NCBI RefSeq assembly: GCF_000687935.1
Contig: NZ_JHZZ01000001.1
Location: forward strand, 1,426,001-1,490,000
DNA from: Polaribacter sp. Hel_I_88
GTDB taxonomy: Bacteria > Bacteroidota > Bacteroidia > Flavobacteriales > Flavobacteriaceae
Reading direction: 5' to 3'
DNA: 64,000 bases
Positions within the stretch are counted from its first letter, which is position 1. Each line of letters starts with the position of its first letter. Shown piece by piece: positions 1 through 64,000 of this stretch. The notes beneath the pieces were generated by a model. That model did no database searches and was not told the origin of the DNA. It saw only the letters and a program-made list of their open reading frames with translations. Position numbers and translations under genes: made by a program.

Positions 1-2
1 GC

Positions 3-728
3 GAATTATCAAAATTAAAGGAATCATTAAAAAATAAAACCATTTTTTCTGCAATTAAAGGAATTGTGCCAGAAACAGGTTTAATTGTTGGTGAACATTT
101 TAATCAAAAATACAACATTTCATTAGATAATATTGGAGTAATCACAGGACCTTGTCATGCAGAAGAGGTTGCTATGGAGCGTTTATCGTACTTAACAATT
201 GCTTGTCAAGATGAAGCTATTGCCAAAAAAATGGCAGAAGCTTTGCAAAGTTGGTACATCAATATAAAAACCACAGATGATATTATTGGAACAGAATATG
301 CAGCAGTTTTAAAGAATATTTATGCTGTTGCTGCTGGTATTGCTCATGGTTTGGGTTATGGAGATAATTTTCAATCGGTTTTAATGAGTAATGCAATTCG
401 CGAAATGAAACGTTTCATTAAAAAAGTACATAAAATGAAACGAAACATTAACGATTCTGCATATTTGGGCGATTTACTGGTAACAGGATATTCCACATTT
501 AGTAGAAACAGAATGTTTGGTAATATGATTGGAAAAGGGTACACTGTAAAATCTGCACAACATGAAATGAGTATGATTGCAGAAGGCTATTATGCTACCA
601 AAAGTGCTTATAAAATTAAAGAAGAAAAAGGAGCAAAAACTCCAATTATTGATGCTGTTTACAATGTTTTATATGATGATAAAGATCCAAAAAAAGAATT
701 TAAAAAATTGACGAACAAATTAGATTAG
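3..728 (+). CDS. gpsA: Glycerol-3-phosphate dehydrogenase [NAD(P)+], 5'-truncated by window edge
   Basis: Cytosolic enzyme reducing dihydroxyacetone phosphate to sn-glycerol-3-phosphate for phospholipid synthesis. The frame is already open at base 3, so the true start and the N-terminal Rossmann dinucleotide-binding half lie left of the window; 241 codons are visible. The GTG at 66 is an internal valine codon, not the start. Seen: the GPCHAEEV segment typical of GpsA, then EYAAVLKNIYAVAAG containing the catalytic lysine, then the all-helical C-terminal domain with GLGYGDN. The family is normally about 330 residues, so roughly a quarter to a third is missing. The FAD-linked counterpart glpD lies 5.4 kb downstream on the other strand, but the two are not in an operon. 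Confidence 0.93.
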   Translation, partial: ELSKLKESLKNKTIFSAIKGIVPETGLIVGEHFNQKYNISLDNIGVITGPCHAEEVAMERLSYLTIACQDEAIAKKMAEALQSWYINIKTTDDIIGTEYAAVLKNIYAVAAGIAHGLGYGDNFQSVLMSNAIREMKRFIKKVHKMKRNINDSAYLGDLLVTGYSTFSRNRMFGNMIGKGYTVKSAQHEMSMIAEGYYATKSAYKIKEEKGAKTPIIDAVYNVLYDDKDPKKEFKKLTNKLD

Positions 729-857
729 ACTTTATGGGTCTCAAACTTTATTTAAAACTATGTACTTTGGTGCATTTCGCTTTGGTTTCTAAAAATTTCA
801 GCCACGAATTCACGAATTTCACTCAAATAAATTAGCTGAGCTTTCGCATTTCACGAA

Positions 858-874
858 GCAGACTTTTAGTCTGC
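858..874. repeat. Short perfect hairpin
   Basis: GCAGACT, a TTT loop, then AGTCTGC: a perfect 7-bp stem. There is no T-run directly after it, and it lies 130 bases past gpsA, so it is not an obvious terminator. It fits a small REP-like palindrome in a repeat-rich spacer. Confidence 0.5.
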
Positions 875-978
875 AAACCAAACCTATAGACTTGAACTCA
901 ATACTGGTTTAGTTTTATAAATAATAAAATTTCGCATTAATTACTTCGCATTAAATTTAAAATAAAAATCAAAGTAAT

Positions 979-1116
979 GAATTCACGAATTTTAATTATT
1001 GTCAAATATTTTTATTTTATTGGTATAAAAATCCAAAGGATTTTAAAATTTGTGTTAATATAATAGATAAGATTTGTTGTATTTTAATTTGTGAATTCGT
1101 GGCAAAAATTTGATAC
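979..1116 (+). repeat. Dispersed MITE-like repeat, copy A
   Basis: This stretch shares its order of blocks with 18948-19046: aattcacgaa, then ttaattattgt-aaatattttt, then ataaaaatccaaaggattt, then gtgaattcgtggc followed by aaaaatttgatac. Copy A has about 38 extra bases before the last block. The two ends carry short inverted repeats (gaattcac / gtgaattc), and an inverted copy of the right end (gccacgaattcacgaattt) lies at 801-819. It contains no open frame, so it would be a non-autonomous element or a relic. Confidence 0.65.
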
Positions 1117-1366
1117 GTTTGTCAAATGTAAAAAGTTAAAAGAGTATGAATAAGAGAATTTTAAATATGCGAATTATTTGTTTTCAAATCGTATAAAAAA
1201 GATTTTAAGTACTTAAAAAAAAAATCAAAGGGATGAAATATGAATAGCAAAGTTTTAAAATATTAAATTAAGTCTTAAAGAGGGGAAATATAAGTAATTT
1301 CTTAACTAGTTTTTTTTTGCGAATCTCCGTGTAAATTTTTTTAACTGTTATTTTTTTAAAAGTTAG

Positions 1367-1393
1367 TTGATGAATATAAATTGTTTATTTTTG
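1367..1393 (+). promoter_or_regulatory. Putative Bacteroidota promoter for the ACT-like/MFS pair
   Basis: TTG at 1367-1369 and TATTTTTG at 1386-1393 fit the Bacteroidota -33 TTG and -7 TAnnTTTG boxes. The 16-base spacing is slightly short. The -7 box ends 30 bases before the ATG at 1424. Confidence 0.4.
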
Positions 1394-1423
1394 AACATTC
1401 AAAACTATTTTTAAACTTTATCA

Positions 1424-2083
1424 ATGAAAACCATACAAGAAGTTGTAGAAAGTACCATTAGAAAAACACCTTTTATAGAAGAAGCTTTGCATGAAAAACT
1501 GATTAACGTTTCTTCTTTAGCTCGAATTATTTTACCAGAAGTTTCTGCTAGTTTAAAGAAAGATGTAAAAGTTGGTGCTGTAATGATGGCTATTAACAGA
1601 CTTTCGCCAGCGAGCGAATTGCGCATCAGAAAAAACATAAAACGTTTAGCGTTAGATTTAGGAAATGTAATTGTACGTTCTGATTTGTGTGATTTTACGT
1701 TTAAAAATACAACGTCGTTATTAAAAGAAGTTGCCAAAATCTTAAATAAATCATCTGAAAGTCAAGATTATTTTTTAACGGTTTCTCAAGGAATTTTTGA
1801 AACAAACATTGTTACCAGTAAAAATTTAAGACCTTTTGTAGAAGAGATTTTCGAAAACGAAACACTAACACATAATATGTTAGATTTGGCTTCTATCACC
1901 ATAAAATTACCAAAAGAAAATTTAGAACAATCAGGTATTTATTACTTTATTTTAAAGCAATTAGCTTGGGCAGATATTTCTCTTCAAGAAATTATTTCGA
2001 CCACAAATGAAATGACCATTGTTGTAAAAGAGCAAGATATCAACCAAACATTTGCCATTTTAATGGACATGAAATTGAGTTAA
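1424..2083 (+). CDS. Uncharacterised protein with ACT-like C-terminus
   Basis: A 219-residue soluble protein without signal peptide or membrane segments. The C-terminal 60 or so residues (ISLQEIISTTNEMTIVVKEQDINQTFAIL) have the pattern of an ACT regulatory domain as found at the end of aspartate kinases, where amino acids bind. The N-terminal part is helical and basic, with RIRKNIKRLALD near residues 67-78, and is not recognised. There is no kinase or catalytic motif. It lies 3 bases upstream of an MFS transporter on the same strand, so the two are probably co-transcribed and it may regulate or sense for that transporter. That functional link is inference. Confidence 0.6.
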   Translation: MKTIQEVVESTIRKTPFIEEALHEKLINVSSLARIILPEVSASLKKDVKVGAVMMAINRLSPASELRIRKNIKRLALDLGNVIVRSDLCDFTFKNTTSLLKEVAKILNKSSESQDYFLTVSQGIFETNIVTSKNLRPFVEEIFENETLTHNMLDLASITIKLPKENLEQSGIYYFILKQLAWADISLQEIISTTNEMTIVVKEQDINQTFAILMDMKLS

Positions 2084-2086
2084 TTA

Positions 2087-3358
2087 ATGCCAAAACAAGA
2101 TCCTTATGCAGCACTAAGAATAAAGGAATTCAATATTTTTTTATTCGTACGTTTTTTACTAGTTTTTGGCTGGTCCATGCAATTTATTGTGATTGAATGG
2201 CAAGTATATTCCATTACAAAAGATCCACTTTCTTTAGGTATTATTGGGTTGATGGAAATTATTCCAGCATTCTCCATGGCATTATTTGCTGGGCATATTG
2301 TAGATCAAAGAGAAAAAAGAAATTTATTAGCCTTATGTACAGGTGCTTTTTCTTTGATAAGTTTAGGGTTGTTTTTCTTAACAACAGACACAGTTATCAA
2401 CAGTTGGTCAACAAATTCGGTTTTATACGCTATTTACGGTTTGGTTTTTTTCGGTGGATTTTTACGATCCTTTTTTGGTCCAACAATTTTTTCTTTAGTG
2501 GCATTGTTAGTTCCTAAAAAAATATATCATAATGCTGCAACTTGGAGCACCAGTACTTGGAAAACTGCTTCTGTTTCTGGAGCACTTTTTGGTGGTTTTT
2601 TTATTGGTTGGCTTGGTGTTGATACTACACTTTCTATTGTTTTTATTTTGGTAACACTTTCCTTTATTACGTTATTTCAAATTAAGAAAAAACCAATTTT
2701 AAATTCAAAAATAGGCGAACCAGTTACAGAAAGTTTAAAAGCTGGTGTAAAATTTGTGTTTCAAAACAAAGCAATTTTAGGAACATTAACCTTAGACATG
2801 ATTGCTGTTCTTTTTGGTGGAACAGTGGCAATTTTATCGGTATTTGCGCAAGATATTTTAAAAGTTGGCCCAGAAGGTTTTGGATTGTTAAACGCATCAA
2901 TTTCTATGGGAAGTATTGTAACCATGTTGTTAACAACGTACATTCCTATCAACCAAAATACAGGTAGAAAAATGCTGATATCTGTTTTTATTTTTGGGTT
3001 GAGTATTATCGCTTTTGGATTATCATCTCTTTTTTGGGTAAGTTTATTAGCGTTGTTTATAAGTGGAGCAGCAGACGGAATTTCGATGGTAATTCGTCAA
3101 ACAATTTTGCAGATAAAAACGCCAGATGATATGAGAGGTAGAGTATCTTCAGTAAACTCTATGTTTGTGGGTTCATCAAACGAATTAGGTGCTTTTGAAA
3201 GTGGTTTAGCAGCAAAAATTTTAGGGCCAGTTGCAGCTGTTGTTTTTGGTGGAACTATGACATTAATTACTGTGGTTACAACAGCTGTTGTAAGCCCAAC
3301 AATTCGAAATTTAGACCTTACAGCAGATATTGAAGAAAATGAAAAAGAGGGAGTTTAA
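2087..3358 (+). CDS. MFS transporter (MFS_3 / EntS-like)
   Basis: Inner-membrane major facilitator of 423 residues with about 12 hydrophobic segments. After the second helix comes the MFS loop signature as GHIVDQREKRN (about residues 68-78), and a second loop around KTPDDMRGRVSS follows helix 10, as in the enterobactin-exporter-like MFS_3 branch. The substrate cannot be read from sequence; members commonly export siderophores or drugs. It follows the ACT-like gene with a 3-base gap. Its stop overlaps by 4 bases the stop end of the convergent barrel-protein gene, leaving no room for a terminator between them. Confidence 0.85.
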   Translation: MPKQDPYAALRIKEFNIFLFVRFLLVFGWSMQFIVIEWQVYSITKDPLSLGIIGLMEIIPAFSMALFAGHIVDQREKRNLLALCTGAFSLISLGLFFLTTDTVINSWSTNSVLYAIYGLVFFGGFLRSFFGPTIFSLVALLVPKKIYHNAATWSTSTWKTASVSGALFGGFFIGWLGVDTTLSIVFILVTLSFITLFQIKKKPILNSKIGEPVTESLKAGVKFVFQNKAILGTLTLDMIAVLFGGTVAILSVFAQDILKVGPEGFGLLNASISMGSIVTMLLTTYIPINQNTGRKMLISVFIFGLSIIAFGLSSLFWVSLLALFISGAADGISMVIRQTILQIKTPDDMRGRVSSVNSMFVGSSNELGAFESGLAAKILGPVAAVVFGGTMTLITVVTTAVVSPTIRNLDLTADIEENEKEGV

Positions 3359-3936
3359 AACTTATATAAAACTCCGAAATTTATGTTTGACAAATTTAAG
3401 TTTATATTAAAAGAATTTACAGCTTCTGCTCCTTGAAAATCTCCCTTTTCTGTAACATATGATAGTACTCCTAAATTTGCAATCAACGAAAAATTATCTG
3501 AAACAAAATAATTTACTCCAGGAAATACAGCTCCTTGAAATAAGTTAGATGTATAATCTCCTTGAAATCCATTATCAAATTTAGTAGAAACATAAGCTAA
3601 ACCAACCCCTAAAGTAAATGAAAACTTATTTTCAGTATTAAAAAAATGAATTAAACTTGTTTGAACCCCAAAAGAATTAGTTTCAGAATCTCCAGCTTCA
3701 TTTAAACCAACAATTAAACCTAATTCTAAAGCATTGGAATTGTCTAAAAAATAACCCACTGTAGGTTGAAAATTAAATGCAGATTGAGAAAAGTTTTCAG
3801 AAGTTGTTTTCGCATAATTTATTTGGCCACTTAAGTAAAAATCACTTTGTGAGAAACCAATAAAATCATTTTTTTCTTGAGAAAAAGATTCAGAAAAAGT
3901 TATAATTAACAAAAGGAGACTAAAATAATATTTCAT
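3355..3936 (-). CDS. Outer-membrane beta-barrel protein (porin-like)
   Basis: A 193-residue protein with a clear signal peptide (MKYYFSLLLLIITFSESFSQ, predicted cut after about residue 19). The rest alternates short amphipathic strands with glycines and ends NINFGVLYKF, with the terminal aromatic residue typical of outer-membrane barrels. The length suggests an eight-stranded barrel of the OMP_b-brl type. No ligand can be inferred. It appears monocistronic, with 46 bases to the next minus-strand gene end upstream. Confidence 0.75.
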   Translation of the reverse strand: MKYYFSLLLLIITFSESFSQEKNDFIGFSQSDFYLSGQINYAKTTSENFSQSAFNFQPTVGYFLDNSNALELGLIVGLNEAGDSETNSFGVQTSLIHFFNTENKFSFTLGVGLAYVSTKFDNGFQGDYTSNLFQGAVFPGVNYFVSDNFSLIANLGVLSYVTEKGDFQGAEAVNSFNINLNLSNINFGVLYKF

Positions 3937-3982
3937 TGTTTTGGTTTTTGAGCGAAAATATACTTTTTTTGAGTATAAAATA

Positions 3983-4750
3983 TTATTTTTTAGGAATCGT
4001 TCTAAAATTGCCTAATAGTAGTGTCCAATCATAATTTTTAAACTCTAGATCTTTTGGTTTTTCTGGTGTAATTTTATATTCAGCTAAAATTTCTCTTACG
4101 CCACAAAGTCCGCCAAAATCTGCTCTAAACCAAGAAAATAATGCTACAGATGTTGCCGTTTTTGTTTCAGCATTATACGTGGTTTGTTCGTTTAAATATT
4201 CGGTTGCCATAAAATCTAGTTCTTTATCTAAATTTTCTGCAGAAAATAGTGCAACTGGAGGACAACTTTTTGCACCACAATTTAATGCAAAATGAATTCG
4301 CCATTCCAAATCACCATCAATACGTAATTTACGTTCCCATTTTGGTCTAAAATATTTTCTTAAATAACCCCAACTCCATTTAATGCGAGATTTACGCATA
4401 ATATCGTGTTCAATATCATCAAAAGACAAAGTTTCACCAGCAATTTTTACACGTTCTTTTTTAAAGAAACTTCCTCTATCTTCATATTCTTTAGGATTTT
4501 CAGTTAAAGAAATTTGAATAAATGCGTTGTAAACATTCAACCAAAAAGCTAGTTTTTTAGTATCTGTATCTAATTCTACTACCAAATCTTCTAAAGAACT
4601 CTCTGCTAAAATAGCGACTTCTTTATCATAAGATTTTTTATTCATAATATTTTGAAGCAAATCTTGAGCAACTTCACTATAATTTACCTTATTTTGTGCA
4701 TTGATTTGAAATGCAGATAAAAAAAGAATTCCTATTAAAAACTGTTTCAT
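3983..4750 (-). CDS. DUF547 domain-containing secreted protein
   Basis: A 255-residue protein with signal peptide (MKQFLIGILFLSAFQINAQ). It carries the DUF547 signature: LAFWLNVYNAFIQISL, FDDIEHDIMR, WRIHFALNCGAKSCPP and a long C-terminal helix. The conserved histidine and cysteines of NCGAKSCP give it a possible peptidase- or transglutaminase-like fold, but the biochemical role of the family is not settled. It is transcribed away from the TIGR04283-type glycosyltransferase, with only 22 bases between the two start codons, so the promoters must lie largely inside each other's coding sequence and the pair is likely co-regulated. DUF547 proteins can accompany such glycosyltransferases; that association is from memory. 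Confidence 0.85.
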   Translation of the reverse strand: MKQFLIGILFLSAFQINAQNKVNYSEVAQDLLQNIMNKKSYDKEVAILAESSLEDLVVELDTDTKKLAFWLNVYNAFIQISLTENPKEYEDRGSFFKKERVKIAGETLSFDDIEHDIMRKSRIKWSWGYLRKYFRPKWERKLRIDGDLEWRIHFALNCGAKSCPPVALFSAENLDKELDFMATEYLNEQTTYNAETKTATSVALFSWFRADFGGLCGVREILAEYKITPEKPKDLEFKNYDWTLLLGNFRTIPKK

Positions 4751-4772
4751 ATAATATTTCGTAAGTTTAAGT

Positions 4773-5477
4773 ATGATGTTAAGTATTATTATTCCTGTTT
4801 ATAATGAGCAAGAAAACCTATCTAAGAGGTTGTCGTTTTTATCTGAACAAGCTAACAAATTTCCTATAGAAATAATTATTTCTAATTCACCAGAGTCTAC
4901 AGATGATAGCAATTTGATTTGTGAACATTATAGTAAAGTTACTCATTTTATAGCCAATAAAAAAGGAAGAGCAGCTCAAATGAATTTTGGAGCATCAAAA
5001 GCAAAAGGAGACATATTTTTATTTTTACATGCAGATGTAATTCTACCACAAGATTTTTATCAACAAATAATAGTAGCTAATAAACAAGGAAATAAAGCTG
5101 GTTTTTTTGCTTATAAGTTTGATAAAAAATCTGCACTTTTAAATTTTAACAGCAAGTTTACTACAAAAGATGGTTTATTTGCTGGAGGTGGAGACCAATG
5201 CCAATTTTTTAAAAAAGAAACGTTTGCAAAGCTTAAAGGTTTTAACGAAGAATTTTGTATTATGGAAGATTTTGAAATGATAGACAAAGTAAGAAAGCAG
5301 AAAATTCCTTTTAAAATTATACAGTCTAAAGCCATTGTAAGTGCCAGAAAATACAAAGAAAATTCTTGGGTAAAAGTTAATTTAATTAATGGCTATGTTT
5401 TTTTACAATATAAGTTTGGTGTACACCCAACAAAGTTGAGAAAAACATATAAATCTCTTTTAAGAGAACGTGTTTAA
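4773..5477 (+). CDS. GT2 glycosyltransferase, TIGR04283 type
   Basis: A 234-residue cytosolic family-2 glycosyltransferase. The GT-A fold begins at residue 2 with LSIIIPVYNEQENL; KGRAAQMNFGA and LFLHADVILP (the DxD-like metal/nucleotide-sugar motif) follow, and then MEDFEMIDKVRK. The combination KGRAxQMNxGA plus HADxxLP is the hallmark of TIGR04283, named for its association with arsenosugar biosynthesis loci. No ArsM or ArsS-like gene is present here, so the arsenic link is unproven. The start may be ATG 4773 or 4776. A strong bidirectional terminator follows. Confidence 0.85.
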   Translation: MMLSIIIPVYNEQENLSKRLSFLSEQANKFPIEIIISNSPESTDDSNLICEHYSKVTHFIANKKGRAAQMNFGASKAKGDIFLFLHADVILPQDFYQQIIVANKQGNKAGFFAYKFDKKSALLNFNSKFTTKDGLFAGGGDQCQFFKKETFAKLKGFNEEFCIMEDFEMIDKVRKQKIPFKIIQSKAIVSARKYKENSWVKVNLINGYVFLQYKFGVHPTKLRKTYKSLLRERV

Positions 5478-5480
5478 AAA

Positions 5481-5509
5481 AACCCGTTTACTTTTTAAAT
5501 AAACGGGTT
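5481..5509. terminator. Bidirectional rho-independent terminator
   Basis: AACCCGTTTA (5481-5490) pairs with TAAACGGGTT (5500-5509), with an A-run before and a T-run after. It serves both the glycosyltransferase gene and the convergent small acidic-protein gene. Confidence 0.85.
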
Positions 5510-5518
5510 TTTGGTTTG

Positions 5519-5848
5519 TTATGATTTTTTTAAAGAAGTAATTATTTTAACAGTAATATTTTTACCTGTTTCTTCTCCTTCTTCATCTAATTCCTCTATT
5601 TCTTCATTTTTCCAAGTAAGTGTAAATTTCTTACCGATAAAAGCATCATCATATAAATCTATTTCAATTTCGTCATCTGTATCGTAAAATAAATGTTCTT
5701 TATTTTTATCATCTACAAATTTATATAAATCGTCGTCTGTAATTCCTTTAAAAGTAGCGACTAATTTATTTTCTTGAAATGTTACTTTTTTAGCCGAAAA
5801 AGAAATGGCAATTAACAGCACTAAAGCTGCACTATATATTGTTTTCAT
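5519..5848 (-). CDS. Small secreted acidic protein, unknown
   Basis: A 109-residue protein with a hydrophobic N-terminal signal peptide (MKTIYSAALVLLIAISFSA). The mature part is very rich in Asp and Glu (DDDLYKFVDDKNKEH, EIEELDEEGEETGKN) and probably beta-structured. It has no cysteine lipobox and no recognisable catalytic motif. The acidic clusters could bind cations, but nothing more can be said. It is a single gene with a terminator directly downstream. Confidence 0.65.
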   Translation of the reverse strand: MKTIYSAALVLLIAISFSAKKVTFQENKLVATFKGITDDDLYKFVDDKNKEHLFYDTDDEIEIDLYDDAFIGKKFTLTWKNEEIEELDEEGEETGKNITVKIITSLKKS

Positions 5849-6110
5849 AATTTATTATTTTTAGATTGTTATTATAATTCTATTGAAGTTTCTTTTTCCC
5901 AAAAAGAACCTTTTTTACTGAAGTTGAATTACAATTTGTGCATAAGCCAAAAATTAATAAATTAAGCAGTTCAAATGTACATTATTTTTTAATTGATATT
6001 ACAAATCAATTTAAATTTTCGTTTTAAAAATTGTTAATTTTTATACTTTTTAATATTGATATTAATATACTGATATGCAGTAGTTAACTGTTTTTTGAGC
6101 CAAAGTAATC

Positions 6111-7769
6111 TTACTTAAAAGTGGTGGCTGTTTTTAGGTGTTCTTCTAATTCTTTCTGATGTTTCTTAGCAGTTTTGTCATCCCAAGAAAAATAGGTTTG
6201 GAATTCACGAAATACAAGTTCTTTATAAGTATTTATACTTTCTACATCAAAGAATAAACGACCTGTTCTTCGCATAAAAAAGTCTGTTGGAGTGCAAGCC
6301 ATTTCATGATGAATTGTAAACCAAACTTCTGCAATCATCATTTTTTCTTGCATATTATCGTGCATCAAATCATCGAATTTTTGCAAAATAATGTCTGTTT
6401 GTTTTCCATAATTATGCACTAAATATTCAGCATCTTTTCTATCAAAATCAACTTCTGCAATTCTATTCTGAATAGCATCTGTATAACTTTTTACTTCAGA
6501 GGAGTTTTTAAATGTTCCACCAGAAAGTACAATATCTTTTGTTTTTATTTCATCAAATTCTTTGTCAAATCTGCGTTCATATTTTTTACCAACCAAATCT
6601 ACGATTCGTTCTGCCATTTTTCTGTAGCCCGTTAATTTTCCACCAGCAATAGAAATCAGTTCTGTATCAGAAACAAAAATCTCATCTTTTCTAGATAATT
6701 CACTTGCCGATTTTCCTTCTTCATGAATTAAAGGACGCAAACCAGCCCAAGAACTTTGCACATCATCTAAAGAAATATTTATGTCTGTAAACATATTATT
6801 AACTGCTGATATTAAATAGGTTGCATCTACTAAATTGGTGTTTACATTATCTTTATCTTTTTGATAATTGGTATCTGTTGTTCCAAAATAAGTAACACGT
6901 CCACGAGGAATTGCAAACATCATTCGTCCATCTGGCACATCAAAATAAACAGATTGTTTTACAGGCAGTTTTTCGTGAGCAACTACTAAATGGACTCCTT
7001 TTGTTAAGTGTAAACGTTTCCCAATTTTGGAGTGGTTTATTTGGCGTAATTCGTCTACCCATGGGCCAGCAGCACTCACAACATACTTAGCTTTTATGGC
7101 AAACTTATCACTAGAAATAGTGTCTTTTACTTTGGCACCGACAACTCTATCATCTTTATATATAAATTCTGTAGCTTCAGTATAATTAAGAATTTTTGCA
7201 TCATAGTTTAAAGCTGTTTTTAAAACTTCAATTGTTAAACGAGCATCATCTGTTCTATATTCAGCGTAATAACCAGCGCCATTTAAAATAGTTTCTGGCA
7301 ACAAAGGTTCTTGTTCTAAGGCTTCCTTTTTATCCAACATTTTACGTTTGTCTTCACCTTCTACAGATGCTAAAATATCGTATACTTTTAAGCCAATTGA
7401 GGTTAACCAAGAACCATAAGTTCCTCCATCAATTAAAGGTAAAATCATTTTTTCTGGAATTACCAAATGAGGAGCTAATTTGTGTACAATGGCTCTTTCT
7501 GTACCTACTTCTTTTACCAGCCAAAAATCGAATTGTTTTAAATAGCGTAAACCTCCATGAATTAATTTTGTGGATTTGCTTGACGTGCCAGAGGCAAAAT
7601 CATTCTTTTCAATTAAAGCAACTTTCATACCTCTAGAAGCAGCATCTAAAGCGATTCCTGCACCAGTAATTCCACCACCAATAATTAGTAAATCAAATTC
7701 GGTAGTTTGTAAATCTGTGGTTATTTTTTGTCTGTTGAAGTATGAAAATTTGTTCATGGTAAAATTCAA
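6111..7769 (-). CDS. glpD: FAD-dependent glycerol-3-phosphate dehydrogenase
   Basis: Membrane-associated flavoenzyme oxidising sn-glycerol-3-phosphate to dihydroxyacetone phosphate and passing electrons to menaquinone. It is 552 residues, normal for GlpD/GlpA. The FAD-binding GGGITGAG lies at residues 31-38, followed by the family signature SSKSTKLIHGGLRYL (about 63-77); the C-terminal DAO_C domain holds GGKLTGYRKMAERIVD. Two possible starts exist (MNFTM); the second ATG, four codons in, is equally plausible. No glpF or glpK is adjacent, so it is a stand-alone gene here. Confidence 0.95.
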   Translation of the reverse strand: MNFTMNKFSYFNRQKITTDLQTTEFDLLIIGGGITGAGIALDAASRGMKVALIEKNDFASGTSSKSTKLIHGGLRYLKQFDFWLVKEVGTERAIVHKLAPHLVIPEKMILPLIDGGTYGSWLTSIGLKVYDILASVEGEDKRKMLDKKEALEQEPLLPETILNGAGYYAEYRTDDARLTIEVLKTALNYDAKILNYTEATEFIYKDDRVVGAKVKDTISSDKFAIKAKYVVSAAGPWVDELRQINHSKIGKRLHLTKGVHLVVAHEKLPVKQSVYFDVPDGRMMFAIPRGRVTYFGTTDTNYQKDKDNVNTNLVDATYLISAVNNMFTDINISLDDVQSSWAGLRPLIHEEGKSASELSRKDEIFVSDTELISIAGGKLTGYRKMAERIVDLVGKKYERRFDKEFDEIKTKDIVLSGGTFKNSSEVKSYTDAIQNRIAEVDFDRKDAEYLVHNYGKQTDIILQKFDDLMHDNMQEKMMIAEVWFTIHHEMACTPTDFFMRRTGRLFFDVESINTYKELVFREFQTYFSWDDKTAKKHQKELEEHLKTATTFK

Positions 7770-7884
7770 TTTTGTGAATTATGCTACTAAAAGTAATATT
7801 TAGCAAATTACGAAAAAGCAAAAGATTCAATTTCGTTTTTTAAAATTTTTTGTATAAAAAAGAGGTTTTAATTTTATTTACACA

Positions 7885-7892
7885 TATTTTTG
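7885..7892 (+). promoter_or_regulatory. Putative -7 box for the TerB-like gene
   Basis: TATTTTTG matches TAnnTTTG and lies 15 bases before the ATG at 7908, implying a very short leader. No good -33 TTG at the expected distance. Confidence 0.35.
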
Positions 7893-7907
7893 CAAAAAAA
7901 ATAAACA

Positions 7908-8342
7908 ATGGCATTTTCAGACTTATATTCTAGTGGAAAACATAAACAAGAAATCGGACATTTTGCAAATGTTGTAAAAATTGCAAAGGCAGATGGTATT
8001 ATTAGCGATGATGAAAGAGCTTTATTGGCTAAAGTAGGAAAGAAGTTAAATATTACAGTTGAGGAATTTAAGATTATTTTTGAACAACCAGAAAAATTTC
8101 CAACAAACTCACCTATTAGTTATGATGATAGAATAGAACGTTTATATCGTTTATCTAAAATGGTTTTGGCTAATGGTGAAGCAAAATTAGTAGAAGTTAA
8201 ATTAATGCAAAAAATAGCTGTTCGTTTAAACTTTAAATCAGAAAGAACAGAGAAAATTTGCAAAGAAGCAATTAATTTAGTGCTAAATAATAGCGATTTA
8301 GATAGCTTTACTGCTGCAATTAAGAACGTTGATCAAGCGTAA
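7908..8342 (+). CDS. TerB-like (TerB/DjlA N-terminal fold) protein
   Basis: A 144-residue all-helical cytosolic protein. VKIAKADGIISDDERALLAKVGKKL is the TerB signature with its acidic metal-binding-type cluster, repeated in a second half as KMVLANGEAKLVEVKLMQKIA. In classic tellurite loci TerB sits with TerC, TerD and TerE; none is here, so this is a solo TerB-domain protein of unknown job. A helical acidic protein of this kind may bind metal or act as an adaptor. It lies 52 bases upstream of the 2OG-Fe(II) oxygenase gene, with no terminator between, so co-expression is possible. Confidence 0.75.
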   Translation: MAFSDLYSSGKHKQEIGHFANVVKIAKADGIISDDERALLAKVGKKLNITVEEFKIIFEQPEKFPTNSPISYDDRIERLYRLSKMVLANGEAKLVEVKLMQKIAVRLNFKSERTEKICKEAINLVLNNSDLDSFTAAIKNVDQA

Positions 8343-8394
8343 ATTTACTGTAACTTTTAAATTAGTTCATCTTTATTAATTTTTAAATATTTTA

Positions 8395-9024
8395 TTGAAA
8401 ACGATTCACAATATAGACAAATGGTTTTCTTGGATGGACGAACTGGCTGCTCAAGATTACGTAGTTATTGATGATTTTATAGACAATAATCTTTATAAAG
8501 AAATTAAAAACTTCCTTCTTAAAAAAATTGATGATTTTGATCAAGCAGGTATTGGTGCTCTTGATCAGAATATTATAAAAAAGTCCATTCGTGGAGACAA
8601 AACCTATTGGTTAAATAAAGATCGAGATACTGAATTAAATGATTTCTGGGATTTATTAGCCGAAACAAAAAGTACGTTAAATAGATACTGTTATTTAAGT
8701 TTATCTGGTGATGAATTCCATCTAGCACACTATCCATCAGGTGGTTTTTATGCAAGACATTTAGATCAATTTGATGGTAGAAATAACAGAATGATTTCCA
8801 TGATTATTTATCTTAATGAAAATTGGCAGCCAGGAGATGGTGGTCAATTAGAAATTTTGGATAAAAATAGAGAACTACAATTAGTAGACCCAATTGCAAA
8901 ACGTTGTGTGTTATTTAAGAGTGATAAAGTACCACATGCAGTTTTAAAATCTTTTAAAGACAGGTATAGTTTAACAGGCTGGTTACTGTATCAACCAACA
9001 AATTTAGCGCCAATTTTAGGTTAG
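8395..9024 (+). CDS. 2OG-Fe(II) oxygenase (prolyl 4-hydroxylase type)
   Basis: A 209-residue cytosolic dioxygenase. The iron ligands are visible as H122-x-D124 (RHLDQFDG) and H181 (VPHAVL), with R190 (DRYSLTGWL) in place to bind 2-oxoglutarate, all in the P4Hc arrangement. The substrate is unknown; bacterial members hydroxylate prolines in translation factors or in secreted peptides. No ATG gives a full-length protein, so the TTG at 8395 is taken as start; the next in-frame ATG (MDELAAQ) would remove 13 residues. It follows the TerB-like gene. Confidence 0.85.
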   Translation: MKTIHNIDKWFSWMDELAAQDYVVIDDFIDNNLYKEIKNFLLKKIDDFDQAGIGALDQNIIKKSIRGDKTYWLNKDRDTELNDFWDLLAETKSTLNRYCYLSLSGDEFHLAHYPSGGFYARHLDQFDGRNNRMISMIIYLNENWQPGDGGQLEILDKNRELQLVDPIAKRCVLFKSDKVPHAVLKSFKDRYSLTGWLLYQPTNLAPILG

Positions 9025-9036
9025 ATAATTTTTATA

Positions 9037-9579
9037 TTATTCTAAAATATGTGTTGGTAAACCATCAATACTTTGTTGATTTTTATCAGTCCAATATTTT
9101 TTGATACCTTCTTTACCTTGTTCTGCAGCCCAATTATTTAAATCGTTTCTTTCGCCTTTAAATTCAAAATAGGGAATAGACATGCCACAAGAAGTTTGAG
9201 CAGAATCAATAGTAATATCAAAAATTTGACGCGTTCCTGGCGTTTCTGGAAATAGTTGAATTAGTTCGTTCCAAGAAGCATCACCTTCTTTTATTTCTTT
9301 CCCTTTTCCATACAAACGTAAAATGTTTGGCGCTTTTTCAAAAGAACAAAACATGATGGTTATGCGTTCATTTTCTAAGAGATGAGCAGCAGTTTCATTA
9401 CCACTTCCTGTAACATTAAGCCATAAAACTCGGTTTTCAGAAAGAACCCTAAAAGAATCCATGCCTTTTGGCGATAAATTTATTCTACCCGAATTTGGTG
9501 CAGTTGCTACAAAAAATATTTTTTGAGCATCGATAAATTTATGCAATTTTGAGGTAATTTTTGTGTAGAATTTTGACAT
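9037..9579 (-). CDS. Pyridoxamine 5'-phosphate oxidase-like FMN-binding protein
   Basis: A 180-residue protein of the split-barrel PNPOx-like superfamily: IFFVATAPNSGRINLSPKGMDSFRVL near the N-terminus, then the barrel strands NRVLWLNVTGSGNETAAHLLENERITIMFCSFEKAPNILRLYGKG. The C-terminus (GMSIPYFEFKGERNDLNNWAAEQG) matches the YPR172W-like branch rather than true PdxH. It probably binds FMN or a related cofactor and acts as a small reductase; the substrate is unknown. It is convergent with the 2OG oxygenase gene, 12 bases away. Confidence 0.8.
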   Translation of the reverse strand: MSKFYTKITSKLHKFIDAQKIFFVATAPNSGRINLSPKGMDSFRVLSENRVLWLNVTGSGNETAAHLLENERITIMFCSFEKAPNILRLYGKGKEIKEGDASWNELIQLFPETPGTRQIFDITIDSAQTSCGMSIPYFEFKGERNDLNNWAAEQGKEGIKKYWTDKNQQSIDGLPTHILE

Positions 9580-9692
9580 TGAAATATATGTTTTTAAGGA
9601 TTACAATTTACAAAATATCATTTTATTTTGTTGATAAATGATTACTTTTAGACAATATTAGGAACTTTAATTAAAAACCTTAAATTTGATTT

Positions 9693-9992
9693 ATGGTACT
9701 AACAAAAAAAAATAAAGCACTTATCAAATCGCTTTGTGAAAATCACAGTGTTGAAAAACTATATTTATTTGGTTCTGCTACCACAAAAGCTTTTTCAAAA
9801 AATAGTGATATTGATTTTTTAGTGAAATTCAGAAAAATAGATCTTGAAAAATATTTTGATAATTATATCACTTTAAAAGAAGCACTAAAAAACATTTTTA
9901 AAAGAGAAGTTGATTTGGTTGAAGAACAAACATTAAAAAACCCAATTCTCATTAATTCTATCAACAAAAATAAAGAGTTAATCTATGGATGA
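9693..9992 (+). CDS. mntA: MNT-domain nucleotidyltransferase, MntA-type antitoxin
   Basis: A 99-residue minimal nucleotidyltransferase. GS at residues 27-28 (LFGSATTKAF) and D39-x-D41 (SDIDFLV) form the GSx(10)DxD catalytic motif. In characterised HEPN/MNT systems MntA transfers AMP to a tyrosine of the HEPN toxin and neutralises it. The gene overlaps the HEPN gene by 8 bases, the usual coupled arrangement. TAAATTTG lies only 4 bases upstream of the ATG, too close to act as a normal -7 box for this start. Confidence 0.88.
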   Translation: MVLTKKNKALIKSLCENHSVEKLYLFGSATTKAFSKNSDIDFLVKFRKIDLEKYFDNYITLKEALKNIFKREVDLVEEQTLKNPILINSINKNKELIYG

Positions 9993-10341
9993 AAGAATTC
10001 TAAAGTGGCTGTATGATATAAAATTAGCTATGCAAGAAATTGAACTCTATTTTGAAAAAGTTGATAAAAATTTTCTTGAATATCAGAAAAATACGATGCT
10101 AAAAAGAGCTGTTGAACGAGATTTAGAAATCATTGGAGAAGCTGTAAATAGAATTTTAAAAAGAGACGAAACTTTTATTGATAAAATAACAAATGCAAAA
10201 GCAATTATCGGACTAAGAAATCAAGTTATCCATTCTTATGATAACATATCTGATGAAAATATTTGGTCTATTCTTATTAACCATTTACCAAAATTAATGA
10301 AAGATATAGATTTTTTAATCAATAAAAATCAAACTAACTAA
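9985..10341 (+). CDS. hepT: HEPN (DUF86) toxin, HepT-type ribonuclease
   Basis: A 118-residue four-helix protein of the DUF86/HepT family. The RNase motif Rx4HxY is present as R78-NQVI-H83-S-Y85 (IGLRNQVIHSYDNI), with the upstream helix VERDLEIIGEAVNRI typical of the family. HepT dimers cleave RNA and are silenced by AMPylation of the motif tyrosine by MntA. Both the catalytic and the modified residue are intact, so the toxin should be active. It overlaps mntA by 8 bases and ends 28 bases before the antiporter gene. Confidence 0.88.
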   Translation: MDERILKWLYDIKLAMQEIELYFEKVDKNFLEYQKNTMLKRAVERDLEIIGEAVNRILKRDETFIDKITNAKAIIGLRNQVIHSYDNISDENIWSILINHLPKLMKDIDFLINKNQTN

Positions 10342-10369
10342 ACTTCTTTAGCAAAACAATTTTTTTCTT

Positions 10370-11845
10370 ATGGAATACGGATTTCTATCAGTAATACCAC
10401 CAATTATTGCCATCATTTTAGCACTAAGAACCAAACAAGTTTATATAGCTTTGTTATTTGGTATTTGGTTTTCTTGGTTAATTATAGAAGGCTGGAACCC
10501 ATTAACAGGAACTTTGGCCATGATTGAAGGAATGGTAAATGTGTTTCAATCTGAAGGAAATACAAGAACCATTATGTTTAGTGCTTTGGTTGGTGCTTTG
10601 CTAATATTTATTCAATTTTCTAGAGGAGTTGAGGGTTTTATCAATATTATCAACAAAAAATTAACAACATTAGAAACCAAAAAATCAGGATATAGTAGAG
10701 TAATGGTTCAGATTTTGGCAACTGTAACAGGAATTTTATTATTTGTAGAAACCAGTATTTCTTCTTTAACTGTAGGTACTTTATACAGACCAATTTTCGA
10801 TAAACTAAAAATACCAAGAGAAAAACTTGCTTACATTGCAGACTCAAGTTCTGCACCATCATCTATCTTAATACCTTTTAATGCTTGGGGCGCTTTTATT
10901 ATGGGATTGTTGTTAACACAAGGAATTGACAAACCATTTTCTGTGATGATTGCCTCTATCAAATATAACTTTTATCCATTATTAGCCATCTTGATTTTGT
11001 TCATCATCATCTTATCAAAAAAAGATTTTGGTTTGATGAAAAAAGCTGAAAAAAGAACCTTAGAAACAGGCGAATTAATGAACGAAGGTTCAAAGCCCAT
11101 GGTTTCTGATGAAATTACTTCTTTTCCGCCAAAAGAAGGCATTGAAGCCAAGGCTTATAATATGATTGTGCCATTATTAACGATGGTTTTTATGATGCCA
11201 ATCAACTTAGTTTACACAGGTTGGAATGCTGTAAAAGAATCCACTTCGTTTTTAGATCACGTTTCGCAAGCAATTGGAGAAGGTTCAGGTTCATCATCGG
11301 TTTTATATGCAGTAATTACAGCAATTTTGGTAGCAATGATTATGTATTTTATTCAAGGAATTATGAAGCCAAAAGAAGCCATCGATTTAACGTTAAAAGG
11401 AATTAGTGAGTTAATGCCTTTGGCTTTATTGATGTTGTTAGCCTTTGCAATTGGTGATGCTTGTAAGGAATTAGAAACAGGAATTTACGTTGCAAACGCT
11501 ACTAAAGATTGGCTTTCGCCAGAATTATTACCAGCAGTCGTTTTTATCATCAGTTCTTTTATTGCGTTTTCTACAGGAACTTCTTGGGGAACTTTTGCGA
11601 TTATGTTGGCAATTGCAGTGCCAATGGCAAATATTCATGGAGCAGATATTACAATTGTGGTGGCTGCAACTTTAGGAGGAGGAATTTTCGGAGATCATTG
11701 TTCGCCAATTTCAGATACATCTATAATTTCTTCTATGGCTTCAGCCAGCGATCATATAGATCATGTTAAAACACAATTGCCTTATGCTTTATTTGGTGGT
11801 GTAATTACTGTTATTTTGTATTTGATTATTGGGTTTTTTGGGTGA
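10370..11845 (+). CDS. Na+/H+ antiporter, NhaC family
   Basis: Inner-membrane protein of 491 residues with about 11-12 hydrophobic helices. FSTGTSWGTFAIMLAIAVPMA and GGGIFGDHCSPISDTSIISSMASASDHIDHVKTQLPYA (about residues 398-480) are the strongly conserved NhaC signature around the ion path. It exchanges cytoplasmic Na+ (or a coupled substrate such as malate or lactate in some NhaC relatives) for H+, fitting a marine lifestyle. The stop codon is followed at once by a 41/42-bp tandem repeat. Confidence 0.88.
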   Translation: MEYGFLSVIPPIIAIILALRTKQVYIALLFGIWFSWLIIEGWNPLTGTLAMIEGMVNVFQSEGNTRTIMFSALVGALLIFIQFSRGVEGFINIINKKLTTLETKKSGYSRVMVQILATVTGILLFVETSISSLTVGTLYRPIFDKLKIPREKLAYIADSSSAPSSILIPFNAWGAFIMGLLLTQGIDKPFSVMIASIKYNFYPLLAILILFIIILSKKDFGLMKKAEKRTLETGELMNEGSKPMVSDEITSFPPKEGIEAKAYNMIVPLLTMVFMMPINLVYTGWNAVKESTSFLDHVSQAIGEGSGSSSVLYAVITAILVAMIMYFIQGIMKPKEAIDLTLKGISELMPLALLMLLAFAIGDACKELETGIYVANATKDWLSPELLPAVVFIISSFIAFSTGTSWGTFAIMLAIAVPMANIHGADITIVVAATLGGGIFGDHCSPISDTSIISSMASASDHIDHVKTQLPYALFGGVITVILYLIIGFFG

Positions 11846-11861
11846 TGCTCTTACAGTTTCG

Positions 11862-12215
11862 TTGAGTTGCGTTACAATTGTGTAAAGTAAGGTTACATTT
11901 TGCTTGAGTTGCGTTACAATAGCGTAAAGTAAGGTTGCTGAATCGTTGAGCTGTATTACAATTGCATAAAGTAAGGTTACATTTTGCTTGAGTTGCGTTA
12001 CAATAGCGTAAAGTAAGCTTACTGAATCGTTGAGCTGTAATCCCAAGCGTAAAGTAAGCTTACTGAATCGTTGAGCTGTAATCCCAAGCATAAAGTAAGG
12101 TTGCTGAATCGTTGAGCTTGTGTTCCCAGCCCTAAAGGAAGGCTCCTGAATCGTTGAGCTGCATTCCTAGTTGTAAAGTAAGCTTACTGAATCGTTGAGC
12201 TGCATTACATGAATG
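11862..12215. repeat. Nine-copy 41/42-bp tandem repeat
   Basis: The block ttgag(c/t)tg...taaagtaag(g/c)tt...ctgaatcg recurs with ttgag beginning at 11862, 11904, 11946, 11988, 12030, 12071, 12112, 12154 and 12195, so the period is 42,42,42,42,41,41,42,41. Units diverge: early ones carry acattttgc where later ones carry actgaatcg. There are no unique spacers between units. The 42-bp copies keep the minus strand open as a 14-residue periodic frame; the 41-bp copies break it. It lies directly after nhaC. Confidence 0.9.
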
Positions 12216-12380
12216 CAAAGCATGAGTGTTTTTTAGAAATTAGCTTCTTTAAGAGATTGAGAAATCACATAAAGTACTAAACATAAAACTAAGCAAGTTT
12301 ATGAGATTTCTCCTATCGTCGAAATGACAAAACTGTTCTTAAAAAATAAAAACGAAACCTTTTCTTCGCGAACTTTGCGT
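12216..12380. other. Non-coding remainder of the nhaC-pheS operon spacer
   Basis: No gene is visible. The segment tgagaaatc (about 12257) pairs with gagatttctc (about 12302) to form a loose inverted repeat; gagatttctcctatcg-tcgaaatgac resembles degenerate palindromes often seen in flavobacterial spacers. Near 12365 cgcgaactttgcgtttaag resembles the cgcaaag repeat at about 29859. Confidence 0.4.
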
Positions 12381-12779
12381 TTAAGTTGATGCTAAAATCC
12401 CACGTTTTTTAATTGCATCAATCATTCGTAAAGAACCTTCTTTGATGGTGTTTTCTTTAAAGAGAAATGTTTTTTCAAATAGTGTATTTCCTTCAAAAAA
12501 AGTAACTTGAAAACGATTGTTTAATTTGAACAATTCAGGTTGAATTAATTCTATTTTCGCGAAAGAGTTTGCAGGTAAAACATCAATTTTTTTACGAAAT
12601 AAAGAAGTTATTTTAGTATCAGAAAAACCTTGTGTAACAATTACAACCATTTCTAAATCCACCTTTTTATTGTTGATGATGTACACATTCCAATCATCTG
12701 TTTTATACAAATCGTTGTATTCGTAAACCACTGCCATTTCTACATTGGTAACTTCTGGAATTTGGATGTCTTTTTTCAC
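12381..12779 (-). CDS. Conserved-looking hypothetical protein downstream of pheS
   Basis: A 132-residue soluble protein. The middle (DDWNVYIINNKKVDLEMVVIVTQGF, then ANSFAKIELIQPELFKLNNRFQVTFFEG) predicts a small beta-sandwich-like fold; the C-terminus is helical and basic. No catalytic motif, signal peptide or membrane segment. It is third in the apparent pheS-86aa-132aa operon, 27 bases after the second gene, so it is probably expressed with translation genes. Function is not recognised. Confidence 0.6.
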   Translation of the reverse strand: MKKDIQIPEVTNVEMAVVYEYNDLYKTDDWNVYIINNKKVDLEMVVIVTQGFSDTKITSLFRKKIDVLPANSFAKIELIQPELFKLNNRFQVTFFEGNTLFEKTFLFKENTIKEGSLRMIDAIKKRGILAST

Positions 12780-12806
12780 TTAAACTAAATTTATTTTAGA
12801 ATCGAT

Positions 12807-13067
12807 TTAATTCCAAATTTTATAAAATTCCTCTTTAGAAATTGCATCTCCATCACAATCATCAATCGTTAAAGTGCCTTCACATAGGCCACCAAACTCA
12901 TCTTCTTGATTGTTTTCATCGTATTTAGTGACTTTTCCGTTTTTATAAACTGTAATTTGTTTTAAAACTTCATCAGCATCATTCGTTTCAAAATACCAAG
13001 TAGAGAAACCCCAATCTGCATATTCATCATCTCTATTCTCATCCCAATATTGTGAAAAATAATTCAT
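12807..13067 (-). CDS. Small acidic hypothetical protein (possibly DUF6881)
   Basis: An 86-residue acidic protein. WYFETNDADEVLKQITVYKNGKVTKYDE, and the tail GDAISKEEFYKIWN, look like the DUF6881 pattern (a short beta-sheet protein reporting 'key N-terminal ... EVYKNG' text), but that assignment is from memory and weak. The ATG shares its A with the TAA of pheS (TAATG), so translation is probably coupled to pheS. No function can be assigned. Confidence 0.6.
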   Translation of the reverse strand: MNYFSQYWDENRDDEYADWGFSTWYFETNDADEVLKQITVYKNGKVTKYDENNQEDEFGGLCEGTLTIDDCDGDAISKEEFYKIWN

Positions 13068-14086
13068 TATATAACTGATTTAAATTGTTCTAAAAAGCGT
13101 TTATCATTTTCGTAAAACATTCTTATATCAGGAATTTGATATAACAACATTGCAATACGTTCTATACCCATTCCAAAAGCGTAACCAGAGTATTTTGTAG
13201 GATCTATGTTTGCGTTTTTCAACACATTTGGATCTACCATTCCACAACCCATAATTTCTAACCAACCTGTACCTTTTGTAATTCTATAATCGGTTTCAGT
13301 TTCTAATCCCCAGTAAATATCTACTTCTGCACTTGGCTCTGTAAATGGGAAATAAGAAGGTCTTAAACGAATCTTGGATTTCCCAAACATCTCTTTCGTA
13401 AAGTATAAAAGTGTTTGTTTTAAATCGGCAAAAGAAACATCAGTATCTATATACAAACCTTCTACTTGATGAAAAATACAGTGTGCTCTTGCAGAAATAT
13501 CTTCGTTTCTAAAAACACGACCAGGAGAAATTGTTCTTATAGGTGGTTTGTTGTTTTCCATATAACGTACTTGCACAGAAGAGGTGTGTGTACGCAACAA
13601 AATATCAGGATTTTGTTCGATAAAAAACGTGTCTTGCATGTCTCTTGCTGGGTGATATTCAGGCAAGTTTAGTGCAGTAAAATTGTGCCAATCATCTTCA
13701 ATTTCTGGTCCTTCAGATACTGTAAAACCAATTCTATTAAAAACTTCAATAATTTGGTTTCTTACTAATGATATTGGATGTCTAGAACCTAATTCAATAG
13801 GTTCTTGAGGACGCGTTAAATCGCCATAAATACCTTTTTCTTCAACAGCATTTTCTAAAGATTCGTTTAAGGCTGCTACTTTTGTTTCAGCAGAAGTTTT
13901 TAACTTGTTTAAAGCTTGCCCAAAATCTTTACGCAATTCAGCATCTACATTTTTAAACTCAGCAAATAAATCTTTTAACAATCCTTTGCTTCCTAAATAT
14001 TTAATTCTAAAAGTTTCAACTTCTTCTTTCGTGGTTGCTTTAAAAGCATTCACGTCTCCAATAAGTTCTTTTACTTTATCTAACAT
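13067..14086 (-). CDS. pheS: Phenylalanine-tRNA ligase alpha subunit
   Basis: Cytosolic class II aminoacyl-tRNA synthetase alpha subunit of 339 residues, normal length. The N-terminal coiled coil (about residues 1-90) binds tRNA. Motif 2 is visible as HTSSVQVRYM...ISPGRVFRNEDISARAHCIFHQVEGLYID, and motif 3 as GYAFGMGIERIAMLLYQIPDIRMF at the C-terminus. The partner pheT is not adjacent, as is common in Bacteroidota. A genuine Shine-Dalgarno sequence (AAGGAG) precedes the ATG, unusual for this phylum. It heads a three-gene operon. Confidence 0.96.
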   Translation of the reverse strand: MLDKVKELIGDVNAFKATTKEEVETFRIKYLGSKGLLKDLFAEFKNVDAELRKDFGQALNKLKTSAETKVAALNESLENAVEEKGIYGDLTRPQEPIELGSRHPISLVRNQIIEVFNRIGFTVSEGPEIEDDWHNFTALNLPEYHPARDMQDTFFIEQNPDILLRTHTSSVQVRYMENNKPPIRTISPGRVFRNEDISARAHCIFHQVEGLYIDTDVSFADLKQTLLYFTKEMFGKSKIRLRPSYFPFTEPSAEVDIYWGLETETDYRITKGTGWLEIMGCGMVDPNVLKNANIDPTKYSGYAFGMGIERIAMLLYQIPDIRMFYENDKRFLEQFKSVI

Positions 14087-14113
14087 CTCCTTATAAATTA
14101 GTTGGCAAATTTA
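14087..14113 (-). promoter_or_regulatory. pheS ribosome-binding site and putative -7 box
   Basis: On the minus strand TAAATTTG (14113-14106) matches TAnnTTTG, and ATAAGGAGAT (14096-14087) puts a strong Shine-Dalgarno core right before the pheS ATG. Most genes in this window lack such a core. Confidence 0.5.
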
Positions 14114-14220
14114 CAATTTTTTATTTTTGTGAAATCTATATTTATCAATTGAATACGTAATTTTATGAAAAATATACACAAGAAAATTAATACCTTGTGA
14201 GTTATAAAAGAGGAATAAAA

Positions 14221-17200
14221 ATGAAGAAAACTATCTTACCTAATTTAAAAACCTACGCATTTAAAGAGGTAACTTTCGATAAATTAATGCAAAACAGAAT
14301 TAATAAGGTATTAATTGTTTGCTCTAATTACGATTACTACATGCTTGAGGAAGATGGTAGAATTGAAGAACGAATTTTTAATGAATATACTTCTTTAAAT
14401 CTAAGACATCCACCGAATTTTATCCATGCAAATTCTGCTAAAAGAGCCATAAAAATGATGGAAAACCATCAAATTGACATTGTAATTACATGGTTAGATA
14501 TTGGTAATTATAAAGCTTTTGAAGCATCAAAAAACATTAAAGAAGCCTTTCCTAATGTGCCAATAGCTGCTTTAAGTCACCATTCTTCTCAATTAAGAAG
14601 TAAACTCCAGAAAGAAAACACAGATAGTATTGATTTTGTTTTTCATTGGAATGGAAATGCAGATATATTTTTGGCGATTATTAAATTAACGGAAGACAGA
14701 ATGAATGCCGAAGTTGATATTAATACCATTGGTGTAAAAGCTATTTTGTTAGTAGAAGATTCGCTAAAATTTTATTCCAGATATATTCCACTAATTTATA
14801 AAGTGCTTTTGAAACAAACGCAGGAGTTTATGTCTGAAGGATTAAATGAGCATCGAAAAATGCTTTTAATGCGAGGAAGACCAAAAATTTTATTGGCCAC
14901 AACTTTTGAAGAAGGAATTAGTTTATTCGATACCTATAAAGATAATTTATTGGGTGTAATTTCTGATGTTAACTATTATAAAGATGGAGTTAGAAACAAA
15001 GATGCTGGTTTTTTATTGTTAAATTATGTAAGAAACTACAAACGATATTTCCCTTTTTTAATACAATCTTCTAATGCTGATAATGAAAAACGAGCTTTAG
15101 AATTAAAAGGGAAGTTTTTATACAAACATTCAGAAACCTTAGGGGTTGATATAAAAAATTATATTATAAAATATTTTGCTTTTGGCGATTTTGAATTTTG
15201 GGATCCTACACAAATGAAGGTTTTGGCAACAGCTAAAGATTTAAGCGAATTTCAAAATGCCATAAAACACGTTACAGAAGATTGCTTAATGTATCATGCC
15301 ACAAGAAGCGAATTTTCTAAATGGTTAAAATCTAGAGCGCTTTTTCCGCTTGCAAACTTATTAAGCGTCATAGAATATGACGAATTTGAAAATAATGATC
15401 AAATAAGAGAGTTTTTAAATAATTCTATTAAAGCTTACAGAGTTTACAGATCTAGAGGTGTTATTGTAAAATTTAACAAAGATAGATACGATGGTTTTGT
15501 TGGTTATGCAAGAATTGGCGAAGGTGCTTTAGGAGGTAAAGCAAGAGGTTTGGCCTTTATAGATTCTTTTTTAAAACGAAATAATTTATATAATAAATAT
15601 GAAAACGTAAGCATAACCATACCAAGAACAGTGGTAATAAGTACCGATGTTTTTGATCAATTTATAGAAACCCATAAACTAATTAAATTTGCTGCAGAAA
15701 GCACAGATGATGATGAAATTTTACATGAATTTATTTCGAAAGATTTACCTGAATGGGCTTTAGAAGATGTCAGAGCATTTTTAAAAACAACCCAATGTCC
15801 TATTGCTGTTCGCTCCTCTAGTTTGTTAGAAGATTCTAATTACCAACCCTTTGCAGGAGTTTTTGCAACCTATATGGTTCCAGATTCTCATATTGATAAA
15901 AAAGTTGAAATGGTTTCTAATGCCATAAAATCGGTTATTGCATCTGCTTTTTTTCAAAATAGTAAATTATATTTAAAAGCGATAGCACACACTATAGAAG
16001 AAGATAAAATGGCTGTAATTTTACAAGAAGTTACTGGAAAACAATACAAAGATGTGTATTATCCAAATGTTTCTGGAGTTGCACGATCTATTAATTTTTA
16101 TCCTATTGGCGATGAAAAAGCAAATGAAGGAATTGCCAACATTGCTTTAGGTTTGGGAGAAATTATTGTTGGTGGAGGCCAAACCTTGCGTTTCTCACCT
16201 TATTATCCAAAGAAAATATTACAACTATCATCTCCAGGCTCTACTCAAAGAGATACACAACAACACTTTTATGGTTTAGATTTAAATCCTGAAAGTTATA
16301 AAATTTCTACAAGTGAAGCTATCAATAAAAAGAAAGTATCTGTAAGGCAAGCAGAAGACCATGGTTCTTTAAAATTTGTTGCATCTACTTACGATTTACA
16401 AAACAATACAATTAGGCCAGGAGTAATGCATGATGGAGTTCGTGTAATTACTTTTGATAATATTTTGAAGTATAACACATTTCCTTTACCAGAAATTTTG
16501 CAAGAATTGTTACGAATTGGGCAAAGAGAAATGAGAAACCCAATAGAAATAGAATTTGCTGTAAAATTAGATGTACCACCAGGAAAACCAAAAGAATTTA
16601 GCTTTTTGCAAATAAGGCCTATTATAGAAAGTATGGAAACAGTAAGCAAACTACCAAAAGATTTGGATGTTTCTGAAACCATAATTTACTCGGAATCTGC
16701 TTTAGGAAATGGAAAATATGAAAACATTTATGATGTAGTGTATGTAAAACCAGAAACCTTTAAAGCTGCCAATACAAGAGATATTGCCAATGCTGTGGAA
16801 GCCATTAACAAAAAATTTGTTGCAAAAGATAAACCTTATATTTTAGTGGGGCCAGGAAGATGGGGATCTAGCGATTCTTGGTTAGGGATTCCTGTACTTT
16901 GGTCGCAAATTTCTGCTGCAAAAATTATTGTAGAATCGGGTTTAAATAATTTTAGAATAGATCCTAGTCAAGGAACTCATTTTTTTCAAAATTTAACGTC
17001 TTTTAAAGTGGGTTATTTAACCATTAATCCATTTATAGAAGATGGTTTTTTTGATGTTGATTATTTAAACAAACAAGAAGCTGTTTTTGAAGATAAATAT
17101 CTAAGACACATTTCTTTTAAAAAGGAACTTACTGTAGTTATTGATGGTGAAAATAATAAAGCTGCAATTTTTAAAGAAGGTGTATTATTAGAAAACACGA

Positions 17201-17253
17201 TTTCTACTATAGAAGAATCTATAGAAGAATTACCACCAGAAGGATTTATGTAG
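14221..17253 (+). CDS. Receiver-like/PEP-pyruvate-binding (PPDK_N) fusion protein
   Basis: A 1010-residue cytosolic protein from the ATG at 14221, chosen over a GTG at 14197 because AGAGGAAT lies just upstream. About residues 28-150 and 172-290 look like two divergent response-receiver folds: the second has LLVEDS and GVISDVNYY, where the acidic pocket and acceptor aspartate should be. From about 420 to 820 it is a PPDK_N (PEP/pyruvate-binding, ATP-grasp-like) domain with GEGALGGKARGL, CPIAVRSSSLLEDS and FLQIRPIIES. The swivelling phosphohistidine domain and the PEP TIM barrel of true PpsA/PpdK are absent; a further 170-residue tail (GPGRWGSSDSWLGIPV) ends the protein. It probably acts as an ATP-dependent regulator or kinase, not as PEP synthase. 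Confidence 0.8.
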   Translation: MKKTILPNLKTYAFKEVTFDKLMQNRINKVLIVCSNYDYYMLEEDGRIEERIFNEYTSLNLRHPPNFIHANSAKRAIKMMENHQIDIVITWLDIGNYKAFEASKNIKEAFPNVPIAALSHHSSQLRSKLQKENTDSIDFVFHWNGNADIFLAIIKLTEDRMNAEVDINTIGVKAILLVEDSLKFYSRYIPLIYKVLLKQTQEFMSEGLNEHRKMLLMRGRPKILLATTFEEGISLFDTYKDNLLGVISDVNYYKDGVRNKDAGFLLLNYVRNYKRYFPFLIQSSNADNEKRALELKGKFLYKHSETLGVDIKNYIIKYFAFGDFEFWDPTQMKVLATAKDLSEFQNAIKHVTEDCLMYHATRSEFSKWLKSRALFPLANLLSVIEYDEFENNDQIREFLNNSIKAYRVYRSRGVIVKFNKDRYDGFVGYARIGEGALGGKARGLAFIDSFLKRNNLYNKYENVSITIPRTVVISTDVFDQFIETHKLIKFAAESTDDDEILHEFISKDLPEWALEDVRAFLKTTQCPIAVRSSSLLEDSNYQPFAGVFATYMVPDSHIDKKVEMVSNAIKSVIASAFFQNSKLYLKAIAHTIEEDKMAVILQEVTGKQYKDVYYPNVSGVARSINFYPIGDEKANEGIANIALGLGEIIVGGGQTLRFSPYYPKKILQLSSPGSTQRDTQQHFYGLDLNPESYKISTSEAINKKKVSVRQAEDHGSLKFVASTYDLQNNTIRPGVMHDGVRVITFDNILKYNTFPLPEILQELLRIGQREMRNPIEIEFAVKLDVPPGKPKEFSFLQIRPIIESMETVSKLPKDLDVSETIIYSESALGNGKYENIYDVVYVKPETFKAANTRDIANAVEAINKKFVAKDKPYILVGPGRWGSSDSWLGIPVLWSQISAAKIIVESGLNNFRIDPSQGTHFFQNLTSFKVGYLTINPFIEDGFFDVDYLNKQEAVFEDKYLRHISFKKELTVVIDGENNKAAIFKEGVLLENTISTIEESIEELPPEGFM

Positions 17254-17390
17254 AGATAGATATTGTAAAAAATCAACTTAAATAGGTAGTAAAATTTGCA
17301 CATCCTTAAAAAACGGATAAATAATTGTTAAATGTTAAAAAACTCAAAATATATAGTGAAATATTATCAATATTAAAATGTATTTTTGAT

Positions 17391-17398
17391 GTCAAATT
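17391..17398 (+). promoter_or_regulatory. Putative -7 box for the first glutamate dehydrogenase
   Basis: TATTTTTG matches TAnnTTTG and ends 31 bases before the ATG at 17430. No TTG is found at the -33 distance. Confidence 0.4.
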
Positions 17399-17429
17399 TA
17401 TTCAATAAATAGTTATTAAAAATAGTAGT

Positions 17430-18767
17430 ATGAATGTAAAAGAAATTTTAACAAATCTAGAAACTAAACATCCTGGAGAAATAGAATATTTACAAGCTGT
17501 AAAAGAAGTTTTAGAGTCTATTGAGACAATATATAATGAAAATCCACAATACGAAGCTGCTAAAATTATAGAGCGTTTAGTAGAACCAGATCGAATTTTA
17601 ACCTTTAGAATTTCTTGGATTGATGATGCAGGTCAGGTACAAGTAAATTTAGGACATAGAATTCAATTTAATAATGCAATTGGCCCTTATAAAGGAGGAA
17701 TTCGCTTACACCCAAGTGTAAATTTAAGTATTTTAAAGTTTTTAGGATTTGAGCAAATCTTTAAAAATGCATTAACAACATTACCAATGGGTGGTGGAAA
17801 AGGAGGTTCTGATTTTAATCCTAAAGGAAAATCCGACACTGAAATTATGCGTTTTTGCCAAGCATTTATGTTAGAGTTGTGGAGAATGATTGGTCCAAGT
17901 ACAGATGTACCTGCTGGAGATATTGGAACTGGTGGAAGAGAAATTGGTTTTATGTATGGAATGTACAAAAAGTTACAACAACAACATACAGGTGTTTTTA
18001 CTGGAAAAGGTTTAAACTGGGGAGGAAGTTTAATAAGACCAGAAGCAACAGGTTTTGGTGGCGTTTACTTTACCAAAGAAATGCTTGAAACTAAGAATGA
18101 TACGTTTGTAGGAAAAACAATTGCACTTTCTGGTTTTGGAAATGTAACCTGGGGTGTGGCTTTAAAAATTACAGAATTAGGTGGAAAAGTAGTTACTATT
18201 TCTGGACCTGATGGTTATATTCATGACGAAAAAGGGTTGGATGCTGATAAAATAAATTACTTATTATATTTAAGAGCTTCTAATAACGATATCGTTTCTC
18301 CTTATGCAGACGAATTTCCTGAAGCTACATTTTACCCAAATGAAAAACCTTGGAGCGTAAAATGTGATATTGCAATGCCTTGTGCTACTCAAAATGAATT
18401 AAATGGAGATGATGCAGCTAAATTAGTTGCAAATGGTGTACAATATATAGCTGAAGTTTCTAATATGGGTTGTACTGCAGAGGCAGTTCATATTTTTCAT
18501 AAAGCTAAAATTTTATATGGACCAGGTAAAGCTGTAAATGCTGGTGGTGTTGCAACTTCTGGGTTAGAAATGACTCAAAATGCAATGAAAATGAATTGGA
18601 CTAAAGAAGAAGTAGATGATAAATTAGTTCAAATTATGCACTCTATTCATACAGCGTGTTTAAAATACGGAACTGAAGAAGATGGTTATATAAATTATGC
18701 TAAAGGAGCAAATATTGCAGGTTTTATTAAAGTAGCAGATTCTATGTTAGACTTAGGTGTTATTTAA
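17430..18767 (+). CDS. gdhA: Glutamate dehydrogenase, paralogue 1 (NAD-type coenzyme motif)
   Basis: Hexameric small-type glutamate dehydrogenase of 445 residues: 2-oxoglutarate + NH4+ + NAD(P)H to glutamate. Catalytic K124 sits in MGGGKGGSDF; the substrate-binding PYKGGIRLHP precedes it and GDIGTGGREIG follows. The coenzyme domain has GFGNV (235-239). At the end of the second beta strand the sequence is SGPDG (258-262), as in the NAD-specific enzyme of Clostridium symbiosum, rather than the SDS seen in NADP enzymes. So it may serve glutamate breakdown or have mixed specificity; that is inference. A strong terminator follows. Confidence 0.92.
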   Translation: MNVKEILTNLETKHPGEIEYLQAVKEVLESIETIYNENPQYEAAKIIERLVEPDRILTFRISWIDDAGQVQVNLGHRIQFNNAIGPYKGGIRLHPSVNLSILKFLGFEQIFKNALTTLPMGGGKGGSDFNPKGKSDTEIMRFCQAFMLELWRMIGPSTDVPAGDIGTGGREIGFMYGMYKKLQQQHTGVFTGKGLNWGGSLIRPEATGFGGVYFTKEMLETKNDTFVGKTIALSGFGNVTWGVALKITELGGKVVTISGPDGYIHDEKGLDADKINYLLYLRASNNDIVSPYADEFPEATFYPNEKPWSVKCDIAMPCATQNELNGDDAAKLVANGVQYIAEVSNMGCTAEAVHIFHKAKILYGPGKAVNAGGVATSGLEMTQNAMKMNWTKEEVDDKLVQIMHSIHTACLKYGTEEDGYINYAKGANIAGFIKVADSMLDLGVI

Positions 18768-18792
18768 ACTAAGCAACATATTTAAAGAAGAA

Positions 18793-18816
18793 AAAGCATC
18801 ATTTAGTTGATGCTTT
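18793..18816 (+). terminator. Rho-independent terminator after gdh paralogue 1
   Basis: AAAGCATCA (18793-18801), a TTTAGT loop, then TGATGCTTT (18808-18816), followed by an unbroken T-run. Confidence 0.88.
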
Positions 18817-18947
18817 TTTTTTGCATCAAACTAAAATATCAAACTTCATATTTATATTAATAATTTTTTGGAAACATCGATATTATTCTATTTGTACAAT
18901 TTTTCATCAATTATTTCGCAATAAATTATGATGAAAAACTAAGTCAT

Positions 18948-19046
18948 CAATTCACGAACTTTAATTATTGTAAAATATTTTTGTTTACCAACATAAAAAT
19001 CCAAAGGATTTTTAAAATTAGTGAATTCGTGGCAAAAATTTGATAC
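18948..19046 (+). repeat. Dispersed MITE-like repeat, copy B
   Basis: Same block order and orientation as 979-1116: aattcacgaa, ttaattattgtaaaatattttt, ataaaaatccaaaggattt, gtgaattcgtggc, aaaaatttgatac. At about 99 bases it is the compact form. Its ends are short inverted repeats. Confidence 0.65.
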
Positions 19047-19253
19047 AATCGAAAATTTGAAATTAAATGTTAGAAAGTTTTAATTTAGTCTTGGTTCTTA
19101 AAACGAAGCAATCTTATCATTTTTTATCAAACAAAATAAATTTTATTTTAAATTGATGTAATAATAATAAGATACTTAATTTTATAGCATTGAAAATTAT
19201 TATATTTACAGCATTATCTTTTATATAATTCGTAAAAAAACATACTTTAAATT

Positions 19254-20597
19254 ATGGAATCAAAAATTAAAGAGTTCATGAAAATGGTTAAAACTAGAAA
19301 TAACCATGAACCAGAATTTTTACAAGCTGTTCAAGAAGTTGCAGAAACTGTAATTCCTTACATCGCAAAAAATGATATTTATAATGGTAAAAACATTCTT
19401 CTAAGAATGGTAGAACCAGAAAGATTAATTTCTTTTAGAGTTAGTTGGGTAGATGATGATGGAGAAATACAAGTAAATAGAGGGTATAGAATACAAATGA
19501 ACTCTGCAATTGGTCCATATAAAGGTGGTTTGCGTTTTCACCCAACAGTAAATGCAAGTATTTTAAAGTTTTTGGCTTTTGAACAAGTATTCAAAAACTC
19601 TTTAACAACTTTGCCAATGGGTGGTGGAAAAGGAGGTTCTGATTTTGATCCAAAAGGAAAATCAGATAATGAAATTATGCGTTTTTGTCATGCTTTTATG
19701 AGCGAATTGTTTAGACATATTGGTTCAAATACTGATGTGCCAGCTGGAGATATTGGTGTAGGAGCTAGAGAAATTGGTTTTATGTTTGGTAAATATAAGC
19801 AGCTTTGTAACGAATTTACTGGGGTTTTAACTGGTAAAGGGCAATCTTGGGGTGGTTCTTTAATTAGGCCAGAAGCAACAGGTTATGGAAATGTTTATTT
19901 TGCAGACAATATGCTAAAGCGAAAAAATGATTCCTTTAAAGGAAAAAAAGTTGTTATTTCTGGTGCAGGAAATGTAGCCCAATATGCAGCTGAAAAAGCG
20001 ATTGAATTAGGCGCAACTATTTTAACATTATCAGATTCTGGAGGTTATATTTTTGATGAAGATGGAATTGATACAGAAAAGTTAAAACACGTAATGTATA
20101 TCAAAAATGAAAAAAGAGGACGAATTAGCGAATATGTAGATAAATATCCGAATGCAAAATATGTTGAGGGAGAAAGACCTTGGTCTGTAAAATGCGACAT
20201 TGCTTTGCCTTGTGCAACTCAAAATGAGTTAAATGGCAAGGAAGCTAAAATGTTAATCGATAATGGTTGTATGTGTGTTTCTGAGGGTGCAAATATGCCT
20301 TCAACTCCAGATGCAGTGCATGCTTTTACAAAGGCAAAAATACTATTTGCTCCAGGAAAAGCAAGTAACGCTGGTGGAGTTGCAACTTCTGGTTTAGAAA
20401 TGTCTCAAAACTCATTAAGAATTTCTTGGTCTAGAGAAGAAGTAGATTCTAGATTAAAAGATATTATGGAAGATATTCATGATTCTTGCGTACAATATGG
20501 AGAACAAGAAGATGGTTCTATAGATTATATAACTGGCGCAAATATTGCAGGTTTTGTAAAAGTTGCAGATGCTATGTTGGCTCAAGGTGTTATTTAA
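19254..20597 (+). CDS. gdhA: Glutamate dehydrogenase, paralogue 2 (NADP-type coenzyme motif)
   Basis: A 447-residue glutamate dehydrogenase of the same family as the upstream gene. Catalytic K126 lies in MGGGKGGSDFDPKGKSD; PYKGGLRFHP and GDIGVGAREIG are present. The coenzyme site reads GAGNV (237-241) and then SDSGG (260-264), as in E. coli GdhA (ASDSSG), and the C-terminus FVKVADAMLAQGVI matches E. coli closely. It is therefore probably the NADPH-dependent assimilatory enzyme. It has its own terminator. Codon use and base composition match the neighbours, so recent transfer is not suggested. Confidence 0.93.
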   Translation: MESKIKEFMKMVKTRNNHEPEFLQAVQEVAETVIPYIAKNDIYNGKNILLRMVEPERLISFRVSWVDDDGEIQVNRGYRIQMNSAIGPYKGGLRFHPTVNASILKFLAFEQVFKNSLTTLPMGGGKGGSDFDPKGKSDNEIMRFCHAFMSELFRHIGSNTDVPAGDIGVGAREIGFMFGKYKQLCNEFTGVLTGKGQSWGGSLIRPEATGYGNVYFADNMLKRKNDSFKGKKVVISGAGNVAQYAAEKAIELGATILTLSDSGGYIFDEDGIDTEKLKHVMYIKNEKRGRISEYVDKYPNAKYVEGERPWSVKCDIALPCATQNELNGKEAKMLIDNGCMCVSEGANMPSTPDAVHAFTKAKILFAPGKASNAGGVATSGLEMSQNSLRISWSREEVDSRLKDIMEDIHDSCVQYGEQEDGSIDYITGANIAGFVKVADAMLAQGVI

Positions 20598-20625
20598 AAA
20601 AAGCAATTACGTTAGTATAAATAGG

Positions 20626-20651
20626 AAACGCATCAATGTATTGATGCGTTT
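20626..20651 (+). terminator. Rho-independent terminator after gdh paralogue 2
   Basis: AAACGCATCAA (20626-20636), a TGTA loop and TTGATGCGTTT (20641-20651), then a T-run. An 11-bp perfect stem. Confidence 0.9.
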
Positions 20652-20679
20652 TTTTGTTTTTTTGTGCTGATATAAAAAT

Positions 20680-21303
20680 ATGGACATTTTTCTCTTTATA
20701 GTTTTGGGTTTTTTTATAGCTGCTGGAGGCAGTATAACCCCTAGTTTTTTAAATTTAACGGTAGTAAAATTTAGTTTAAGAAATGGTGTAAAACCAGCAC
20801 TTTATTTAATTGGTGGTTATGCAACTGTTTTATTTTTTCAGGCAAATATTGGTGCGTATTTATCGAATATTTTAATGGAAAATTCAGAATATATTACCTT
20901 AATTCAAAAAATAGGAACTGGTATTTTACTATTGTTATCAATCAATTTTTTTAGATTGTATTTTACATCAAAAGAGAAAAAAGAAAAAGTAGATATTCCT
21001 AAATCTAAGGCCTATTTTCATGGAGTTTTAATGTCTTCTTTAAACACAATTGCTATTCCTTTTTATTTTACATCAATTTCCTTTTTAATAGGATTAGAGT
21101 ATTTTGAATATTCCTATTTAAATGGATTTTTCTTCTCTATTGGTTCAACTTTGGGTTCTTTTACATTGTATTCTTTGTATGCAATTGTTGCCAATAAAAT
21201 TGAAGATAAGTTAACATATATTGCCACAAAAATGGATTTTATTTTAGGCTGTTTAACTGGTTTTGTTGCAATTGCAAATGCTGTATATTTGTATATCCAA
21301 TAA
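20680..21303 (+). CDS. LysE-family transporter 1
   Basis: A 207-residue inner-membrane protein with six hydrophobic segments. The LysE/RhtB-type first helix and loop are seen as GFFIAAGGSITPSFLNLTVVKFSLRNGVKPALYLIGGYA, where GSITPS stands in for the family's G-P-x-P loop. Members export amino acids or other small polar molecules. It is followed after 1 base by a second gene of the same family, indicating tandem duplication and perhaps a two-component transporter. It starts 28 bases after the previous terminator. Confidence 0.75.
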   Translation: MDIFLFIVLGFFIAAGGSITPSFLNLTVVKFSLRNGVKPALYLIGGYATVLFFQANIGAYLSNILMENSEYITLIQKIGTGILLLLSINFFRLYFTSKEKKEKVDIPKSKAYFHGVLMSSLNTIAIPFYFTSISFLIGLEYFEYSYLNGFFFSIGSTLGSFTLYSLYAIVANKIEDKLTYIATKMDFILGCLTGFVAIANAVYLYIQ

Positions 21304-21353
21304 TATGTCTTGAATTTATTTTTACTTTTTTCTTCGGATTTTTCTTTTCGTTT

Positions 21354-21941
21354 GTGGGCTCAATTACTCCAAGTATGTTAAATATGACTGCTTTAAAAGT
21401 TAGTTTAGAAATTGATGAAAAAGCCTCAAATAGTTATGCCTTAGGGGTTTGTTTAGTAGTAATTCCACAAGTTTATATTGCTATAATTCTAACAAAATAC
21501 ATTACTGAAAACCCAACAATTTTAGAATCTTTAGAGAAAGCAGGAATTGTAATTTTCTTTCTATTATCATTCTATTTTTATAGAGAATCTAAAAAAAGTA
21601 AAATTCAAGTGGAAGGTATCACATCAAAAAAACAAAATACTTTTTTAACAGGAATTACCTTATCACTTTTAAACATGTTTGCCATTCCTTTTTTCTGTGG
21701 AATAGCAGTGTTATTAGAATCTTTTAAATTTTTTGGTTTTGATATTTTCTCGGTAATTTCTTTTATTTTAGGTTCTGTAATTGGAACCTATTATATCCTC
21801 TTTTTATATGGAAAATTTGCAAAAACGATTCAAAAAAGAACTGGAAAAATCACAAAAGATATCAACCTTATATTAAGTATTTTAACAGCATTTGTTGCTC
21901 TTTTTTCTTTGATTAAGTTGATTTATGGTTCTATGACTTAA
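21354..21941 (+). CDS. LysE-family transporter 2, start region disrupted
   Basis: A tandem paralogue of the upstream gene: GSITPSMLNMTALKVSLEIDEKASNSYALGV matches that gene's GSITPSFLNLT region. The first usable start in frame is GTG 21354, just before GSITPS, which would delete the first membrane helix. Upstream, in the same frame from 21306, the bases encode CLEFIFTFFFGFFFSFV, clearly the lost helix, and an ATG lies at 21305-21307 but one base out of frame and followed by TGA. One extra T after this ATG would explain it (ATG-CTT-GAA restored on removal). So it is either a frameshifted gene, a sequencing error, or a gene using a rare start (ATA 21303). Confidence 0.65.
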   Translation: MGSITPSMLNMTALKVSLEIDEKASNSYALGVCLVVIPQVYIAIILTKYITENPTILESLEKAGIVIFFLLSFYFYRESKKSKIQVEGITSKKQNTFLTGITLSLLNMFAIPFFCGIAVLLESFKFFGFDIFSVISFILGSVIGTYYILFLYGKFAKTIQKRTGKITKDINLILSILTAFVALFSLIKLIYGSMT

Positions 21942-22166
21942 ATTTTTTTTTAAGACTTTCTACCTCTTTTAAATTTTTGAAAGTAAATCTTTATATCCTA
22001 TTTTTAGATTTTAAATATTTTAAGATAGAACAAAATTAACAGCAACTCACCAAAAGTAATGTTACATTATGATAGAAAACAAATAAATAGTTTTTGTTTA
22101 TTAAAATTTATAGAATTAGTATCTTGTTTTTAAACCATTTATATTTACAAACTAAATTTCTTAAAT

Positions 22167-23822
22167 ATGATTTCAAAATATTACGATATTAAAAACTTAA
22201 AAGGTGATTTAACTGGAGGTTTGGTTGCAGGTGTTGTTGCACTTCCTTTGGCATTAGCTTTTGGTGTACAATCTGGTTTGGGTGCAATTGCAGGCTTATA
22301 TGGTGCAATTGCAGTTGGTATTTTTGCAGCTATTTTTGGAGGAACAGCTACACAAGCAAGTGGTCCAACTGGCCCAATGACAGTAGTTTCTGCAGCATTA
22401 GTTGCAAGTGCAATAGAGCTTACAGGAAGCCTAGAAAATGCCATGGGTATTATTGTACTCACATTTCTTTTAGGCGGAATTTTTCAAATTATTTTTGGGT
22501 TTATCAACATTGCTAGTTATGTAAAATATTTTCCTTATCCTGTAGTTTCTGGTTTTATGAGTGGAGTTGGGTTAATAATTATTATTCTACAATTATTTCC
22601 TTTTGCAGGTTTATCATCAGCAAAATCAACTTGGTTGGTAATGCAAGATCTACCAAGAATGTTTACAGATTTTAATTGGCAAGCATTGGTATTAGGAGGT
22701 TTAACAGTTTTTGTATACTACGTTTTTCCATATATTACAAAAATAATTCCAAGTGCTTTGGTTGCTTTAATCGTGGCTTCAATTGCTGCTTATTTTTTGC
22801 AATGGGATGTTCCAATAATTGGCGAAATTCCTTCTGGTTTGCCTTCTTTACAAATTGATGGACTTTTATCAATCGATTCAAATGCTTATATGTTAATTAT
22901 AGAATATGCTTTAGTGCTTTCTGTTTTAGGTTCTATAGATTCCTTATTAACTTCTGTTATTGCAGATAATATGACCAAAACAAAACACAATAGTAATAGA
23001 GAATTAATTGGGCAAGGAATTGGAAACGCAATCGCTGCAATATTTGGCGGAATTCCTGGAGCTGGCGCAACAAAAGGAACTGTGGTAAATATTAATTCTG
23101 GAGGAACAACTAGAGTTTCAGGAACTATTCATGGTTTGGTTATGCTAACAGTTTTATTAGGTTTAGGAACATTAGCTGGGTATATTCCTTTAGCAGTTTT
23201 AGCAGGTTTATTAATACCAATTGGTTTTAAAATTATTGATACAAAAGGTTTAAAACACCTTTTAAGAGTGCCAAAGGCAGATGCTTTTGTGTTGATATTA
23301 GTATTGCTAATTACAACTTTTGGAAGTTTAATTCAAGCTGTAGGAATTGGGTTATTATTAGCATCATTACTATTTATGAAACGTGCAAGTGATATTGGAG
23401 AACAAGGATTAAGAGTTGGAACGTTAGCTGGTTTTGATGGCGAAAAACCCTGGCAAGATGAATTAGAATTTTATGAAAATTACAAAGACAAAGTATTTAT
23501 AAAACATTTATATGGACCTTTATTTTTCGGGTTTACGTCTCATTTTCAAGATGAAATGAAAAACATTCCAGACGATGTTAAAGCATTGATTATAAGAATG
23601 GATAGAGTTCCTTATATAGATCAATCTGGTTTGTATGCTTTAGAAAACTCGGTTTTAGAATTGCATACTAAAGGGGTAAAAGTAATTTTGACAGCTGTGC
23701 AAGAACAACCAAAAGATAAATTAGCATCTATCGATATTGTACCAGATTTAATTTCTGAAGAGCACATATTTGATAACATAAATGATGCTTTCGATTATTT
23801 AAAGACAAATTTTAAATTATAA
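22167..23822 (+). CDS. SulP-family anion transporter with STAS domain
   Basis: Inner-membrane protein of 551 residues: about 12-14 helices followed by a STAS domain (about 440-551). GLVAGVVALPLALAFGVQSGLG opens the SulP domain; ATQASGPTGPMTVV is the conserved substrate-site segment; the STAS domain has MDRVPYIDQSGLYALENSV. SulP proteins move bicarbonate, sulfate or other anions, often with Na+ in marine bacteria; no adjacent carbonic anhydrase or sulfate gene decides between them. There are 225 bases without a visible gene before it. The hydrolase gene follows after 12 bases and may share the transcript. Confidence 0.9.
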   Translation: MISKYYDIKNLKGDLTGGLVAGVVALPLALAFGVQSGLGAIAGLYGAIAVGIFAAIFGGTATQASGPTGPMTVVSAALVASAIELTGSLENAMGIIVLTFLLGGIFQIIFGFINIASYVKYFPYPVVSGFMSGVGLIIIILQLFPFAGLSSAKSTWLVMQDLPRMFTDFNWQALVLGGLTVFVYYVFPYITKIIPSALVALIVASIAAYFLQWDVPIIGEIPSGLPSLQIDGLLSIDSNAYMLIIEYALVLSVLGSIDSLLTSVIADNMTKTKHNSNRELIGQGIGNAIAAIFGGIPGAGATKGTVVNINSGGTTRVSGTIHGLVMLTVLLGLGTLAGYIPLAVLAGLLIPIGFKIIDTKGLKHLLRVPKADAFVLILVLLITTFGSLIQAVGIGLLLASLLFMKRASDIGEQGLRVGTLAGFDGEKPWQDELEFYENYKDKVFIKHLYGPLFFGFTSHFQDEMKNIPDDVKALIIRMDRVPYIDQSGLYALENSVLELHTKGVKVILTAVQEQPKDKLASIDIVPDLISEEHIFDNINDAFDYLKTNFKL

Positions 23823-23834
23823 ATAGTTACTATT

Positions 23835-24686
23835 TTGAATGATATTAAGATTGTAAAACAGATACTTTTAGAAGGAAAACACCAAAAACCAATTGTAACT
23901 GATGTTTTTTACAAAGAAACTCATCAACCAAAAAAAATAGTAATTTTTTGCCATGGTTATAAAGGTTTTAAAGATTGGGGAGCTTGGAATTTAATGGCAG
24001 AACAGTTTGCAGAAGCAGGTTTTTTCTTTATAAAATTCAACTTTGCATATAATGGAGGAACTCCAGAAAACCCAATTGATTTTCCAGATTTAGAAGCTTT
24101 TGGAAACAACAATTACACCAAAGAATTAGATGATCTAAAAAGTGTTTTAGATTGGATTTCATCCGAAGAAAAGTTTAAAACCGAAGTTAATATTGATGAT
24201 ATTGCTGTAATTGGTCATAGTAGAGGTGGAGGAATTGTGTTGATAAAAGCCAGTGAAGACGCAAGAATAAAAAAGGTGATTTCTTTGGCTTCAATTTCAG
24301 ATATTGGCTCAAGAAGTTCTGTTACTGGCGATTTAGAAAATTGGAAAAAAGATGGCGTAAAATATGTTGTAAATGGAAGAACGAAACAGCAAATGCCACA
24401 TTTTTATCAATTTTATGAGGATTTTAAAGCCAATGAACAACGTTTAAATATTCAAAAAGCTGTAGAACAAATTCAAATTCCACAATTGGTAATTCATGGT
24501 GATAAAGATACTTCTGTTGCTATTGTTGAAGGTCATAAAATACATTCTTGGAATGCAGAAAGCGCTTTAAAAATCATCGAAAACGCAGATCACGTTTTTA
24601 ATGTTTCTCATCCTTGGGAAAAAGAAAATGTTTCAAAAGAATTAAAAGAAGTTATAGAAATTTGTATTGATTTTTTAAAGGATTAA
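23835..24686 (+). CDS. Alpha/beta hydrolase (dienelactone-hydrolase-like)
   Basis: A 283-residue cytosolic alpha/beta hydrolase. The oxyanion region FCHGYKGFKDWGAWN, the nucleophile elbow GHSRGGG, a late aspartate in IHGDKDTSV and the histidine in NADHVFNVSHPW complete the Ser-Asp-His triad. The start is TTG 23835, because the nearby ATG at 23839 is out of frame. The substrate is unknown; the subfamily hydrolyses small esters. Nearest neighbours are the SulP transporter (12 bases upstream) and a lipoprotein gene (6 bases downstream). Confidence 0.82.
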   Translation: MNDIKIVKQILLEGKHQKPIVTDVFYKETHQPKKIVIFCHGYKGFKDWGAWNLMAEQFAEAGFFFIKFNFAYNGGTPENPIDFPDLEAFGNNNYTKELDDLKSVLDWISSEEKFKTEVNIDDIAVIGHSRGGGIVLIKASEDARIKKVISLASISDIGSRSSVTGDLENWKKDGVKYVVNGRTKQQMPHFYQFYEDFKANEQRLNIQKAVEQIQIPQLVIHGDKDTSVAIVEGHKIHSWNAESALKIIENADHVFNVSHPWEKENVSKELKEVIEICIDFLKD

Positions 24687-24692
24687 AATCAT

Positions 24693-25295
24693 ATGAAAAG
24701 AAAATCTAATTTTTTTTTACTATTGATTATTGGATTCGTTATTTTTTCTTCATGCTTTTCAAATATAAACGATAAGAAGTTAAATATAGAAATATATGAC
24801 TGTGTAGAGAAAAAATCAAAAAAACTTTTACAAGGACAATATAATATTTACGAAGAGTTTATAAAAACCGAAAAATTATTAATAGAGGAAGGCATCTTAT
24901 TAGACAACAGTAAGATTAGCTACAAGAAAGCTTTGACAGAGCTTTTTGACTCAAAAAAAACAAAAGCCAAATACTTAAAAAGTTACAATAAAATTTTAGA
25001 TAATATAGATTATTCAGGGATGTTATTTTTTTCAGAAACACTTACAACTCCATTCTCTTGTATTGGATTTTATTTAGAAAAGAATAACTTACATAAAACA
25101 GATAATTATTCTAAATATTATAAGGTTTTAAAAAAGGCATATCAAGATATGACACCTGAAAACCCTCAAATTTATTATGATTTAATTGATTTTACTCCAA
25201 ACTATAAAATGGATGAAATTATTTTCAGAGCTCCAATTATTTCAGTTTTTATTGGTGTTTTATATCATAATGTAAGTATAGATTTGTTTAAATAA
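24693..25295 (+). CDS. Hypothetical lipoprotein
   Basis: A 200-residue protein with a type II signal peptide (FFLLLIIGFVIFSSCFSN; the lipobox cysteine is at about residue 21). The mature part is lysine-rich and helical (KKSKKLLQGQYNIYEEF, LTELFDSKKTKAKYLKSYNKIL) and resembles no family I recognise. It lies 6 bases after the hydrolase gene. Its stop overlaps the dinB ATG (TAATG), so it may be translated together with dinB, though a shared function is unlikely. Confidence 0.6.
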   Translation: MKRKSNFFLLLIIGFVIFSSCFSNINDKKLNIEIYDCVEKKSKKLLQGQYNIYEEFIKTEKLLIEEGILLDNSKISYKKALTELFDSKKTKAKYLKSYNKILDNIDYSGMLFFSETLTTPFSCIGFYLEKNNLHKTDNYSKYYKVLKKAYQDMTPENPQIYYDLIDFTPNYKMDEIIFRAPIISVFIGVLYHNVSIDLFK

Positions 25296-26377
25296 TGGAA
25301 TTACAACCTCCTTTTCGCAAGATAATTCATGTAGATATGGATGCATATTATGCATCTGTAGCAGAATTAGACAACCCAGAATTGCGAGGAAAAGCAATTG
25401 CTGTTGGTGGAGGTGGAGATAGAGGAGTCGTTTCTGCTGCAAGTTACGAAGCCAGAAAATTCGGTGTAAAATCTGCCATGAGTAATGTTTTAGCGAAACA
25501 AAAATGCCCACATATTATTTTTGTAAAATCGGATTTTGCACGGTATAAAGAGTTATCAGCACAAATAAGAGAAATTTTTTACGAATACACAGATTTGGTA
25601 GAACCTTTGTCTTTAGATGAAGCTTATTTGGATGTAACAGTTAATAAAAAAAACAATCCTTCTGCAAATGATATTGCAAGAGAAATCCGCCAGAAAATAT
25701 TTGAAAAGACAGGTTTACGAGCCTCAGCAGGAATTTCTATCAATAAGTTTATTGCAAAAGTAGCATCCGATATTAACAAACCTAATGGTCAAAAAACTAT
25801 TCATCCTGAAGAAGTTATCAAATTTTTAGAAGAATTACCTGTCAATAAATTTTACGGAGTTGGTAAAGTAACCGCTGCAAAAATGTACAATTTAGGCATT
25901 TTTGTTGGGAACGATTTAAAGAAAAAATCCTTGGAAGAACTATCACTTTTATTTGGGAAATCTGGTAATCACTATTATAATATTGTAAGAGGAATTCATA
26001 ATAGCGAAGTAAAACCTAATAGAATTCGAAAATCGGTTGGCGCAGAAAGAACGTTTAGAGAAAATATTTCTTCGGAAATTTTTATGTTAGAAAAATTGCA
26101 TGATATTGCTGATGAAATTGAAAAACGAATGCAAAAAAGCAATTCTAAAGGAAAAACAATTACCTTAAAAATTAAATATTCGGATTTTACAAGACAGACA
26201 AGAAGCAAAACAATGGAGCAATATATGAGTAAAAAAGAAGAGTTTTTCCCTATTGTAAAAGAATTGTTATATCAAGAAGTATTGGCAAATTCGGTACGTC
26301 TTTTAGGACTTTCTTTTAGCAATTTGAACATCAATAAGAAAGAACCAATTTGGGTGCAATTAAAGTTTGATTTCTAA
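25295..26377 (+). CDS. dinB: DNA polymerase IV (Y family)
   Basis: Translesion DNA polymerase of 360 residues, normal for DinB. The metal-binding residues D14 (HVDMDAYYA) and D108-E109 (SLDEAYLDV) are intact, as is the steric-gate Tyr in AYYA. GISINKFIAKVASDINKPNGQ and the helix-hairpin-helix LPVNKFYGVGKVTAAKMYNLGI follow, then the little-finger domain. The C-terminus (WVQLKFDF) looks like a short beta-clamp-binding peptide: xQLxxF fits QLKFDF. It copies past DNA lesions at a cost in fidelity. No LexA-type operator was identified. Confidence 0.95.
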   Translation: MELQPPFRKIIHVDMDAYYASVAELDNPELRGKAIAVGGGGDRGVVSAASYEARKFGVKSAMSNVLAKQKCPHIIFVKSDFARYKELSAQIREIFYEYTDLVEPLSLDEAYLDVTVNKKNNPSANDIAREIRQKIFEKTGLRASAGISINKFIAKVASDINKPNGQKTIHPEEVIKFLEELPVNKFYGVGKVTAAKMYNLGIFVGNDLKKKSLEELSLLFGKSGNHYYNIVRGIHNSEVKPNRIRKSVGAERTFRENISSEIFMLEKLHDIADEIEKRMQKSNSKGKTITLKIKYSDFTRQTRSKTMEQYMSKKEEFFPIVKELLYQEVLANSVRLLGLSFSNLNINKKEPIWVQLKFDF

Positions 26378-26425
26378 TTTTTCCTGCAAAATTTCAAAAA
26401 ACATTTAGGTATTTTCTAATAAATA

Positions 26426-26896
26426 ATGACTTTAAAAAGAACAAATTCAAAGAACACAGATTTTATTAAATTAGTAAAACAATTAGATGCCTATCTTAAA
26501 ATTACTGATGAAGATGAACACGATTTTTACAATCAATTTAATAATATTGATGTTTTAAAAGAAGTTGTTGTAATTTATGCTGAAACTGAAATAAATTCAG
26601 CACAAGTAAATATTCCAGTTGGTTGTGGAGCTTTTAAAAAGTTTAATGATATTGCTGTTGAAATAAAAAGAATGTATGTTGTACCCGAAAAAAGAGAGCA
26701 AGGTTTTGCTCAAAAAATAGTATCTGAATTAGAAACTTGGGCAAAAGAATTGGGCTACAAAAAATGTGTTTTAGAAACAGGTAAAAGACAGGTTGAAGCT
26801 GTAAAATTTTATAAAAAATGTGGATATTCAATTATTTCAAATTATGGACAATACATAGGAATAGAGAACAGTATATGTTTTGAAAAAGAAATTTAA
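26426..26896 (+). CDS. GNAT acetyltransferase
   Basis: A 156-residue cytosolic N-acetyltransferase. The acetyl-CoA loop is visible as VVPEKREQGFAQKIVSELETWAKELG (Q/RxxGxG/A variant: REQGFA), followed by strand 5 KCVLETGKRQVEAVKFYKKCGY. The substrate is unknown; the size fits small-molecule acetylation. Its stop abuts the ATG of the FAD-oxidase gene, so it is the first or second gene of the chain that leads to the polyketide locus, but it need not belong to that pathway. Confidence 0.83.
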   Translation: MTLKRTNSKNTDFIKLVKQLDAYLKITDEDEHDFYNQFNNIDVLKEVVVIYAETEINSAQVNIPVGCGAFKKFNDIAVEIKRMYVVPEKREQGFAQKIVSELETWAKELGYKKCVLETGKRQVEAVKFYKKCGYSIISNYGQYIGIENSICFEKEI

Positions 26897-28006
26897 ATGA
26901 ACTACAGTTATTGGGAATTAAAAGAATGGTTTACCAACGTCGATTTTACGATTGTTGGTAGTGGAATTGTGGGACTAAATTGCGCTTTAGAATTAAAGAA
27001 AAAGCATCCAAAAGCAAAAATTTTAATTCTTGAAAAAGGAATGTTACCTCAAGGAGCAAGCACAAAAAATGCAGGTTTTGCTTGTTTTGGAAGTCTCTCT
27101 GAAATTATTGATGATTTAAACTCTCATACAGAACAAGAAGTTTTTAATTTGATTGCTAAACGTTGGAAAGGGTTACAATTATTACGCAAAAATTTAGGTG
27201 ATGCAACTATCGATTTTCAACAAAATAAAGGTTTTGAATTGTGTGAATCTGGAGATTTTTTTCAGGAATGTATTGCTGAGAAAGAGAACATAAATCAACT
27301 GTTAAAACCTATTTTTAAAAGTGATGTTTTTTCAACTTGCGATAATACTTTTGGTTTTCAAAAAGTGCATCAACAATATATTGTTAATAATTTTGAAGGG
27401 CAGATTGATACAGGTAAAATGGCATCAGAATTATTAAAAAAAGTGCAGAGTTTAGGAGTTAAAATGCTGAATAATATTACAGTTGAAAGTTATATTGAAA
27501 ACAATTCAAATATCAACATAAAAACCAACAAATTAGATTTTTATACAACTAAATTGCTAATTGCAACCAATGGTTTTGCGAGTCAATTATTACAAGAAAA
27601 TGTGAAACCTGCAAGAGCGCAAGTTCTCATTACAAAACCCATAAAAAACTTACTTATTAAAGGCACCTTTCATTTAGATAAAGGCTACTATTATTTTAGA
27701 AATATTGATGATAGAATCTTATTTGGTGGAGGAAGAAATCTCGATTTTAAAACAGAAGAAACTACCGAATTTGGTGAAACAGAAATCATTCAAAATCAAC
27801 TTGAAAAAATATTAAAAGAAACCATTTTGCCAAATACCAATTTTGAAATTGAACACAGGTGGAGTGGAATTATGGGCGTTGGCAATCAGAAAAAAGCCAT
27901 CGTAAAACAAGTGTCTAACAATATTTTTTGTGGAGTTCGATTAGGAGGAATGGGCGTTGCTATTGGTAGTTTGGTAGGCAAAGAATTGGCAGAATTAATA
28001 AAATAA
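26897..28006 (+). CDS. FAD-dependent oxidoreductase (DAO family)
   Basis: A 369-residue flavoprotein. The N-terminal Rossmann motif is TIVGSGIVGLNCALELKKKHP with the acidic end-of-strand EKG (ILEKG); GASTKNAGFACFG marks the D-amino-acid oxidase/DadA-like family; LFGGGRNLD and the C-terminal GVRLGGMGVAIGSLVGKELAE complete the FAD site. It probably oxidises a C-N bond of an amine or amino acid, with unknown substrate. It is tightly coupled (start at the previous stop, 1-base overlap with the next gene), so it is transcribed with the polyketide tailoring genes. Confidence 0.82.
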   Translation: MNYSYWELKEWFTNVDFTIVGSGIVGLNCALELKKKHPKAKILILEKGMLPQGASTKNAGFACFGSLSEIIDDLNSHTEQEVFNLIAKRWKGLQLLRKNLGDATIDFQQNKGFELCESGDFFQECIAEKENINQLLKPIFKSDVFSTCDNTFGFQKVHQQYIVNNFEGQIDTGKMASELLKKVQSLGVKMLNNITVESYIENNSNINIKTNKLDFYTTKLLIATNGFASQLLQENVKPARAQVLITKPIKNLLIKGTFHLDKGYYYFRNIDDRILFGGGRNLDFKTEETTEFGETEIIQNQLEKILKETILPNTNFEIEHRWSGIMGVGNQKKAIVKQVSNNIFCGVRLGGMGVAIGSLVGKELAELIK

Positions 28007-29142
28007 TGAGCACAGAAAATTCAAATTACGATGTAGTTATAATTGGTGGAGGTTTGGCAGGTTTGTGCAACGCAATTCACTTGTCAAAATTTGGCAAAAG
28101 TGTTTTGCTGATTGAAAAAAACAGCTATCCAAAACACAAAGTTTGTGGCGAATATATTTCGAATGAGGTATTACCTTATTTAGATTTTTTAGAGATAAAT
28201 CCTTTTGATTTTGGTGCCGTAAAAATTGATAATTTTCAATTATCAACCACAAATAACAAACTAATTAGTGCAAAATTACCTTTGGGAGGTTTTGGGATTT
28301 CTCGTTATCAATTAGATTTTATTCTATCAGAAAAAGCCAAAGAAAATGGCGTTAAAATTTTACAAGACACTGTTTTAAATATAAATTTTAAAGATGATAT
28401 TTTCAATATTGAAACTAAAGAAAATAGCATTTTCAAATCAAAAATAGCCATTGGTGCTTTTGGCAAACGTTCGTTATTAGATGTAAAAATGGAGCGTAGT
28501 TTCATCAAAAAGAAATCACCTTATTTGGGTGTTAAAATTCATGTAAAAGGAAATTTTCAAGAAGATTTAGTGGCGCTTCATAATTTTAAAGGCGGTTATT
28601 GTGGCGTTTCTAAAGTAGAAAATGATGCCATTAATTTGTGTTACATTACTAGTTTTTCATCATTTAAAAAATATAAAAATATTGATGATTTTCAGGAAAA
28701 TGTGGTTTTTAAAAACATATTTTTAAAAGAGATGTTTCAAAACTCAAAACCAATTTTTGAGCAACCTTTATCTATCAGTCAAATTTCTTTTGAAACCAAA
28801 AAACCTGTTGAAAAGAATATGATTATGTGTGGCGATTCTGCAGGAATGATTCATCCATTGTGTGGAAATGGGATGAGTATGGCAATTCAATCTGCACAAA
28901 TTGCATCTAAACTCATTCTAAATTATTTAAATAATGAAAACTCATCAAGAAAAGAACTTGAAAACACTTATATTTCAACATGGAATAAACAATTTAGTTG
29001 GCGTTTAAAATCGGGTCATTTTATCGCAAAATTGTTTAGAAATGATAAAATTGCAAACATTTTACTCCAAATTTTAAGTAAAATGCCATTTTTATTGGCA
29101 ATTATAATCAAACAAACGCATGGTAAATCAATAAAGCTATAA
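28006..29142 (+). CDS. FAD-dependent oxidoreductase (geranylgeranyl reductase/UbiH-like)
   Basis: A 378-residue flavoprotein. VVIIGGGLAGLCNAIHLSKFGKSVLLIEK is the FAD Rossmann fold (from residue 9). KHKVCGEYISNEVLP is the signature found in geranylgeranyl reductases and UbiH-like hydroxylases, and CGDSAGMIHPLCGNGMSMAI is the second FAD motif. The C-terminal hydrophobic helix suggests contact with membranes or lipid substrates. Overlapping ATGs at both ends couple it to the DAO oxidase and the methyltransferase. In this locus it may hydroxylate or oxidise the phenolic lipid made by the type III polyketide synthase; that is inference. Confidence 0.82.
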   Translation: MSTENSNYDVVIIGGGLAGLCNAIHLSKFGKSVLLIEKNSYPKHKVCGEYISNEVLPYLDFLEINPFDFGAVKIDNFQLSTTNNKLISAKLPLGGFGISRYQLDFILSEKAKENGVKILQDTVLNINFKDDIFNIETKENSIFKSKIAIGAFGKRSLLDVKMERSFIKKKSPYLGVKIHVKGNFQEDLVALHNFKGGYCGVSKVENDAINLCYITSFSSFKKYKNIDDFQENVVFKNIFLKEMFQNSKPIFEQPLSISQISFETKKPVEKNMIMCGDSAGMIHPLCGNGMSMAIQSAQIASKLILNYLNNENSSRKELENTYISTWNKQFSWRLKSGHFIAKLFRNDKIANILLQILSKMPFLLAIIIKQTHGKSIKL

Positions 29143-29852
29143 TGGACTTTTTTATCAGTACAAAACAAAGAACAGACAAGGAAGAATTGATGGACGATTT
29201 TTCTATTGGTGGCGATTTATTACGAGACACTTTAGATAAATTAGAGAACATAAACAGATGGTTAGGAGGAAATAAAGCAACTGTAAATGGTTTGCAATCA
29301 ATCTTAAAAAATCACCCAAAAGACCAAGAATTTACGATTGTAGATGTTGGCTGTGGACATGGAGATATTTTAAGAGATGTTGCTAAATTCGGACGAAAAA
29401 ACAACTATAAATTCAAATTAATTGGAATTGATGCAAATCCAACAGCTATAAAATACGCAAATGAATTATCTTTAGAGTATGAAGAGCTATCTTTTGAAAC
29501 CCAAGATATTTTTTCTGATGATTTTATTAAACGCGAGTTTGATGTTGTTTTAGCGACTTTATTTTTACATCATTTTAAACAACAGGAATTAGTGTCATTT
29601 TTAAAAAACACTTTAAAACAAACTAAAATAGGTATAGTTGTAAATGATTTACACAGACATAAAGTAGCTTATTATTTGTTTATGTTGTTATCTATTTTTA
29701 TCAGTAATAAAATGATTATTGAAGATGGATTAACATCAGTTTTAAGAGGTTTTAAAAGAAAAGATTTAAAAGAAATGTCAAATAAATTAAACGTGAAACC
29801 AAATATTTCTTGGAAATGGGCATTTCGATTTTTATGGATTCTGAAGAGTTAA
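29142..29852 (+). CDS. SAM-dependent methyltransferase
   Basis: A 236-residue class I methyltransferase. Motif I is FTIVDVGCGHGDILRDVAKFG (SAM-binding VDVGCGHGD), the acidic end of strand 2 is GIDANPTAI, and motif IV is FDVVLATLFLHHF. A hydrophobic helix near residue 180 (YYLFMLLSIFISNKMI) may anchor it at a membrane or in a lipid pocket. It overlaps the upstream flavoprotein by 1 base and precedes the type III polyketide synthase by 87 bases. Likely role: O- or C-methylation of the polyketide product. Confidence 0.85.
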   Translation: MDFFISTKQRTDKEELMDDFSIGGDLLRDTLDKLENINRWLGGNKATVNGLQSILKNHPKDQEFTIVDVGCGHGDILRDVAKFGRKNNYKFKLIGIDANPTAIKYANELSLEYEELSFETQDIFSDDFIKREFDVVLATLFLHHFKQQELVSFLKNTLKQTKIGIVVNDLHRHKVAYYLFMLLSIFISNKMIIEDGLTSVLRGFKRKDLKEMSNKLNVKPNISWKWAFRFLWILKS

Positions 29853-29855
29853 AAT

Positions 29856-29939
29856 TAAACGCAAAGACGCAAAGTTTTTCGCAAAGGGCGTAAAGTGTTT
29901 TGTTTAAAACCTCTGTGAATCTCAGTGTAAAAAAAATAT
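29856..29939 (+). repeat. Degenerate 'cgcaaag' spacer repeat before the type III PKS
   Basis: The spacer holds cgcaaagacgcaaag, then cgcaaagggcgtaaag, then ctctgtgaatctcagtgtaaa. The last block resembles gcgaatctccgtgtaaa near 1319. There is no terminator-like hairpin, so transcription from the upstream operon could continue into the PKS gene. Confidence 0.45.
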
Positions 29940-30992
29940 ATGAAAGTAAAAATAACATCGGTTGCAAAGCAACTTCCAAAATATTATCGAGAAACAAAAG
30001 ATATCATTCCATTTGTAGAATTGTGGATGCAGAATCAAGACACTCGTTTTAAAAGAAAAGTAACCAAACTTTTTGAAGGAGCAGGTGTTGACAAACGCTA
30101 CTCAATTATGGATCCTGAAGAAGTTTTTACAGCCACTTCTTTCGAGGATAAAAATAATATTTACGCAAGAGAAGTTGTAAAATTAGCAGAACAATCACTC
30201 AAAAAATCTTTAGACAAGGCCAATTTAAAAGCTAAAGAAATCGATTATATTATTACAGTAAGTTGCACAGGAATTATGATTCCTTCTATGGATGCTTATT
30301 TGATTAATTCACTGCAAATGAAACAAGATATTGTTCGTTTGCCAGTTACAGAAATGGGCTGTGCAGCAGGTGTTTCAGGTATTATTTATGCAAAGAATTT
30401 CTTAAAATCGAATCCAAATAAAAGAGCAGCAGTTGTTGCTGTAGAAGCACCAACAGCAACGTTTCAGTTAGAAGATTATTCTATGGCAAATATTGTAAGT
30501 GCAGCCATTTTTGGTGATGGAGCATCAGCAGTAATTTTGTCTTCTTATCAAGATGATAAAGGCCCAGAAATAATAGATGAAGCCATGTATCATTTTTACG
30601 ATGCAACACATATGATGGGTTTTAATTTGGTGAATTCTGGTTTGCAAATGATCTTGGATAAGGAAGTTCCACAGAAAATTTCCGATCATTTTCCTGCAAT
30701 TGTGCATCCTTTTTTAGAACGAAATAAGGTAACAATTGATGCTATAAATCACTTGATTTTTCATCCAGGAGGAAAGAAAATTGTTCAAACTGTAGAAGAT
30801 TTATTTGGAGTTTTAGGTAAAAATATAGACGATACAAAAGAAGTTTTACGTTTGTATGGAAACATGTCTAGTGCCACAGTTTTATATGTTTTAGAACGAT
30901 TTATGGATAGAAACCCAGCAAAAGGTGAAAGAGGATTAATGTTAAGTTTTGGTCCAGGTTTTTCTGCGCAGAGAATATTGTTGGAGTGGTAA
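29940..30992 (+). CDS. Type III polyketide synthase
   Basis: A 350-residue chalcone-synthase-fold homodimeric enzyme. The catalytic triad is complete: Cys141 (EMGCAAG), His275 (FHPGGKK) and Asn308 (YGNMSSAT). LMLSFGPGFSAQRILLEW is the C-terminal family signature. It extends an acyl-CoA or acyl-ACP starter with malonyl units and cyclises the chain, giving a resorcinol, pyrone or resorcylic acid. It is flanked upstream by methyltransferase and flavoprotein genes and downstream, beyond a RAYT transposase, by a ketosynthase, ACP, dehydratase and phosphopantetheinyl transferase. The starter is probably built by that module. The product is not known. Confidence 0.93.
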   Translation: MKVKITSVAKQLPKYYRETKDIIPFVELWMQNQDTRFKRKVTKLFEGAGVDKRYSIMDPEEVFTATSFEDKNNIYAREVVKLAEQSLKKSLDKANLKAKEIDYIITVSCTGIMIPSMDAYLINSLQMKQDIVRLPVTEMGCAAGVSGIIYAKNFLKSNPNKRAAVVAVEAPTATFQLEDYSMANIVSAAIFGDGASAVILSSYQDDKGPEIIDEAMYHFYDATHMMGFNLVNSGLQMILDKEVPQKISDHFPAIVHPFLERNKVTIDAINHLIFHPGGKKIVQTVEDLFGVLGKNIDDTKEVLRLYGNMSSATVLYVLERFMDRNPAKGERGLMLSFGPGFSAQRILLEW

Positions 30993-30999
30993 CGAATCT

Positions 31000-31032
31000 A
31001 GACCTCACAGGTTTTTGAAACCTGTGAGGTCT
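31000..31032. repeat. REP-like palindrome, left copy
   Basis: AGACCTCACAGGTTT (31000-31014), loop TTG, AAACCTGTGAGGTCT (31018-31032): a perfect 15-bp stem. It is identical in sequence and orientation to 31620-31652 on the other side of the RAYT transposase gene. No T-run follows, so it does not look like a standard terminator. Confidence 0.93.
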
Positions 31033-31052
31033 CTTTAAAAAAACGAATTAAT

Positions 31053-31613
31053 ATGAAATATGAAGTTTTAGTCGAAGATTCTTTTTATCACGTTTATAAT
31101 TGTGGAAACAATAAAGGAAACATTTTTATTGAGGAACAGAATTATTCTTATTTTTTAAAGTTAACTAAAAATCATCTTTCTAAAACTTCTAATATTTTAG
31201 CATACTGCTTATTAAAGAATCATTTCCATTTTTTAATTAAAACGAAAGAAAATATAACTTCAAAAGAAATTTCTCAATCATTTTCAAATCTATTTAATTC
31301 GTATTCAAAAAGTATCAATAAAAAATATGGGAGAAGTGGAAGTTTATTTAAAGACCGATTTTCGAGAATAAAATTAGATAATGAAGAGTATTTAAAAAAT
31401 TTGATTCTTTACATTCATTTAAATCCAATACATCATCAATTTGTAGACGATTTTAGAGTTTACAAACACTCATCTTACAATTCAATATTGTCTAATAAAC
31501 CAACAGATTTATTAAGAGAAGATGTTATAAATCTTTTTGAAGAAAGGAAAAACTTTATTGATGCACATCAAATTAAAGAGGTAAATATTTTAGAAATCTT
31601 AACGTTAGAATAA
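31053..31613 (+). mobile_element. REP-associated tyrosine transposase (RAYT, Y1/HUH family)
   Basis: A 186-residue transposase of the IS200-related RAYT group. The HUH metal motif is H57-F-H59 (LLKNHFHFLIK); the likely nucleophile is Tyr84 (FNSYSKSINKKYGRSGSLFKDRF). RAYTs cut and join single-stranded DNA at REP hairpins. Here the gene is bounded by two identical 33-bp palindromes 20 bases before its ATG and 6 bases after its stop, a complete 'REPtron'. It lies between the type III PKS and its FabZ-like partner, in the same direction, so it was probably inserted into an existing operon. The frame is intact. Confidence 0.9.
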
Positions 31614-31619
31614 AGCACA

Positions 31620-31652
31620 AGACCTCACAGGTTTTTGAAACCTGTGAGGTCT
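31620..31652. repeat. REP-like palindrome, right copy
   Basis: Second perfect copy of the 33-bp palindrome at 31000-31032, in the same orientation (loop TTG on the plus strand), 6 bases after the transposase stop and 14 bases before the FabZ-like ATG. Confidence 0.93.
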
Positions 31653-31666
31653 GAAAAAAGAAGCAA

Positions 31667-32107
31667 ATGAACCAAACAGAAATCATAAAAAACCTCCCTT
31701 ATCAAAAACCTTTTTTGTTTGTGGATGAACTTACAGAAATTTCAGAAAACGGAATTATTGGAAATTACGCATTCAAAGAAAACGAGTTTTTTTATGAAGG
31801 TCATTTTAAAGATAATCCAATTACGCCAGGCGTAATTTTAACAGAAACAATGGCACAAATAGGTTTGGTTTGTTTGGGAATATATCTTCTAAAAAATGCA
31901 ATTTTATCCGAAGAAAAAAAACCGAAAATAGCCTTAACTTCAAATCAAGTTGATTTCTTTTTACCAGTTTTACCAAACGAAAAAGTAACGGTTATCTCAG
32001 AAAAAGTATACTTTAGATTTAACAAACTGAAGTGTAAAGTAAAAATGATAAATCCTAAAAACGAAGTAGTTTGCAGAGGAATTATTTCTGGAATGATAAT
32101 AGTTTAA
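31667..32107 (+). CDS. FabZ-like 3-hydroxyacyl-ACP dehydratase
   Basis: A 146-residue hot-dog-fold enzyme. The FabZ active site is seen as H46 (YEGHFKDNPITPGV) and E60 (LTETMAQIG), with the canonical x-P-x-x-PGV spacing. It removes water from 3-hydroxyacyl-ACP in a chain-elongation cycle. Its place beside a ketosynthase, an ACP and a phosphopantetheinyl transferase points to a dedicated fatty-acid-like module rather than primary synthesis. No ketoreductase or enoyl reductase is in this locus, so FabG/FabI of primary metabolism would have to supply those steps. Confidence 0.87.
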   Translation: MNQTEIIKNLPYQKPFLFVDELTEISENGIIGNYAFKENEFFYEGHFKDNPITPGVILTETMAQIGLVCLGIYLLKNAILSEEKKPKIALTSNQVDFFLPVLPNEKVTVISEKVYFRFNKLKCKVKMINPKNEVVCRGIISGMIIV

Positions 32108-32139
32108 TCCGTGAAATCCGTGTCAAATAATCCACATAA

Positions 32140-33414
32140 ATGAAAAACAGAGTCGTAATTACAGGTTTAGGAGTTGTTGCCCCAAATGGAGTGGGTTTAT
32201 CCGCTTTTACAAAAGCTATTAAAGCTGGTAAATCTGGAATTACATTTCATCAAGCATTAAAAGATAAAGGTTTTTCTTGTTGTATTGGTGGAATTCCAGA
32301 AATATCCGAAGAAAAAAAGCTAGAATATTTATCGCCTTTGCAATTAAGAGGATTCAACTCAACATCAATTTTATATGGATGTATGGCTGGAATTGATGCA
32401 TGGAAATCAGCAGGTTTTTCTGTTGATGAAAATTCAGAATTAGATTACGATTCAGGTTTGATATTTGGCACAGGAACATCAGGAATTGAGAAATTTAGAG
32501 AATCGATTTACAAAATTGATGACCAAAAAGTAAGACGCTTAGGAAGTACTTCTGTAGTGCAAACCATGGCAAGTGGAATATCTGCATATTTAGGTGGAAT
32601 TCTTGGTTTTGGGAATCAAGTGACCACAAATTCATCTGCGTGTACAACAGGAACAGAAGCTTTATTGTTAGGATTTGAAAGAATCAAAAATGGAAAAGCA
32701 AAACGTATGTTAGTTGGCAGTTCAAGCGACTCAAGTTTATACACTTGGGGAGGTTTTGATGCAATGAGAGTAATGAGTTATAAGCATAATGAAAGCCCAG
32801 AAAAAGGCTCAAGACCCATGAGTGAAACTGCTGCAGGTTTTGTACCTGGAAGTGGAGCAGGAGCTTTGGTGTTGGAATCTTTAGATAGTGCTTTGGCAAG
32901 AAAGGCAACTATTTATGCAGAGGTTTTAGGAGGCAATATAAATTCTGGTGGCCAAAGAAATGGAGGCACTTTAACTGCGCCAAATGCAGAAGCTGTTCAA
33001 AAATGTATTACAGATGCTATTATTGACGCTAACATTTCTGCTGATGAAATTGATACGATTAATGGCCATTTAACAGCAACAACAAAAGATAGTTTAGAAA
33101 TAGAAAATTGGACAAAAGCCTTGGAAAGAAAAGGAGATGATTTTCCTTATATAAATTCGATAAAATCGCAAATTGGACATTGTTTGGCAGCAGCTGGCGC
33201 CATTGAATCTGTTGCTTCTGTTTTGCAGATTAAGGAACAATTTGTGTTTCCGAATATCAATTGTGAAGATGTACATCCAGAAATTTCTGAATTAATTGCT
33301 AACGATAAAATTCCGACTAAACTGATCGAGAAAAACATTAATATTGTAGCAAAAGCAAGTTTTGGTTTTGGTGATGTAAATGCTTGTGTTATCTTTAAGA
33401 AGTTTGAAGCTTGA
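32140..33414 (+). CDS. Beta-ketoacyl-ACP synthase (KAS I/II type)
   Basis: A 424-residue thiolase-fold ketosynthase. The Cys-His-His triad is present: Cys168 (NSSACTTGTEAL), His310 (NGHLTATTKDSLE) and His347 (IGHCLAAAGAIE). The His310 motif is GHLT rather than the common NAHGTST, suggesting a specialised subfamily. It performs decarboxylative Claisen condensation of malonyl-ACP with an acyl primer. There is no chain-length-factor partner next to it. It precedes the ACP gene by 53 bases. Confidence 0.9.
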   Translation: MKNRVVITGLGVVAPNGVGLSAFTKAIKAGKSGITFHQALKDKGFSCCIGGIPEISEEKKLEYLSPLQLRGFNSTSILYGCMAGIDAWKSAGFSVDENSELDYDSGLIFGTGTSGIEKFRESIYKIDDQKVRRLGSTSVVQTMASGISAYLGGILGFGNQVTTNSSACTTGTEALLLGFERIKNGKAKRMLVGSSSDSSLYTWGGFDAMRVMSYKHNESPEKGSRPMSETAAGFVPGSGAGALVLESLDSALARKATIYAEVLGGNINSGGQRNGGTLTAPNAEAVQKCITDAIIDANISADEIDTINGHLTATTKDSLEIENWTKALERKGDDFPYINSIKSQIGHCLAAAGAIESVASVLQIKEQFVFPNINCEDVHPEISELIANDKIPTKLIEKNINIVAKASFGFGDVNACVIFKKFEA

Positions 33415-33467
33415 TGTTTGAAGTAGGAAGAAAAAACGGATATTTGATTAGTATTTAATATAAAATT

Positions 33468-33719
33468 ATGACAAAAGAAGAAATCATAAAGAAATTAACG
33501 ACGATTGTAAAACCTTATATTCATAATGAAGAAGGTTTTAAAAACATGAATGAAGATACCGATTTTATAAAGGATCTAGATATTAATTCTGCAAATTTGG
33601 TGGATATTATTTTAGATGTAGAAGATGAATTTGATATTCATATTGACAACGATTCAATGGAAAAAATGCTTTCTGTAAAAGAAACTGTCATTATTATTCA
33701 AACTAAAATGAACGCTTAA
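33468..33719 (+). CDS. Acyl carrier protein
   Basis: An 83-residue acidic four-helix ACP. The phosphopantetheine attachment residue is Ser41 in DLDINSANLVDIILDVEDEF; INSANLVD replaces the usual DSLD of primary AcpP, so this is a dedicated carrier. It ends directly before the ATG of a phosphopantetheinyl transferase, which presumably activates it. It would carry the growing acyl chain between ketosynthase and dehydratase and perhaps pass it to the type III polyketide synthase. Confidence 0.9.
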   Translation: MTKEEIIKKLTTIVKPYIHNEEGFKNMNEDTDFIKDLDINSANLVDIILDVEDEFDIHIDNDSMEKMLSVKETVIIIQTKMNA

Positions 33720-34277
33720 ATGATTGGCAATGATGTTGTTGATTTAAAACTAACAAAAACCGAAAGTAATTGGCAACGTAAAGGATTTTTAGAGAAACAA
33801 TTTACCGATTCTGAAATCAGCGAAATCTTAAATTCAACAAATCCATTTGTAAAAGTTTGGCTGTTTTGGAGCATGAAAGAAGCTGCTTATAAATGCTATG
33901 TTCAAGAACATCAAAAACGATTTTTTGCACCTAAAAAATTTTCTTGTAAAATAATTTCAGATAAGGAAGGAGTTGTGCAAATTGAATCTAAGAAATACTT
34001 TATAAATTATTTAATGTCAAATAATTATATAGTTTCAGTAGCTAGAAAAACTAAAAAAATAAAAATGGTTTCAGAGTTGATTTTTATTGATAAAAAAGAA
34101 AGTTCAACCAAAATTATTGATGATAAATTATTGTCCTTTTTTACTAATGAAACTCAACTTTTAAAGAACGATTTAGGAATTCCTTCTTTGTATCAAAATA
34201 ACAAAAAATTACCGATTTCAGTTTCAAAAACACATCATGGAGATTATGGTGCATTTGCTTTTACATTTCAAAAATAA
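33720..34277 (+). CDS. 4'-phosphopantetheinyl transferase
   Basis: A 185-residue transferase that moves phosphopantetheine from CoA onto the serine of a carrier protein. Magnesium-binding IGNDVVDL opens the protein and VWLFWSMKEAAYKCY is the family WxxKEA/SxxK signature. The ATG begins at the base after the ACP stop codon. The pair is an obvious carrier/activator unit. Confidence 0.88.
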   Translation: MIGNDVVDLKLTKTESNWQRKGFLEKQFTDSEISEILNSTNPFVKVWLFWSMKEAAYKCYVQEHQKRFFAPKKFSCKIISDKEGVVQIESKKYFINYLMSNNYIVSVARKTKKIKMVSELIFIDKKESSTKIIDDKLLSFFTNETQLLKNDLGIPSLYQNNKKLPISVSKTHHGDYGAFAFTFQK

Positions 34278-34299
34278 TCTATATAATATTTTTTTTTCG

Positions 34300-34836
34300 A
34301 TGAAAAAACTGCTAGTATTTATCTTTCTTTTTTGTGCTTTTTCGAGCTTTTCTCAAGAACTTTTGCAAGATGATAAAAATTCTTCTATTACGTTTACCAT
34401 TAAGAACTTTGGTTTTGATGTAGAGGGTTCTTTTAGCAATTTTAAAATAGTAAGTAATTTTAATGCTGATAATTTAAAAGAGAGTTTTTTAAAGGCAAAT
34501 ATTCCAGTAAATACAATATTTACAGACTCTAAAGCTAGAGATGAACATTTACTAAAATCTGATTATTTTGATGTTGAAAACTATCCAGAAATAGTATTTG
34601 AATCTTCAGCAATAGAAAAAAACACAGCTAATAAATTTATTATAAAAGGAATTTTAACCATAAAAGGAATTAAAAAAAACATAGAGACTTTATTAGAAGT
34701 TGATGACACAGAAAATAACATTATAATTTCCTCAAATTTTATGATTAATAGAAAAAATTTTAATGTTGGAGGCAGTAGTTTTATACTTTCTAAAAATGTA
34801 GATATTAAAATGATATATGTTGCAACTAAAAATTAA
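34300..34836 (+). CDS. YceI-family secreted lipid-binding protein
   Basis: A periplasmic lipocalin-like protein of 178 residues from the ATG at 34300, the first residue of a clear signal peptide (MKKLLVFIFLFCAFSSFSQ); an earlier ATG inside the upstream gene would put 21 odd residues before it. Family motifs: ITFTIKNFGFDVEGSFSNF, KARDEHLLKSDYFDVENYPEIVFES. YceI proteins bind polyprenoid or long-chain isoprenoid-quinone-like ligands in a hydrophobic pocket. It lies 22 bases after the phosphopantetheinyl transferase, so it is a candidate carrier for the hydrophobic product of this locus. Confidence 0.87.
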   Translation: MKKLLVFIFLFCAFSSFSQELLQDDKNSSITFTIKNFGFDVEGSFSNFKIVSNFNADNLKESFLKANIPVNTIFTDSKARDEHLLKSDYFDVENYPEIVFESSAIEKNTANKFIIKGILTIKGIKKNIETLLEVDDTENNIIISSNFMINRKNFNVGGSSFILSKNVDIKMIYVATKN

Positions 34837-35275
34837 ACAGCAACTTTTTGAGTTATGTAAAAAGTTTGTTGATAAACGTTTGCAAACGGTTGAAGAAATT
34901 ATAACATCGAACCAAAAAGCTTTGCAATCTGAAACGAAGAGTTCTGCTGGAGACAAGCATGAAACTGCCAGAGCCATGTTGCAGCTAGAGATGGAAAAAG
35001 CGAGTCAGCAATTGGAAGGAATTTCTGTAATGAATCAAATTTTATCAAAAATTGATATTTCTAAAATGTCTAAAATTGCACATTTAGGAAGCATTATTAT
35101 TACAGAAAAAGCCAACTACTTTTTAAGTATTTCAGCTGGCAAGCTAACAGCTTGTGGTAATAACTATTTTGCGATTTCTGTATCATCACCCATTGGAAAA
35201 CTGTTATTGAGAAAAAAAGAAAACGAGGAAATTGTTTTTAATGGGAATTTGATAAAGATTAAAGAAGTTTTTTAA
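34817..35275 (+). CDS. GreA/GreB C-terminal-like protein
   Basis: A 152-residue protein: an N-terminal helical region (DKRLQTVEEIITSNQKALQSE, then LQLEMEKASQQLEGISVMNQI) followed by a GreA/GreB-like C-terminal fold (AISVSSPIGKLLLRKKENEEIVFNG). True GreA is about 158 residues, but the acidic coiled-coil tip motif is not clearly conserved, so it may not cleave backtracked RNA. It overlaps the YceI gene by 20 bases. Such proteins are sometimes mislabelled '3-oxoacyl-ACP synthase' in this family; I see no basis for that. Its stop meets a convergent ABC gene. Confidence 0.68.
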   Translation: MLQLKIKQQLFELCKKFVDKRLQTVEEIITSNQKALQSETKSSAGDKHETARAMLQLEMEKASQQLEGISVMNQILSKIDISKMSKIAHLGSIIITEKANYFLSISAGKLTACGNNYFAISVSSPIGKLLLRKKENEEIVFNGNLIKIKEVF

Positions 35276-36210
35276 AAAGTTTCTATCCAGATTTTTAAGT
35301 CAATTTCTTTCCCTTTTTCTAATTCTTCAATATGGTTTAAAAAAACAATTTGTTTTTCAACTTCAGCTTCAATTAACCAAAAAGCACCTTTAAAATAAGA
35401 GTTTAAAACAGTTCCAGTAATATCAGATGTTTCTACAATTTTTAGTTGATGAGGATATAATAAATGTTTTTCACCATCAATAATAATAATTTCATTTACA
35501 TCATCAAACAAAGCTGCAACATATTTCTCTTTTGGATTTTTGTAAATTTCTTTAGGATTATCGTTCGCTAAAATTTTGTTATTTCTGATGATTAGTAAGC
35601 GATCAGCAAAAGAAAGTGCATCATTTTTATCATGAGTAGCAACAATACAAGCAATATTTTTTTCTTTTAAATACGCAAACAAACGTCTTCTTAATGAGTT
35701 TTTTTTGAAGTTGTCTATTTGTCCAAAAGGCTCATCTAACAAAATTAATTCGGGTTCATTTGCCAAAGCTCTAGCAATAGCAACACGTTGTTTTTGGCCA
35801 CCACTTAAATTTTTAACTTTCGTGTTTTCGAAAGCTTTCATTTCAATAACCTCCAACAATTCTTGGGTTCTTGCTTCACTTTCTTCAGGATAAAAACGAG
35901 ATAAGAATTTTTTAATGTTTTCTGAAACAGAAATGTAAGGCATCAAATCAAAATCTTGAGCAACATATTTAAAGAAATCCATTCCTGGAACCAAATGAAA
36001 TTCTGGTCCTAAAACCTGATTTTCATTCCAAAAAATAGTGCCTTTTTGTAGATCTAACAAACCATAAATTGCTTTTAGTAAAGTAGATTTTCCACAACCA
36101 CTTTCGCCCATTACACAAAGGTGTTCACCTTTTTGCAACGTGAAATTGAAGTTTTCTAAAACTGTTTTGTTTTTAGAATATCCAAAAGAGATGTTGTTTA
36201 CTTGAAGCAT
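35272..36210 (-). CDS. ABC transporter ATP-binding protein
   Basis: A 312-residue ATPase. Walker A is GESGCGKSTLL (about residues 34-44); the signature is LSGGQKQRVAIARALA; Walker B is LILLDEPFGQID; the H-loop histidine is in ATHDKN. A C-terminal extension of about 80 residues after the ABC core (IDGEKHLLYPHQLKIVETSD...) suggests a TOBE-like substrate-sensing domain as in PotA/CysA importers. No membrane permease or solute-binding gene is adjacent, so the partner is unknown. The neighbour 36217-36699 is 6 bases upstream in the same direction. Confidence 0.87.
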   Translation of the reverse strand: MLQVNNISFGYSKNKTVLENFNFTLQKGEHLCVMGESGCGKSTLLKAIYGLLDLQKGTIFWNENQVLGPEFHLVPGMDFFKYVAQDFDLMPYISVSENIKKFLSRFYPEESEARTQELLEVIEMKAFENTKVKNLSGGQKQRVAIARALANEPELILLDEPFGQIDNFKKNSLRRRLFAYLKEKNIACIVATHDKNDALSFADRLLIIRNNKILANDNPKEIYKNPKEKYVAALFDDVNEIIIIDGEKHLLYPHQLKIVETSDITGTVLNSYFKGAFWLIEAEVEKQIVFLNHIEELEKGKEIDLKIWIETF

Positions 36211-36216
36211 AAAAAA

Positions 36217-36699
36217 TTATAAAAAACGGTTATACCAACTATCTTCAATTGGTATTTCCCAGAAGTTTTTAAAATCGTGATTGTTGGTTATTAAATTATC
36301 AAAAATGATGGTTTTTGCAGTAACAGCTCTATTTTTTACCAATTTTTTGAAGTCTTTCAATTCTTTATATTGTACAAATTCGCCTTGTTTAAAACAAACA
36401 TTCATTTTATCTAGCAACTCAACTTTATAGGTTTCTTGCAGTTCTAAAATAAAAGAAACAGAAGCATCAATATCAGTATTTGTAATGGTAGCATTTTCAT
36501 CATCAGCAATTAAAACAATAAACCTGTTGTATAAAAACTGATAAGAAACTTTGAAGTTTTCGTCTTCTTTTTTCCAATTTTCAACAAATGTTTTTATTTT
36601 TTGCTCAATTTCTGGAATTTCAGCAGGATAAAATTTTCTATTAGAAGGATAAATCCAAACTTTGGCATCTTCAGAAATTTCGTTATAATCAACAAACAT
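36217..36699 (-). CDS. Hypothetical protein, companion of the ABC ATPase
   Basis: A soluble protein of about 160 residues. The ATG at 36699 (MFVDYNEISEDAKVWIYPSNRKF) is preferred over an upstream one ten codons earlier, as a good -7 box lies at 36718-36725. It has alternating beta strands (YQFLYNRFIVLIADD) and a C-terminal segment ending SWYNRFL. No ABC motifs occur, although homologues are sometimes labelled 'ABC transporter ATPase' because of position. It shares a transcript with the ABC gene (6 bases apart). No function is known. Confidence 0.7.
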   Translation of the reverse strand: MFVDYNEISEDAKVWIYPSNRKFYPAEIPEIEQKIKTFVENWKKEDENFKVSYQFLYNRFIVLIADDENATITNTDIDASVSFILELQETYKVELLDKMNVCFKQGEFVQYKELKDFKKLVKNRAVTAKTIIFDNLITNNHDFKNFWEIPIEDSWYNRFL

Positions 36700-36717
36700 T
36701 ATATAAGTTTTAAGTTG

Positions 36718-36725
36718 CAAAGATA
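36718..36725 (-). promoter_or_regulatory. Putative -7 box for the hypothetical/ABC pair
   Basis: TATCTTTG on the minus strand (36725-36718), matching TAnnTTTG, 18 bases before the ATG at 36699. Confidence 0.45.
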
Positions 36726-36732
36726 CCAAAGA

Positions 36733-36769
36733 AAAATCGCAAACTTGAATTTTTCAAATTTGCGATTTT
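36733..36769 (-). terminator. Rho-independent terminator of the thioredoxin-fold gene
   Basis: AAAATCGCAAA (36733-36743) pairs with TTTGCGATTTT (36759-36769), and inner TTG/CAA also pair. On the minus strand the stem ends in a T-run. It lies 28 bases beyond the end of the thioredoxin-fold gene. Confidence 0.75.
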
Positions 36770-36796
36770 AATCTATTTTATAAAGTTTCGTTTTGT

Positions 36797-37396
36797 TTAT
36801 AAAGATGATTGTATCAACGCAACAAAATCTTCTTGTGTACTTAATCCTTTGTCTTTATTATACCAAACTTGTAAGAATTCTTTAAATTGAGCATCTAAAC
36901 TACCATGTGTTTCCTTGTAATCTGCAGCCATTTTTGTAGCAACATTTGGTCTTGGTCCCCAAGTATCAATTACGTTATTATCTTTGTCTAATGCAATTAA
37001 TTTAGGAATAGATCTACCACCATTTGTCAAAAACAAATCCATTAATTCTAAGTTTTCATCACGTAAAACTAATTTTAAATTGATGTTTTTATTTAGTTCA
37101 GCCATTTTATGAATAATTGGCAAATTCTGAGCAGCATCTCCACACCAGCCTTCAGTAAGCACCAACCAAGTTTGTGGTGTTGCTAATTTTTGAATTACTT
37201 GAGTTGTTTCATCAGAAATTTTTGTGGTTTTATCCAAACGTTTCATTCTGCTCTCATTCAATTTGCTATAATTTAAAATATAGTCAGATTGTTCTGGCCC
37301 AGTAGATTTTCCGTCTGCCAATAATGTTTTTACTAAATCTCTATATTCTTGATAAGTATAGGCGTTTTTTAAACTATTTTCGATACTTTTTTTCAT
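36797..37396 (-). CDS. Thioredoxin-fold protein with single active-site cysteine
   Basis: A 199-residue cytosolic protein. The start at 37396 (MKKSIENSLKNAYTYQEYRD) is chosen over an upstream one six codons earlier because it leaves room for a perfect -7 box at 37412-37419. The thioredoxin strand QTWLVLTEGWCGDAAQNLPII holds WCGD (84-87) where thioredoxin has WCGPC: only the first cysteine remains. The cis-proline region is SIPKLIALD. It may be a monothiol reductase, a binding protein or inactive in redox terms. Confidence 0.8.
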   Translation of the reverse strand: MKKSIENSLKNAYTYQEYRDLVKTLLADGKSTGPEQSDYILNYSKLNESRMKRLDKTTKISDETTQVIQKLATPQTWLVLTEGWCGDAAQNLPIIHKMAELNKNINLKLVLRDENLELMDLFLTNGGRSIPKLIALDKDNNVIDTWGPRPNVATKMAADYKETHGSLDAQFKEFLQVWYNKDKGLSTQEDFVALIQSSL

Positions 37397-37411
37397 TATT
37401 CTTATTTTATA

Positions 37412-37419
37412 CAAAGGTA
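37412..37419 (-). promoter_or_regulatory. Putative -7 box for the thioredoxin-fold gene
   Basis: TACCTTTG on the minus strand (37419-37412), a perfect TAnnTTTG, 15 bases before the chosen ATG. Confidence 0.5.
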
Positions 37420-37512
37420 TTATTCTATAATAATTTTGGTTGTAACCAATGTTACCAAAAATTATTTTTTTGAAGTAGACGTATTAAAATAGATACCTTA
37501 CAAGGCTATAGG

Positions 37513-38457
37513 TTATTGATTTTTTAAACTTTCAAGAATGTCTTCTGTCATCGTTTTTAAATCGAATTTATGCTCCCAATTCCAATCATTTCTGGCTTTA
37601 GAATCATCAATTGTTTGTGGCCAACTGTCTGCAATTTGTTGTCTGAAATCTGGATTATAGGTAATTTCAAAATCAGGAATATGCTTTTTAATTTCTGCAG
37701 CAATTTCTTTAGGAGTAAAACTCATGGCTGCTAAATTATAGCCATTTCTAATGCTTAAATTTTTAGCATCTGCTTGCATTAATTGAATGGTTGCATTAAC
37801 AGCATCATCCATATACATCATTGGTAAAGTTGTATTTTCAGATAAAAAACACTCGTATTTTTTATCTTCTAAGGCTTTAAAATAAATATCTACAGCATAA
37901 TCTGTGGTACCTCCACCTGGTTTCGTTTTCCAAGAAATAATTCCTGGATAACGCAGACTTCTTACATCAACCCCAAATTTATCATGATAATAATTACACC
38001 AAAACTCACCAGAAACTTTACTAATTCCGTACACTGTAGAAGGTTCCATAACCGTTTTTTGTGGTGTATTTTCTTTAGGAGTTGTTGGGCCAAAAACAGC
38101 GATAGAACTTGGCCAATATATTTTTTCGATATGTTTCTCTTTTGCTAAATCCAATACAGCCAACAAAGAATTCATGTTTAAGTTCCAAGCTTTTTGAGGC
38201 ATTTTTTCTGCTGTTGCAGATAACATTGCAGCCAATAAATAAACTTGAGTAACACCATATTTTTGGATAACTTGTAAAATTGCTTCCTTATCTGTAGCAT
38301 CAATTTTTTCAAAAGGTCCAGAAGTCATTAGTTCTAAACTGCCTTCTCTAATATCTGAAGCTATAATATTATTATTGCCATATAATTGGCGTAATTTTTC
38401 AGTAAGTTCGGTGCCTATTTGTCCACTTGCACCTAAAACTAAAATAACGGTTTTCAT
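37513..38457 (-). CDS. NAD-dependent epimerase/dehydratase, L-threonine dehydrogenase type
   Basis: A 314-residue extended short-chain dehydrogenase. The ATG at 38457 (MKTVILVLGASGQIGTEL) puts the glycine-rich NAD loop GASGQIG at residues 9-15; an upstream start adds ten implausible residues and would overlap the promoter. The catalytic Tyr-Lys is YGISK, with WPSSIAVFG upstream of it. SLRYPGIISWKTKPGGGTTDYAVDIY is typical of the SDR-type L-threonine 3-dehydrogenase, which oxidises L-threonine to 2-amino-3-ketobutyrate. The partner Kbl is not adjacent. Confidence 0.85.
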   Translation of the reverse strand: MKTVILVLGASGQIGTELTEKLRQLYGNNNIIASDIREGSLELMTSGPFEKIDATDKEAILQVIQKYGVTQVYLLAAMLSATAEKMPQKAWNLNMNSLLAVLDLAKEKHIEKIYWPSSIAVFGPTTPKENTPQKTVMEPSTVYGISKVSGEFWCNYYHDKFGVDVRSLRYPGIISWKTKPGGGTTDYAVDIYFKALEDKKYECFLSENTTLPMMYMDDAVNATIQLMQADAKNLSIRNGYNLAAMSFTPKEIAAEIKKHIPDFEITYNPDFRQQIADSWPQTIDDSKARNDWNWEHKFDLKTMTEDILESLKNQ

Positions 38458-38484
38458 AAAACGAAATTGAATTATTATTAACAA

Positions 38485-38512
38485 CAAAGGTACTTATTTT
38501 TATTATTCGCAA
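38485..38512 (-). promoter_or_regulatory. Consensus Bacteroidota promoter of the threonine-dehydrogenase-like gene
   Basis: On the minus strand TTG (38512-38510), 17 bases, then TACCTTTG (38492-38485), 27 bases before the ATG at 38457. This is the cleanest -33/-7 pair in the window and serves as the model for the others. Confidence 0.7.
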
Positions 38513-38633
38513 TTAAGATTCTCTACATCAATTTTTGTTATAGTATCCTTAATTTATTTGTTTAAAAAATTATGTTTTCTATAAGGAAATCAGTTTTAAA
38601 AATTGTTTATTTTTACAAACTCAATTTATAATT

Positions 38634-39257
38634 TTGAAATACTTTTCGATCCTTTTATTATTTGTTTTTATTTTTTCTTGTGATAAAAAACAAGAAACCA
38701 CCACGCAGCAAGAAGATAGCAAACCACTTTTAAGTGTTGAAAACGAATTTTCCTCTGTAAAAGGAATAAACCCGATTTTTAGAAAAGATGTTGAAGAATG
38801 GAAAGAACTAAACGCAGTTACTGATTTTTTAGAGAGATTTAAAAAAGCATCTCCAAAAGAGGTTTTAAGTAATGCTTTAGAGTTAAAAGGCTTAGTAGAG
38901 TCTTTAAAAGATAGTATAAAACCAGTAATATTTAATGCTTCATCTTTTGATGCTAGGATAAATATTTTTTACAACGAAACTTTACGATTGGCAGATATGA
39001 CTACAATACCTGCAATACAAGCGCAGGAAGTAAACGTACAAACAGAAAAAATTTTAGAAGCTTTTTCTGCTGTAAATGCAAAAGTAAATACCATTTTATC
39101 TAAAAAAAGATTCGAAGACGAAATAGATATTGATGTAAGTTTTATTGGCTTAGATTCAACAAAAATAGATAGTATTTCTAAAAAAGCCATCAACCAACAG
39201 CTGCAGAATAGAAAGATCAATAAAAAAGAGGATTTAGAATTACAAAAAAATCAATAA
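38634..39257 (+). CDS. Hypothetical lipoprotein
   Basis: A 207-residue lipoprotein starting at TTG 38634 (KYFSILLLFVFIFSCDKKQ; lipobox FSC with Cys at about 16). The mature part is mainly helical (EEWKELNAVTDFLERFKKASPKEVLSNALELKGLVESL) and looks like a small helical bundle. No motif. It overlaps the next lipoprotein by 1 base (TAATG), so the two are co-expressed and may work together in the envelope. Confidence 0.62.
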   Translation: MKYFSILLLFVFIFSCDKKQETTTQQEDSKPLLSVENEFSSVKGINPIFRKDVEEWKELNAVTDFLERFKKASPKEVLSNALELKGLVESLKDSIKPVIFNASSFDARINIFYNETLRLADMTTIPAIQAQEVNVQTEKILEAFSAVNAKVNTILSKKRFEDEIDIDVSFIGLDSTKIDSISKKAINQQLQNRKINKKEDLELQKNQ

Positions 39258-39772
39258 TGATACAAAAGGGAATTTCAATTTTTGCGTTAATGTTTATTTT
39301 AGTTGGTTGCAATTCTGATAAAGAAATTTCTATTTCGGAAAGTAGCGTAATTAAAAATAATGTAAACACTCTTTTAAACGATTGGCATTTAGCAGCATCA
39401 GAAGCAAATTTTGAAAACTATTTTAGTAAAATGGATAGCATTTCTGTTTTTATTGGTACAGATGCTACTGAAAATTGGAATAAAGAACAATTTATAAACT
39501 ACAGCAAACCATATTTTGATAAAGGAAAAGCGTGGAGTTTTAATACGTTAGAAAGAAATATTTACCTAAATAATTCAGGAACTTTTGTATGGTTTGACGA
39601 ACTTTTAAACACACAAATGGGTACTTGTAGAGGTTCTGGAGTATTGGAGAAAAAAGGCAATTCTTGGAAAATTAAACACTATGTTTTGTCGATTGCAATT
39701 CCAAATGAAGATGTAAACGCAGTTATTGAAGCAAAGAAAAAGAACGATGCTATTTTTCTAAAGAACTTTTAA
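39257..39772 (+). CDS. NTF2-like (SnoaL) lipoprotein
   Basis: A 171-residue lipoprotein (signal IQKGISIFALMFILVGCNSD; lipobox Cys about residue 18). After it comes an NTF2-like fold: a long first helix VNTLLNDWHLAASEANFENYFSKM, then KPYFDKGKAWSFNTLERNIYL and GSGVLEKKGNSWKIKHYVLSI, the typical SnoaL_3 ending. This fold often binds small ligands or acts as a nuclease-free scaffold. It is coupled to the upstream lipoprotein gene. Confidence 0.75.
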   Translation: MIQKGISIFALMFILVGCNSDKEISISESSVIKNNVNTLLNDWHLAASEANFENYFSKMDSISVFIGTDATENWNKEQFINYSKPYFDKGKAWSFNTLERNIYLNNSGTFVWFDELLNTQMGTCRGSGVLEKKGNSWKIKHYVLSIAIPNEDVNAVIEAKKKNDAIFLKNF

Positions 39773-39788
39773 CTTTAAAGATTTAAAT

Positions 39789-40721
39789 CTACTTATTATT
39801 TTCAACATAGTCTCTAGCAGTTTCCTCATCTTTTTTAAGTTGATGAACTAATAATTCAACAGATTCAAATTTATATTCATCTCTTAAAAAATAAAGTAAT
39901 TCAATCGATAAATGTTGGTTGTACAAATCTTTATTAAAATCAAAAAAATGTACCTCAATAGTTTGGTGATTTCCATTTACAGTGGGTCTGCTACCAATGT
40001 TCATCATTCCAAAAATTGTCTTTTTATCAATCGTAGATTTTACCACATAAACTCCTGTTTTTGGTATTAATTTATACGTTTCTTTAACATCGATATTTGC
40101 TGTAGGATACCCAATTTTACCACCTAATTTTTTACCATTTACAACAGTACCATTTAGCATAAAATTGTAACCCAAATAATTATTAGCAGTTTTTAGATTA
40201 CCAGCGTGCAAAGCACGCCTAACTTTTGTAGAACTTACAGAAACACTATCTATATCTTGTGCAGGTATTTCCTCTACAATAAAATCGTATAAATGGCTAT
40301 ATTCTGTTAATTGTGTGATATTTCCTTCTCTATTTTTACCAAAATGATGATCATAACCGATAATTAATTTTGATATATTTAGTTGATTTACCAAAATATC
40401 TCTTACAAACTCTAAAGCTGTTGTTTTAGAAAATTCTTTACTAAAAGGATGAATAATCAAATAATCTAAACCTGTTTTCTCTAACAAAACAGCTCGCTCA
40501 TCAATTGTATTTATCAACTCTAAAGAAGCATCTTTTTGTAACACCATCCTTGGATGAGGAAAAAAGGTGAGCACAACAGATTTTTTTCCTACCTTTTTTG
40601 CTTCAGAAACCAGTTTTTTAATAATTTGTTGATGTCCAAAATGCACACCATCAAAAGTACCAATAGTTACAAAAGTTTGCGTTGAAGAAGAGAAGTTAGA
40701 GATTCCTTTTACGATTTTCAA
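39789..40721 (-). CDS. ribF: Bifunctional riboflavin kinase/FAD synthetase
   Basis: A 310-residue cytosolic enzyme making FMN and FAD from riboflavin. The N-terminal FAD synthetase (nucleotidyl transferase fold) has GTFDGVHFGHQ (21-31), and the C-terminal riboflavin kinase has GKKLGGKIGYPTANI and GMMNIGSRPT. Both parts are complete. It stands alone, convergent with the lipoprotein operon. A possible -7 box (TACATTTG) lies at 40751-40758 on the minus strand, 30 bases upstream. Confidence 0.95.
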   Translation of the reverse strand: MKIVKGISNFSSSTQTFVTIGTFDGVHFGHQQIIKKLVSEAKKVGKKSVVLTFFPHPRMVLQKDASLELINTIDERAVLLEKTGLDYLIIHPFSKEFSKTTALEFVRDILVNQLNISKLIIGYDHHFGKNREGNITQLTEYSHLYDFIVEEIPAQDIDSVSVSSTKVRRALHAGNLKTANNYLGYNFMLNGTVVNGKKLGGKIGYPTANIDVKETYKLIPKTGVYVVKSTIDKKTIFGMMNIGSRPTVNGNHQTIEVHFFDFNKDLYNQHLSIELLYFLRDEYKFESVELLVHQLKKDEETARDYVENNK

Positions 40722-40750
40722 AAACTAAATATTTAATAAATTTTAGAGTG

Positions 40751-40758
40751 CAAATGTA
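40751..40758 (-). promoter_or_regulatory. Putative -7 box for ribF
   Basis: TACATTTG on the minus strand (40758-40751) matches TAnnTTTG; no -33 TTG at the usual distance. Confidence 0.4.
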
Positions 40759-40930
40759 CAATAAAGAGAGTTTAAAATGATTAATAAGAGGATGTTTTGG
40801 GCTAGCTATATGATAAATTAAAGAACCTTAATTTGTTAAAACTGTAAATAATTGATTGATTTATTCATAAAGTCAAAAAAATTTGTATTTTGCATGATAG
40901 TTAACAAACAATTAACAAATAAACCAAATT

Positions 40931-43648
40931 ATGATAAAAAAGATTTTATTTGTAGCATTTATAGCTTTCGGAAGTCTTGCTATGGTTGGGCAAACTACAA
41001 TAACAGGAACCGTTAAAGATGCTAATACAGGAGAGACTCTTCCTGGAGCAAACATTAAAGTTGCTAATAAATCTGTTGGTACTACAACAGATTTTGACGG
41101 AAATTTTGAGTTAAAAGTTACAGACAACCCACCTTTTACATTAGAAATATCTATGTTAGGGTTTCAAATGAAAGAGGTTGAGATTACTAAAAAAAATCAA
41201 AGAATAGAGGTAACTTTAGAAGAGAACGCAACTTCTTTAGATGAGATTGTAGTATCTGCATCAAGAACGCCTGAACGTGTTATGGAATCTCCAGTAACCA
41301 TTGAAAGAATGGATGCTAGATCTATAAAAAACACAACTTCACCTTCATTTTACGATGGATTAGAAAATTTAAAAGGTGTAGATGTAAATACAAACAGTTT
41401 AACATTTAAATCTGTAAACACTAGAGGTTTTGCAACATTCGCAAATACACGTTTTATGCAGTTAGTAGATGGGATGGATAATTCATCTCCTGCATTAAAC
41501 TTTGCAATTGGAAACCTTTTAGGAATGTCTGAATTAGATGTGAATACTGTAGAATTATTACCAGGAGCATCTTCTGCTCTTTATGGTGCAAACGCATTTA
41601 ATGGTATTATGTTTATGACAAGTAGAAGTCCTTTTAACGATCAAGGAATTAGTTTTTCTTATAAACAAGGAGTTACTACACAAGAAGCAGCAGGAACAAA
41701 TGAAGTGTATGATGTTAATATTAGAATGGCATATGCTTTCTCAGAAAAACTTGCAGCAAAAGCAACATTAGCATACTTACAAGGTACAGAGTGGTTTGCT
41801 ACAGACCATAGAAATACTAGAAATGGAGAATATGCTCCTGGAGACAGGTCTTTAAACGATTATGATGGTTTAAATGTGTATGGAGATGAAGTTGCTACAA
41901 ATTTAGGTGGAGCTGTTGGAAGAGTTAGTAGAACAGGTTATGAAGAGCAAGATTTAATGCTAGATTATGAAGCAAAAAGTGTAAAATTAAATACAGCTTT
42001 GCATTATAGACCTTTTGGAGATGACAGATTGGAAGTAATTTTTAACTCTAAATTTGGAACAGGGAATACTATTTATCAAGGTGCAAACAGATACAATATT
42101 AGAGACTTTTATTTAGCGCAACAAAAATTAGAGGTTAGAGGTAAAAACTTTTTTGTAAGAGGATATGTTACTACTGAAGATGCAGGTAATTCTTATGATT
42201 CACGTTTCGCAGCTATTAACATTAATAGAAGATGGAAATCTGACCAAGACTGGTTTACACAATATGCAGGGACTTATTTAGTAACAGGTTCTCATCAAGC
42301 AGCAAGAGCAGCAGCAGATACTGGGCGTTTAATTCCAGGAACTCCTGGGTTTAAAGCAGCTTTTGATGAAGTTACTGCAGACCCAAATTTAGCAACAGGT
42401 GCAAGATTTCAAGATCAAACAAAATTATATCATGGAGATGTAAACTACAATTTTCAAGATGTTATTGAGTGGGCAGAATTCCAAGTTGGTGGTTCTTATA
42501 GAAGATATTCATTAAATTCTAATGGAAGTATTTTTACTGATAATGATGGTCCTATTGATTATGATGAATATGGAGTGTACACACAAATGCAAAAGAAATT
42601 TTTAGAAGACGATCGTTTAAAATTAACAGCTTCTGTTCGTTATGACAAAGCACAAAATTTTGATGGTAACTTTTCACCAAGAGTTTCTTTGGCTTATGCA
42701 GGAGGAGAAAATAAAAATGATAACTTTAGAGCATCTTTTCAAAAAGGATTTAGAAACCCAACAACACAAGATCAATATATTGGTTTAGATGCAGGTGCAG
42801 CAATTTTAGTAGGTTCTGCTCCAGACAACTTAGACAGGTATACAAGTACACCTTTACCAGTAAGTACAGCAGGTCAAGTAATTTTAGGAAGCCAAACAAC
42901 TACTTTATCTGGTAGATTGGCTTATGAGAATTCTTTTGCAGCAAGTTCTGTTCAGGCAGGTGCTCCAACAGCATCTAGTGCTCCATTGGTAAAACCAGAA
43001 GAAGTTACTGCTTTCGAATTAGGATATAGAGGTTTAATAAATGCAGGAGATTCTAGAATAACTTTAGATGTAAGTGCATATTATAATCAATATAACGACT
43101 TTATTTCTGCTAAGAACGTTTTAGTTCCTTTCTATGGAACTGTTGGAGATAATAGTTTATCTCTTTTAGCACTTCAAAATGGAGATTTTAAAGCGTTTCA
43201 AGTATACACAAATACGAGTGCAGATATAAATTCTTATGGAGCGTCATTAGGATTAAATACAAAGGTTTTTAATGGTTTTGATTTAGGATTAAATTACACC
43301 TATGCTAAATTTGATTTTGATCAAGCATCAGATCCAGATTTTGAAGCAGGTTTTAACACACCAGAGCATAAAGTAAAAATTCAATTTGGTAAAACAGATT
43401 TATTTGAAAACTTTGGTTTTAACATAAATGCAAGATGGCAAAATGAGTTTTTATGGGAATCTACTTTCTTAGATGCAACAGTAGATGCAAGAACTGTATT
43501 AGATGCACAAATTAACTATACTGTACCAGCTTGGAAATCTACTTTTAAATTAGGAGGTGCAAATTTAGGTGGACAAGAATATTTTAGTGCGCCAGGAGTT
43601 GGAGCTATAGGTTCTCAGTATTACCTTTCTTGGTCAATTAATAATTAA
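40931..43648 (+). CDS. TonB-dependent outer-membrane receptor with carboxypeptidase-like N-domain
   Basis: A 905-residue outer-membrane receptor. Signal peptide MIKKILFVAFIAFGSLAMVGQ is followed by a CarboxypepD_reg domain (TITGTVKDANTGETLPGANIKV, about 22-100), the TonB box/plug (LDEIVVSASRTPERVMESPVTIERMD and RGFATFANTRFMQLVDGMDNS), and a 22-stranded barrel ending YYLSWSINN. It moves a large ligand across the outer membrane using TonB energy. It lies 18 bases before an SGNH-hydrolase lipoprotein; no SusD is present, so this is not a typical polysaccharide locus. The ligand is unknown, perhaps a lipid or acylated molecule. Confidence 0.93.
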   Translation: MIKKILFVAFIAFGSLAMVGQTTITGTVKDANTGETLPGANIKVANKSVGTTTDFDGNFELKVTDNPPFTLEISMLGFQMKEVEITKKNQRIEVTLEENATSLDEIVVSASRTPERVMESPVTIERMDARSIKNTTSPSFYDGLENLKGVDVNTNSLTFKSVNTRGFATFANTRFMQLVDGMDNSSPALNFAIGNLLGMSELDVNTVELLPGASSALYGANAFNGIMFMTSRSPFNDQGISFSYKQGVTTQEAAGTNEVYDVNIRMAYAFSEKLAAKATLAYLQGTEWFATDHRNTRNGEYAPGDRSLNDYDGLNVYGDEVATNLGGAVGRVSRTGYEEQDLMLDYEAKSVKLNTALHYRPFGDDRLEVIFNSKFGTGNTIYQGANRYNIRDFYLAQQKLEVRGKNFFVRGYVTTEDAGNSYDSRFAAININRRWKSDQDWFTQYAGTYLVTGSHQAARAAADTGRLIPGTPGFKAAFDEVTADPNLATGARFQDQTKLYHGDVNYNFQDVIEWAEFQVGGSYRRYSLNSNGSIFTDNDGPIDYDEYGVYTQMQKKFLEDDRLKLTASVRYDKAQNFDGNFSPRVSLAYAGGENKNDNFRASFQKGFRNPTTQDQYIGLDAGAAILVGSAPDNLDRYTSTPLPVSTAGQVILGSQTTTLSGRLAYENSFAASSVQAGAPTASSAPLVKPEEVTAFELGYRGLINAGDSRITLDVSAYYNQYNDFISAKNVLVPFYGTVGDNSLSLLALQNGDFKAFQVYTNTSADINSYGASLGLNTKVFNGFDLGLNYTYAKFDFDQASDPDFEAGFNTPEHKVKIQFGKTDLFENFGFNINARWQNEFLWESTFLDATVDARTVLDAQINYTVPAWKSTFKLGGANLGGQEYFSAPGVGAIGSQYYLSWSINN

Positions 43649-43666
43649 TAAAAAATATATCAATTC

Positions 43667-45205
43667 ATGAAAAATTATAAATATATAGGTTTGTTCCTTT
43701 TATCATTAGGAGTTATCTCTTGTGATGTAAACAACGATTTAGATCCAATTTTAGAAGAAACAGGGCCAGTAGTACAATTAAACACAAACGGATTAGATTT
43801 TTCTAGTTATGTTTCTGTAGGAGCTTCTTTTACTGCAGGTTTTACAGACAATGCATTATTTATTCAAGCACAAGAAAATTCATTTCCAAACATACTAGCA
43901 GGTAAGTTTAGTACAGATTTTTCTCAACCTTTAATGAATGATAATATTGGTGGTTTGTTATTAGGTGGAAACGTAATTCAAGGACCTAGACTTTATTTTA
44001 ATGGTGCAGGACCAACAGGATTAATGGCAACACCAACTACTGAGGTTACAACTTCTGTTGCTGGTAACTTGAATAATTTTGGTGTTCCAGGTGCTAAAAG
44101 TTTTCATTTTGTTGCTCCAGGTTATGGTAGTTTACAGGCACTACAGTTAGGGAGAGCAAATCCTTATTTTGTAAGGATGGCTTCAGGTGCTAATGCAACT
44201 GTTTTAGGAGATGCTATGGCTCAAAGTCCAACATTTTTTACCTTATCAGAAATTGGTGGTAATGATGTTTTAGGTTATGCTACTTCTGGTGGTTCTGGAG
44301 TAGATCAAACAGGAAATATTGATCCAAGTACTTATGGTCAATCAGATATTACAGATCCAAATGTATTTGCGAGTGTTTTTAGCAGTATGGTTACAACATT
44401 AACTAGTGGTGGTGCAAAAGGAGTTGTTGCCAATGTTCCTTACATTACAAATTTAGCTCATTTTACAACTGTACCTTTTAATCCAGTTCCTTTAGATGCT
44501 GCAACAGCAACTCAATTAAATAGCCAATTGTTAGGGCCAGTAATTCAAATTTTAACTGCTTTGGGGCAGCCAGATAGAATTTCTTTGCTTGAGGCATCTA
44601 GCAGTAATAAGTTACTTTTAAGAGACGAAAATCTTACAGATTTTTCAGCACAAATTTCTGGAGCATTACAACAAGCTGGAGTATCTGCTGCTCAAGCACA
44701 ATTAATGGGAAGTTTATATGGACAAGCAAGACATGCAACTTCAGCAGATTTATTTGTATTGCCATTATCTAGTCTAATAGGTACTTCTAAAGCAAACATC
44801 CCAGCACCATTTAATACAATAGGTGTTACGTATCCTTTAGATGATAATTTAGCATTAACACCACAAGAACAATTAGCAATTAAAACTGCTACAGATGCTT
44901 ACAATACAACTATAGCAGCTGTTGCAAGTGCAAACCCTAATGTTGCTTTGGTAGATTTTAAAGGTCTTTTAGAGCAATCAGCTAACGGTATTGCTTTTGA
45001 TCGTTATACATTAACGACAAATTTAGTTACTGGTGGTTTAATTAGCTTAGATGGTATTCATTTAACAGGTAGAGGATATGCTTTAATGGCTAACAAAATT
45101 ATGGAAGCTATGGACGCAGAATTCGGTACTAATTTTACAATTGCTACAAATGGTTTAGCGAAAGCAGATGATCATCCAACAAACTACTCACCAGCATTGA
45201 GATAG
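43667..45205 (+). CDS. SGNH/GDSL hydrolase-like surface lipoprotein
   Basis: A 512-residue lipoprotein (signal YKYIGLFLLSLGVISCD; lipobox Cys19). SGNH blocks are visible: block I YVSVGASFTAGF with the probable nucleophile Ser54 (GDSL degenerate to GASF), block III GGNDVLGYA, and block V DGIHLTGRGY with the Asp-His pair. These suggest an esterase or lipase exposed at the cell surface. It shares an operon with a TonB receptor 18 bases upstream, as if the pair captured and cut an ester-containing ligand. A strong terminator follows. Confidence 0.82.
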   Translation: MKNYKYIGLFLLSLGVISCDVNNDLDPILEETGPVVQLNTNGLDFSSYVSVGASFTAGFTDNALFIQAQENSFPNILAGKFSTDFSQPLMNDNIGGLLLGGNVIQGPRLYFNGAGPTGLMATPTTEVTTSVAGNLNNFGVPGAKSFHFVAPGYGSLQALQLGRANPYFVRMASGANATVLGDAMAQSPTFFTLSEIGGNDVLGYATSGGSGVDQTGNIDPSTYGQSDITDPNVFASVFSSMVTTLTSGGAKGVVANVPYITNLAHFTTVPFNPVPLDAATATQLNSQLLGPVIQILTALGQPDRISLLEASSSNKLLLRDENLTDFSAQISGALQQAGVSAAQAQLMGSLYGQARHATSADLFVLPLSSLIGTSKANIPAPFNTIGVTYPLDDNLALTPQEQLAIKTATDAYNTTIAAVASANPNVALVDFKGLLEQSANGIAFDRYTLTTNLVTGGLISLDGIHLTGRGYALMANKIMEAMDAEFGTNFTIATNGLAKADDHPTNYSPALR

Positions 45206-45228
45206 TAATATTATATTATAGAAAACAA

Positions 45229-45259
45229 AAAAGGTTGAGAATTTAATTCTCAACCTTTT
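45229..45259 (+). terminator. Terminator after the TonB receptor/SGNH operon
   Basis: AAGGTTGAGAATT pairs with AATTCTCAACCTT, with an A-run before and T-run after; also serves as a terminator for the converging sufS gene. Confidence 0.88.
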
Positions 45260-45281
45260 TTTATTTTAAAAAATCTAGCTT

Positions 45282-46496
45282 TTATAAAAGCATCATTTTT
45301 GCTCTTTTAACACCAGCAACTAAAACATCGATTTCTTCTTTTGTATTATAAAAAGAAAAAGAAGCTCTTACTGTTCCTGGTATTTTATAATAATCCATAA
45401 TAGGTTGTGCACAATGATGCCCTGTTCTAACAGCAATGCCTAATTTATCTAAAATTGCTCCCATATCATAAGGGTGAACTCCATCAATATTAAATGAAAT
45501 AACCGCTGTTTTTTTGTTTGACGTTCCATATATTTTAAGACCCTCAATTTTTAGTAATTCTTGGGTTCCATAGTTTAAAAGTTCGTCTTCGTACTTGGCA
45601 ATAGTATCAAAACCGACAGAATTCATATAATCTAAAGCTGCACCAAAGGCAATTCCTCCGCAAATATTTGGAGTTCCAGCTTCAAATTTATGAGGTAAAC
45701 CTGCATAGGTTGTTTTTTTGAAAGATACAGTAGCAATCATTTCTCCTCCACCTTGATAAGGAGGTAATTTCTCTAACCATTCTTGTTTTCCATATAGAAA
45801 TCCAACACCTGTTGGCCCACATAATTTATGAGCAGAAGCTACATAAAAATCAGCATCTAAAGCTTGGACATCTGGTTTGATGTGTGGAGTTGCTTGAGCA
45901 CCGTCAATTAAAACAGCAGCACCAACTTTGTGAGCAGCTTCTATTATTTCTTCAATTGGGTTTACTGTTCCTAAAGCATTAGAAACATGGTTACAAAAAA
46001 CTAATTTCGTTTTATCGTTTAAAAGTTGATGATACGTTTCCATATCTAAAGAGCCTTCCTCATTCATAGGAATTACTTTTAAAATAGCACCCGTTTTTTC
46101 GCATAACATTTGCCAAGGAACAATGTTTGAGTGATGCTCTAAAGCAGATACAATTAACTCATCACCTTTTTGTAAAAGAGATTCAAAACCAGCAGCTACA
46201 ATGTTTATACTATGTGTGGTTCCTGCAGTTAAAATAATTTCGTATGTTTCTTTTGCATTAAAATGTTTTTGTACTTTAATACGTGCTTCTTCATATTTAT
46301 CAGTTGCTTCTTGACTTAACGTATGCACTCCTCTATGAATATTTGAGTTGTAGTTACTATAATAATCAACAATTGTATCGATTACAATTTGAGGCGTTTG
46401 TGAAGTGGCAGCATTATCAAAATATACCAAAGGTTTTCCGTGAACTGTTCTTTTTAGGATGGGAAAGTCTTCTCTTATTTTATCAATATTCAACAT
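45282..46496 (-). CDS. sufS: Cysteine desulfurase SufS
   Basis: PLP enzyme of 404 residues from ATG 46496 (MLNIDKIREDFPILKRTVHGKPLVYFDNAATSQTP); a TTG three codons earlier is less likely. PLP is bound by Lys224 (SAHKLCGPTGVGF), and the mobile catalytic loop cysteine is Cys362 (TGHHCAQP). It removes sulfur from cysteine for Fe-S cluster assembly by SufBCD, usually with SufE, which is not in this window. It belongs to the suf region but is separated from sufD by two genes on the other strand and one small membrane protein gene. Confidence 0.93.
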   Translation of the reverse strand: MLNIDKIREDFPILKRTVHGKPLVYFDNAATSQTPQIVIDTIVDYYSNYNSNIHRGVHTLSQEATDKYEEARIKVQKHFNAKETYEIILTAGTTHSINIVAAGFESLLQKGDELIVSALEHHSNIVPWQMLCEKTGAILKVIPMNEEGSLDMETYHQLLNDKTKLVFCNHVSNALGTVNPIEEIIEAAHKVGAAVLIDGAQATPHIKPDVQALDADFYVASAHKLCGPTGVGFLYGKQEWLEKLPPYQGGGEMIATVSFKKTTYAGLPHKFEAGTPNICGGIAFGAALDYMNSVGFDTIAKYEDELLNYGTQELLKIEGLKIYGTSNKKTAVISFNIDGVHPYDMGAILDKLGIAVRTGHHCAQPIMDYYKIPGTVRASFSFYNTKEEIDVLVAGVKRAKMMLL

Positions 46497-46514
46497 AAAA
46501 ATCAATTTAAGTTA

Positions 46515-46522
46515 CAAAGATA
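46515..46522 (-). promoter_or_regulatory. Putative -7 box for sufS
   Basis: TATCTTTG on the minus strand (46522-46515), matching TAnnTTTG, 18 bases before the ATG. Suggests sufS has its own promoter. Confidence 0.45.
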
Positions 46523-46594
46523 AAGGTTGATTGTTGAAACGTGTAAAATTCTCAATATGATTTTCTTATTTTTACATTATTAAAACCACTTTAC

Positions 46595-47920
46595 ATGAAG
46601 ATTTTTAAAAGAATTGTACTTTTAGTATTGGTAATTATAACTATTGCTGTTGTTTATAATTATCCTAAGTTAAATATGATTGCAGGCTATGCAGCTAAAA
46701 GCGCGGCTTCCTCTGTTTATTTGGCAGATAGAACTTTAGCTTTTACTAACAAAACAGACAATAATTTTTCTCCCATAAATTTAGCTGAGAGTAAAGTTAA
46801 TAAACCTGAAAAGTGGGCATCTTCGAGTGTTTTTGGTTTATTAACTAGAAAAGCCTTTTACAGAGAAGGTTTAGGAACGGTTTTGGCAATTGATGAGGAT
46901 GATTTAAACAAAACTTATTTAACTCCAATGAGAGCAGTTGCAGATAATCCAACTCCTTATCCTTATGGAAATGCGCCACAAAAAGATACGGTTTTTGCTA
47001 ATGTTGATTATCAAAAAATAAATGAGACTTTAGAGGTTTTATTTGATTCTGTGAACCAAACTAGGGGAGCAGTTGTGGTTTATAAAAATCAAATTATTGC
47101 AGAAAAATATGCAGAAGGTTTTGATGAGAATTCTAAAATTTTAGGCTGGTCTATGACCAAAAGTATTGTGAGTACGTTGTTTGGAATTTTAGAACATCAA
47201 CAAAAAATGGATGTTTACAAAAAAACGAATTTTGAGGAATGGAAAAATGATGACAGAAACCAAATAACCATCCATAACTTGTTACAAATGAATTCTGGCT
47301 TGGAATGGGATGAAAATTATGAGGAAATTTCTGACGTAACAAAAATGTTATTTCTGGAAAGAGATATGACCAAAAGCCAAATTAGAAAACCTTTGGCAGG
47401 CAAACCAAATGAAAGCTGGTATTACTCTTCAGGAACCACAAATTTATTATCAGGAATTTTAAGAAATCAATTTAAAACACACCAAGAATATTTGGATTTT
47501 TGGTACACGGATTTAATCGATAAAATTGGCATGAATTCTATGACCATAGAAACCGATTTAGCTGGCAATTACGTAGGTTCTTCTTATGCTTGGGCAACTC
47601 CAAGAGATTGGGCAAAATTAGGACTACTGTATTTAAATAATGGAATCTGGAATGGAGAACAACTTTTTACGGAAGATTGGATAAAATACGCTACAGAACC
47701 AACTCCAACTTCCGATGGTTGGTATGGAGCACAAATTTGGTTAAATGCAGGTAAAAGGTATCCAAATGTGCCAGAAAACATGTACTTCTTTAGTGGATAT
47801 CAGGGTCAGAATGTTTTTATATTACCAGATGAAGATTTGGTAATTGTAAGAATGGGTTTAACCAAAAATGCAGATGTAGATGCTTTGTTGAGTGGTATTA
47901 TTTCGTCAATTAAAAGATAA
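46595..47920 (+). CDS. Serine hydrolase, class C beta-lactamase fold
   Basis: A 441-residue protein with an N-terminal membrane anchor or uncleaved signal (VLLVLVIITIAVVYNY). The nucleophile motif SxxK is Ser186-M-T-Lys189 (GWSMTKSIVS), and YYSSGTTNLLSG supplies the Tyr motif; the family's C-terminal active-site box is less clear. Such periplasmic enzymes act as esterases, peptidases or penicillin-binding-like proteins; true beta-lactamase activity is not implied. It overlaps a small lipoprotein gene by 1 base. Confidence 0.85.
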   Translation: MKIFKRIVLLVLVIITIAVVYNYPKLNMIAGYAAKSAASSVYLADRTLAFTNKTDNNFSPINLAESKVNKPEKWASSSVFGLLTRKAFYREGLGTVLAIDEDDLNKTYLTPMRAVADNPTPYPYGNAPQKDTVFANVDYQKINETLEVLFDSVNQTRGAVVVYKNQIIAEKYAEGFDENSKILGWSMTKSIVSTLFGILEHQQKMDVYKKTNFEEWKNDDRNQITIHNLLQMNSGLEWDENYEEISDVTKMLFLERDMTKSQIRKPLAGKPNESWYYSSGTTNLLSGILRNQFKTHQEYLDFWYTDLIDKIGMNSMTIETDLAGNYVGSSYAWATPRDWAKLGLLYLNNGIWNGEQLFTEDWIKYATEPTPTSDGWYGAQIWLNAGKRYPNVPENMYFFSGYQGQNVFILPDEDLVIVRMGLTKNADVDALLSGIISSIKR

Positions 47921-48279
47921 TGAGACTTATTAGCGTCATAATTCTATTACTTTTTGCTTCTTGTAATTCTAACATTAAATTCAATGCTGAAAAATGGTCT
48001 TATTATGAATCAGGAGTAATTGGAGGTGATAGAGAAAAAATGTTAGATGACTTAACAAATAATATTATAAAACCATTTAAAACATGGAAGAGAGAAATTG
48101 ATTCTTTGATTGGTAGGCCAGAAAAAATAAGTAAATTAGATAGTTCTTTAGTTTATTTAGTGACTGAAAAATATGGATGGAATATTGATCCTGAAGGATA
48201 TGTTTATTTGAAATTATTCTTTAATAGAGATTCAATTGTGCAACATTGGGCTATAGAAGAAACAACTTTTAATCCATAA
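47920..48279 (+). CDS. Small hypothetical lipoprotein
   Basis: A 119-residue lipoprotein (signal MRLISVIILLLFASCNSN; Cys15). The mature part has GGDREKMLDDLTNNIIKPFKTWKREIDSLIGRPEKISKLD and ends in beta strands (GYVYLKLFFNRDSIVQHWAIEETTF). No known motif. It is translationally coupled to the serine hydrolase (1-base overlap), so both probably act together in the envelope. A terminator follows directly. Confidence 0.62.
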   Translation: MRLISVIILLLFASCNSNIKFNAEKWSYYESGVIGGDREKMLDDLTNNIIKPFKTWKREIDSLIGRPEKISKLDSSLVYLVTEKYGWNIDPEGYVYLKLFFNRDSIVQHWAIEETTFNP

Positions 48280-48280
48280 A

Positions 48281-48306
48281 AAAACCACTCAAAAAGAGTG
48301 GTTTTT
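48281..48306 (+). terminator. Rho-independent terminator
   Basis: AAAACCACTC, loop AAAAA, GAGTGGTTTTT: 10-bp stem with T-run, right after the small lipoprotein stop; may also end the convergent membrane-protein gene. Confidence 0.88.
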
Positions 48307-48328
48307 GCAATTCTAATATTTTATTTTT

Positions 48329-48532
48329 TTAGCTTTTTCCTTTAATTAAACTTAGTGCAATTGCTGCAATTCCTAAACCAATTGTAATATAAGCGTTTGT
48401 GTTATCTTGAGCTTCTATTAAATCTAAATCTCCAATAGAAACCTGAGTTTCTGGAATTACCATTGCATAAATTCCATATGCTAATAAAATAACACCTACA
48501 ATTAGTAATACTGTTTTTATTGTTTTGTTCAT
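48329..48532 (-). CDS. Small two-helix membrane protein (DUF3185-like)
   Basis: A 67-residue protein with two hydrophobic helices (TVLLIVGVILLAYGIYAMV and AYITIGLGIAAIALSLI) joined by an acidic loop. The layout fits DUF3185-type small membrane proteins, but the family call is weak. Its role is unknown. It lies between sufD and the serine-hydrolase operon on the minus strand. Confidence 0.6.
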   Translation of the reverse strand: MNKTIKTVLLIVGVILLAYGIYAMVIPETQVSIGDLDLIEAQDNTNAYITIGLGIAAIALSLIKGKS

Positions 48533-48618
48533 AATTTGGTTGTTTAATGTGAGTTACAAATGTATGATTTAAAAACAGTTACAATTACCCTTAATAAAAT
48601 AAAGGTTAACTCAATCAA

Positions 48619-49932
48619 TTATAAATCGAAGCCAATTTTTACACCTAATTTATTGGCAATTAATTTGGTAATTCTTGATTTTACTTCAGGAATTTTTACA
48701 CTTTCTAAGACTGTATTTGCAAAAGCAAACATTAATAAAGCTTTTCCTTCTTTTTGTGGAATTCCACGTTGTTGCATGTAAAATAAAGCATCATCATCTA
48801 ATTGACCAATTGTACAGCCATGAGAACATTTTACATCATCAGCAAAAATTTCTAGTTGAGGTTTTGCGTTAATTGTTGCTTTATCACTCACTAAAACATT
48901 GTTGTTTTGCTGATAAGCATTTGTTTTTTGAGCTTCTTTGTTTACAATTACTTTTCCGTTAAAAACTCCTGTAGAACGTTCATCAAAAATACCTTTATAA
49001 TCTTGGTGAGATTCACAATTTGGTTCAATATGATGCACTAAAGTGTGATGATCTACATGTTGTTTTCCTTCAATAATTGTAATTCCTTTCAAAATAGAAT
49101 CTATATGTTCTCCATTTTGATAAAAGTTCAAATTATTTCTGGTGATGTTTCCACCAAAAGAAAAAGTATGCACAGAAACAACACTATTTGATTTTTGATC
49201 TACATACGTATTATCAACAATAGAAGCGTTTAAATCGTCATTCTGAATTTTATAAACATCTACAGTAGAACTTTTTTCAGAAAATATTTCTGTAACTACA
49301 TTCGATAAAACTGCATTCGAAGTTAAACTTTGATGACGTTCTATAATCTGAACATGTGCATTTTCTTCTACTATAATTAAATTACGAGGTTGCGTCATTA
49401 TAGCATCTTCAGAACCAGTTGTAAAATTGATAATTTGAATTGGCTTTTTTACTTCTATATTTTTTGGAATATGAATGTAAGCCCCTTCAATTGCAAAAGC
49501 TGTATTTAAAGACGTTAAATTGTCTTGTTTAGCAACTTTGTTAAAATAGGTATCAATAACTGTTTTGTATTTTGGATTTGATAATGCAGATGACATCAAA
49601 CAAACATCAATCGTATCATGAGTAGTTTCTGATAAAAAAGAACTGTATTTACCATCGATAAAAACAATTTTATACGTGTCTATATCGTGAATAAAGTATT
49701 TTTTAACATCCGCTAATTCTACTGTTACTTCTTTATTCGGAAAAATAGAGAAATCATTTTTCAGGACACTATTTAAGCTTGTGTATTTCCAAGCCTCTAA
49801 CTTTTTAGTAGGAAAACCAACTTTTTCAAAATTCTCTAAAGCTTCAGTTCTAATGTCGTGAATTGCAGAATTTGTGTCTACTTTATCTTCAAAAGCTACG
49901 TAAGAAGTTACTATTTTATCTTTTAATTCCAT
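48619..49932 (-). CDS. sufD: Fe-S cluster scaffold protein SufD
   Basis: A 437-residue cytosolic scaffold. The central beta-helix of the SufB/SufD family is seen in runs such as NLIIVEENAHVQIIERHQSLTS and DHHTLVHHIEPNCESHQDYKGIFDERSTGVFNGK, and the C-terminus has CSHGCTIGQLDDDALFYMQQRGIP. It forms the SufBC2D complex that builds Fe-S clusters. It follows sufC 84 bases downstream on the minus strand; the spacer has AT-rich inverted sequences (ttcaaaattt / aaattttgaa) without a strong terminator. Confidence 0.93.
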   Translation of the reverse strand: MELKDKIVTSYVAFEDKVDTNSAIHDIRTEALENFEKVGFPTKKLEAWKYTSLNSVLKNDFSIFPNKEVTVELADVKKYFIHDIDTYKIVFIDGKYSSFLSETTHDTIDVCLMSSALSNPKYKTVIDTYFNKVAKQDNLTSLNTAFAIEGAYIHIPKNIEVKKPIQIINFTTGSEDAIMTQPRNLIIVEENAHVQIIERHQSLTSNAVLSNVVTEIFSEKSSTVDVYKIQNDDLNASIVDNTYVDQKSNSVVSVHTFSFGGNITRNNLNFYQNGEHIDSILKGITIIEGKQHVDHHTLVHHIEPNCESHQDYKGIFDERSTGVFNGKVIVNKEAQKTNAYQQNNNVLVSDKATINAKPQLEIFADDVKCSHGCTIGQLDDDALFYMQQRGIPQKEGKALLMFAFANTVLESVKIPEVKSRITKLIANKLGVKIGFDL

Positions 49933-50016
49933 CTTTTTTAAGTTTAAAGTTCAAAATTTAGAATTCAAAGTTTATCATCCTTGAACTTAAAATTTTGAAT
50001 TTTGAACAGGAATTGG

Positions 50017-50766
50017 TTATACCAATTCTTGCTTAATCCAATCATATCCTTTTGCTTCTAATTCTAAAGCTAAAGAAGCATCGCCAGTTTTTACAATTTT
50101 ACCATCGTGTAAAACGTGCACAAAATCTGGAACGATATAATCTAACAAACGTTGGTAGTGTGTAATTACAATTACAGCATTGTCTTTAGATTTTAATTTA
50201 TTAACACCATTGGCAACAATACGCAAAGCATCAATATCTAAACCAGAATCAGTTTCATCTAAAATGGCTAATTTTGGCTCTAACATTGCCATTTGAAAGA
50301 TTTCGTTACGTTTTTTTTCTCCTCCAGAAAAACCTTCGTTTAAAGAACGAGATAAAAATTTACGATCTATTTCTAACAATTCAGATTTTTCACGAATCAT
50401 TTTCAACATATCTTTAGCAGGCATGTCTTCTAAACCTTTTGCTTTTCTAGTTTCGTTTATCGCTGTTTTTATAAAGTTAGTCACAGAAACACCAGGAATT
50501 TCTACAGGATATTGAAACGATAAGAAAACACCATTATGCGCTCTTTCTTCTGGAGCAAGCTCGCTAATATCTTCGCCATTTAATTCGATAGTTCCATTTG
50601 TAACTTCGTAATCTTCTTTACCAGCAACAATATTTGCCAAGGTACTTTTACCAGCACCATTTGGACCCATAATTGCATGAACCTCACCAGCTTTTACCTC
50701 TAAATTCAATCCTTTTAAAATTGATTTCTCATCAATTGAAGCGTGTAAATTGTTAATTTTTAACAT
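50017..50766 (-). CDS. sufC: Fe-S cluster assembly ATPase SufC
   Basis: A 249-residue ABC-type ATPase. Walker A is GPNGAGKSTLANIVAG (about 34-49); the SufC signature loop is SRSLNEGFSGGEKKRNEIFQMAMLEPKLAILDETDSGLDIDAL, with SGGEKKR and LDETDSGLD unique to SufC; H-loop VITHYQRL. It is the ATP-hydrolysing part of SufBC2D. It lies between the metallo-hydrolase gene and sufD. Confidence 0.95.
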   Translation of the reverse strand: MLKINNLHASIDEKSILKGLNLEVKAGEVHAIMGPNGAGKSTLANIVAGKEDYEVTNGTIELNGEDISELAPEERAHNGVFLSFQYPVEIPGVSVTNFIKTAINETRKAKGLEDMPAKDMLKMIREKSELLEIDRKFLSRSLNEGFSGGEKKRNEIFQMAMLEPKLAILDETDSGLDIDALRIVANGVNKLKSKDNAVIVITHYQRLLDYIVPDFVHVLHDGKIVKTGDASLALELEAKGYDWIKQELV

Positions 50767-50797
50767 CGTTTTTAAGCTATTTTACTTATAATTATTT

Positions 50798-51637
50798 CTA
50801 TAAGTTGTTTAATAATTTTTCTAATTTTTCGAAATCTTTTGGAGAATGTTGTATAATAACATCTGCATTTTTTTCTTTTGCAAAAGCTTCAAATTTCTCC
50901 ATACTTTTTAAAGTTGCTTCTACATCATAATTAAAAGAAGGTACACCTTTGTTTTCTCTATTTTCTTCAAAGTGATATAAATCTCCCGTTAATAAAACTG
51001 GTTTTTCTAAACCAGCAACTTCAACATATAAAGCTTGATGCCCAACTGTATGACCAGGCATGTATTTAATAACTACTGTACCATCTCCAAAAACATCATG
51101 ATCTCCATTTAGTTTTTTTACTTCTTTAAGTGTTTCTAAAACAGGGTTTCTCAAAGTTGCAGAATCGCCAACAACAGAATTATATTCATTTTCTTGAACC
51201 ATCCAAGTTGCTTCTTGCATATAATTTGCGTGACCTGTATGATCAAAATGCGAGTGAGACATTGCAAAATATTCAAAGTCTTCAATTTTAAAACCTTTGG
51301 CTTTTAATTGATTTTTTAAAGAATCTGGTCTTTGAATTCTATACACACCACTTGGTTCATCAAAAGGTTCTGGCAATACCAATTGTTCTGGCAAACCTGC
51401 ATCCCACATTAAATTTCCTTTAGGGTGCGAAATGATATAATACGCATCTGTAAATTGTTTTTGCTGACCTGTATAAGTTGTATCTTGAGAAAAAACTTCT
51501 AACTTTTTAACCAAAATAGAACCACCAACTAATTGGTATAATTTTACTTCTGGCTTTTTAGTTTCTTCAGCCTTTTTTTCTGCATTTTTACAACTAACGA
51601 TGCTAATTGCAAGAAATAAGAAGAGTATTTTTTTCAT
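50798..51637 (-). CDS. MBL-fold metallo-hydrolase lipoprotein (lactonase-like)
   Basis: A 279-residue lipoprotein (signal KILFLFLAISIVSC; lipobox Cys16) with a metallo-beta-lactamase fold. The zinc motif HxHxDH is His128-Ser-His130-Phe-Asp132-His133, followed by GHTVGHQ and LLTGDLYHF, the AiiA-like (N-acyl-homoserine-lactonase type) order. It could open a lactone ring or cleave another ester outside the cytoplasm. It sits inside the suf gene run, 31 bases upstream of sufC's start in transcription order (sufB, this gene, sufC), although it has no obvious Fe-S role. Confidence 0.83.
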   Translation of the reverse strand: MKKILFLFLAISIVSCKNAEKKAEETKKPEVKLYQLVGGSILVKKLEVFSQDTTYTGQQKQFTDAYYIISHPKGNLMWDAGLPEQLVLPEPFDEPSGVYRIQRPDSLKNQLKAKGFKIEDFEYFAMSHSHFDHTGHANYMQEATWMVQENEYNSVVGDSATLRNPVLETLKEVKKLNGDHDVFGDGTVVIKYMPGHTVGHQALYVEVAGLEKPVLLTGDLYHFEENRENKGVPSFNYDVEATLKSMEKFEAFAKEKNADVIIQHSPKDFEKLEKLLNNL

Positions 51638-51660
51638 TTTTGATGATGTTTGTATTTACA

Positions 51661-51734
51661 ACCTGCAAGGTTTGTTTTTAAACTTGTAGGTTTTTCTTAA
51701 TATATACCTACAAGGTTTTAGAAACCTTGCAGGA
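51661..51734. repeat. REP-like doublet between sufB and the metallo-hydrolase gene
   Basis: Outer arms CCTGCAAGGTTT (51662-51673) and AAACCTTGCAGG (51722-51733) are perfect complements. Inside, ACTTGTAGG pairs with CCTACAAGGTTT. Each half can also form its own hairpin, so the unit can fold two ways, like a paired REP/BIME. The core GGTTTT..GAAACCT matches the palindromes around the RAYT gene at 31 kb. Confidence 0.8.
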
Positions 51735-51745
51735 TACAAATTTTA

Positions 51746-53191
51746 TTATCCTACAGAACCTTCTAAAGAAATTTCCAATAATTTTTGAGCTTCCACAGCA
51801 AATTCCATTGGTAGTTTATTTAAAACTTCTTTACTAAATCCGTTTACAATTAAAGCGATTGCTTTTTCGGTATCAATTCCTCTTTGGTTACAATAAAACA
51901 ATTGCTCTTCACCAATTTTACTGGTGGTTGCCTCATGCTCTATTTGTGCCGATTTATTTTTAACTTCTATATAAGGAAATGTGTGCGCTCCACAAGCATT
52001 ACCCATCAACAAAGAATCACATTGAGAAAAATTACGAGCGTTTTCTGCTCTACTATTTATCTGAACTAAACCTCTGTAAGAGTTTTGAGAATTACCAGCA
52101 GAAATACCTTTAGAAATAATGGTTGATTTGGTGTTTTTTCCCAAATGAATCATTTTTGTTCCTGTATCTGCTTGCTGAAAATTATTAGTTACTGCAATCG
52201 AATAAAACTCGCCTACGGAATTATTTCCTTTTAAAATACACGAAGGATATTTCCAAGTTACAGCAGAACCTGTTTCAACTTGTGTCCAAGAAATTTTTGC
52301 ATTGGTTTCACACAAACCTCTTTTGGTTACAAAATTGTAAACACCACCTTTTCCTTCTTTATTTCCTGGATACCAGTTTTGTACAGTAGAATATTTAATT
52401 TCTGCATCATCTAAAGCAATCAACTCTACAACTGCTGCATGTAGTTGATTTTCATCTCTACTTGGAGCTGTACAACCTTCTAAATAAGATACATAACTGC
52501 TTTCATCTGCAACCACTAAGGTTCTTTCAAACTGTCCTGTTCCTCCTTCATTAATTCTAAAATAGGTTGATAATTCCATTGGACATTTTACACCCTTTGG
52601 AATGTAACAGAAAGATCCATCAGAAAAAACTGCAGAATTTAAAGCGGCATAAAAGTTATCTGTTGTAGGTACAACAGTTCCTAAATATTTACGAACAAGT
52701 TCTGGGTGTTCTTGAATAGCTTCAGAAATGGGCATAAAAATAATACCTTTTTCACCTAATGTTTTTTTGAAAGTGGTTGCCACAGAAACAGAGTCCATTA
52801 CAATATCTACAGCAACATTGGCTAATTTTTTTTGCTCATCTATAGAAATTCCTAAACGTTTAAAAGTGTCTAATAACTCAGGATCAACTTCATCTAAAGA
52901 ATTTAATTTTGGTTTCTTTTTTGGAGCAGAATAATAGGCAATATCTTGGAATTTTGGTTTTTCATAATGCACGTTTGCCCATTCTGGTTCTTCCATTTGT
53001 TCCCAAACTCTATACGCTTCCAAACGCCAGTTTGTCATCCATTCTGGTTCGTTTTTCTTTTTAGAAATTGCTCTCACAACATCTTCACTTAAACCTATTG
53101 GAAACGTGTCACTTTCTATATCTGTATAAAAACCATACGCATATTCTTTGGTTTTTAATTCTAATTCTAAATCGTCTTCTGTGTACTTCAT
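51746..53191 (-). CDS. sufB: Fe-S cluster scaffold protein SufB
   Basis: A 481-residue cytosolic scaffold, normal for SufB. SufB-specific segments: CSYIPKG-type [79 protein letters not shown] and [20 protein letters not shown] (with the conserved Cys of the cluster site). It is the main site of Fe-S assembly in SufBC2D. Downstream on the minus strand follow the REP doublet and the metallo-hydrolase gene; upstream is a broken four-helix-bundle gene and then sufA. Confidence 0.96.
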
Positions 53192-53300
53192 ACTTCAGGT
53201 TCAAAATTTAATATTTAATATTCAAAATTTCTTACTCAAACCTATAAAATTCCGAGTTTTTTTTGAATCTTTTAATTTTTATAATTTAAGGTTATAAATC

Positions 53301-53693
53301 TTAATCTTTATACTTACTTCCTTTAAAATCGCTTTTTTGCAAATAACTTATAAAACCACCAATCATTTTACTTAAAGCAATTGCCTGATTTTTTAATTTA
53401 TTAAAATCTTTTTCATTTATATAATTTCTATCAAAAACTCGATATAATTGAGATCTTGTTTCTCCACAAGATGCTTTTGCTATTGATAAAAACTGGATAA
53501 ATTCTTTATTTCCATTTCTTTCAAATCCTTCTGCAATATTATCCATAACTGAACCAGAAGAACCATCTATTTGATTATATAATCTATAATCTTTTCTTAA
53601 TTCTGTATTATTTGCAACTATGTTAATATCAATACAAAGAATTCTAGAAAGTTTCCAAATTTATAAATCTTCAAAAATTTTAACAGTTGCCAT
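53301..53693 (-). pseudogene. Four-helix-bundle protein gene with in-frame nonsense codon
   Basis: A TIGR02436-type four-helix-bundle protein of about 130 codons. The ATG at 53693 begins MATVKIFEDL, then TAA at 53663-53661 stands where the family has a sense codon (DLEIWK; GAA would become TAA by one change), and the frame goes on as IWKLSRILCIDINIV, NNTELRKDYRLYNQIDGSSGSVMDNIAEGFERN to the normal end. Reinitiation at MDNIAEGF (53546) would give only 81 residues and lose helix 1. Such proteins occur alone or inside 23S rRNA intervening sequences. It lies between sufA and sufB. Confidence 0.8.
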
Positions 53694-53728
53694 AACTTTG
53701 AATTTTAAATCTTAAACATTGAACTTTT

Positions 53729-54058
53729 TTAGAGTGAAAATGATTCTCCACAACCACAAGTTCTATTTGCGTTTGGATTGTTAAAAACAAAACCTTTTCC
53801 GTTTAAACCGCCAGAATACTCTAATGTGGTACCTACTAAATATAAAAAACTTTTTTTGTCAACAATAAGTTTTACATTATTTTCTTCAAAAACTTTATCG
53901 GTTTCTTGTCTTTCTTTATCAAAAGTTAAATCGTAAGATAAACCTGAACAACCACCACTTTTTACTCCAACTCTAACATAGTCTTTAGCTGCGTCAAAGC
54001 CATCATCAGTCATTAATTCTATGACCTTTTTCTTTGCTGTGTCTGAAACTTTTATCAT
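53729..54058 (-). CDS. sufA: A-type Fe-S carrier protein (SufA/IscA)
   Basis: A 109-residue cluster carrier, starting at ATG 54058 (MIKVSDTAKKKVIEL); an earlier start would add 26 non-homologous residues. The three ligand cysteines are present: Cys37 (GGCSGLSYDL), Cys101 and Cys103 (TCGCGESFSL). It receives Fe-S clusters from SufBC2D and passes them to target proteins. It is first in the minus-strand suf run and is preceded by a good -7 box. Confidence 0.93.
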   Translation of the reverse strand: MIKVSDTAKKKVIELMTDDGFDAAKDYVRVGVKSGGCSGLSYDLTFDKERQETDKVFEENNVKLIVDKKSFLYLVGTTLEYSGGLNGKGFVFNNPNANRTCGCGESFSL

Positions 54059-54089
54059 AATTTTAAATAGATTAAATCTAAATTGTCCG

Positions 54090-54097
54090 CAAATATA
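54090..54097 (-). promoter_or_regulatory. Putative promoter of the suf run
   Basis: TATATTTG on the minus strand (54097-54090) matches TAnnTTTG; a TTG lies 14 bases further upstream. It is 31 bases before the sufA ATG. No IscR- or Fur-type site was recognised. Confidence 0.5.
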
Positions 54098-54163
54098 CGA
54101 TATAACTTGAACAAAATTTGTTAAATTGATTAGCAAGATTAATGTTACTATTGGTTTTATTGA

Positions 54164-55222
54164 TTATTGTTGAAAGGCAGTATTATTGATAAAATCTAAA
54201 TCGGAAAGTGTTACTAAAAATGCTTTTAAATCGGCTTTATCTTTGGGTGATAAATTTACGCCACCTTTATCAATTTGCTTCATTAAAGGATCTATGGTTG
54301 CAGAGGGTTGCAAACCTTCTGAATAATGATTGATAACCTCTTCTAAGGTTGCAAATCGACCATCGTGCATGTAAGGTGCTGTAAATGCTAAATTTCTAAG
54401 CGAAGGTGATTTAAATTTTCCATTATCTGCAGGATCTCCAGTAATTTTACCTAAACCTAAATCTGTAAAATTACGATCTAAACCATTGTTATGAAATTGA
54501 TTATTCGTCCAAAGAGGATTGTTATTACTTCCATGGCAATGAAAACAATCGCCTTTTGCTTCATCCATAAAAACATTAAATCCGTTTTCTTCTTCAGGTG
54601 TTAATGTTGCTTTTCCCAGTAAAAATTCATCGAATTTTGAATTGCCAGAAATAAGTGTTCTTTCAAACTGTGCAATTGCATTGGTTACGAATGTAGAATC
54701 TATGGTTGATGAACCAAATGCGCGCAAAAATAAGGTTGGATATTCTTGATGATTCTGTAATTTTTCTTCAATTTTTTTCCAATCAGCATGCAATTCAATC
54801 GGATTTGAAACGGGTTCAAAAGCTTGATTTTCTAAACCGAAAGCTTTTCCATCCCAATTAAAACGATCATCAAAATTCCAAGCTAAATTAAATAATGGCA
54901 TTGCGTTTCTAAAACCAATTTTGCCATCAATTCCTACACTAAATTGTTGCTCATCTGTAAAAGCACTTTTTGGATTGTGGCAACTTGCACACGATTTTGT
55001 TCCATCAGCAGAAAGAATTGTATCAAAAAAAAGTTTTTTACCAAGTGCAACACCTTCTTCAGTTAAAGGATTATTTGTTGGTATTATAGGCGCAATTAAT
55101 TTGTCTGCAAATAATTGTGGAATGTCTAAATTGTATGGAATTGGTGTATATATTTCTTCTTCTTTTGATGCGCAACTCATCAACAGAAAAAAGGAAAGAA
55201 GAAAAATATATAGTTTTTTCAT
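54164..55222 (-). CDS. Di-haem cytochrome c peroxidase (MauG/CcpA family)
   Basis: A 352-residue exported protein (signal IFLLSFFLLMSCASKEEE; Cys17 in a lipobox). Two haem-binding CxxCH motifs: C78-A-S-C81-H82 (SCASCH) and C226-F-H-C229-H230 (DCFHCHG). Further CCP markers are NAMPLFNLAWN and FKSPSLRNLAFTAPYMHDGRF near the second haem, where the conserved Met/His ligand lies. It reduces hydrogen peroxide in the periplasm with electrons from cytochromes, or oxidises a partner as MauG does. No partner is adjacent. Confidence 0.92.
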   Translation of the reverse strand: MKKLYIFLLSFFLLMSCASKEEEIYTPIPYNLDIPQLFADKLIAPIIPTNNPLTEEGVALGKKLFFDTILSADGTKSCASCHNPKSAFTDEQQFSVGIDGKIGFRNAMPLFNLAWNFDDRFNWDGKAFGLENQAFEPVSNPIELHADWKKIEEKLQNHQEYPTLFLRAFGSSTIDSTFVTNAIAQFERTLISGNSKFDEFLLGKATLTPEEENGFNVFMDEAKGDCFHCHGSNNNPLWTNNQFHNNGLDRNFTDLGLGKITGDPADNGKFKSPSLRNLAFTAPYMHDGRFATLEEVINHYSEGLQPSATIDPLMKQIDKGGVNLSPKDKADLKAFLVTLSDLDFINNTAFQQ

Positions 55223-55386
55223 TTTGTAAATCTTTTAAACTCAGTAAAGTTTTTAAAGCAAAGATAATTTTACACCAAATTTAAGTTTTTTAACTTATAA
55301 ATTTTACTGTTGACTTTAATTTTGTTTTCACAACCAATAAATTAAAACCTTTTAAAACACTCAAAAAAATCTTGTCTTAAAATTAT

Positions 55387-55394
55387 TACCTTTG
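55387..55394 (+). promoter_or_regulatory. Putative -7 box for the aminopeptidase P gene
   Basis: TACCTTTG, a perfect TAnnTTTG, 22 bases before the ATG at 55417; a TTG lies 12 bases upstream, closer than usual. Confidence 0.5.
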
Positions 55395-55416
55395 TACTTC
55401 ATCAAAAATAATTCCA

Positions 55417-56709
55417 ATGAAATATCATCAAATAGACTCAAATTTATTCATAAAAAATCGTAAAAATTTTGCAGCAGCAATGCAGCCAAATAGTATGGCA
55501 ATTTTTAACTCCAATGATGTGTATCCAATTGGTGCAGACAGTACAATGCCATTTGAACAACATAGAGATATCTTTTATTTATCGGGTGTAGATCAAGAAG
55601 AAAGCGTTTTGATGCTTTTTCCAGATTGCCCAAATTCAGCTTTAAGAGAAGTGTTGTTTTTAACGGAAACCAACGCACATATTGCTGTTTGGGAAGGTGA
55701 AAAATTAACCAAAGAAGCTGCTTTTAAAACTTCAGGAATTAAAACTGTGTATTGGTTGCAAGATTTGGAAAAAGTATTGTTCGAAATGAGCACCTATGCA
55801 GATACTTTTTATATCAATACAAACGAACATTATAGAGCAAATAGAGCTACTGAAACTAGAGAAGATCGTTTTACAAAATGGTTATTAGCAAAATATCCTG
55901 CACATTCTGTTGCAAAAAGTAATCCTATTTTACAGCGTTTACGTTCTGTAAAAGATACAATCGAATTGGATTTAATGCAACATGCTTGTAATATTACCGA
56001 AAAAGGTTTCAGACGCATTTTAAACTTTGTAAAACCAGATGTTTGGGAATATGAAATTGAGGCTGAATTGCTACATGAATTTGTAAAAAATAGATCGAAA
56101 GGTTTTGCTTATACACCCATTATAGCCAGTGGAAATAACGCAAATGTTTTGCATTATGTAGAGAATAATCAGCAGTGTAAAAAAGGCGATTTAATTTTGT
56201 TTGATATTGCTGCAGAATACGCAAATTATAAAAGTGATTTAAGTAGAACAATTCCTGTTTCTGGTCGTTATTCTGCTAGACAAAAAGAAGTTTACAATGC
56301 TGTAAATCACGTTAAAAAAGAAGCAACAAAATTATTAGTTCCAGGAACTATTTGGAAAGAATATCATAAAGAAGTTGGTGATTTAATGACTTCTGAATTA
56401 TTAAAATTAGGTTTGCTAGACAAAGCTGATGTGCAGAATGAAGACAAAAATTGGCCTGCTTATAAAAAATATTTTATGCATGGAACTTCGCATAACATTG
56501 GTTTAGATACACATGATTATGGTCTTTTACATGAGCCAATGCAAGCAAATATGGTGTTTACTGTAGAGCCAGGTATTTATATTCCAGCTGAAGGTTTTGG
56601 TATTCGTTTAGAAGATGATGTTGTAATTCAAAAACAAGGAGAACCTTTTAATTTAATGGGAAATATTCCTATTGAAGCTGATGAAATTGAAGATTTAATG
56701 AATTCTTAA
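55417..56709 (+). CDS. pepP: Xaa-Pro aminopeptidase (aminopeptidase P, M24B)
   Basis: A 430-residue cytosolic metallopeptidase that removes the first residue before a proline. The N-terminal creatinase-like domain is followed by the pita-bread domain with metal ligands in FDIAAEYANYKSDLSRT (the two Asp), HGTSHNIGLDTHDYG (His), FTVEPGIYI (Glu) and IRLEDDVV (Glu). The length is normal. It stands alone with its own promoter and terminator. Confidence 0.93.
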   Translation: MKYHQIDSNLFIKNRKNFAAAMQPNSMAIFNSNDVYPIGADSTMPFEQHRDIFYLSGVDQEESVLMLFPDCPNSALREVLFLTETNAHIAVWEGEKLTKEAAFKTSGIKTVYWLQDLEKVLFEMSTYADTFYINTNEHYRANRATETREDRFTKWLLAKYPAHSVAKSNPILQRLRSVKDTIELDLMQHACNITEKGFRRILNFVKPDVWEYEIEAELLHEFVKNRSKGFAYTPIIASGNNANVLHYVENNQQCKKGDLILFDIAAEYANYKSDLSRTIPVSGRYSARQKEVYNAVNHVKKEATKLLVPGTIWKEYHKEVGDLMTSELLKLGLLDKADVQNEDKNWPAYKKYFMHGTSHNIGLDTHDYGLLHEPMQANMVFTVEPGIYIPAEGFGIRLEDDVVIQKQGEPFNLMGNIPIEADEIEDLMNS

Positions 56710-56729
56710 AATTTAAGAAACATAAAAAA

Positions 56730-56755
56730 AAGCGAGCTTTATGCTCGTTTTTTTT
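56730..56755 (+). terminator. Terminator after pepP
   Basis: A-run, GCGAGC, loop TTTAT, GCTCG, then eight T: a short stem (5 bp plus A-T pairs) with strong T-run; it may also serve the converging kinase gene. Confidence 0.75.
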
Positions 56756-56761
56756 ATGTTT

Positions 56762-57766
56762 TTATCGATTTAATCTACCTGTAATTTCGCCATTTAAAAT
56801 AGTAATTACATCTCTTTCGTTTGCGTAATTTACATCACCCAAATACGTATGTTTTATAGCGCAAGCTGCAGATGCAAATTGCATGGCTTTAAAATCATCA
56901 AACTTTTGCAAACCGTGAATTAAGCCAGCAGCAAAAGCATCTCCAGTTCCAATTCTGTCTATAATATGTGTAATATCTAAATCTTCGGTTTCTTTAAATT
57001 CTTTGCCATTCCACATTCTAGCTCTAATTTTATGCCAAGAAGAATTTATGGAAGTTCTAATTTTATCGAACACTTTTTCTATGGATGGATATTTTTCTAT
57101 TAATTGTTTACTTGCTTCAATAAAATCGTCATTTGAATACGTGAAGTCCGTTTCTAAAAGTTCATTAATTTCATTAATACCTCCAATAAAAATGGTAGAA
57201 TGATTTACCAATTCTGATAAAACCTCTTTTGCATTTTCACCATATTTCCAAAGACCACTTCTGTAGGTTGGATCTGCAGAAACTTGCATTCCTTTTTTTC
57301 TAGCTAATTTTAAACCTTCTAAAAGAGTTTCTTGACTTCCTTTGTTTAAAGCAGGTGTAATTCCTGTCCAATGAAACCATTTGCCATTTTCTAAAGATTT
57401 ATCCCAATTTACCATTGCTGGTTTAATTTCTGAAAAAGAAGAATGAGATCGATTATAAGAAATAGAACTTGCTCTCATAACTGCACCAACTTCTAAAAAA
57501 TAAACGCCTAAAGGTCTTGGAGAACGTACAATAGCAGAAGTATCTAAATCGAATTTATTTAAATAAGAAATTGCAGTATCACCAATAAAATCATCAGAAA
57601 TACAAGAAATATGTTTTACATTTCCGCCAAAATTTGCAATAGAAATACCAACATTTAATTCTGTACCACCAAAATAAAATTCAACAGCATTAGATTGTAC
57701 AAACTTTCTGTTTCCTTGTGGAGAAATTCTCATTAAAACTTCGCCAAATGTTATAATTTGATTCAT
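56762..57766 (-). CDS. kdgK: PfkB-family sugar kinase (KdgK type)
   Basis: A 334-residue kinase of the ribokinase/PfkB family. The N-terminal motif is FGGTELNVGISIANFGGNV and the C-terminal anion-hole/catalytic motif is DRIGTGDAFAAGLIHGL with the base Asp. The pattern GVYFLEVGAVMRASSISYNRSHSS resembles 2-keto-3-deoxygluconate kinases of Bacteroidota, which phosphorylate KDG from alginate or pectin breakdown. Usual partners (KDPG aldolase, uronate genes) are not in the window, so the substrate is tentative. Confidence 0.82.
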   Translation of the reverse strand: MNQIITFGEVLMRISPQGNRKFVQSNAVEFYFGGTELNVGISIANFGGNVKHISCISDDFIGDTAISYLNKFDLDTSAIVRSPRPLGVYFLEVGAVMRASSISYNRSHSSFSEIKPAMVNWDKSLENGKWFHWTGITPALNKGSQETLLEGLKLARKKGMQVSADPTYRSGLWKYGENAKEVLSELVNHSTIFIGGINEINELLETDFTYSNDDFIEASKQLIEKYPSIEKVFDKIRTSINSSWHKIRARMWNGKEFKETEDLDITHIIDRIGTGDAFAAGLIHGLQKFDDFKAMQFASAACAIKHTYLGDVNYANERDVITILNGEITGRLNR

Positions 57767-57835
57767 TTATCATCTTTTAAAAAAGTAAATATAAGAGATA
57801 ATAATTGGTTAACCAATTATGTGGTTCCAATAATT

Positions 57836-58618
57836 CTAAGCAAGTGCAGAAATAAACTGAATTGTTTGGTTGTTAAAAACGGCTGGTTGCTCTACATTTA
57901 CAACATGGCCACATTTATCAACTACCACTAAAGAAGAGGTTTTGTGTTTAGAAACAATGTTTTTTATGGATGGTAAAAATAAATGATCTTCTGCACCCAT
58001 TATATAAAGTGTTGGGATTTTAATTTCTTTTGTTCTAAAAAAACGCAAAAGGGGATTGATTTCTGATGTTAATTTAAACCAACGAATAAATTCTTTTTGG
58101 TATAATTTTTTGGCTTCATTTACAAATAACAATCTAGATTTTTTATGATTTTTATTGGGCATAATAATGAATGCAAATAATTTGTACAGTAGCATATAAG
58201 GCACTACAGATTTAAAAATATTACCAACTTTCATTAAAACTTGAGAACGGAAATTCATCTTAATTATGGCACCACCCATAATCATACTTTGTACCAATTC
58301 AGGTCTTTTTTCGGCTAAATTTCTAATCAAAATTGTACCCAAAGAAATGCCAATAAAATGAGATTTCCCAATCTTTAAATAATCGATAACCTCAACAATA
58401 TCTGCTGTAATAGAATCGAAGGTGTATTTAGAATTAAAAGTATCTTTTAAACTAGGTTTGCTATTTCCATGACCTCGCAAATCTAAAATTAGCACATTAA
58501 AATGCTTTTTAAAATCTCTTATTTGCTTATACCAAATGGAACTACTACCTCCTGCACCATGTACAAAAGTTACCCATTCTTCAGAAGTTTTATGCGGATA
58601 TAAATAGTAGTTTAACAA
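57836..58618 (-). CDS. Alpha/beta hydrolase
   Basis: A 260-residue cytosolic alpha/beta hydrolase. The oxyanion segment is FVHGAGGSSSIWYKQIRDF, the DLRGHGNS motif follows, the nucleophile is in FIGISLGTILIRNLA (G-x-S-x-G as GISLG), the acid is in YIMGAEDHLF and the histidine is in CGHVVNVEQP. The substrate is unknown; it resembles carboxylesterases and BioH-like hydrolases. A single gene. Confidence 0.85.
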   Translation of the reverse strand: MLNYYLYPHKTSEEWVTFVHGAGGSSSIWYKQIRDFKKHFNVLILDLRGHGNSKPSLKDTFNSKYTFDSITADIVEVIDYLKIGKSHFIGISLGTILIRNLAEKRPELVQSMIMGGAIIKMNFRSQVLMKVGNIFKSVVPYMLLYKLFAFIIMPNKNHKKSRLLFVNEAKKLYQKEFIRWFKLTSEINPLLRFFRTKEIKIPTLYIMGAEDHLFLPSIKNIVSKHKTSSLVVVDKCGHVVNVEQPAVFNNQTIQFISALA

Positions 58619-58767
58619 ATATGTTTGAGTTTAAAAATCTAAAAATCAGATGTAAAAATACTACTTTTTAATTAGTAGGTATAATTTTGAGTGATTCTTA
58701 ACATAAATTAAGGTCAATTTATAACAAATAGAAAAAATTATGTAAAATTTTAGGGAGTGTTTTGTAC

Positions 58768-58775
58768 TATTTTTG
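58768..58775 (+). promoter_or_regulatory. Putative -7 box for the lysine-rich lipoprotein gene
   Basis: TATTTTTG matches TAnnTTTG, 20 bases before the ATG at 58796; no clear -33 TTG. Confidence 0.42.
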
Positions 58776-58795
58776 ATACATAAAAATCATCAACC

Positions 58796-59446
58796 ATGAA
58801 AAAAATAATCTTAACAATAGCAGTATTTAGTTTTATTTCTTTTATTTCTTGTAAAGAAAGAACGCAAGGTCAAACAAAATCATCTAAAGATAAAAAAGAG
58901 AAAAATATTGATAAATTAGAAAACTCTAAAAAGAACGTTGAGCATGATGATTATAATGTAAAAGAAAATAAACAACCTTTGGAATCAGTAGAAACAGCTA
59001 CCATAAAAAATGTAACTAATGCCAACAATAAAATAGAAAATACAATAAAACTCCCTGAAATAAAAACGGTTTCTTTTGAAGGGATAAAAGTTGGAGATAC
59101 TTTTATAGATCATTCAGATAAATTTAAAAGGGCAGATTCAGAAAAAGACGAAAGTACTTTTAAGGGTTATGAAATAATGGATAAAAATGCAAAAGTAATT
59201 GGTTTTGCGTTTGCAAATTCTTCTGACAAATCTAAAATTGATAAGATTGAAATAACAACTCCCAATTACAAAACAAACGAGGGAATTGGTATTGGAAATA
59301 CTTTTGAAGAGACAAACAAAGCGTATCCTGATTTAAAATTAGTCCAAAATAAAAATTGGGTTACAGTTCATAATTATAAGTTTATTTTTGATGATGATAC
59401 AGTTAAAGAAACTTCAAAAATTAAAAAAATAACACTTATCAAGTAG
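58796..59446 (+). CDS. Hypothetical lysine-rich lipoprotein
   Basis: A 216-residue lipoprotein (signal KKIILTIAVFSFISFISC; lipobox ISC, Cys about 19). A low-complexity linker follows (KSSKDKKEKNIDKLENSKKNVEHDD), then a C-terminal domain from about residue 90 (FEGIKVGDTFIDHSDKFK... IGIGNTFEETNKAYPDLKL) with two similar segments, IKVGDTF and IGIGNTF, that look like an internal duplication of a small beta fold. No function recognised. It stands alone with its own promoter. Confidence 0.65.
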   Translation: MKKIILTIAVFSFISFISCKERTQGQTKSSKDKKEKNIDKLENSKKNVEHDDYNVKENKQPLESVETATIKNVTNANNKIENTIKLPEIKTVSFEGIKVGDTFIDHSDKFKRADSEKDESTFKGYEIMDKNAKVIGFAFANSSDKSKIDKIEITTPNYKTNEGIGIGNTFEETNKAYPDLKLVQNKNWVTVHNYKFIFDDDTVKETSKIKKITLIK

Positions 59447-59663
59447 AGAGCTAATTTTATTGAATTTAAGATTGTAACTTTTTATTATAGAACATATAGG
59501 TGTAGCAAACAAAGTGCAGGTTTGTTAGTTGTTTGAAATATTCTTTTTTACAAAATTAACTTCCTAAAAACTGCGATTCTAAGAAGAGATTTTCCATTAA
59601 ATTATAATTTTAATATATTTAAAATGTAATTTTTTAAAAACATTTATAGTAACATTAAATAAT

Positions 59664-60248
59664 ATGGATAGTAAAAATACTGTTGTAACTACAATTTTTA
59701 ATGGCATTTCTTTTTCGCAAGAAGAAATCAATTTTATATACGATAGATTTACTAAGATACATATTGAGAAAGGCGATGTATTAATTACTCCAAATACAGA
59801 TGTAAACCATCAATTTTATGTTTTTAGTGGTTGTTTGCGTGCTTTTTTTAATGATACATCTGGAAAAGAACATACAGTACAATTTGCCATAAAAGATTGG
59901 TGGATAACTGATTATGCTTCTTATTTTAATTTAGAAAAATCAATGTTAACTATAGAATGTATTAAAGATTCTGTAGTGTATAAGATTGAAAAAGAAGACT
60001 TTGAAGAAATATATGAATTGTACCCAAAAGTGCATTTTTTTATTAGAAAAAAGTTAGAGAGAGGGTATGCAAGCTCCTTTATAAGAATTTTAAAAAACTT
60101 ATCCCAAACTGCAACTGAACGTTATTTACAATTTTTAGAAAAATATCCAGACATTGAAAAAAACGTTAAAAATTATCATATTGCTTCTTATTTAGGAATT
60201 ACTACTGAGAGTTTAAGTAGAATTCGTAAAAAAAATCTTAAAAATTAA
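59664..60248 (+). CDS. Crp/Fnr-family transcriptional regulator
   Basis: A 194-residue regulator. The N-terminal cyclic-nucleotide-binding beta-roll includes KGDVLITPNTDVNHQFYVFSGCLRAFFNDTSGKEHTVQFAIKDWW; the C-terminal helix-turn-helix is NYHIASYLGITTESLSRIRKKNLKN. There are no N-terminal cysteines for an Fe-S cluster, so it is not an oxygen sensor of the Fnr type, and the cAMP-binding residues of Crp are not conserved. The ligand and targets are unknown. The upstream spacer (59447-59663) holds no gene. Confidence 0.85.
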   Translation: MDSKNTVVTTIFNGISFSQEEINFIYDRFTKIHIEKGDVLITPNTDVNHQFYVFSGCLRAFFNDTSGKEHTVQFAIKDWWITDYASYFNLEKSMLTIECIKDSVVYKIEKEDFEEIYELYPKVHFFIRKKLERGYASSFIRILKNLSQTATERYLQFLEKYPDIEKNVKNYHIASYLGITTESLSRIRKKNLKN

Positions 60249-60373
60249 TTTCTTAACCTAGATCAATTTTATCACTTTAAAAATTTTCTATTTTTGTTTT
60301 AAATCTAATTTTTAGTTTTTTAATTAACCAAAAATATCGATTTTGTCCCCCAGCAAAGTACATTTTAAAATGT

Positions 60374-60405
60374 GAAAAAGCACAAGCTTTAGCTTGTGCT
60401 TTTTC
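60374..60405. terminator. Strong bidirectional terminator
   Basis: GAAAAAGCACAAGCT (60374-60388), loop TT, AGCTTGTGCTTTTTC (60391-60405): a perfect 15-bp stem with T-runs on both strands, between the converging Crp/Fnr and brnQ genes. Confidence 0.9.
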
Positions 60406-60408
60406 ATT

Positions 60409-61692
60409 TTATATAATATCGTTTTTAGACGAATAAATTAAATTTAGTAGTATAAAACTCAACAAAGCAGGTAAAATCCAACCTAAACTAAATTCCCCTA
60501 AATAAACATAACTTTTCATTTCTATTGCCAAGTTTTTTAAATTAGGAATAAAAACCAAAAAATCGGGAATACTAAATAGAAATGTTACTAAAATTACGCC
60601 TCTAAAAACCAATTTTGATGCGAATTTTTCTGGCACAACATTTAGTAAAATTAAAATGATGGTTATTGGATATACAAACATCAAAGCAGGCACAGCAACA
60701 TCAATAATAAAACCAACATTATAACTACCCACAACAATTCCAATTACAGCACAAATTGCAGCTGTAATTAAATAGGCTTTTTTCGAATTGTTAAAAATAC
60801 CTTTTATATAATCTGCTGTTCCTGTTACAATACCAACAGCAGTTGTAAAACAAGCCAAAGCTACTAAAACACTTAAAAAAGTAGTTCCTAAATTGCCTAA
60901 TGTTTGTGTGCTTAAACCCGATAAAACCTCAATTCTTGAAGCGTTTTCTGCAAATGTTGATGAAAATAAAGCACCACTTAAAATTAAACCTCCATAAATT
61001 AACAGCAAACCAAAACCAGCAATAAAACCAGCTTTTCTAATTAATGTTCTTCTAGCCGTAAAAGTTGTATGGCTACTATAATCTAAAGAAATAATAATTA
61101 CTGCACCAACAACAACGCCAGCAATTGCATCAAACGTTTGATAACCTTCCATAATTCCTTTTACAAGAGGATTTTTAAAGGTTGATGCTTGTATATTTCC
61201 TGGTGATGTAAAACATGCAATTCCGATAATTACAAGCAAAATTATTACAATAATTGGTGTTAAAAACTTACCAATTAAGCCAATAATTCTAGATCTATTT
61301 ACAGCAAAAACAAAAACCAATACAAAATAAATAATACTGGTTACAATTGGAGGCGAATCGAAAAAAGGTTGTACTGCCATTTCATGAGTAACTGCAGCTG
61401 TTCTTGGTGAAGGAATTGCAACTGCAATGATGTATATTAAAAAACAAAAAGTGGTACTAAAAATTGGCGATACTTTTTTACCAAAATCATATAATGTGCC
61501 TTGTAATTTTGCGTGCGCAAAAATTGCTAAAATAGGAATTGCAATGGCTGTTATGATAAAACCCAAAACAACAATCCACCAATCTTCACCAGATTTTAAA
61601 CCCAAAGTTGGTGGTAAAATTAAATTTCCAGCTCCAAAAAAAAGCGAAAACAATGCAAAACCAGCAATCCAAATTTCTTTTGTTTTATTCAA
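60409..61692 (-). CDS. brnQ: Branched-chain amino acid carrier BrnQ
   Basis: Inner-membrane protein of 427 residues with about 12 helices. The start KEIWIAGFALFSLFFGAGNLILPPTLG is the BrnQ (LIVCS family) signature; GYQTFDAIAGVVVGAVII follows in the middle. It imports leucine, isoleucine and valine together with Na+ or H+. Its start lies 2 bases from the stop of the serine hydrolase gene (61695), so they share a transcript in the order hydrolase then brnQ. Confidence 0.92.
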   Translation of the reverse strand: MNKTKEIWIAGFALFSLFFGAGNLILPPTLGLKSGEDWWIVVLGFIITAIAIPILAIFAHAKLQGTLYDFGKKVSPIFSTTFCFLIYIIAVAIPSPRTAAVTHEMAVQPFFDSPPIVTSIIYFVLVFVFAVNRSRIIGLIGKFLTPIIVIILLVIIGIACFTSPGNIQASTFKNPLVKGIMEGYQTFDAIAGVVVGAVIIISLDYSSHTTFTARRTLIRKAGFIAGFGLLLIYGGLILSGALFSSTFAENASRIEVLSGLSTQTLGNLGTTFLSVLVALACFTTAVGIVTGTADYIKGIFNNSKKAYLITAAICAVIGIVVGSYNVGFIIDVAVPALMFVYPITIILILLNVVPEKFASKLVFRGVILVTFLFSIPDFLVFIPNLKNLAIEMKSYVYLGEFSLGWILPALLSFILLNLIYSSKNDII

Positions 61693-61694
61693 AA

Positions 61695-63245
61695 TTAATC
61701 GAGTTTTTTAAGGTGTAAATGTTCAAAATCGAAACTGAAATCCGTAATTGGTGCAATAAACTTCATAGTTGCACTTTTTGCATTTCCTTTTTCATCAAAC
61801 GTAAAATTTACAAAAACATCGGCATCAAAACTTCTGTTATTCCATTTTGCAACATAAGTTGTTTGATTATAAGGTAGTAATTCGCCTATAATATCAGCAG
61901 ATCTTTTGCTTTTTATAGTATATTTATTTTCATCAAAAGAAATTAGAATATCTCCAAACCAATCGTCAGAATATCTGCCAACAATTTGAGCTGGTTTTGG
62001 TAAGTTTTTATTGGTTTTTGCCAATTCAACTTTATTGTAAACTGCAGTTTTTAAACTGTCGTTAAATTGTAAATAATCGGTATTTCTATCTCCATAAGTT
62101 TTTAGCCAATTTCTATCTTTATAGCCTAAATAACTATCTTTAATTGTATTTGTAATCGTGTTAAAAGCATTTCCATTCATTTGATTCGTCAATACAACAA
62201 TTCCTAAATCCAAATCAGGAATCATGGTAAATTGTGTAACTGTGCCTAACAAACCACCTGTATGATATACTTGTTTGTAACCTCCTTTTACATCTGTTAA
62301 AAACCAGCCTAATCCATATCCTCTAAAATTGGAATTGTACCAATCTCCTTTTCCAACTTTTAAAGGCGTTTGCAATTGCCAAAGTTCATGAAATTGATTT
62401 TCGCTTAACAATCTTTTTCCTTCTGCTGTTACTGCATCATTCATTAAAAATTTTGCCCAAGTTAGCATGTCTTTTACGTTGCTTACAATTCCTCCAGCAG
62501 CGTTTGCAGTTTCGCTCCAATCATGTGGAATTTGTACAACTTTGCCTTCTGTTCTTGTGTGTGCATCAATAATATTTGTTTTGTTGGAAACTCTATTGTA
62601 AGATGCTTTGCTGTTAGTCATCCCAACAGGTTGCATAATTTTTTGTTCGATAAATTCTTCCCAAGTTAAACCACTGACTCGTTTTAAAACTTCTCCAGCA
62701 ATAATAAACATGTTGTTGTTGTAAGCAAATTCGCTTCTAAAAGAACTTTCTGGTTGTAAATATTTTACATTGTTGATAACGTCTGTTACTGTAAAATCAT
62801 TTCCTTCAGGAAAAAACATTAAATCTCCAGCGCCTAAAGCCATTCCACTTCTATGTGTTACTAAATCTCTAACCGTAAATTGGTCTGTAACCCAAGCATC
62901 ATATAATTGAAATTCAGGAATGTGTTTTCTTACTTTATCATCCCAATTTAGTTTACCTTCATCAACCATCATTGCCAATGCAAAACAAGTAAATCCTTTG
63001 CTGTTAGAGGCAACACCAACTAAAGTGTTTTCGTTCATTTCCTTTTTATTTGTAAGTGAACGAACTCCAAAACCTTTGGTATAAACCATTTCCCCATCTT
63101 TTAAAATACCGACAGAAATACCAGGAACATCAAAAGTTGTTAAGGTATTTTGTATGAGTTTATCTAACTCTTTTTCTTTGATTTGTGCTGAAAACGCTAA
63201 GGAAAATGCTAAAAATAAAAAAGTAAATAGTTTTGATAATTTCAT
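61695..63245 (-). CDS. Serine hydrolase (class C beta-lactamase fold) with DUF3471-like domain
   Basis: A 516-residue exported protein (signal KLSKLFTFLFLAFSLAFSAQ). The SxxK nucleophile is Ser80-N-S-Lys83 (VASNSKGFTCF), the YxN motif is EFAYNNNMFIIAGE, and the KTG-like box is HTGGLLG (YHTGG). The C-terminal beta-domain (VGRYSDDWFGDILISFDENKYTIKSK) matches the DUF3471 accessory domain of D-Ala-D-Ala peptidase/esterase-like enzymes. It probably acts on peptides or esters in the periplasm. It is upstream of brnQ on the same transcript. Confidence 0.88.
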   Translation of the reverse strand: MKLSKLFTFLFLAFSLAFSAQIKEKELDKLIQNTLTTFDVPGISVGILKDGEMVYTKGFGVRSLTNKKEMNENTLVGVASNSKGFTCFALAMMVDEGKLNWDDKVRKHIPEFQLYDAWVTDQFTVRDLVTHRSGMALGAGDLMFFPEGNDFTVTDVINNVKYLQPESSFRSEFAYNNNMFIIAGEVLKRVSGLTWEEFIEQKIMQPVGMTNSKASYNRVSNKTNIIDAHTRTEGKVVQIPHDWSETANAAGGIVSNVKDMLTWAKFLMNDAVTAEGKRLLSENQFHELWQLQTPLKVGKGDWYNSNFRGYGLGWFLTDVKGGYKQVYHTGGLLGTVTQFTMIPDLDLGIVVLTNQMNGNAFNTITNTIKDSYLGYKDRNWLKTYGDRNTDYLQFNDSLKTAVYNKVELAKTNKNLPKPAQIVGRYSDDWFGDILISFDENKYTIKSKRSADIIGELLPYNQTTYVAKWNNRSFDADVFVNFTFDEKGNAKSATMKFIAPITDFSFDFEHLHLKKLD

Positions 63246-63362
63246 AATTGCTAGGTTCTTTTAAAGTTGAAATATACATATTTTCATTATATTTAAAGAA
63301 ATTATATATTATTAACCCACTAAAAGGTTTTGAATTCTTTGAAGGATGAAGTAAGATAAATT

Positions 63363-63965
63363 ATGAGAGAAATTGAATCTATAAAAACTGATCATTATTA
63401 TCATATTTATAATAGAGGAAATAATGGAGAAGATTTATTTTATAATGACAAGAATTATTTTTATTTCTTGAAATTGTACAAAAAACATATATTTCCTATT
63501 GCAGAAACTTTTGCTTGGTGTTTATTGAAAAATCATTTTCATTTATTGGTTAAAATAAGAAGTGATAAAGAAATCTGCAGTAATTTTTCTATTAATATTG
63601 ATAAAGTTGATAAAAAACCATCTCAACAATTTTCTAATTTATTTAATGCCTATGTTCAAGCAATAAATAAACAAAATAATAGACATGGTTCTTTATTAGA
63701 AACACCCTTCAAAAGAAAAGAAATTAAAGATGAAAAGTACTTGAAAAGTTTAATCATTTATATTCATAATAATCCAATTGAGCATAATTTTGTAAAATAT
63801 TTAAAAGATTATAAATGGAGTTCTTATAGTTCTTTAATTTCGAATAAAGGAACTAATATTGAGAGAAACAAAGTAATTGAGTTATTTGATAATAAAGAAA
63901 ATTTTGTCTTTGCACATCAACAAAAAATTAATATTATTGGTATTGAGAAAAGTTTACATATCTAA
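63363..63965 (+). mobile_element. REP-associated tyrosine transposase (second RAYT copy)
   Basis: A 200-residue Y1/HUH transposase like the one at 31 kb but clearly diverged. HUH motif His58-F-His60 (LLKNHFHLLVK); likely nucleophile Tyr97 (FNAYVQAINKQNNRHGSLLETPFK). An insert after the HUH motif (CSNFSINIDKVDKKPSQQF) distinguishes it. Full length and intact. A loose palindrome-like stretch (about 63318-63345) lies before it and the first half of a palindrome (63981-64000) after it. Confidence 0.88.
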
Positions 63966-63980
63966 ATTTTATATACTAAT

Positions 63981-64000
63981 CCCTCAAAGGGTTTTAAACC
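63981..64000. repeat. Left half of a REP-like palindrome at the window edge
   Basis: CCCTCAAAGGGTTTTAAACC: the core GGTTTTAAACC is palindromic and should continue beyond the window (expected CTTTGAGGG-like). It resembles the palindromes around the first RAYT gene and would flank this one on its right. Confidence 0.6.

Follow-up and report, generated by a model that had tools for sequence, protein, structure and literature searches.

The window, a 64,000-nucleotide stretch of the Polaribacter sp. Hel_I_88 genome, carries a type III polyketide synthase (PKS) among genes for ring modification and acyl chain building. The initial annotation named eight genes on one strand between positions 28006 and 34836, and all eight are present there on the + strand; the two further genes described below are also on the + strand. 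The block opens with an FAD-dependent oxidoreductase of the GGR/halogenase/PHBH superfamily (FMO, 28006-29142; TIGR02032, 115 bits), followed by a class I SAM methyltransferase (MT, 29142-29852; PF13847, 53.2 bits) and the PKS itself (29940-30992), whose Pfam scores of 78.2 bits (PF00195) and 72.7 bits (PF02797) both exceed the cut-off of 27. Further along lie a FabZ-like 3-hydroxyacyl-ACP dehydratase (31667-32107; PF07977, 54.8 bits), a FabF-like elongating ketosynthase (KAS, 32140-33414; TIGR03150, 268 bits), and a dedicated acyl carrier protein (ACP, 33468-33719; NF002150, 42.6 bits). The FMO, KAS, and ACP score below their NCBIfam family cut-offs (158.8, 493.75, and 66, respectively). A 4'-phosphopantetheinyl transferase (PPTase, 33720-34277; PF01648, 51.7 bits), one of two PF01648 matches in the genome, and a secreted YceI-family lipid-binding protein (34300-34836; PF04264, 96.5 bits, above the cut-off, G000:C1:1460369-1460812) complete the set. 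In its longest form, the YceI frame would begin at 34237 and run over part of the PPTase gene; the start at 34300 gives an N-terminus, MKKLLVFIFLFCAFSSFSQE, that reads by eye as a signal peptide.

Upstream of the eight genes, a DAO-type FAD oxidoreductase (26897-28006; PF01266, 125.8 bits) overlaps the start of the FMO gene by 1 bp. It is an accessory gene, retained mostly among close relatives: 17 of 101 family loci have a same-strand homologue, and 61 of 80 close loci (the best 80 of 508 confirmed related loci) have a homologue of any placement. The tight packing described for the block is real at DAO/FMO and FMO/MT (1-bp overlap each) and at ACP/PPTase (no gap), but the other gaps within the block are 22 to 87 bp. 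The block is also not unbroken, as an REP-associated transposase-like gene (Y1_Tnp, 31053-31613, 186 amino acids; PF01797, 29.5 bits, cut-off 23) between the PKS and FabZ genes had been overlooked. It is flanked by two identical 33-bp REP-like palindromes (31000-31032 and 31620-31652), a sequence that recurs at about 20 places in the genome with at most two mismatches. The transposase gene is outside the pathway, and it occupies the position that a reductase gene holds in relatives. A sigma-70 promoter scan gave 48 sites versus 45.7 expected.

Conservation of a six-gene core

The KAS occurs in 101 of 299 Flavobacteriaceae genomes, so that the locus is present in about a third of those sampled, and the PKS accompanies it in all 101, which rules out chance proximity of the genes. 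In 97 of these genomes the KAS gene lies 461 to 4322 bp downstream of the PKS gene on the same strand. Homologues of the FMO and MT stand on the same strand in every family locus (101/101), and FabZ, KAS, and ACP homologues are each found in 96. The core order FMO, MT, PKS, FabZ, KAS, ACP is kept in 95 of 101 loci, with genes broken into two frames (G150 and G205) represented by their best fragment. The proposal that the KAS/ACP block is linked with the PKS in relatives is thus borne out. The PPTase and YceI, which had been placed in the same block, are optional, with the PPTase found in 30 of 101 loci and YceI in 32.

Sequence constraint is strong. PKS dN/dS is 0.01 to 0.10 across 12 pairs, indicating strong purifying selection, with higher values for the smaller genes (up to 0.36 for FabZ, 0.49 for ACP, and 0.41 for the PPTase); the low values of the PKS and KAS rule out a decayed cluster. 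Core genes are split in two frames in a few loci (PKS and FMO in G150, FMO in G118 and L210, KAS in G205, MT in L203). The catalytic residues named for the PKS (C141/H275/N308, the intact Cys-His-Asn triad), the KAS (C168/H310/H347), and the ACP (S41, in the motif INSAN) were correct, and each of them, like FabZ H46/E60, is unchanged in all 169 aligned rows. Those rows, used for both tree and alignment, are the window and 168 of 200 annotated loci, after removal of loci not carrying all of PKS, KAS, FMO, FabZ, and ACP, those under the score limits, and one duplicate. One genome with the PKS and no KAS match (G293) was not among the fetched loci, and the clustering was run without L080.

The association can be broken in places. 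Two genomes (G190 and G144) have the PKS and reductase at one site and FabZ-KAS-ACP at another, G138 has the PKS and reductase with no KAS match, and Subsaximicrobium (L234) has no FabZ, KAS, or ACP within 8 kb downstream. Twelve loci encode a distant relative of the PKS; FabZ, KAS, and ACP are all lacking from their fetched stretches, and three of them carry the MT and FMO, so triads of PKS, MT, and FMO exist without the cassette.

YceI varies in place as well as in presence. In the 32 family loci that have it, it is downstream on the opposite strand in 23 and upstream on the same strand in 9; in the 80 close loci it is upstream in 20 and downstream in 6, always on the same strand. Given its presence in just 32 of 101 loci and these differences in position and strand, we reject YceI as a core gene. 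YceI is about 23-fold enriched near the locus over the expected 0.014 per locus (223 copies in 201 Mb), a figure that treats related loci as independent and compares counts obtained with two different YceI models. The basis for YceI as the product carrier is this enrichment, in three placements, which leaves the suggestion unsupported as it was put forward.

The missing reductase

A FabL-like reductase gene follows the PKS gene in 92 of 101 family loci, in most relatives between PKS and FabZ, and is missing from the window locus. It is missing in 45 of the 169 tree rows, requiring 15 changes by parsimony, at least 12 of them forced by starred branches. Here, a reductase counts only if it is downstream of the PKS on the same strand, so that L161, with a 200-bit SDR upstream on the other strand, is scored as absent; accepting a reductase anywhere in the fetched stretch lowers the number of reductase-less rows to 44, with 16 changes, 13 of them forced. 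Has the gene simply moved? No reductase orthologue was found elsewhere in 10 reductase-less genomes (best matches 28 to 34% identical, at most 85 bits, versus 298 to 482 bits in four control genomes) or in the window genome, where the top-scoring match reaches 65 bits at 26% identity and none listed exceeds 33% identity. With the SDRs just 23 to 34% identical among the matches listed for these genomes, relocation is ruled out. A degraded remnant in the window is likewise ruled out, since the family HMM reaches at most 4.3 bits in six frames; L093 does retain a 36-bit remnant. No ketoreductase is recognized in the core and no enoyl reductase in the window locus; therefore, the module in the window is incomplete and cannot build a saturated chain alone, and its initial description as the locus's own acyl-chain-building module does not hold as stated.

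A putative phenolic-lipid pathway

We consider the locus a phenolic-lipid operon, probably quinone-forming, in which a portable FAS-II-like cassette supplies the acyl chain to the type III PKS, and we give this reading a probability of about 0.6. FabZ, KAS, and ACP would form a small cassette that assembles the chain on its own dedicated ACP, with activation by the PPTase in loci that have one. The ketoreductase step would fall to the cell's general FabG, and the enoyl reductase would come from the cassette in most relatives, being absent or drawn from a housekeeping enzyme in the window locus. The PKS would then extend the acyl-ACP starter with malonyl units and close a resorcinol or pyrone ring, which the MT may methylate and the FAD oxygenase may hydroxylate or oxidize. 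The product would be a methylated phenolic lipid or a quinone, which YceI may bind or transport in the periplasm. In all, the genes of this marine bacterium probably assemble a fatty tail and hand it on to a ring-forming enzyme (phenolic or pyrone), yielding a putative membrane lipid. The initial interpretation along these lines stands as far as the FAS-like block is tied to the PKS and the triad resembles alkylresorcinol/quinone operons, but the module is incomplete and the PPTase and YceI are optional.

Known systems each share part of this arrangement. The srs gene set of Streptomyces griseus comprises a type III PKS, a methyltransferase, and a flavoprotein hydroxylase. Such PKS, MT, and oxidoreductase genes stand side by side in srs, pkq (Mycobacterium smegmatis), hid (cyanobacteria), and planctomycete triads, which, as excerpted from PMC10896814 and PMC9927152, make oxidized or methylated alkylresorcinols/quinones where characterized. 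Those excerpts describe no FabZ/KAS/ACP cassette, whereas here it belongs to a core conserved in 95 of 101 loci. The ars operon of Azotobacter vinelandii has a dedicated fatty acid synthase beside its type III PKSs, with direct acyl-ACP transfer (excerpts of PMC6274091), and thus resembles the present locus, where FabZ, KAS, and ACP genes stand with the PKS. However, the ars synthase is type I, going by the title of a 2008 paper cited there, while our block has separate FAS-II-like proteins plus an MT and oxygenase; its proteins are single-domain, with no type I multidomain FAS among them. In the cyl cluster for cylindrocyclophane (CylB ACP, CylD/H type I PKS, CylI type III PKS), an ACP-borne chain is similarly handed to a type III PKS, CylI accepting a chain whose synthesis starts on a stand-alone ACP (PMC8086630, in excerpt). 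That chain is type I PKS-built, with halogenation and dimerization, and no such genes are recognized in our block. The flexirubin/dialkylresorcinol dar cluster is also a Bacteroidota resorcinol lipid pathway, but here the ring would come from the type III PKS and there is no DarB in the block (PKS, 23.1 bits versus a cut-off of 550; no match listed for the other nine proteins scanned). The aryl polyene ketosynthase/chain-length-factor pair is absent, as the block has one KAS, with its catalytic Cys.

The models of the PKS (pLDDT 75) and FMO (AlphaFold, pLDDT 73) are of moderate confidence and were used for fold comparison only, with alignments including 20 and 13 of the 80 close loci, respectively. 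Among the matches listed, the closest folds to the PKS are Pks11 (Z 36.1) and CylI (Z 34.5), and the closest solved chains by sequence are Pks11 and 1u0m; ArsC is not among the 50 fold matches listed, which excludes nothing. The FMO model is nearest to halogenases and phenol hydroxylases (Z 29 to 33, rmsd 3.0 to 3.6 Å), suggesting that it is probably a ring hydroxylase/oxidase. Three residues before the PKS catalytic His, at what may be the counterpart of Trp281 in the alkylresorcinol synthase ArsB, Leu stands in 167 of the 169 rows; three of the 12 distant loci (L174-L176), as well as Pks11 and Pks18, have Trp there.

The cassette could instead make a separate acyl group that is joined by an ester or ether to a finished ring, with a DpgA-like PKS working on acyl-CoA or malonyl-CoA alone. 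The top NCBIfam model for the PKS is DpgA (3,5-dihydroxyphenylacetyl-CoA synthase), in flexirubin a polyene acid of separate origin is linked to a resorcinol (PMC3992019, in excerpt), and in G190 and G144 the PKS and cassette lie at different sites. However, the 171.7 bits are far below the cut-off of 425 for the DpgA equivalog; none of the six core genes encodes an acyltransferase or ligase, and the nearest folds and solved sequences noted above are lipid-tail enzymes. We regard such a joining as unlikely. It is very improbable that the neighborhood is a lipid-metabolism island whose genes have no product in common: the PPTase, DAO, and YceI genes do come and go, but the core is nearly all-or-nothing, with the PKS in every KAS genome and its order so widely kept.

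The reductase losses raise a different possibility, which we hold to be doubtful though plausible: that reductase-less loci make an unsaturated or polyenyl chain, and so an alkenyl or polyenyl phenol, and their reductase-bearing relatives the saturated form. The at least 12 forced changes and the lack of an orthologue elsewhere in the genomes searched agree with this, as does continued constraint on the PKS in seven reductase-less pairs (dN/dS 0.04 to 0.10). However, an enoyl reductase of general metabolism could take over the step, and the easy repeated loss would then be accounted for as well; no chain-length factor or thioesterase is recognized among the block proteins.

Type III PKS clusters make up 10.74% of catalogued Flavobacteriaceae clusters in a survey of 2,680 genomes (excerpts of PMC10734526), and the orphan type III PKS class is already widely catalogued. 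Among the matches listed from the open-licence literature, we recognized no paper that gives a product for a flavobacterial PKS of this locus type. A link between the PKS and its own dissociated fatty-acid cassette predicts that a major group of marine bacteria makes a specific class of lipid. It also makes ACP-to-type III PKS transfer testable with small stand-alone proteins, and the natural reductase-plus and reductase-minus pairs suit a comparison of tail saturation; in Polaribacter, for example, P. glomeratus (L195) has the reductase gene, whereas the loci of P. irgensii and P. porphyrae (L204, L222) lack it.

Related FabZ-KAS-ACP cassettes without this type of PKS are found in four other Bacteroidota genomes. 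One (G394) adjoins DarB, DarG, and DarH, all over their NCBIfam cut-offs, and three (G342, G372, and G419) adjoin a GNAT-like gene; such differing partners are as expected of a portable acyl-tail donor. It is tempting, if speculative, to see reductase-FabZ-KAS-ACP-PPTase as a general private acyl donor for several Bacteroidota head-group makers (type III PKS, DarB, GNAT-like acyltransferase), with repeated reductase loss in the PKS version acting as an evolutionary switch between saturated and unsaturated tails; the quinone-like membrane lipid concerned would be shared across the family and might serve as an alternative electron carrier. The locus KAS is 45.5 to 54.7% identical to the cassette KAS of these four genomes and 31% identical to the probable housekeeping FabF of its own genome.

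Linkage of the type III PKS and acyl-chain genes in Flavobacteriaceae

The initial annotation described a type III polyketide synthase (PKS) locus with its own acyl-chain module (28006-34836, + strand), and all the genes it named are found on the + strand, their catalytic residues intact. The genome is one contig of 3,996,527 bases (completeness 99.98%), with one PF00195 match, five PF00109 matches, and two PF01648 matches, one of the last inside the locus. The strongest PF00109 match lies outside the window and is probably the housekeeping FabF, 31% identical to the FabF-like ketosynthase (KAS) of the locus. Among the best 80 of 508 confirmed related loci, the nearest named relatives by PKS identity are all Polaribacter (a MAG, 97%; P. 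glomeratus, 95%), and the window falls within a starred branch of the PKS and KAS tree with 40 mostly Polaribacter-labelled rows. One 2.6-Mb genome with the window's genus code, G131, has neither a PKS nor a KAS match, so the locus is not universal in that genus.

Co-occurrence of the acyl-chain genes with the PKS in relatives had been named as a check, and it is complete for the KAS: all 101 of the 299 Flavobacteriaceae genomes with a KAS match (E<=1e-70) also have the PKS, which is matched in 104 (E<=1e-30). The three genomes with PKS and no KAS are G072, whose copy is merely 31% identical, G138, and G293. In 97 of the 101, the KAS match starts 461-4322 bp past the PKS match on the same contig and strand; the two genes lie on separate contigs in G066 and G276 and are located apart in G190 and G144. 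A six-gene core, consisting of an FAD-dependent oxidoreductase (FMO), a SAM methyltransferase (MT), PKS, FabZ, KAS, and ACP, is present in that order on a single strand in 95 of 101 fetched family loci. FMO and MT each occur in 101/101, and FabZ, KAS, and ACP each in 96/101. A FabL-like reductase gene, absent from the window locus, was confirmed in 92/101 as lying downstream of, and on the same strand as, the PKS. Optional genes are the phosphopantetheinyl transferase (PPTase; 30 loci), a further FAD oxidoreductase (17), and YceI (32). The incomplete loci are L080 and L151 (from G066 and G276), L105 and L118 (G144 and G190), and L104 (G138), where PKS and reductase are followed by other genes; L097 has no FabZ match in the family-locus annotation. 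The core is also complete in 70 of the 80 closer named loci (the best 80 of 508 confirmed), some of which are truncated by contig ends. In L198, the methyltransferase was not detected and the remaining locus genes are present. The PPTase query matches 33/299 genomes, a lower bound given identities of 27-57% except for the window's own copy, and every match lies beside the KAS by coordinates. Upstream of FMO, 65-70 of the fetched family loci share three conserved same-strand neighbours (e.g., L059:3-2558). At ~406, 165, and 238 aa, these resemble by eye a dehydrogenase E1, a lipoprotein, and OmpA, respectively.

Cassette and triad outside the family

In a phylum sample of 296 genomes, 29 have the KAS (E<=1e-80), and in 25 of these a closely related PKS (>=67% identity) is on the same contig by coordinates. 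These 25 comprise 22 from the window's family, window counted, and G375, G428, and G536 from other families; all three of the latter have the six-gene core and PPTase, with the reductase in place only in G536. A reductase-like short-chain dehydrogenase in G428 (L161:11697-12434; 200 bits to the family HMM) lies upstream of the locus on the opposite strand.

The remaining four genomes carry the FabZ-KAS-ACP cassette without a closely related PKS; each has a distant PKS (29-36% identity) on another contig. In G394 (L274:6077-13839), reductase-FabZ-KAS-ACP-PPTase is divergent from darB/darG/darH (DarB, 632 bits, cut-off 550; DarG, 198, cut-off 170; DarH, 454, cut-off 300), and the cassette is possibly a private acyl supply for dialkylresorcinol synthesis. 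In G342, G372, and G419, the cassette adjoins a GNAT-like gene of ~377-416 codons, with a reductase also present in G372; in a Pfam scan covering G372 and G342, this gene scored 25 bits to PF00583 (cut-off 20.7). The G372 region could be an aminolipid locus. It (L276:2483-12875) also holds a glycosyltransferase-like gene, with a serine-palmitoyltransferase/BioF-like enzyme nearby; these and the GNAT-like gene all score below NCBIfam cut-offs. Conversely, none of 12 fetched loci with a distantly related PKS has FabZ, KAS, or ACP within the fetched stretch, and three (L170, L174, and L176) have MT and FMO homologues. Cassettes without a close PKS, and PKS-MT-FMO triads without the cassette, thus indicate two modules that can exist apart and that this lineage has combined.

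Predicted chemistry and novelty

By sequence, the nearest solved relative of the PKS is M. tuberculosis Pks11, whose structure-entry titles refer to methyl-branched alkylpyrone synthesis. Among the matches listed for the predicted model, Pks11 is also the nearest fold (Z 36.1, rmsd 3.1, 330 aligned), followed by CylI (Z 34.5, rmsd 3.3, 331 aligned). For the FMO, a sequence comparison with solved structures gave no close match (best E 6.7e-12). The folds most similar to its model (pLDDT 73) are those of flavin halogenases and phenol hydroxylases (Z ~29-33), and a geranylgeranyl-reductase-like protein scores Z 29.0. A ring oxygenase function would be compatible with the predicted fold, which does not prove it. 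FMO reads G-A/S-F/Y-G-K-R at the position of the usual DG motif.

Published work describes CylI making resorcinols from an ACP-initiated chain (PMC8086630) and the ArsA ACP handing fatty acyl groups directly to ArsB and ArsC (PMC6274091). PKS-MT-oxidoreductase operons are linked to methylated alkylresorcinols (PMC10896814) and to polyketide quinones acting as alternative electron carriers (PMC9927152). By analogy, such an electron-carrier role may extend to Flavobacteriaceae. That type III PKS clusters form a frequent orphan class in this family is already established, at 10.74% (PMC10734526) or 9% (PMC7440613) of clusters, and the extracts of these two papers describe neither cassette nor product. 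We found no publication describing the cassette in the open-licence literature. What we rate as new is the form of the putative feeder, a dissociated, portable FAS-II-like cassette, in a predicted FAS-fed type III PKS phenolic-lipid system whose general kind is known.

The reductase and the PKS-FabZ gap

The gene between PKS and FabZ in most relatives is a short-chain dehydrogenase. Of the NCBIfam models, that of the enoyl-ACP reductase FabL fits it best, at 158 bits versus a cut-off of 328, which indicates family resemblance only; it exceeds the PF13561 cut-off (153 bits). A Y-x6-K motif, an enoyl-reductase-like pattern, is conserved in it. A FastTree phylogeny covers the window and 168 loci (169 rows). 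In 45 rows the reductase is missing from its place, with 15 presence/absence changes by parsimony, of which starred branches force at least 12; these counts do not distinguish gain from loss. Among the matches listed, ten reductase-less genomes have no orthologue elsewhere (best 28-34% identical, <=85 bits), and the window genome's best match is 65 bits at 26% identity; four control genomes gave 298-482 bits. Of 34 close loci that lack the reductase, 10 have a FabZ start only 4-11 bp past the PKS stop.

Judged by substitution rates, the remaining genes of reductase-less loci are still constrained: PKS dN/dS is 0.04-0.10 in seven reductase-less pairs and 0.01-0.07 in five reductase-bearing pairs, and KAS values are 0.06-0.12 and 0.06-0.11, respectively. 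Maxima are looser for ACP (0.49), FabZ (0.36), and PPTase (0.41). In these loci, either a housekeeping reductase would substitute or the product tail would be unsaturated.

The initial annotation overlooked that the PKS-FabZ gap of the window contains a Y1_Tnp transposase gene (31053-31613). Two identical 33-bp palindromes flank it, and the whole element spans 31000-31652. The palindrome has ~20 sites in the window genome with 2 mismatches allowed, and its reversed control has zero. By anatomy this is a REP/RAYT-type element. Several other Polaribacter loci have a homologous transposase gene in the same gap, which therefore looks like a repeat insertion spot. Another small gene type is inserted between locus genes at L234:9567-9878 and L108:5782-6093, encoding small proteins with YYVYIIECSDKSYYTGITN and YYTYILLCSDGTYYTGMTN, respectively, that are GIY-YIG-like by eye. 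At 34817-35275 of the window, a small protein with TSETKSSAGDKHETARAMLQLE overlaps YceI; also judged by eye, 15 relatives have a member of its family upstream of their locus.
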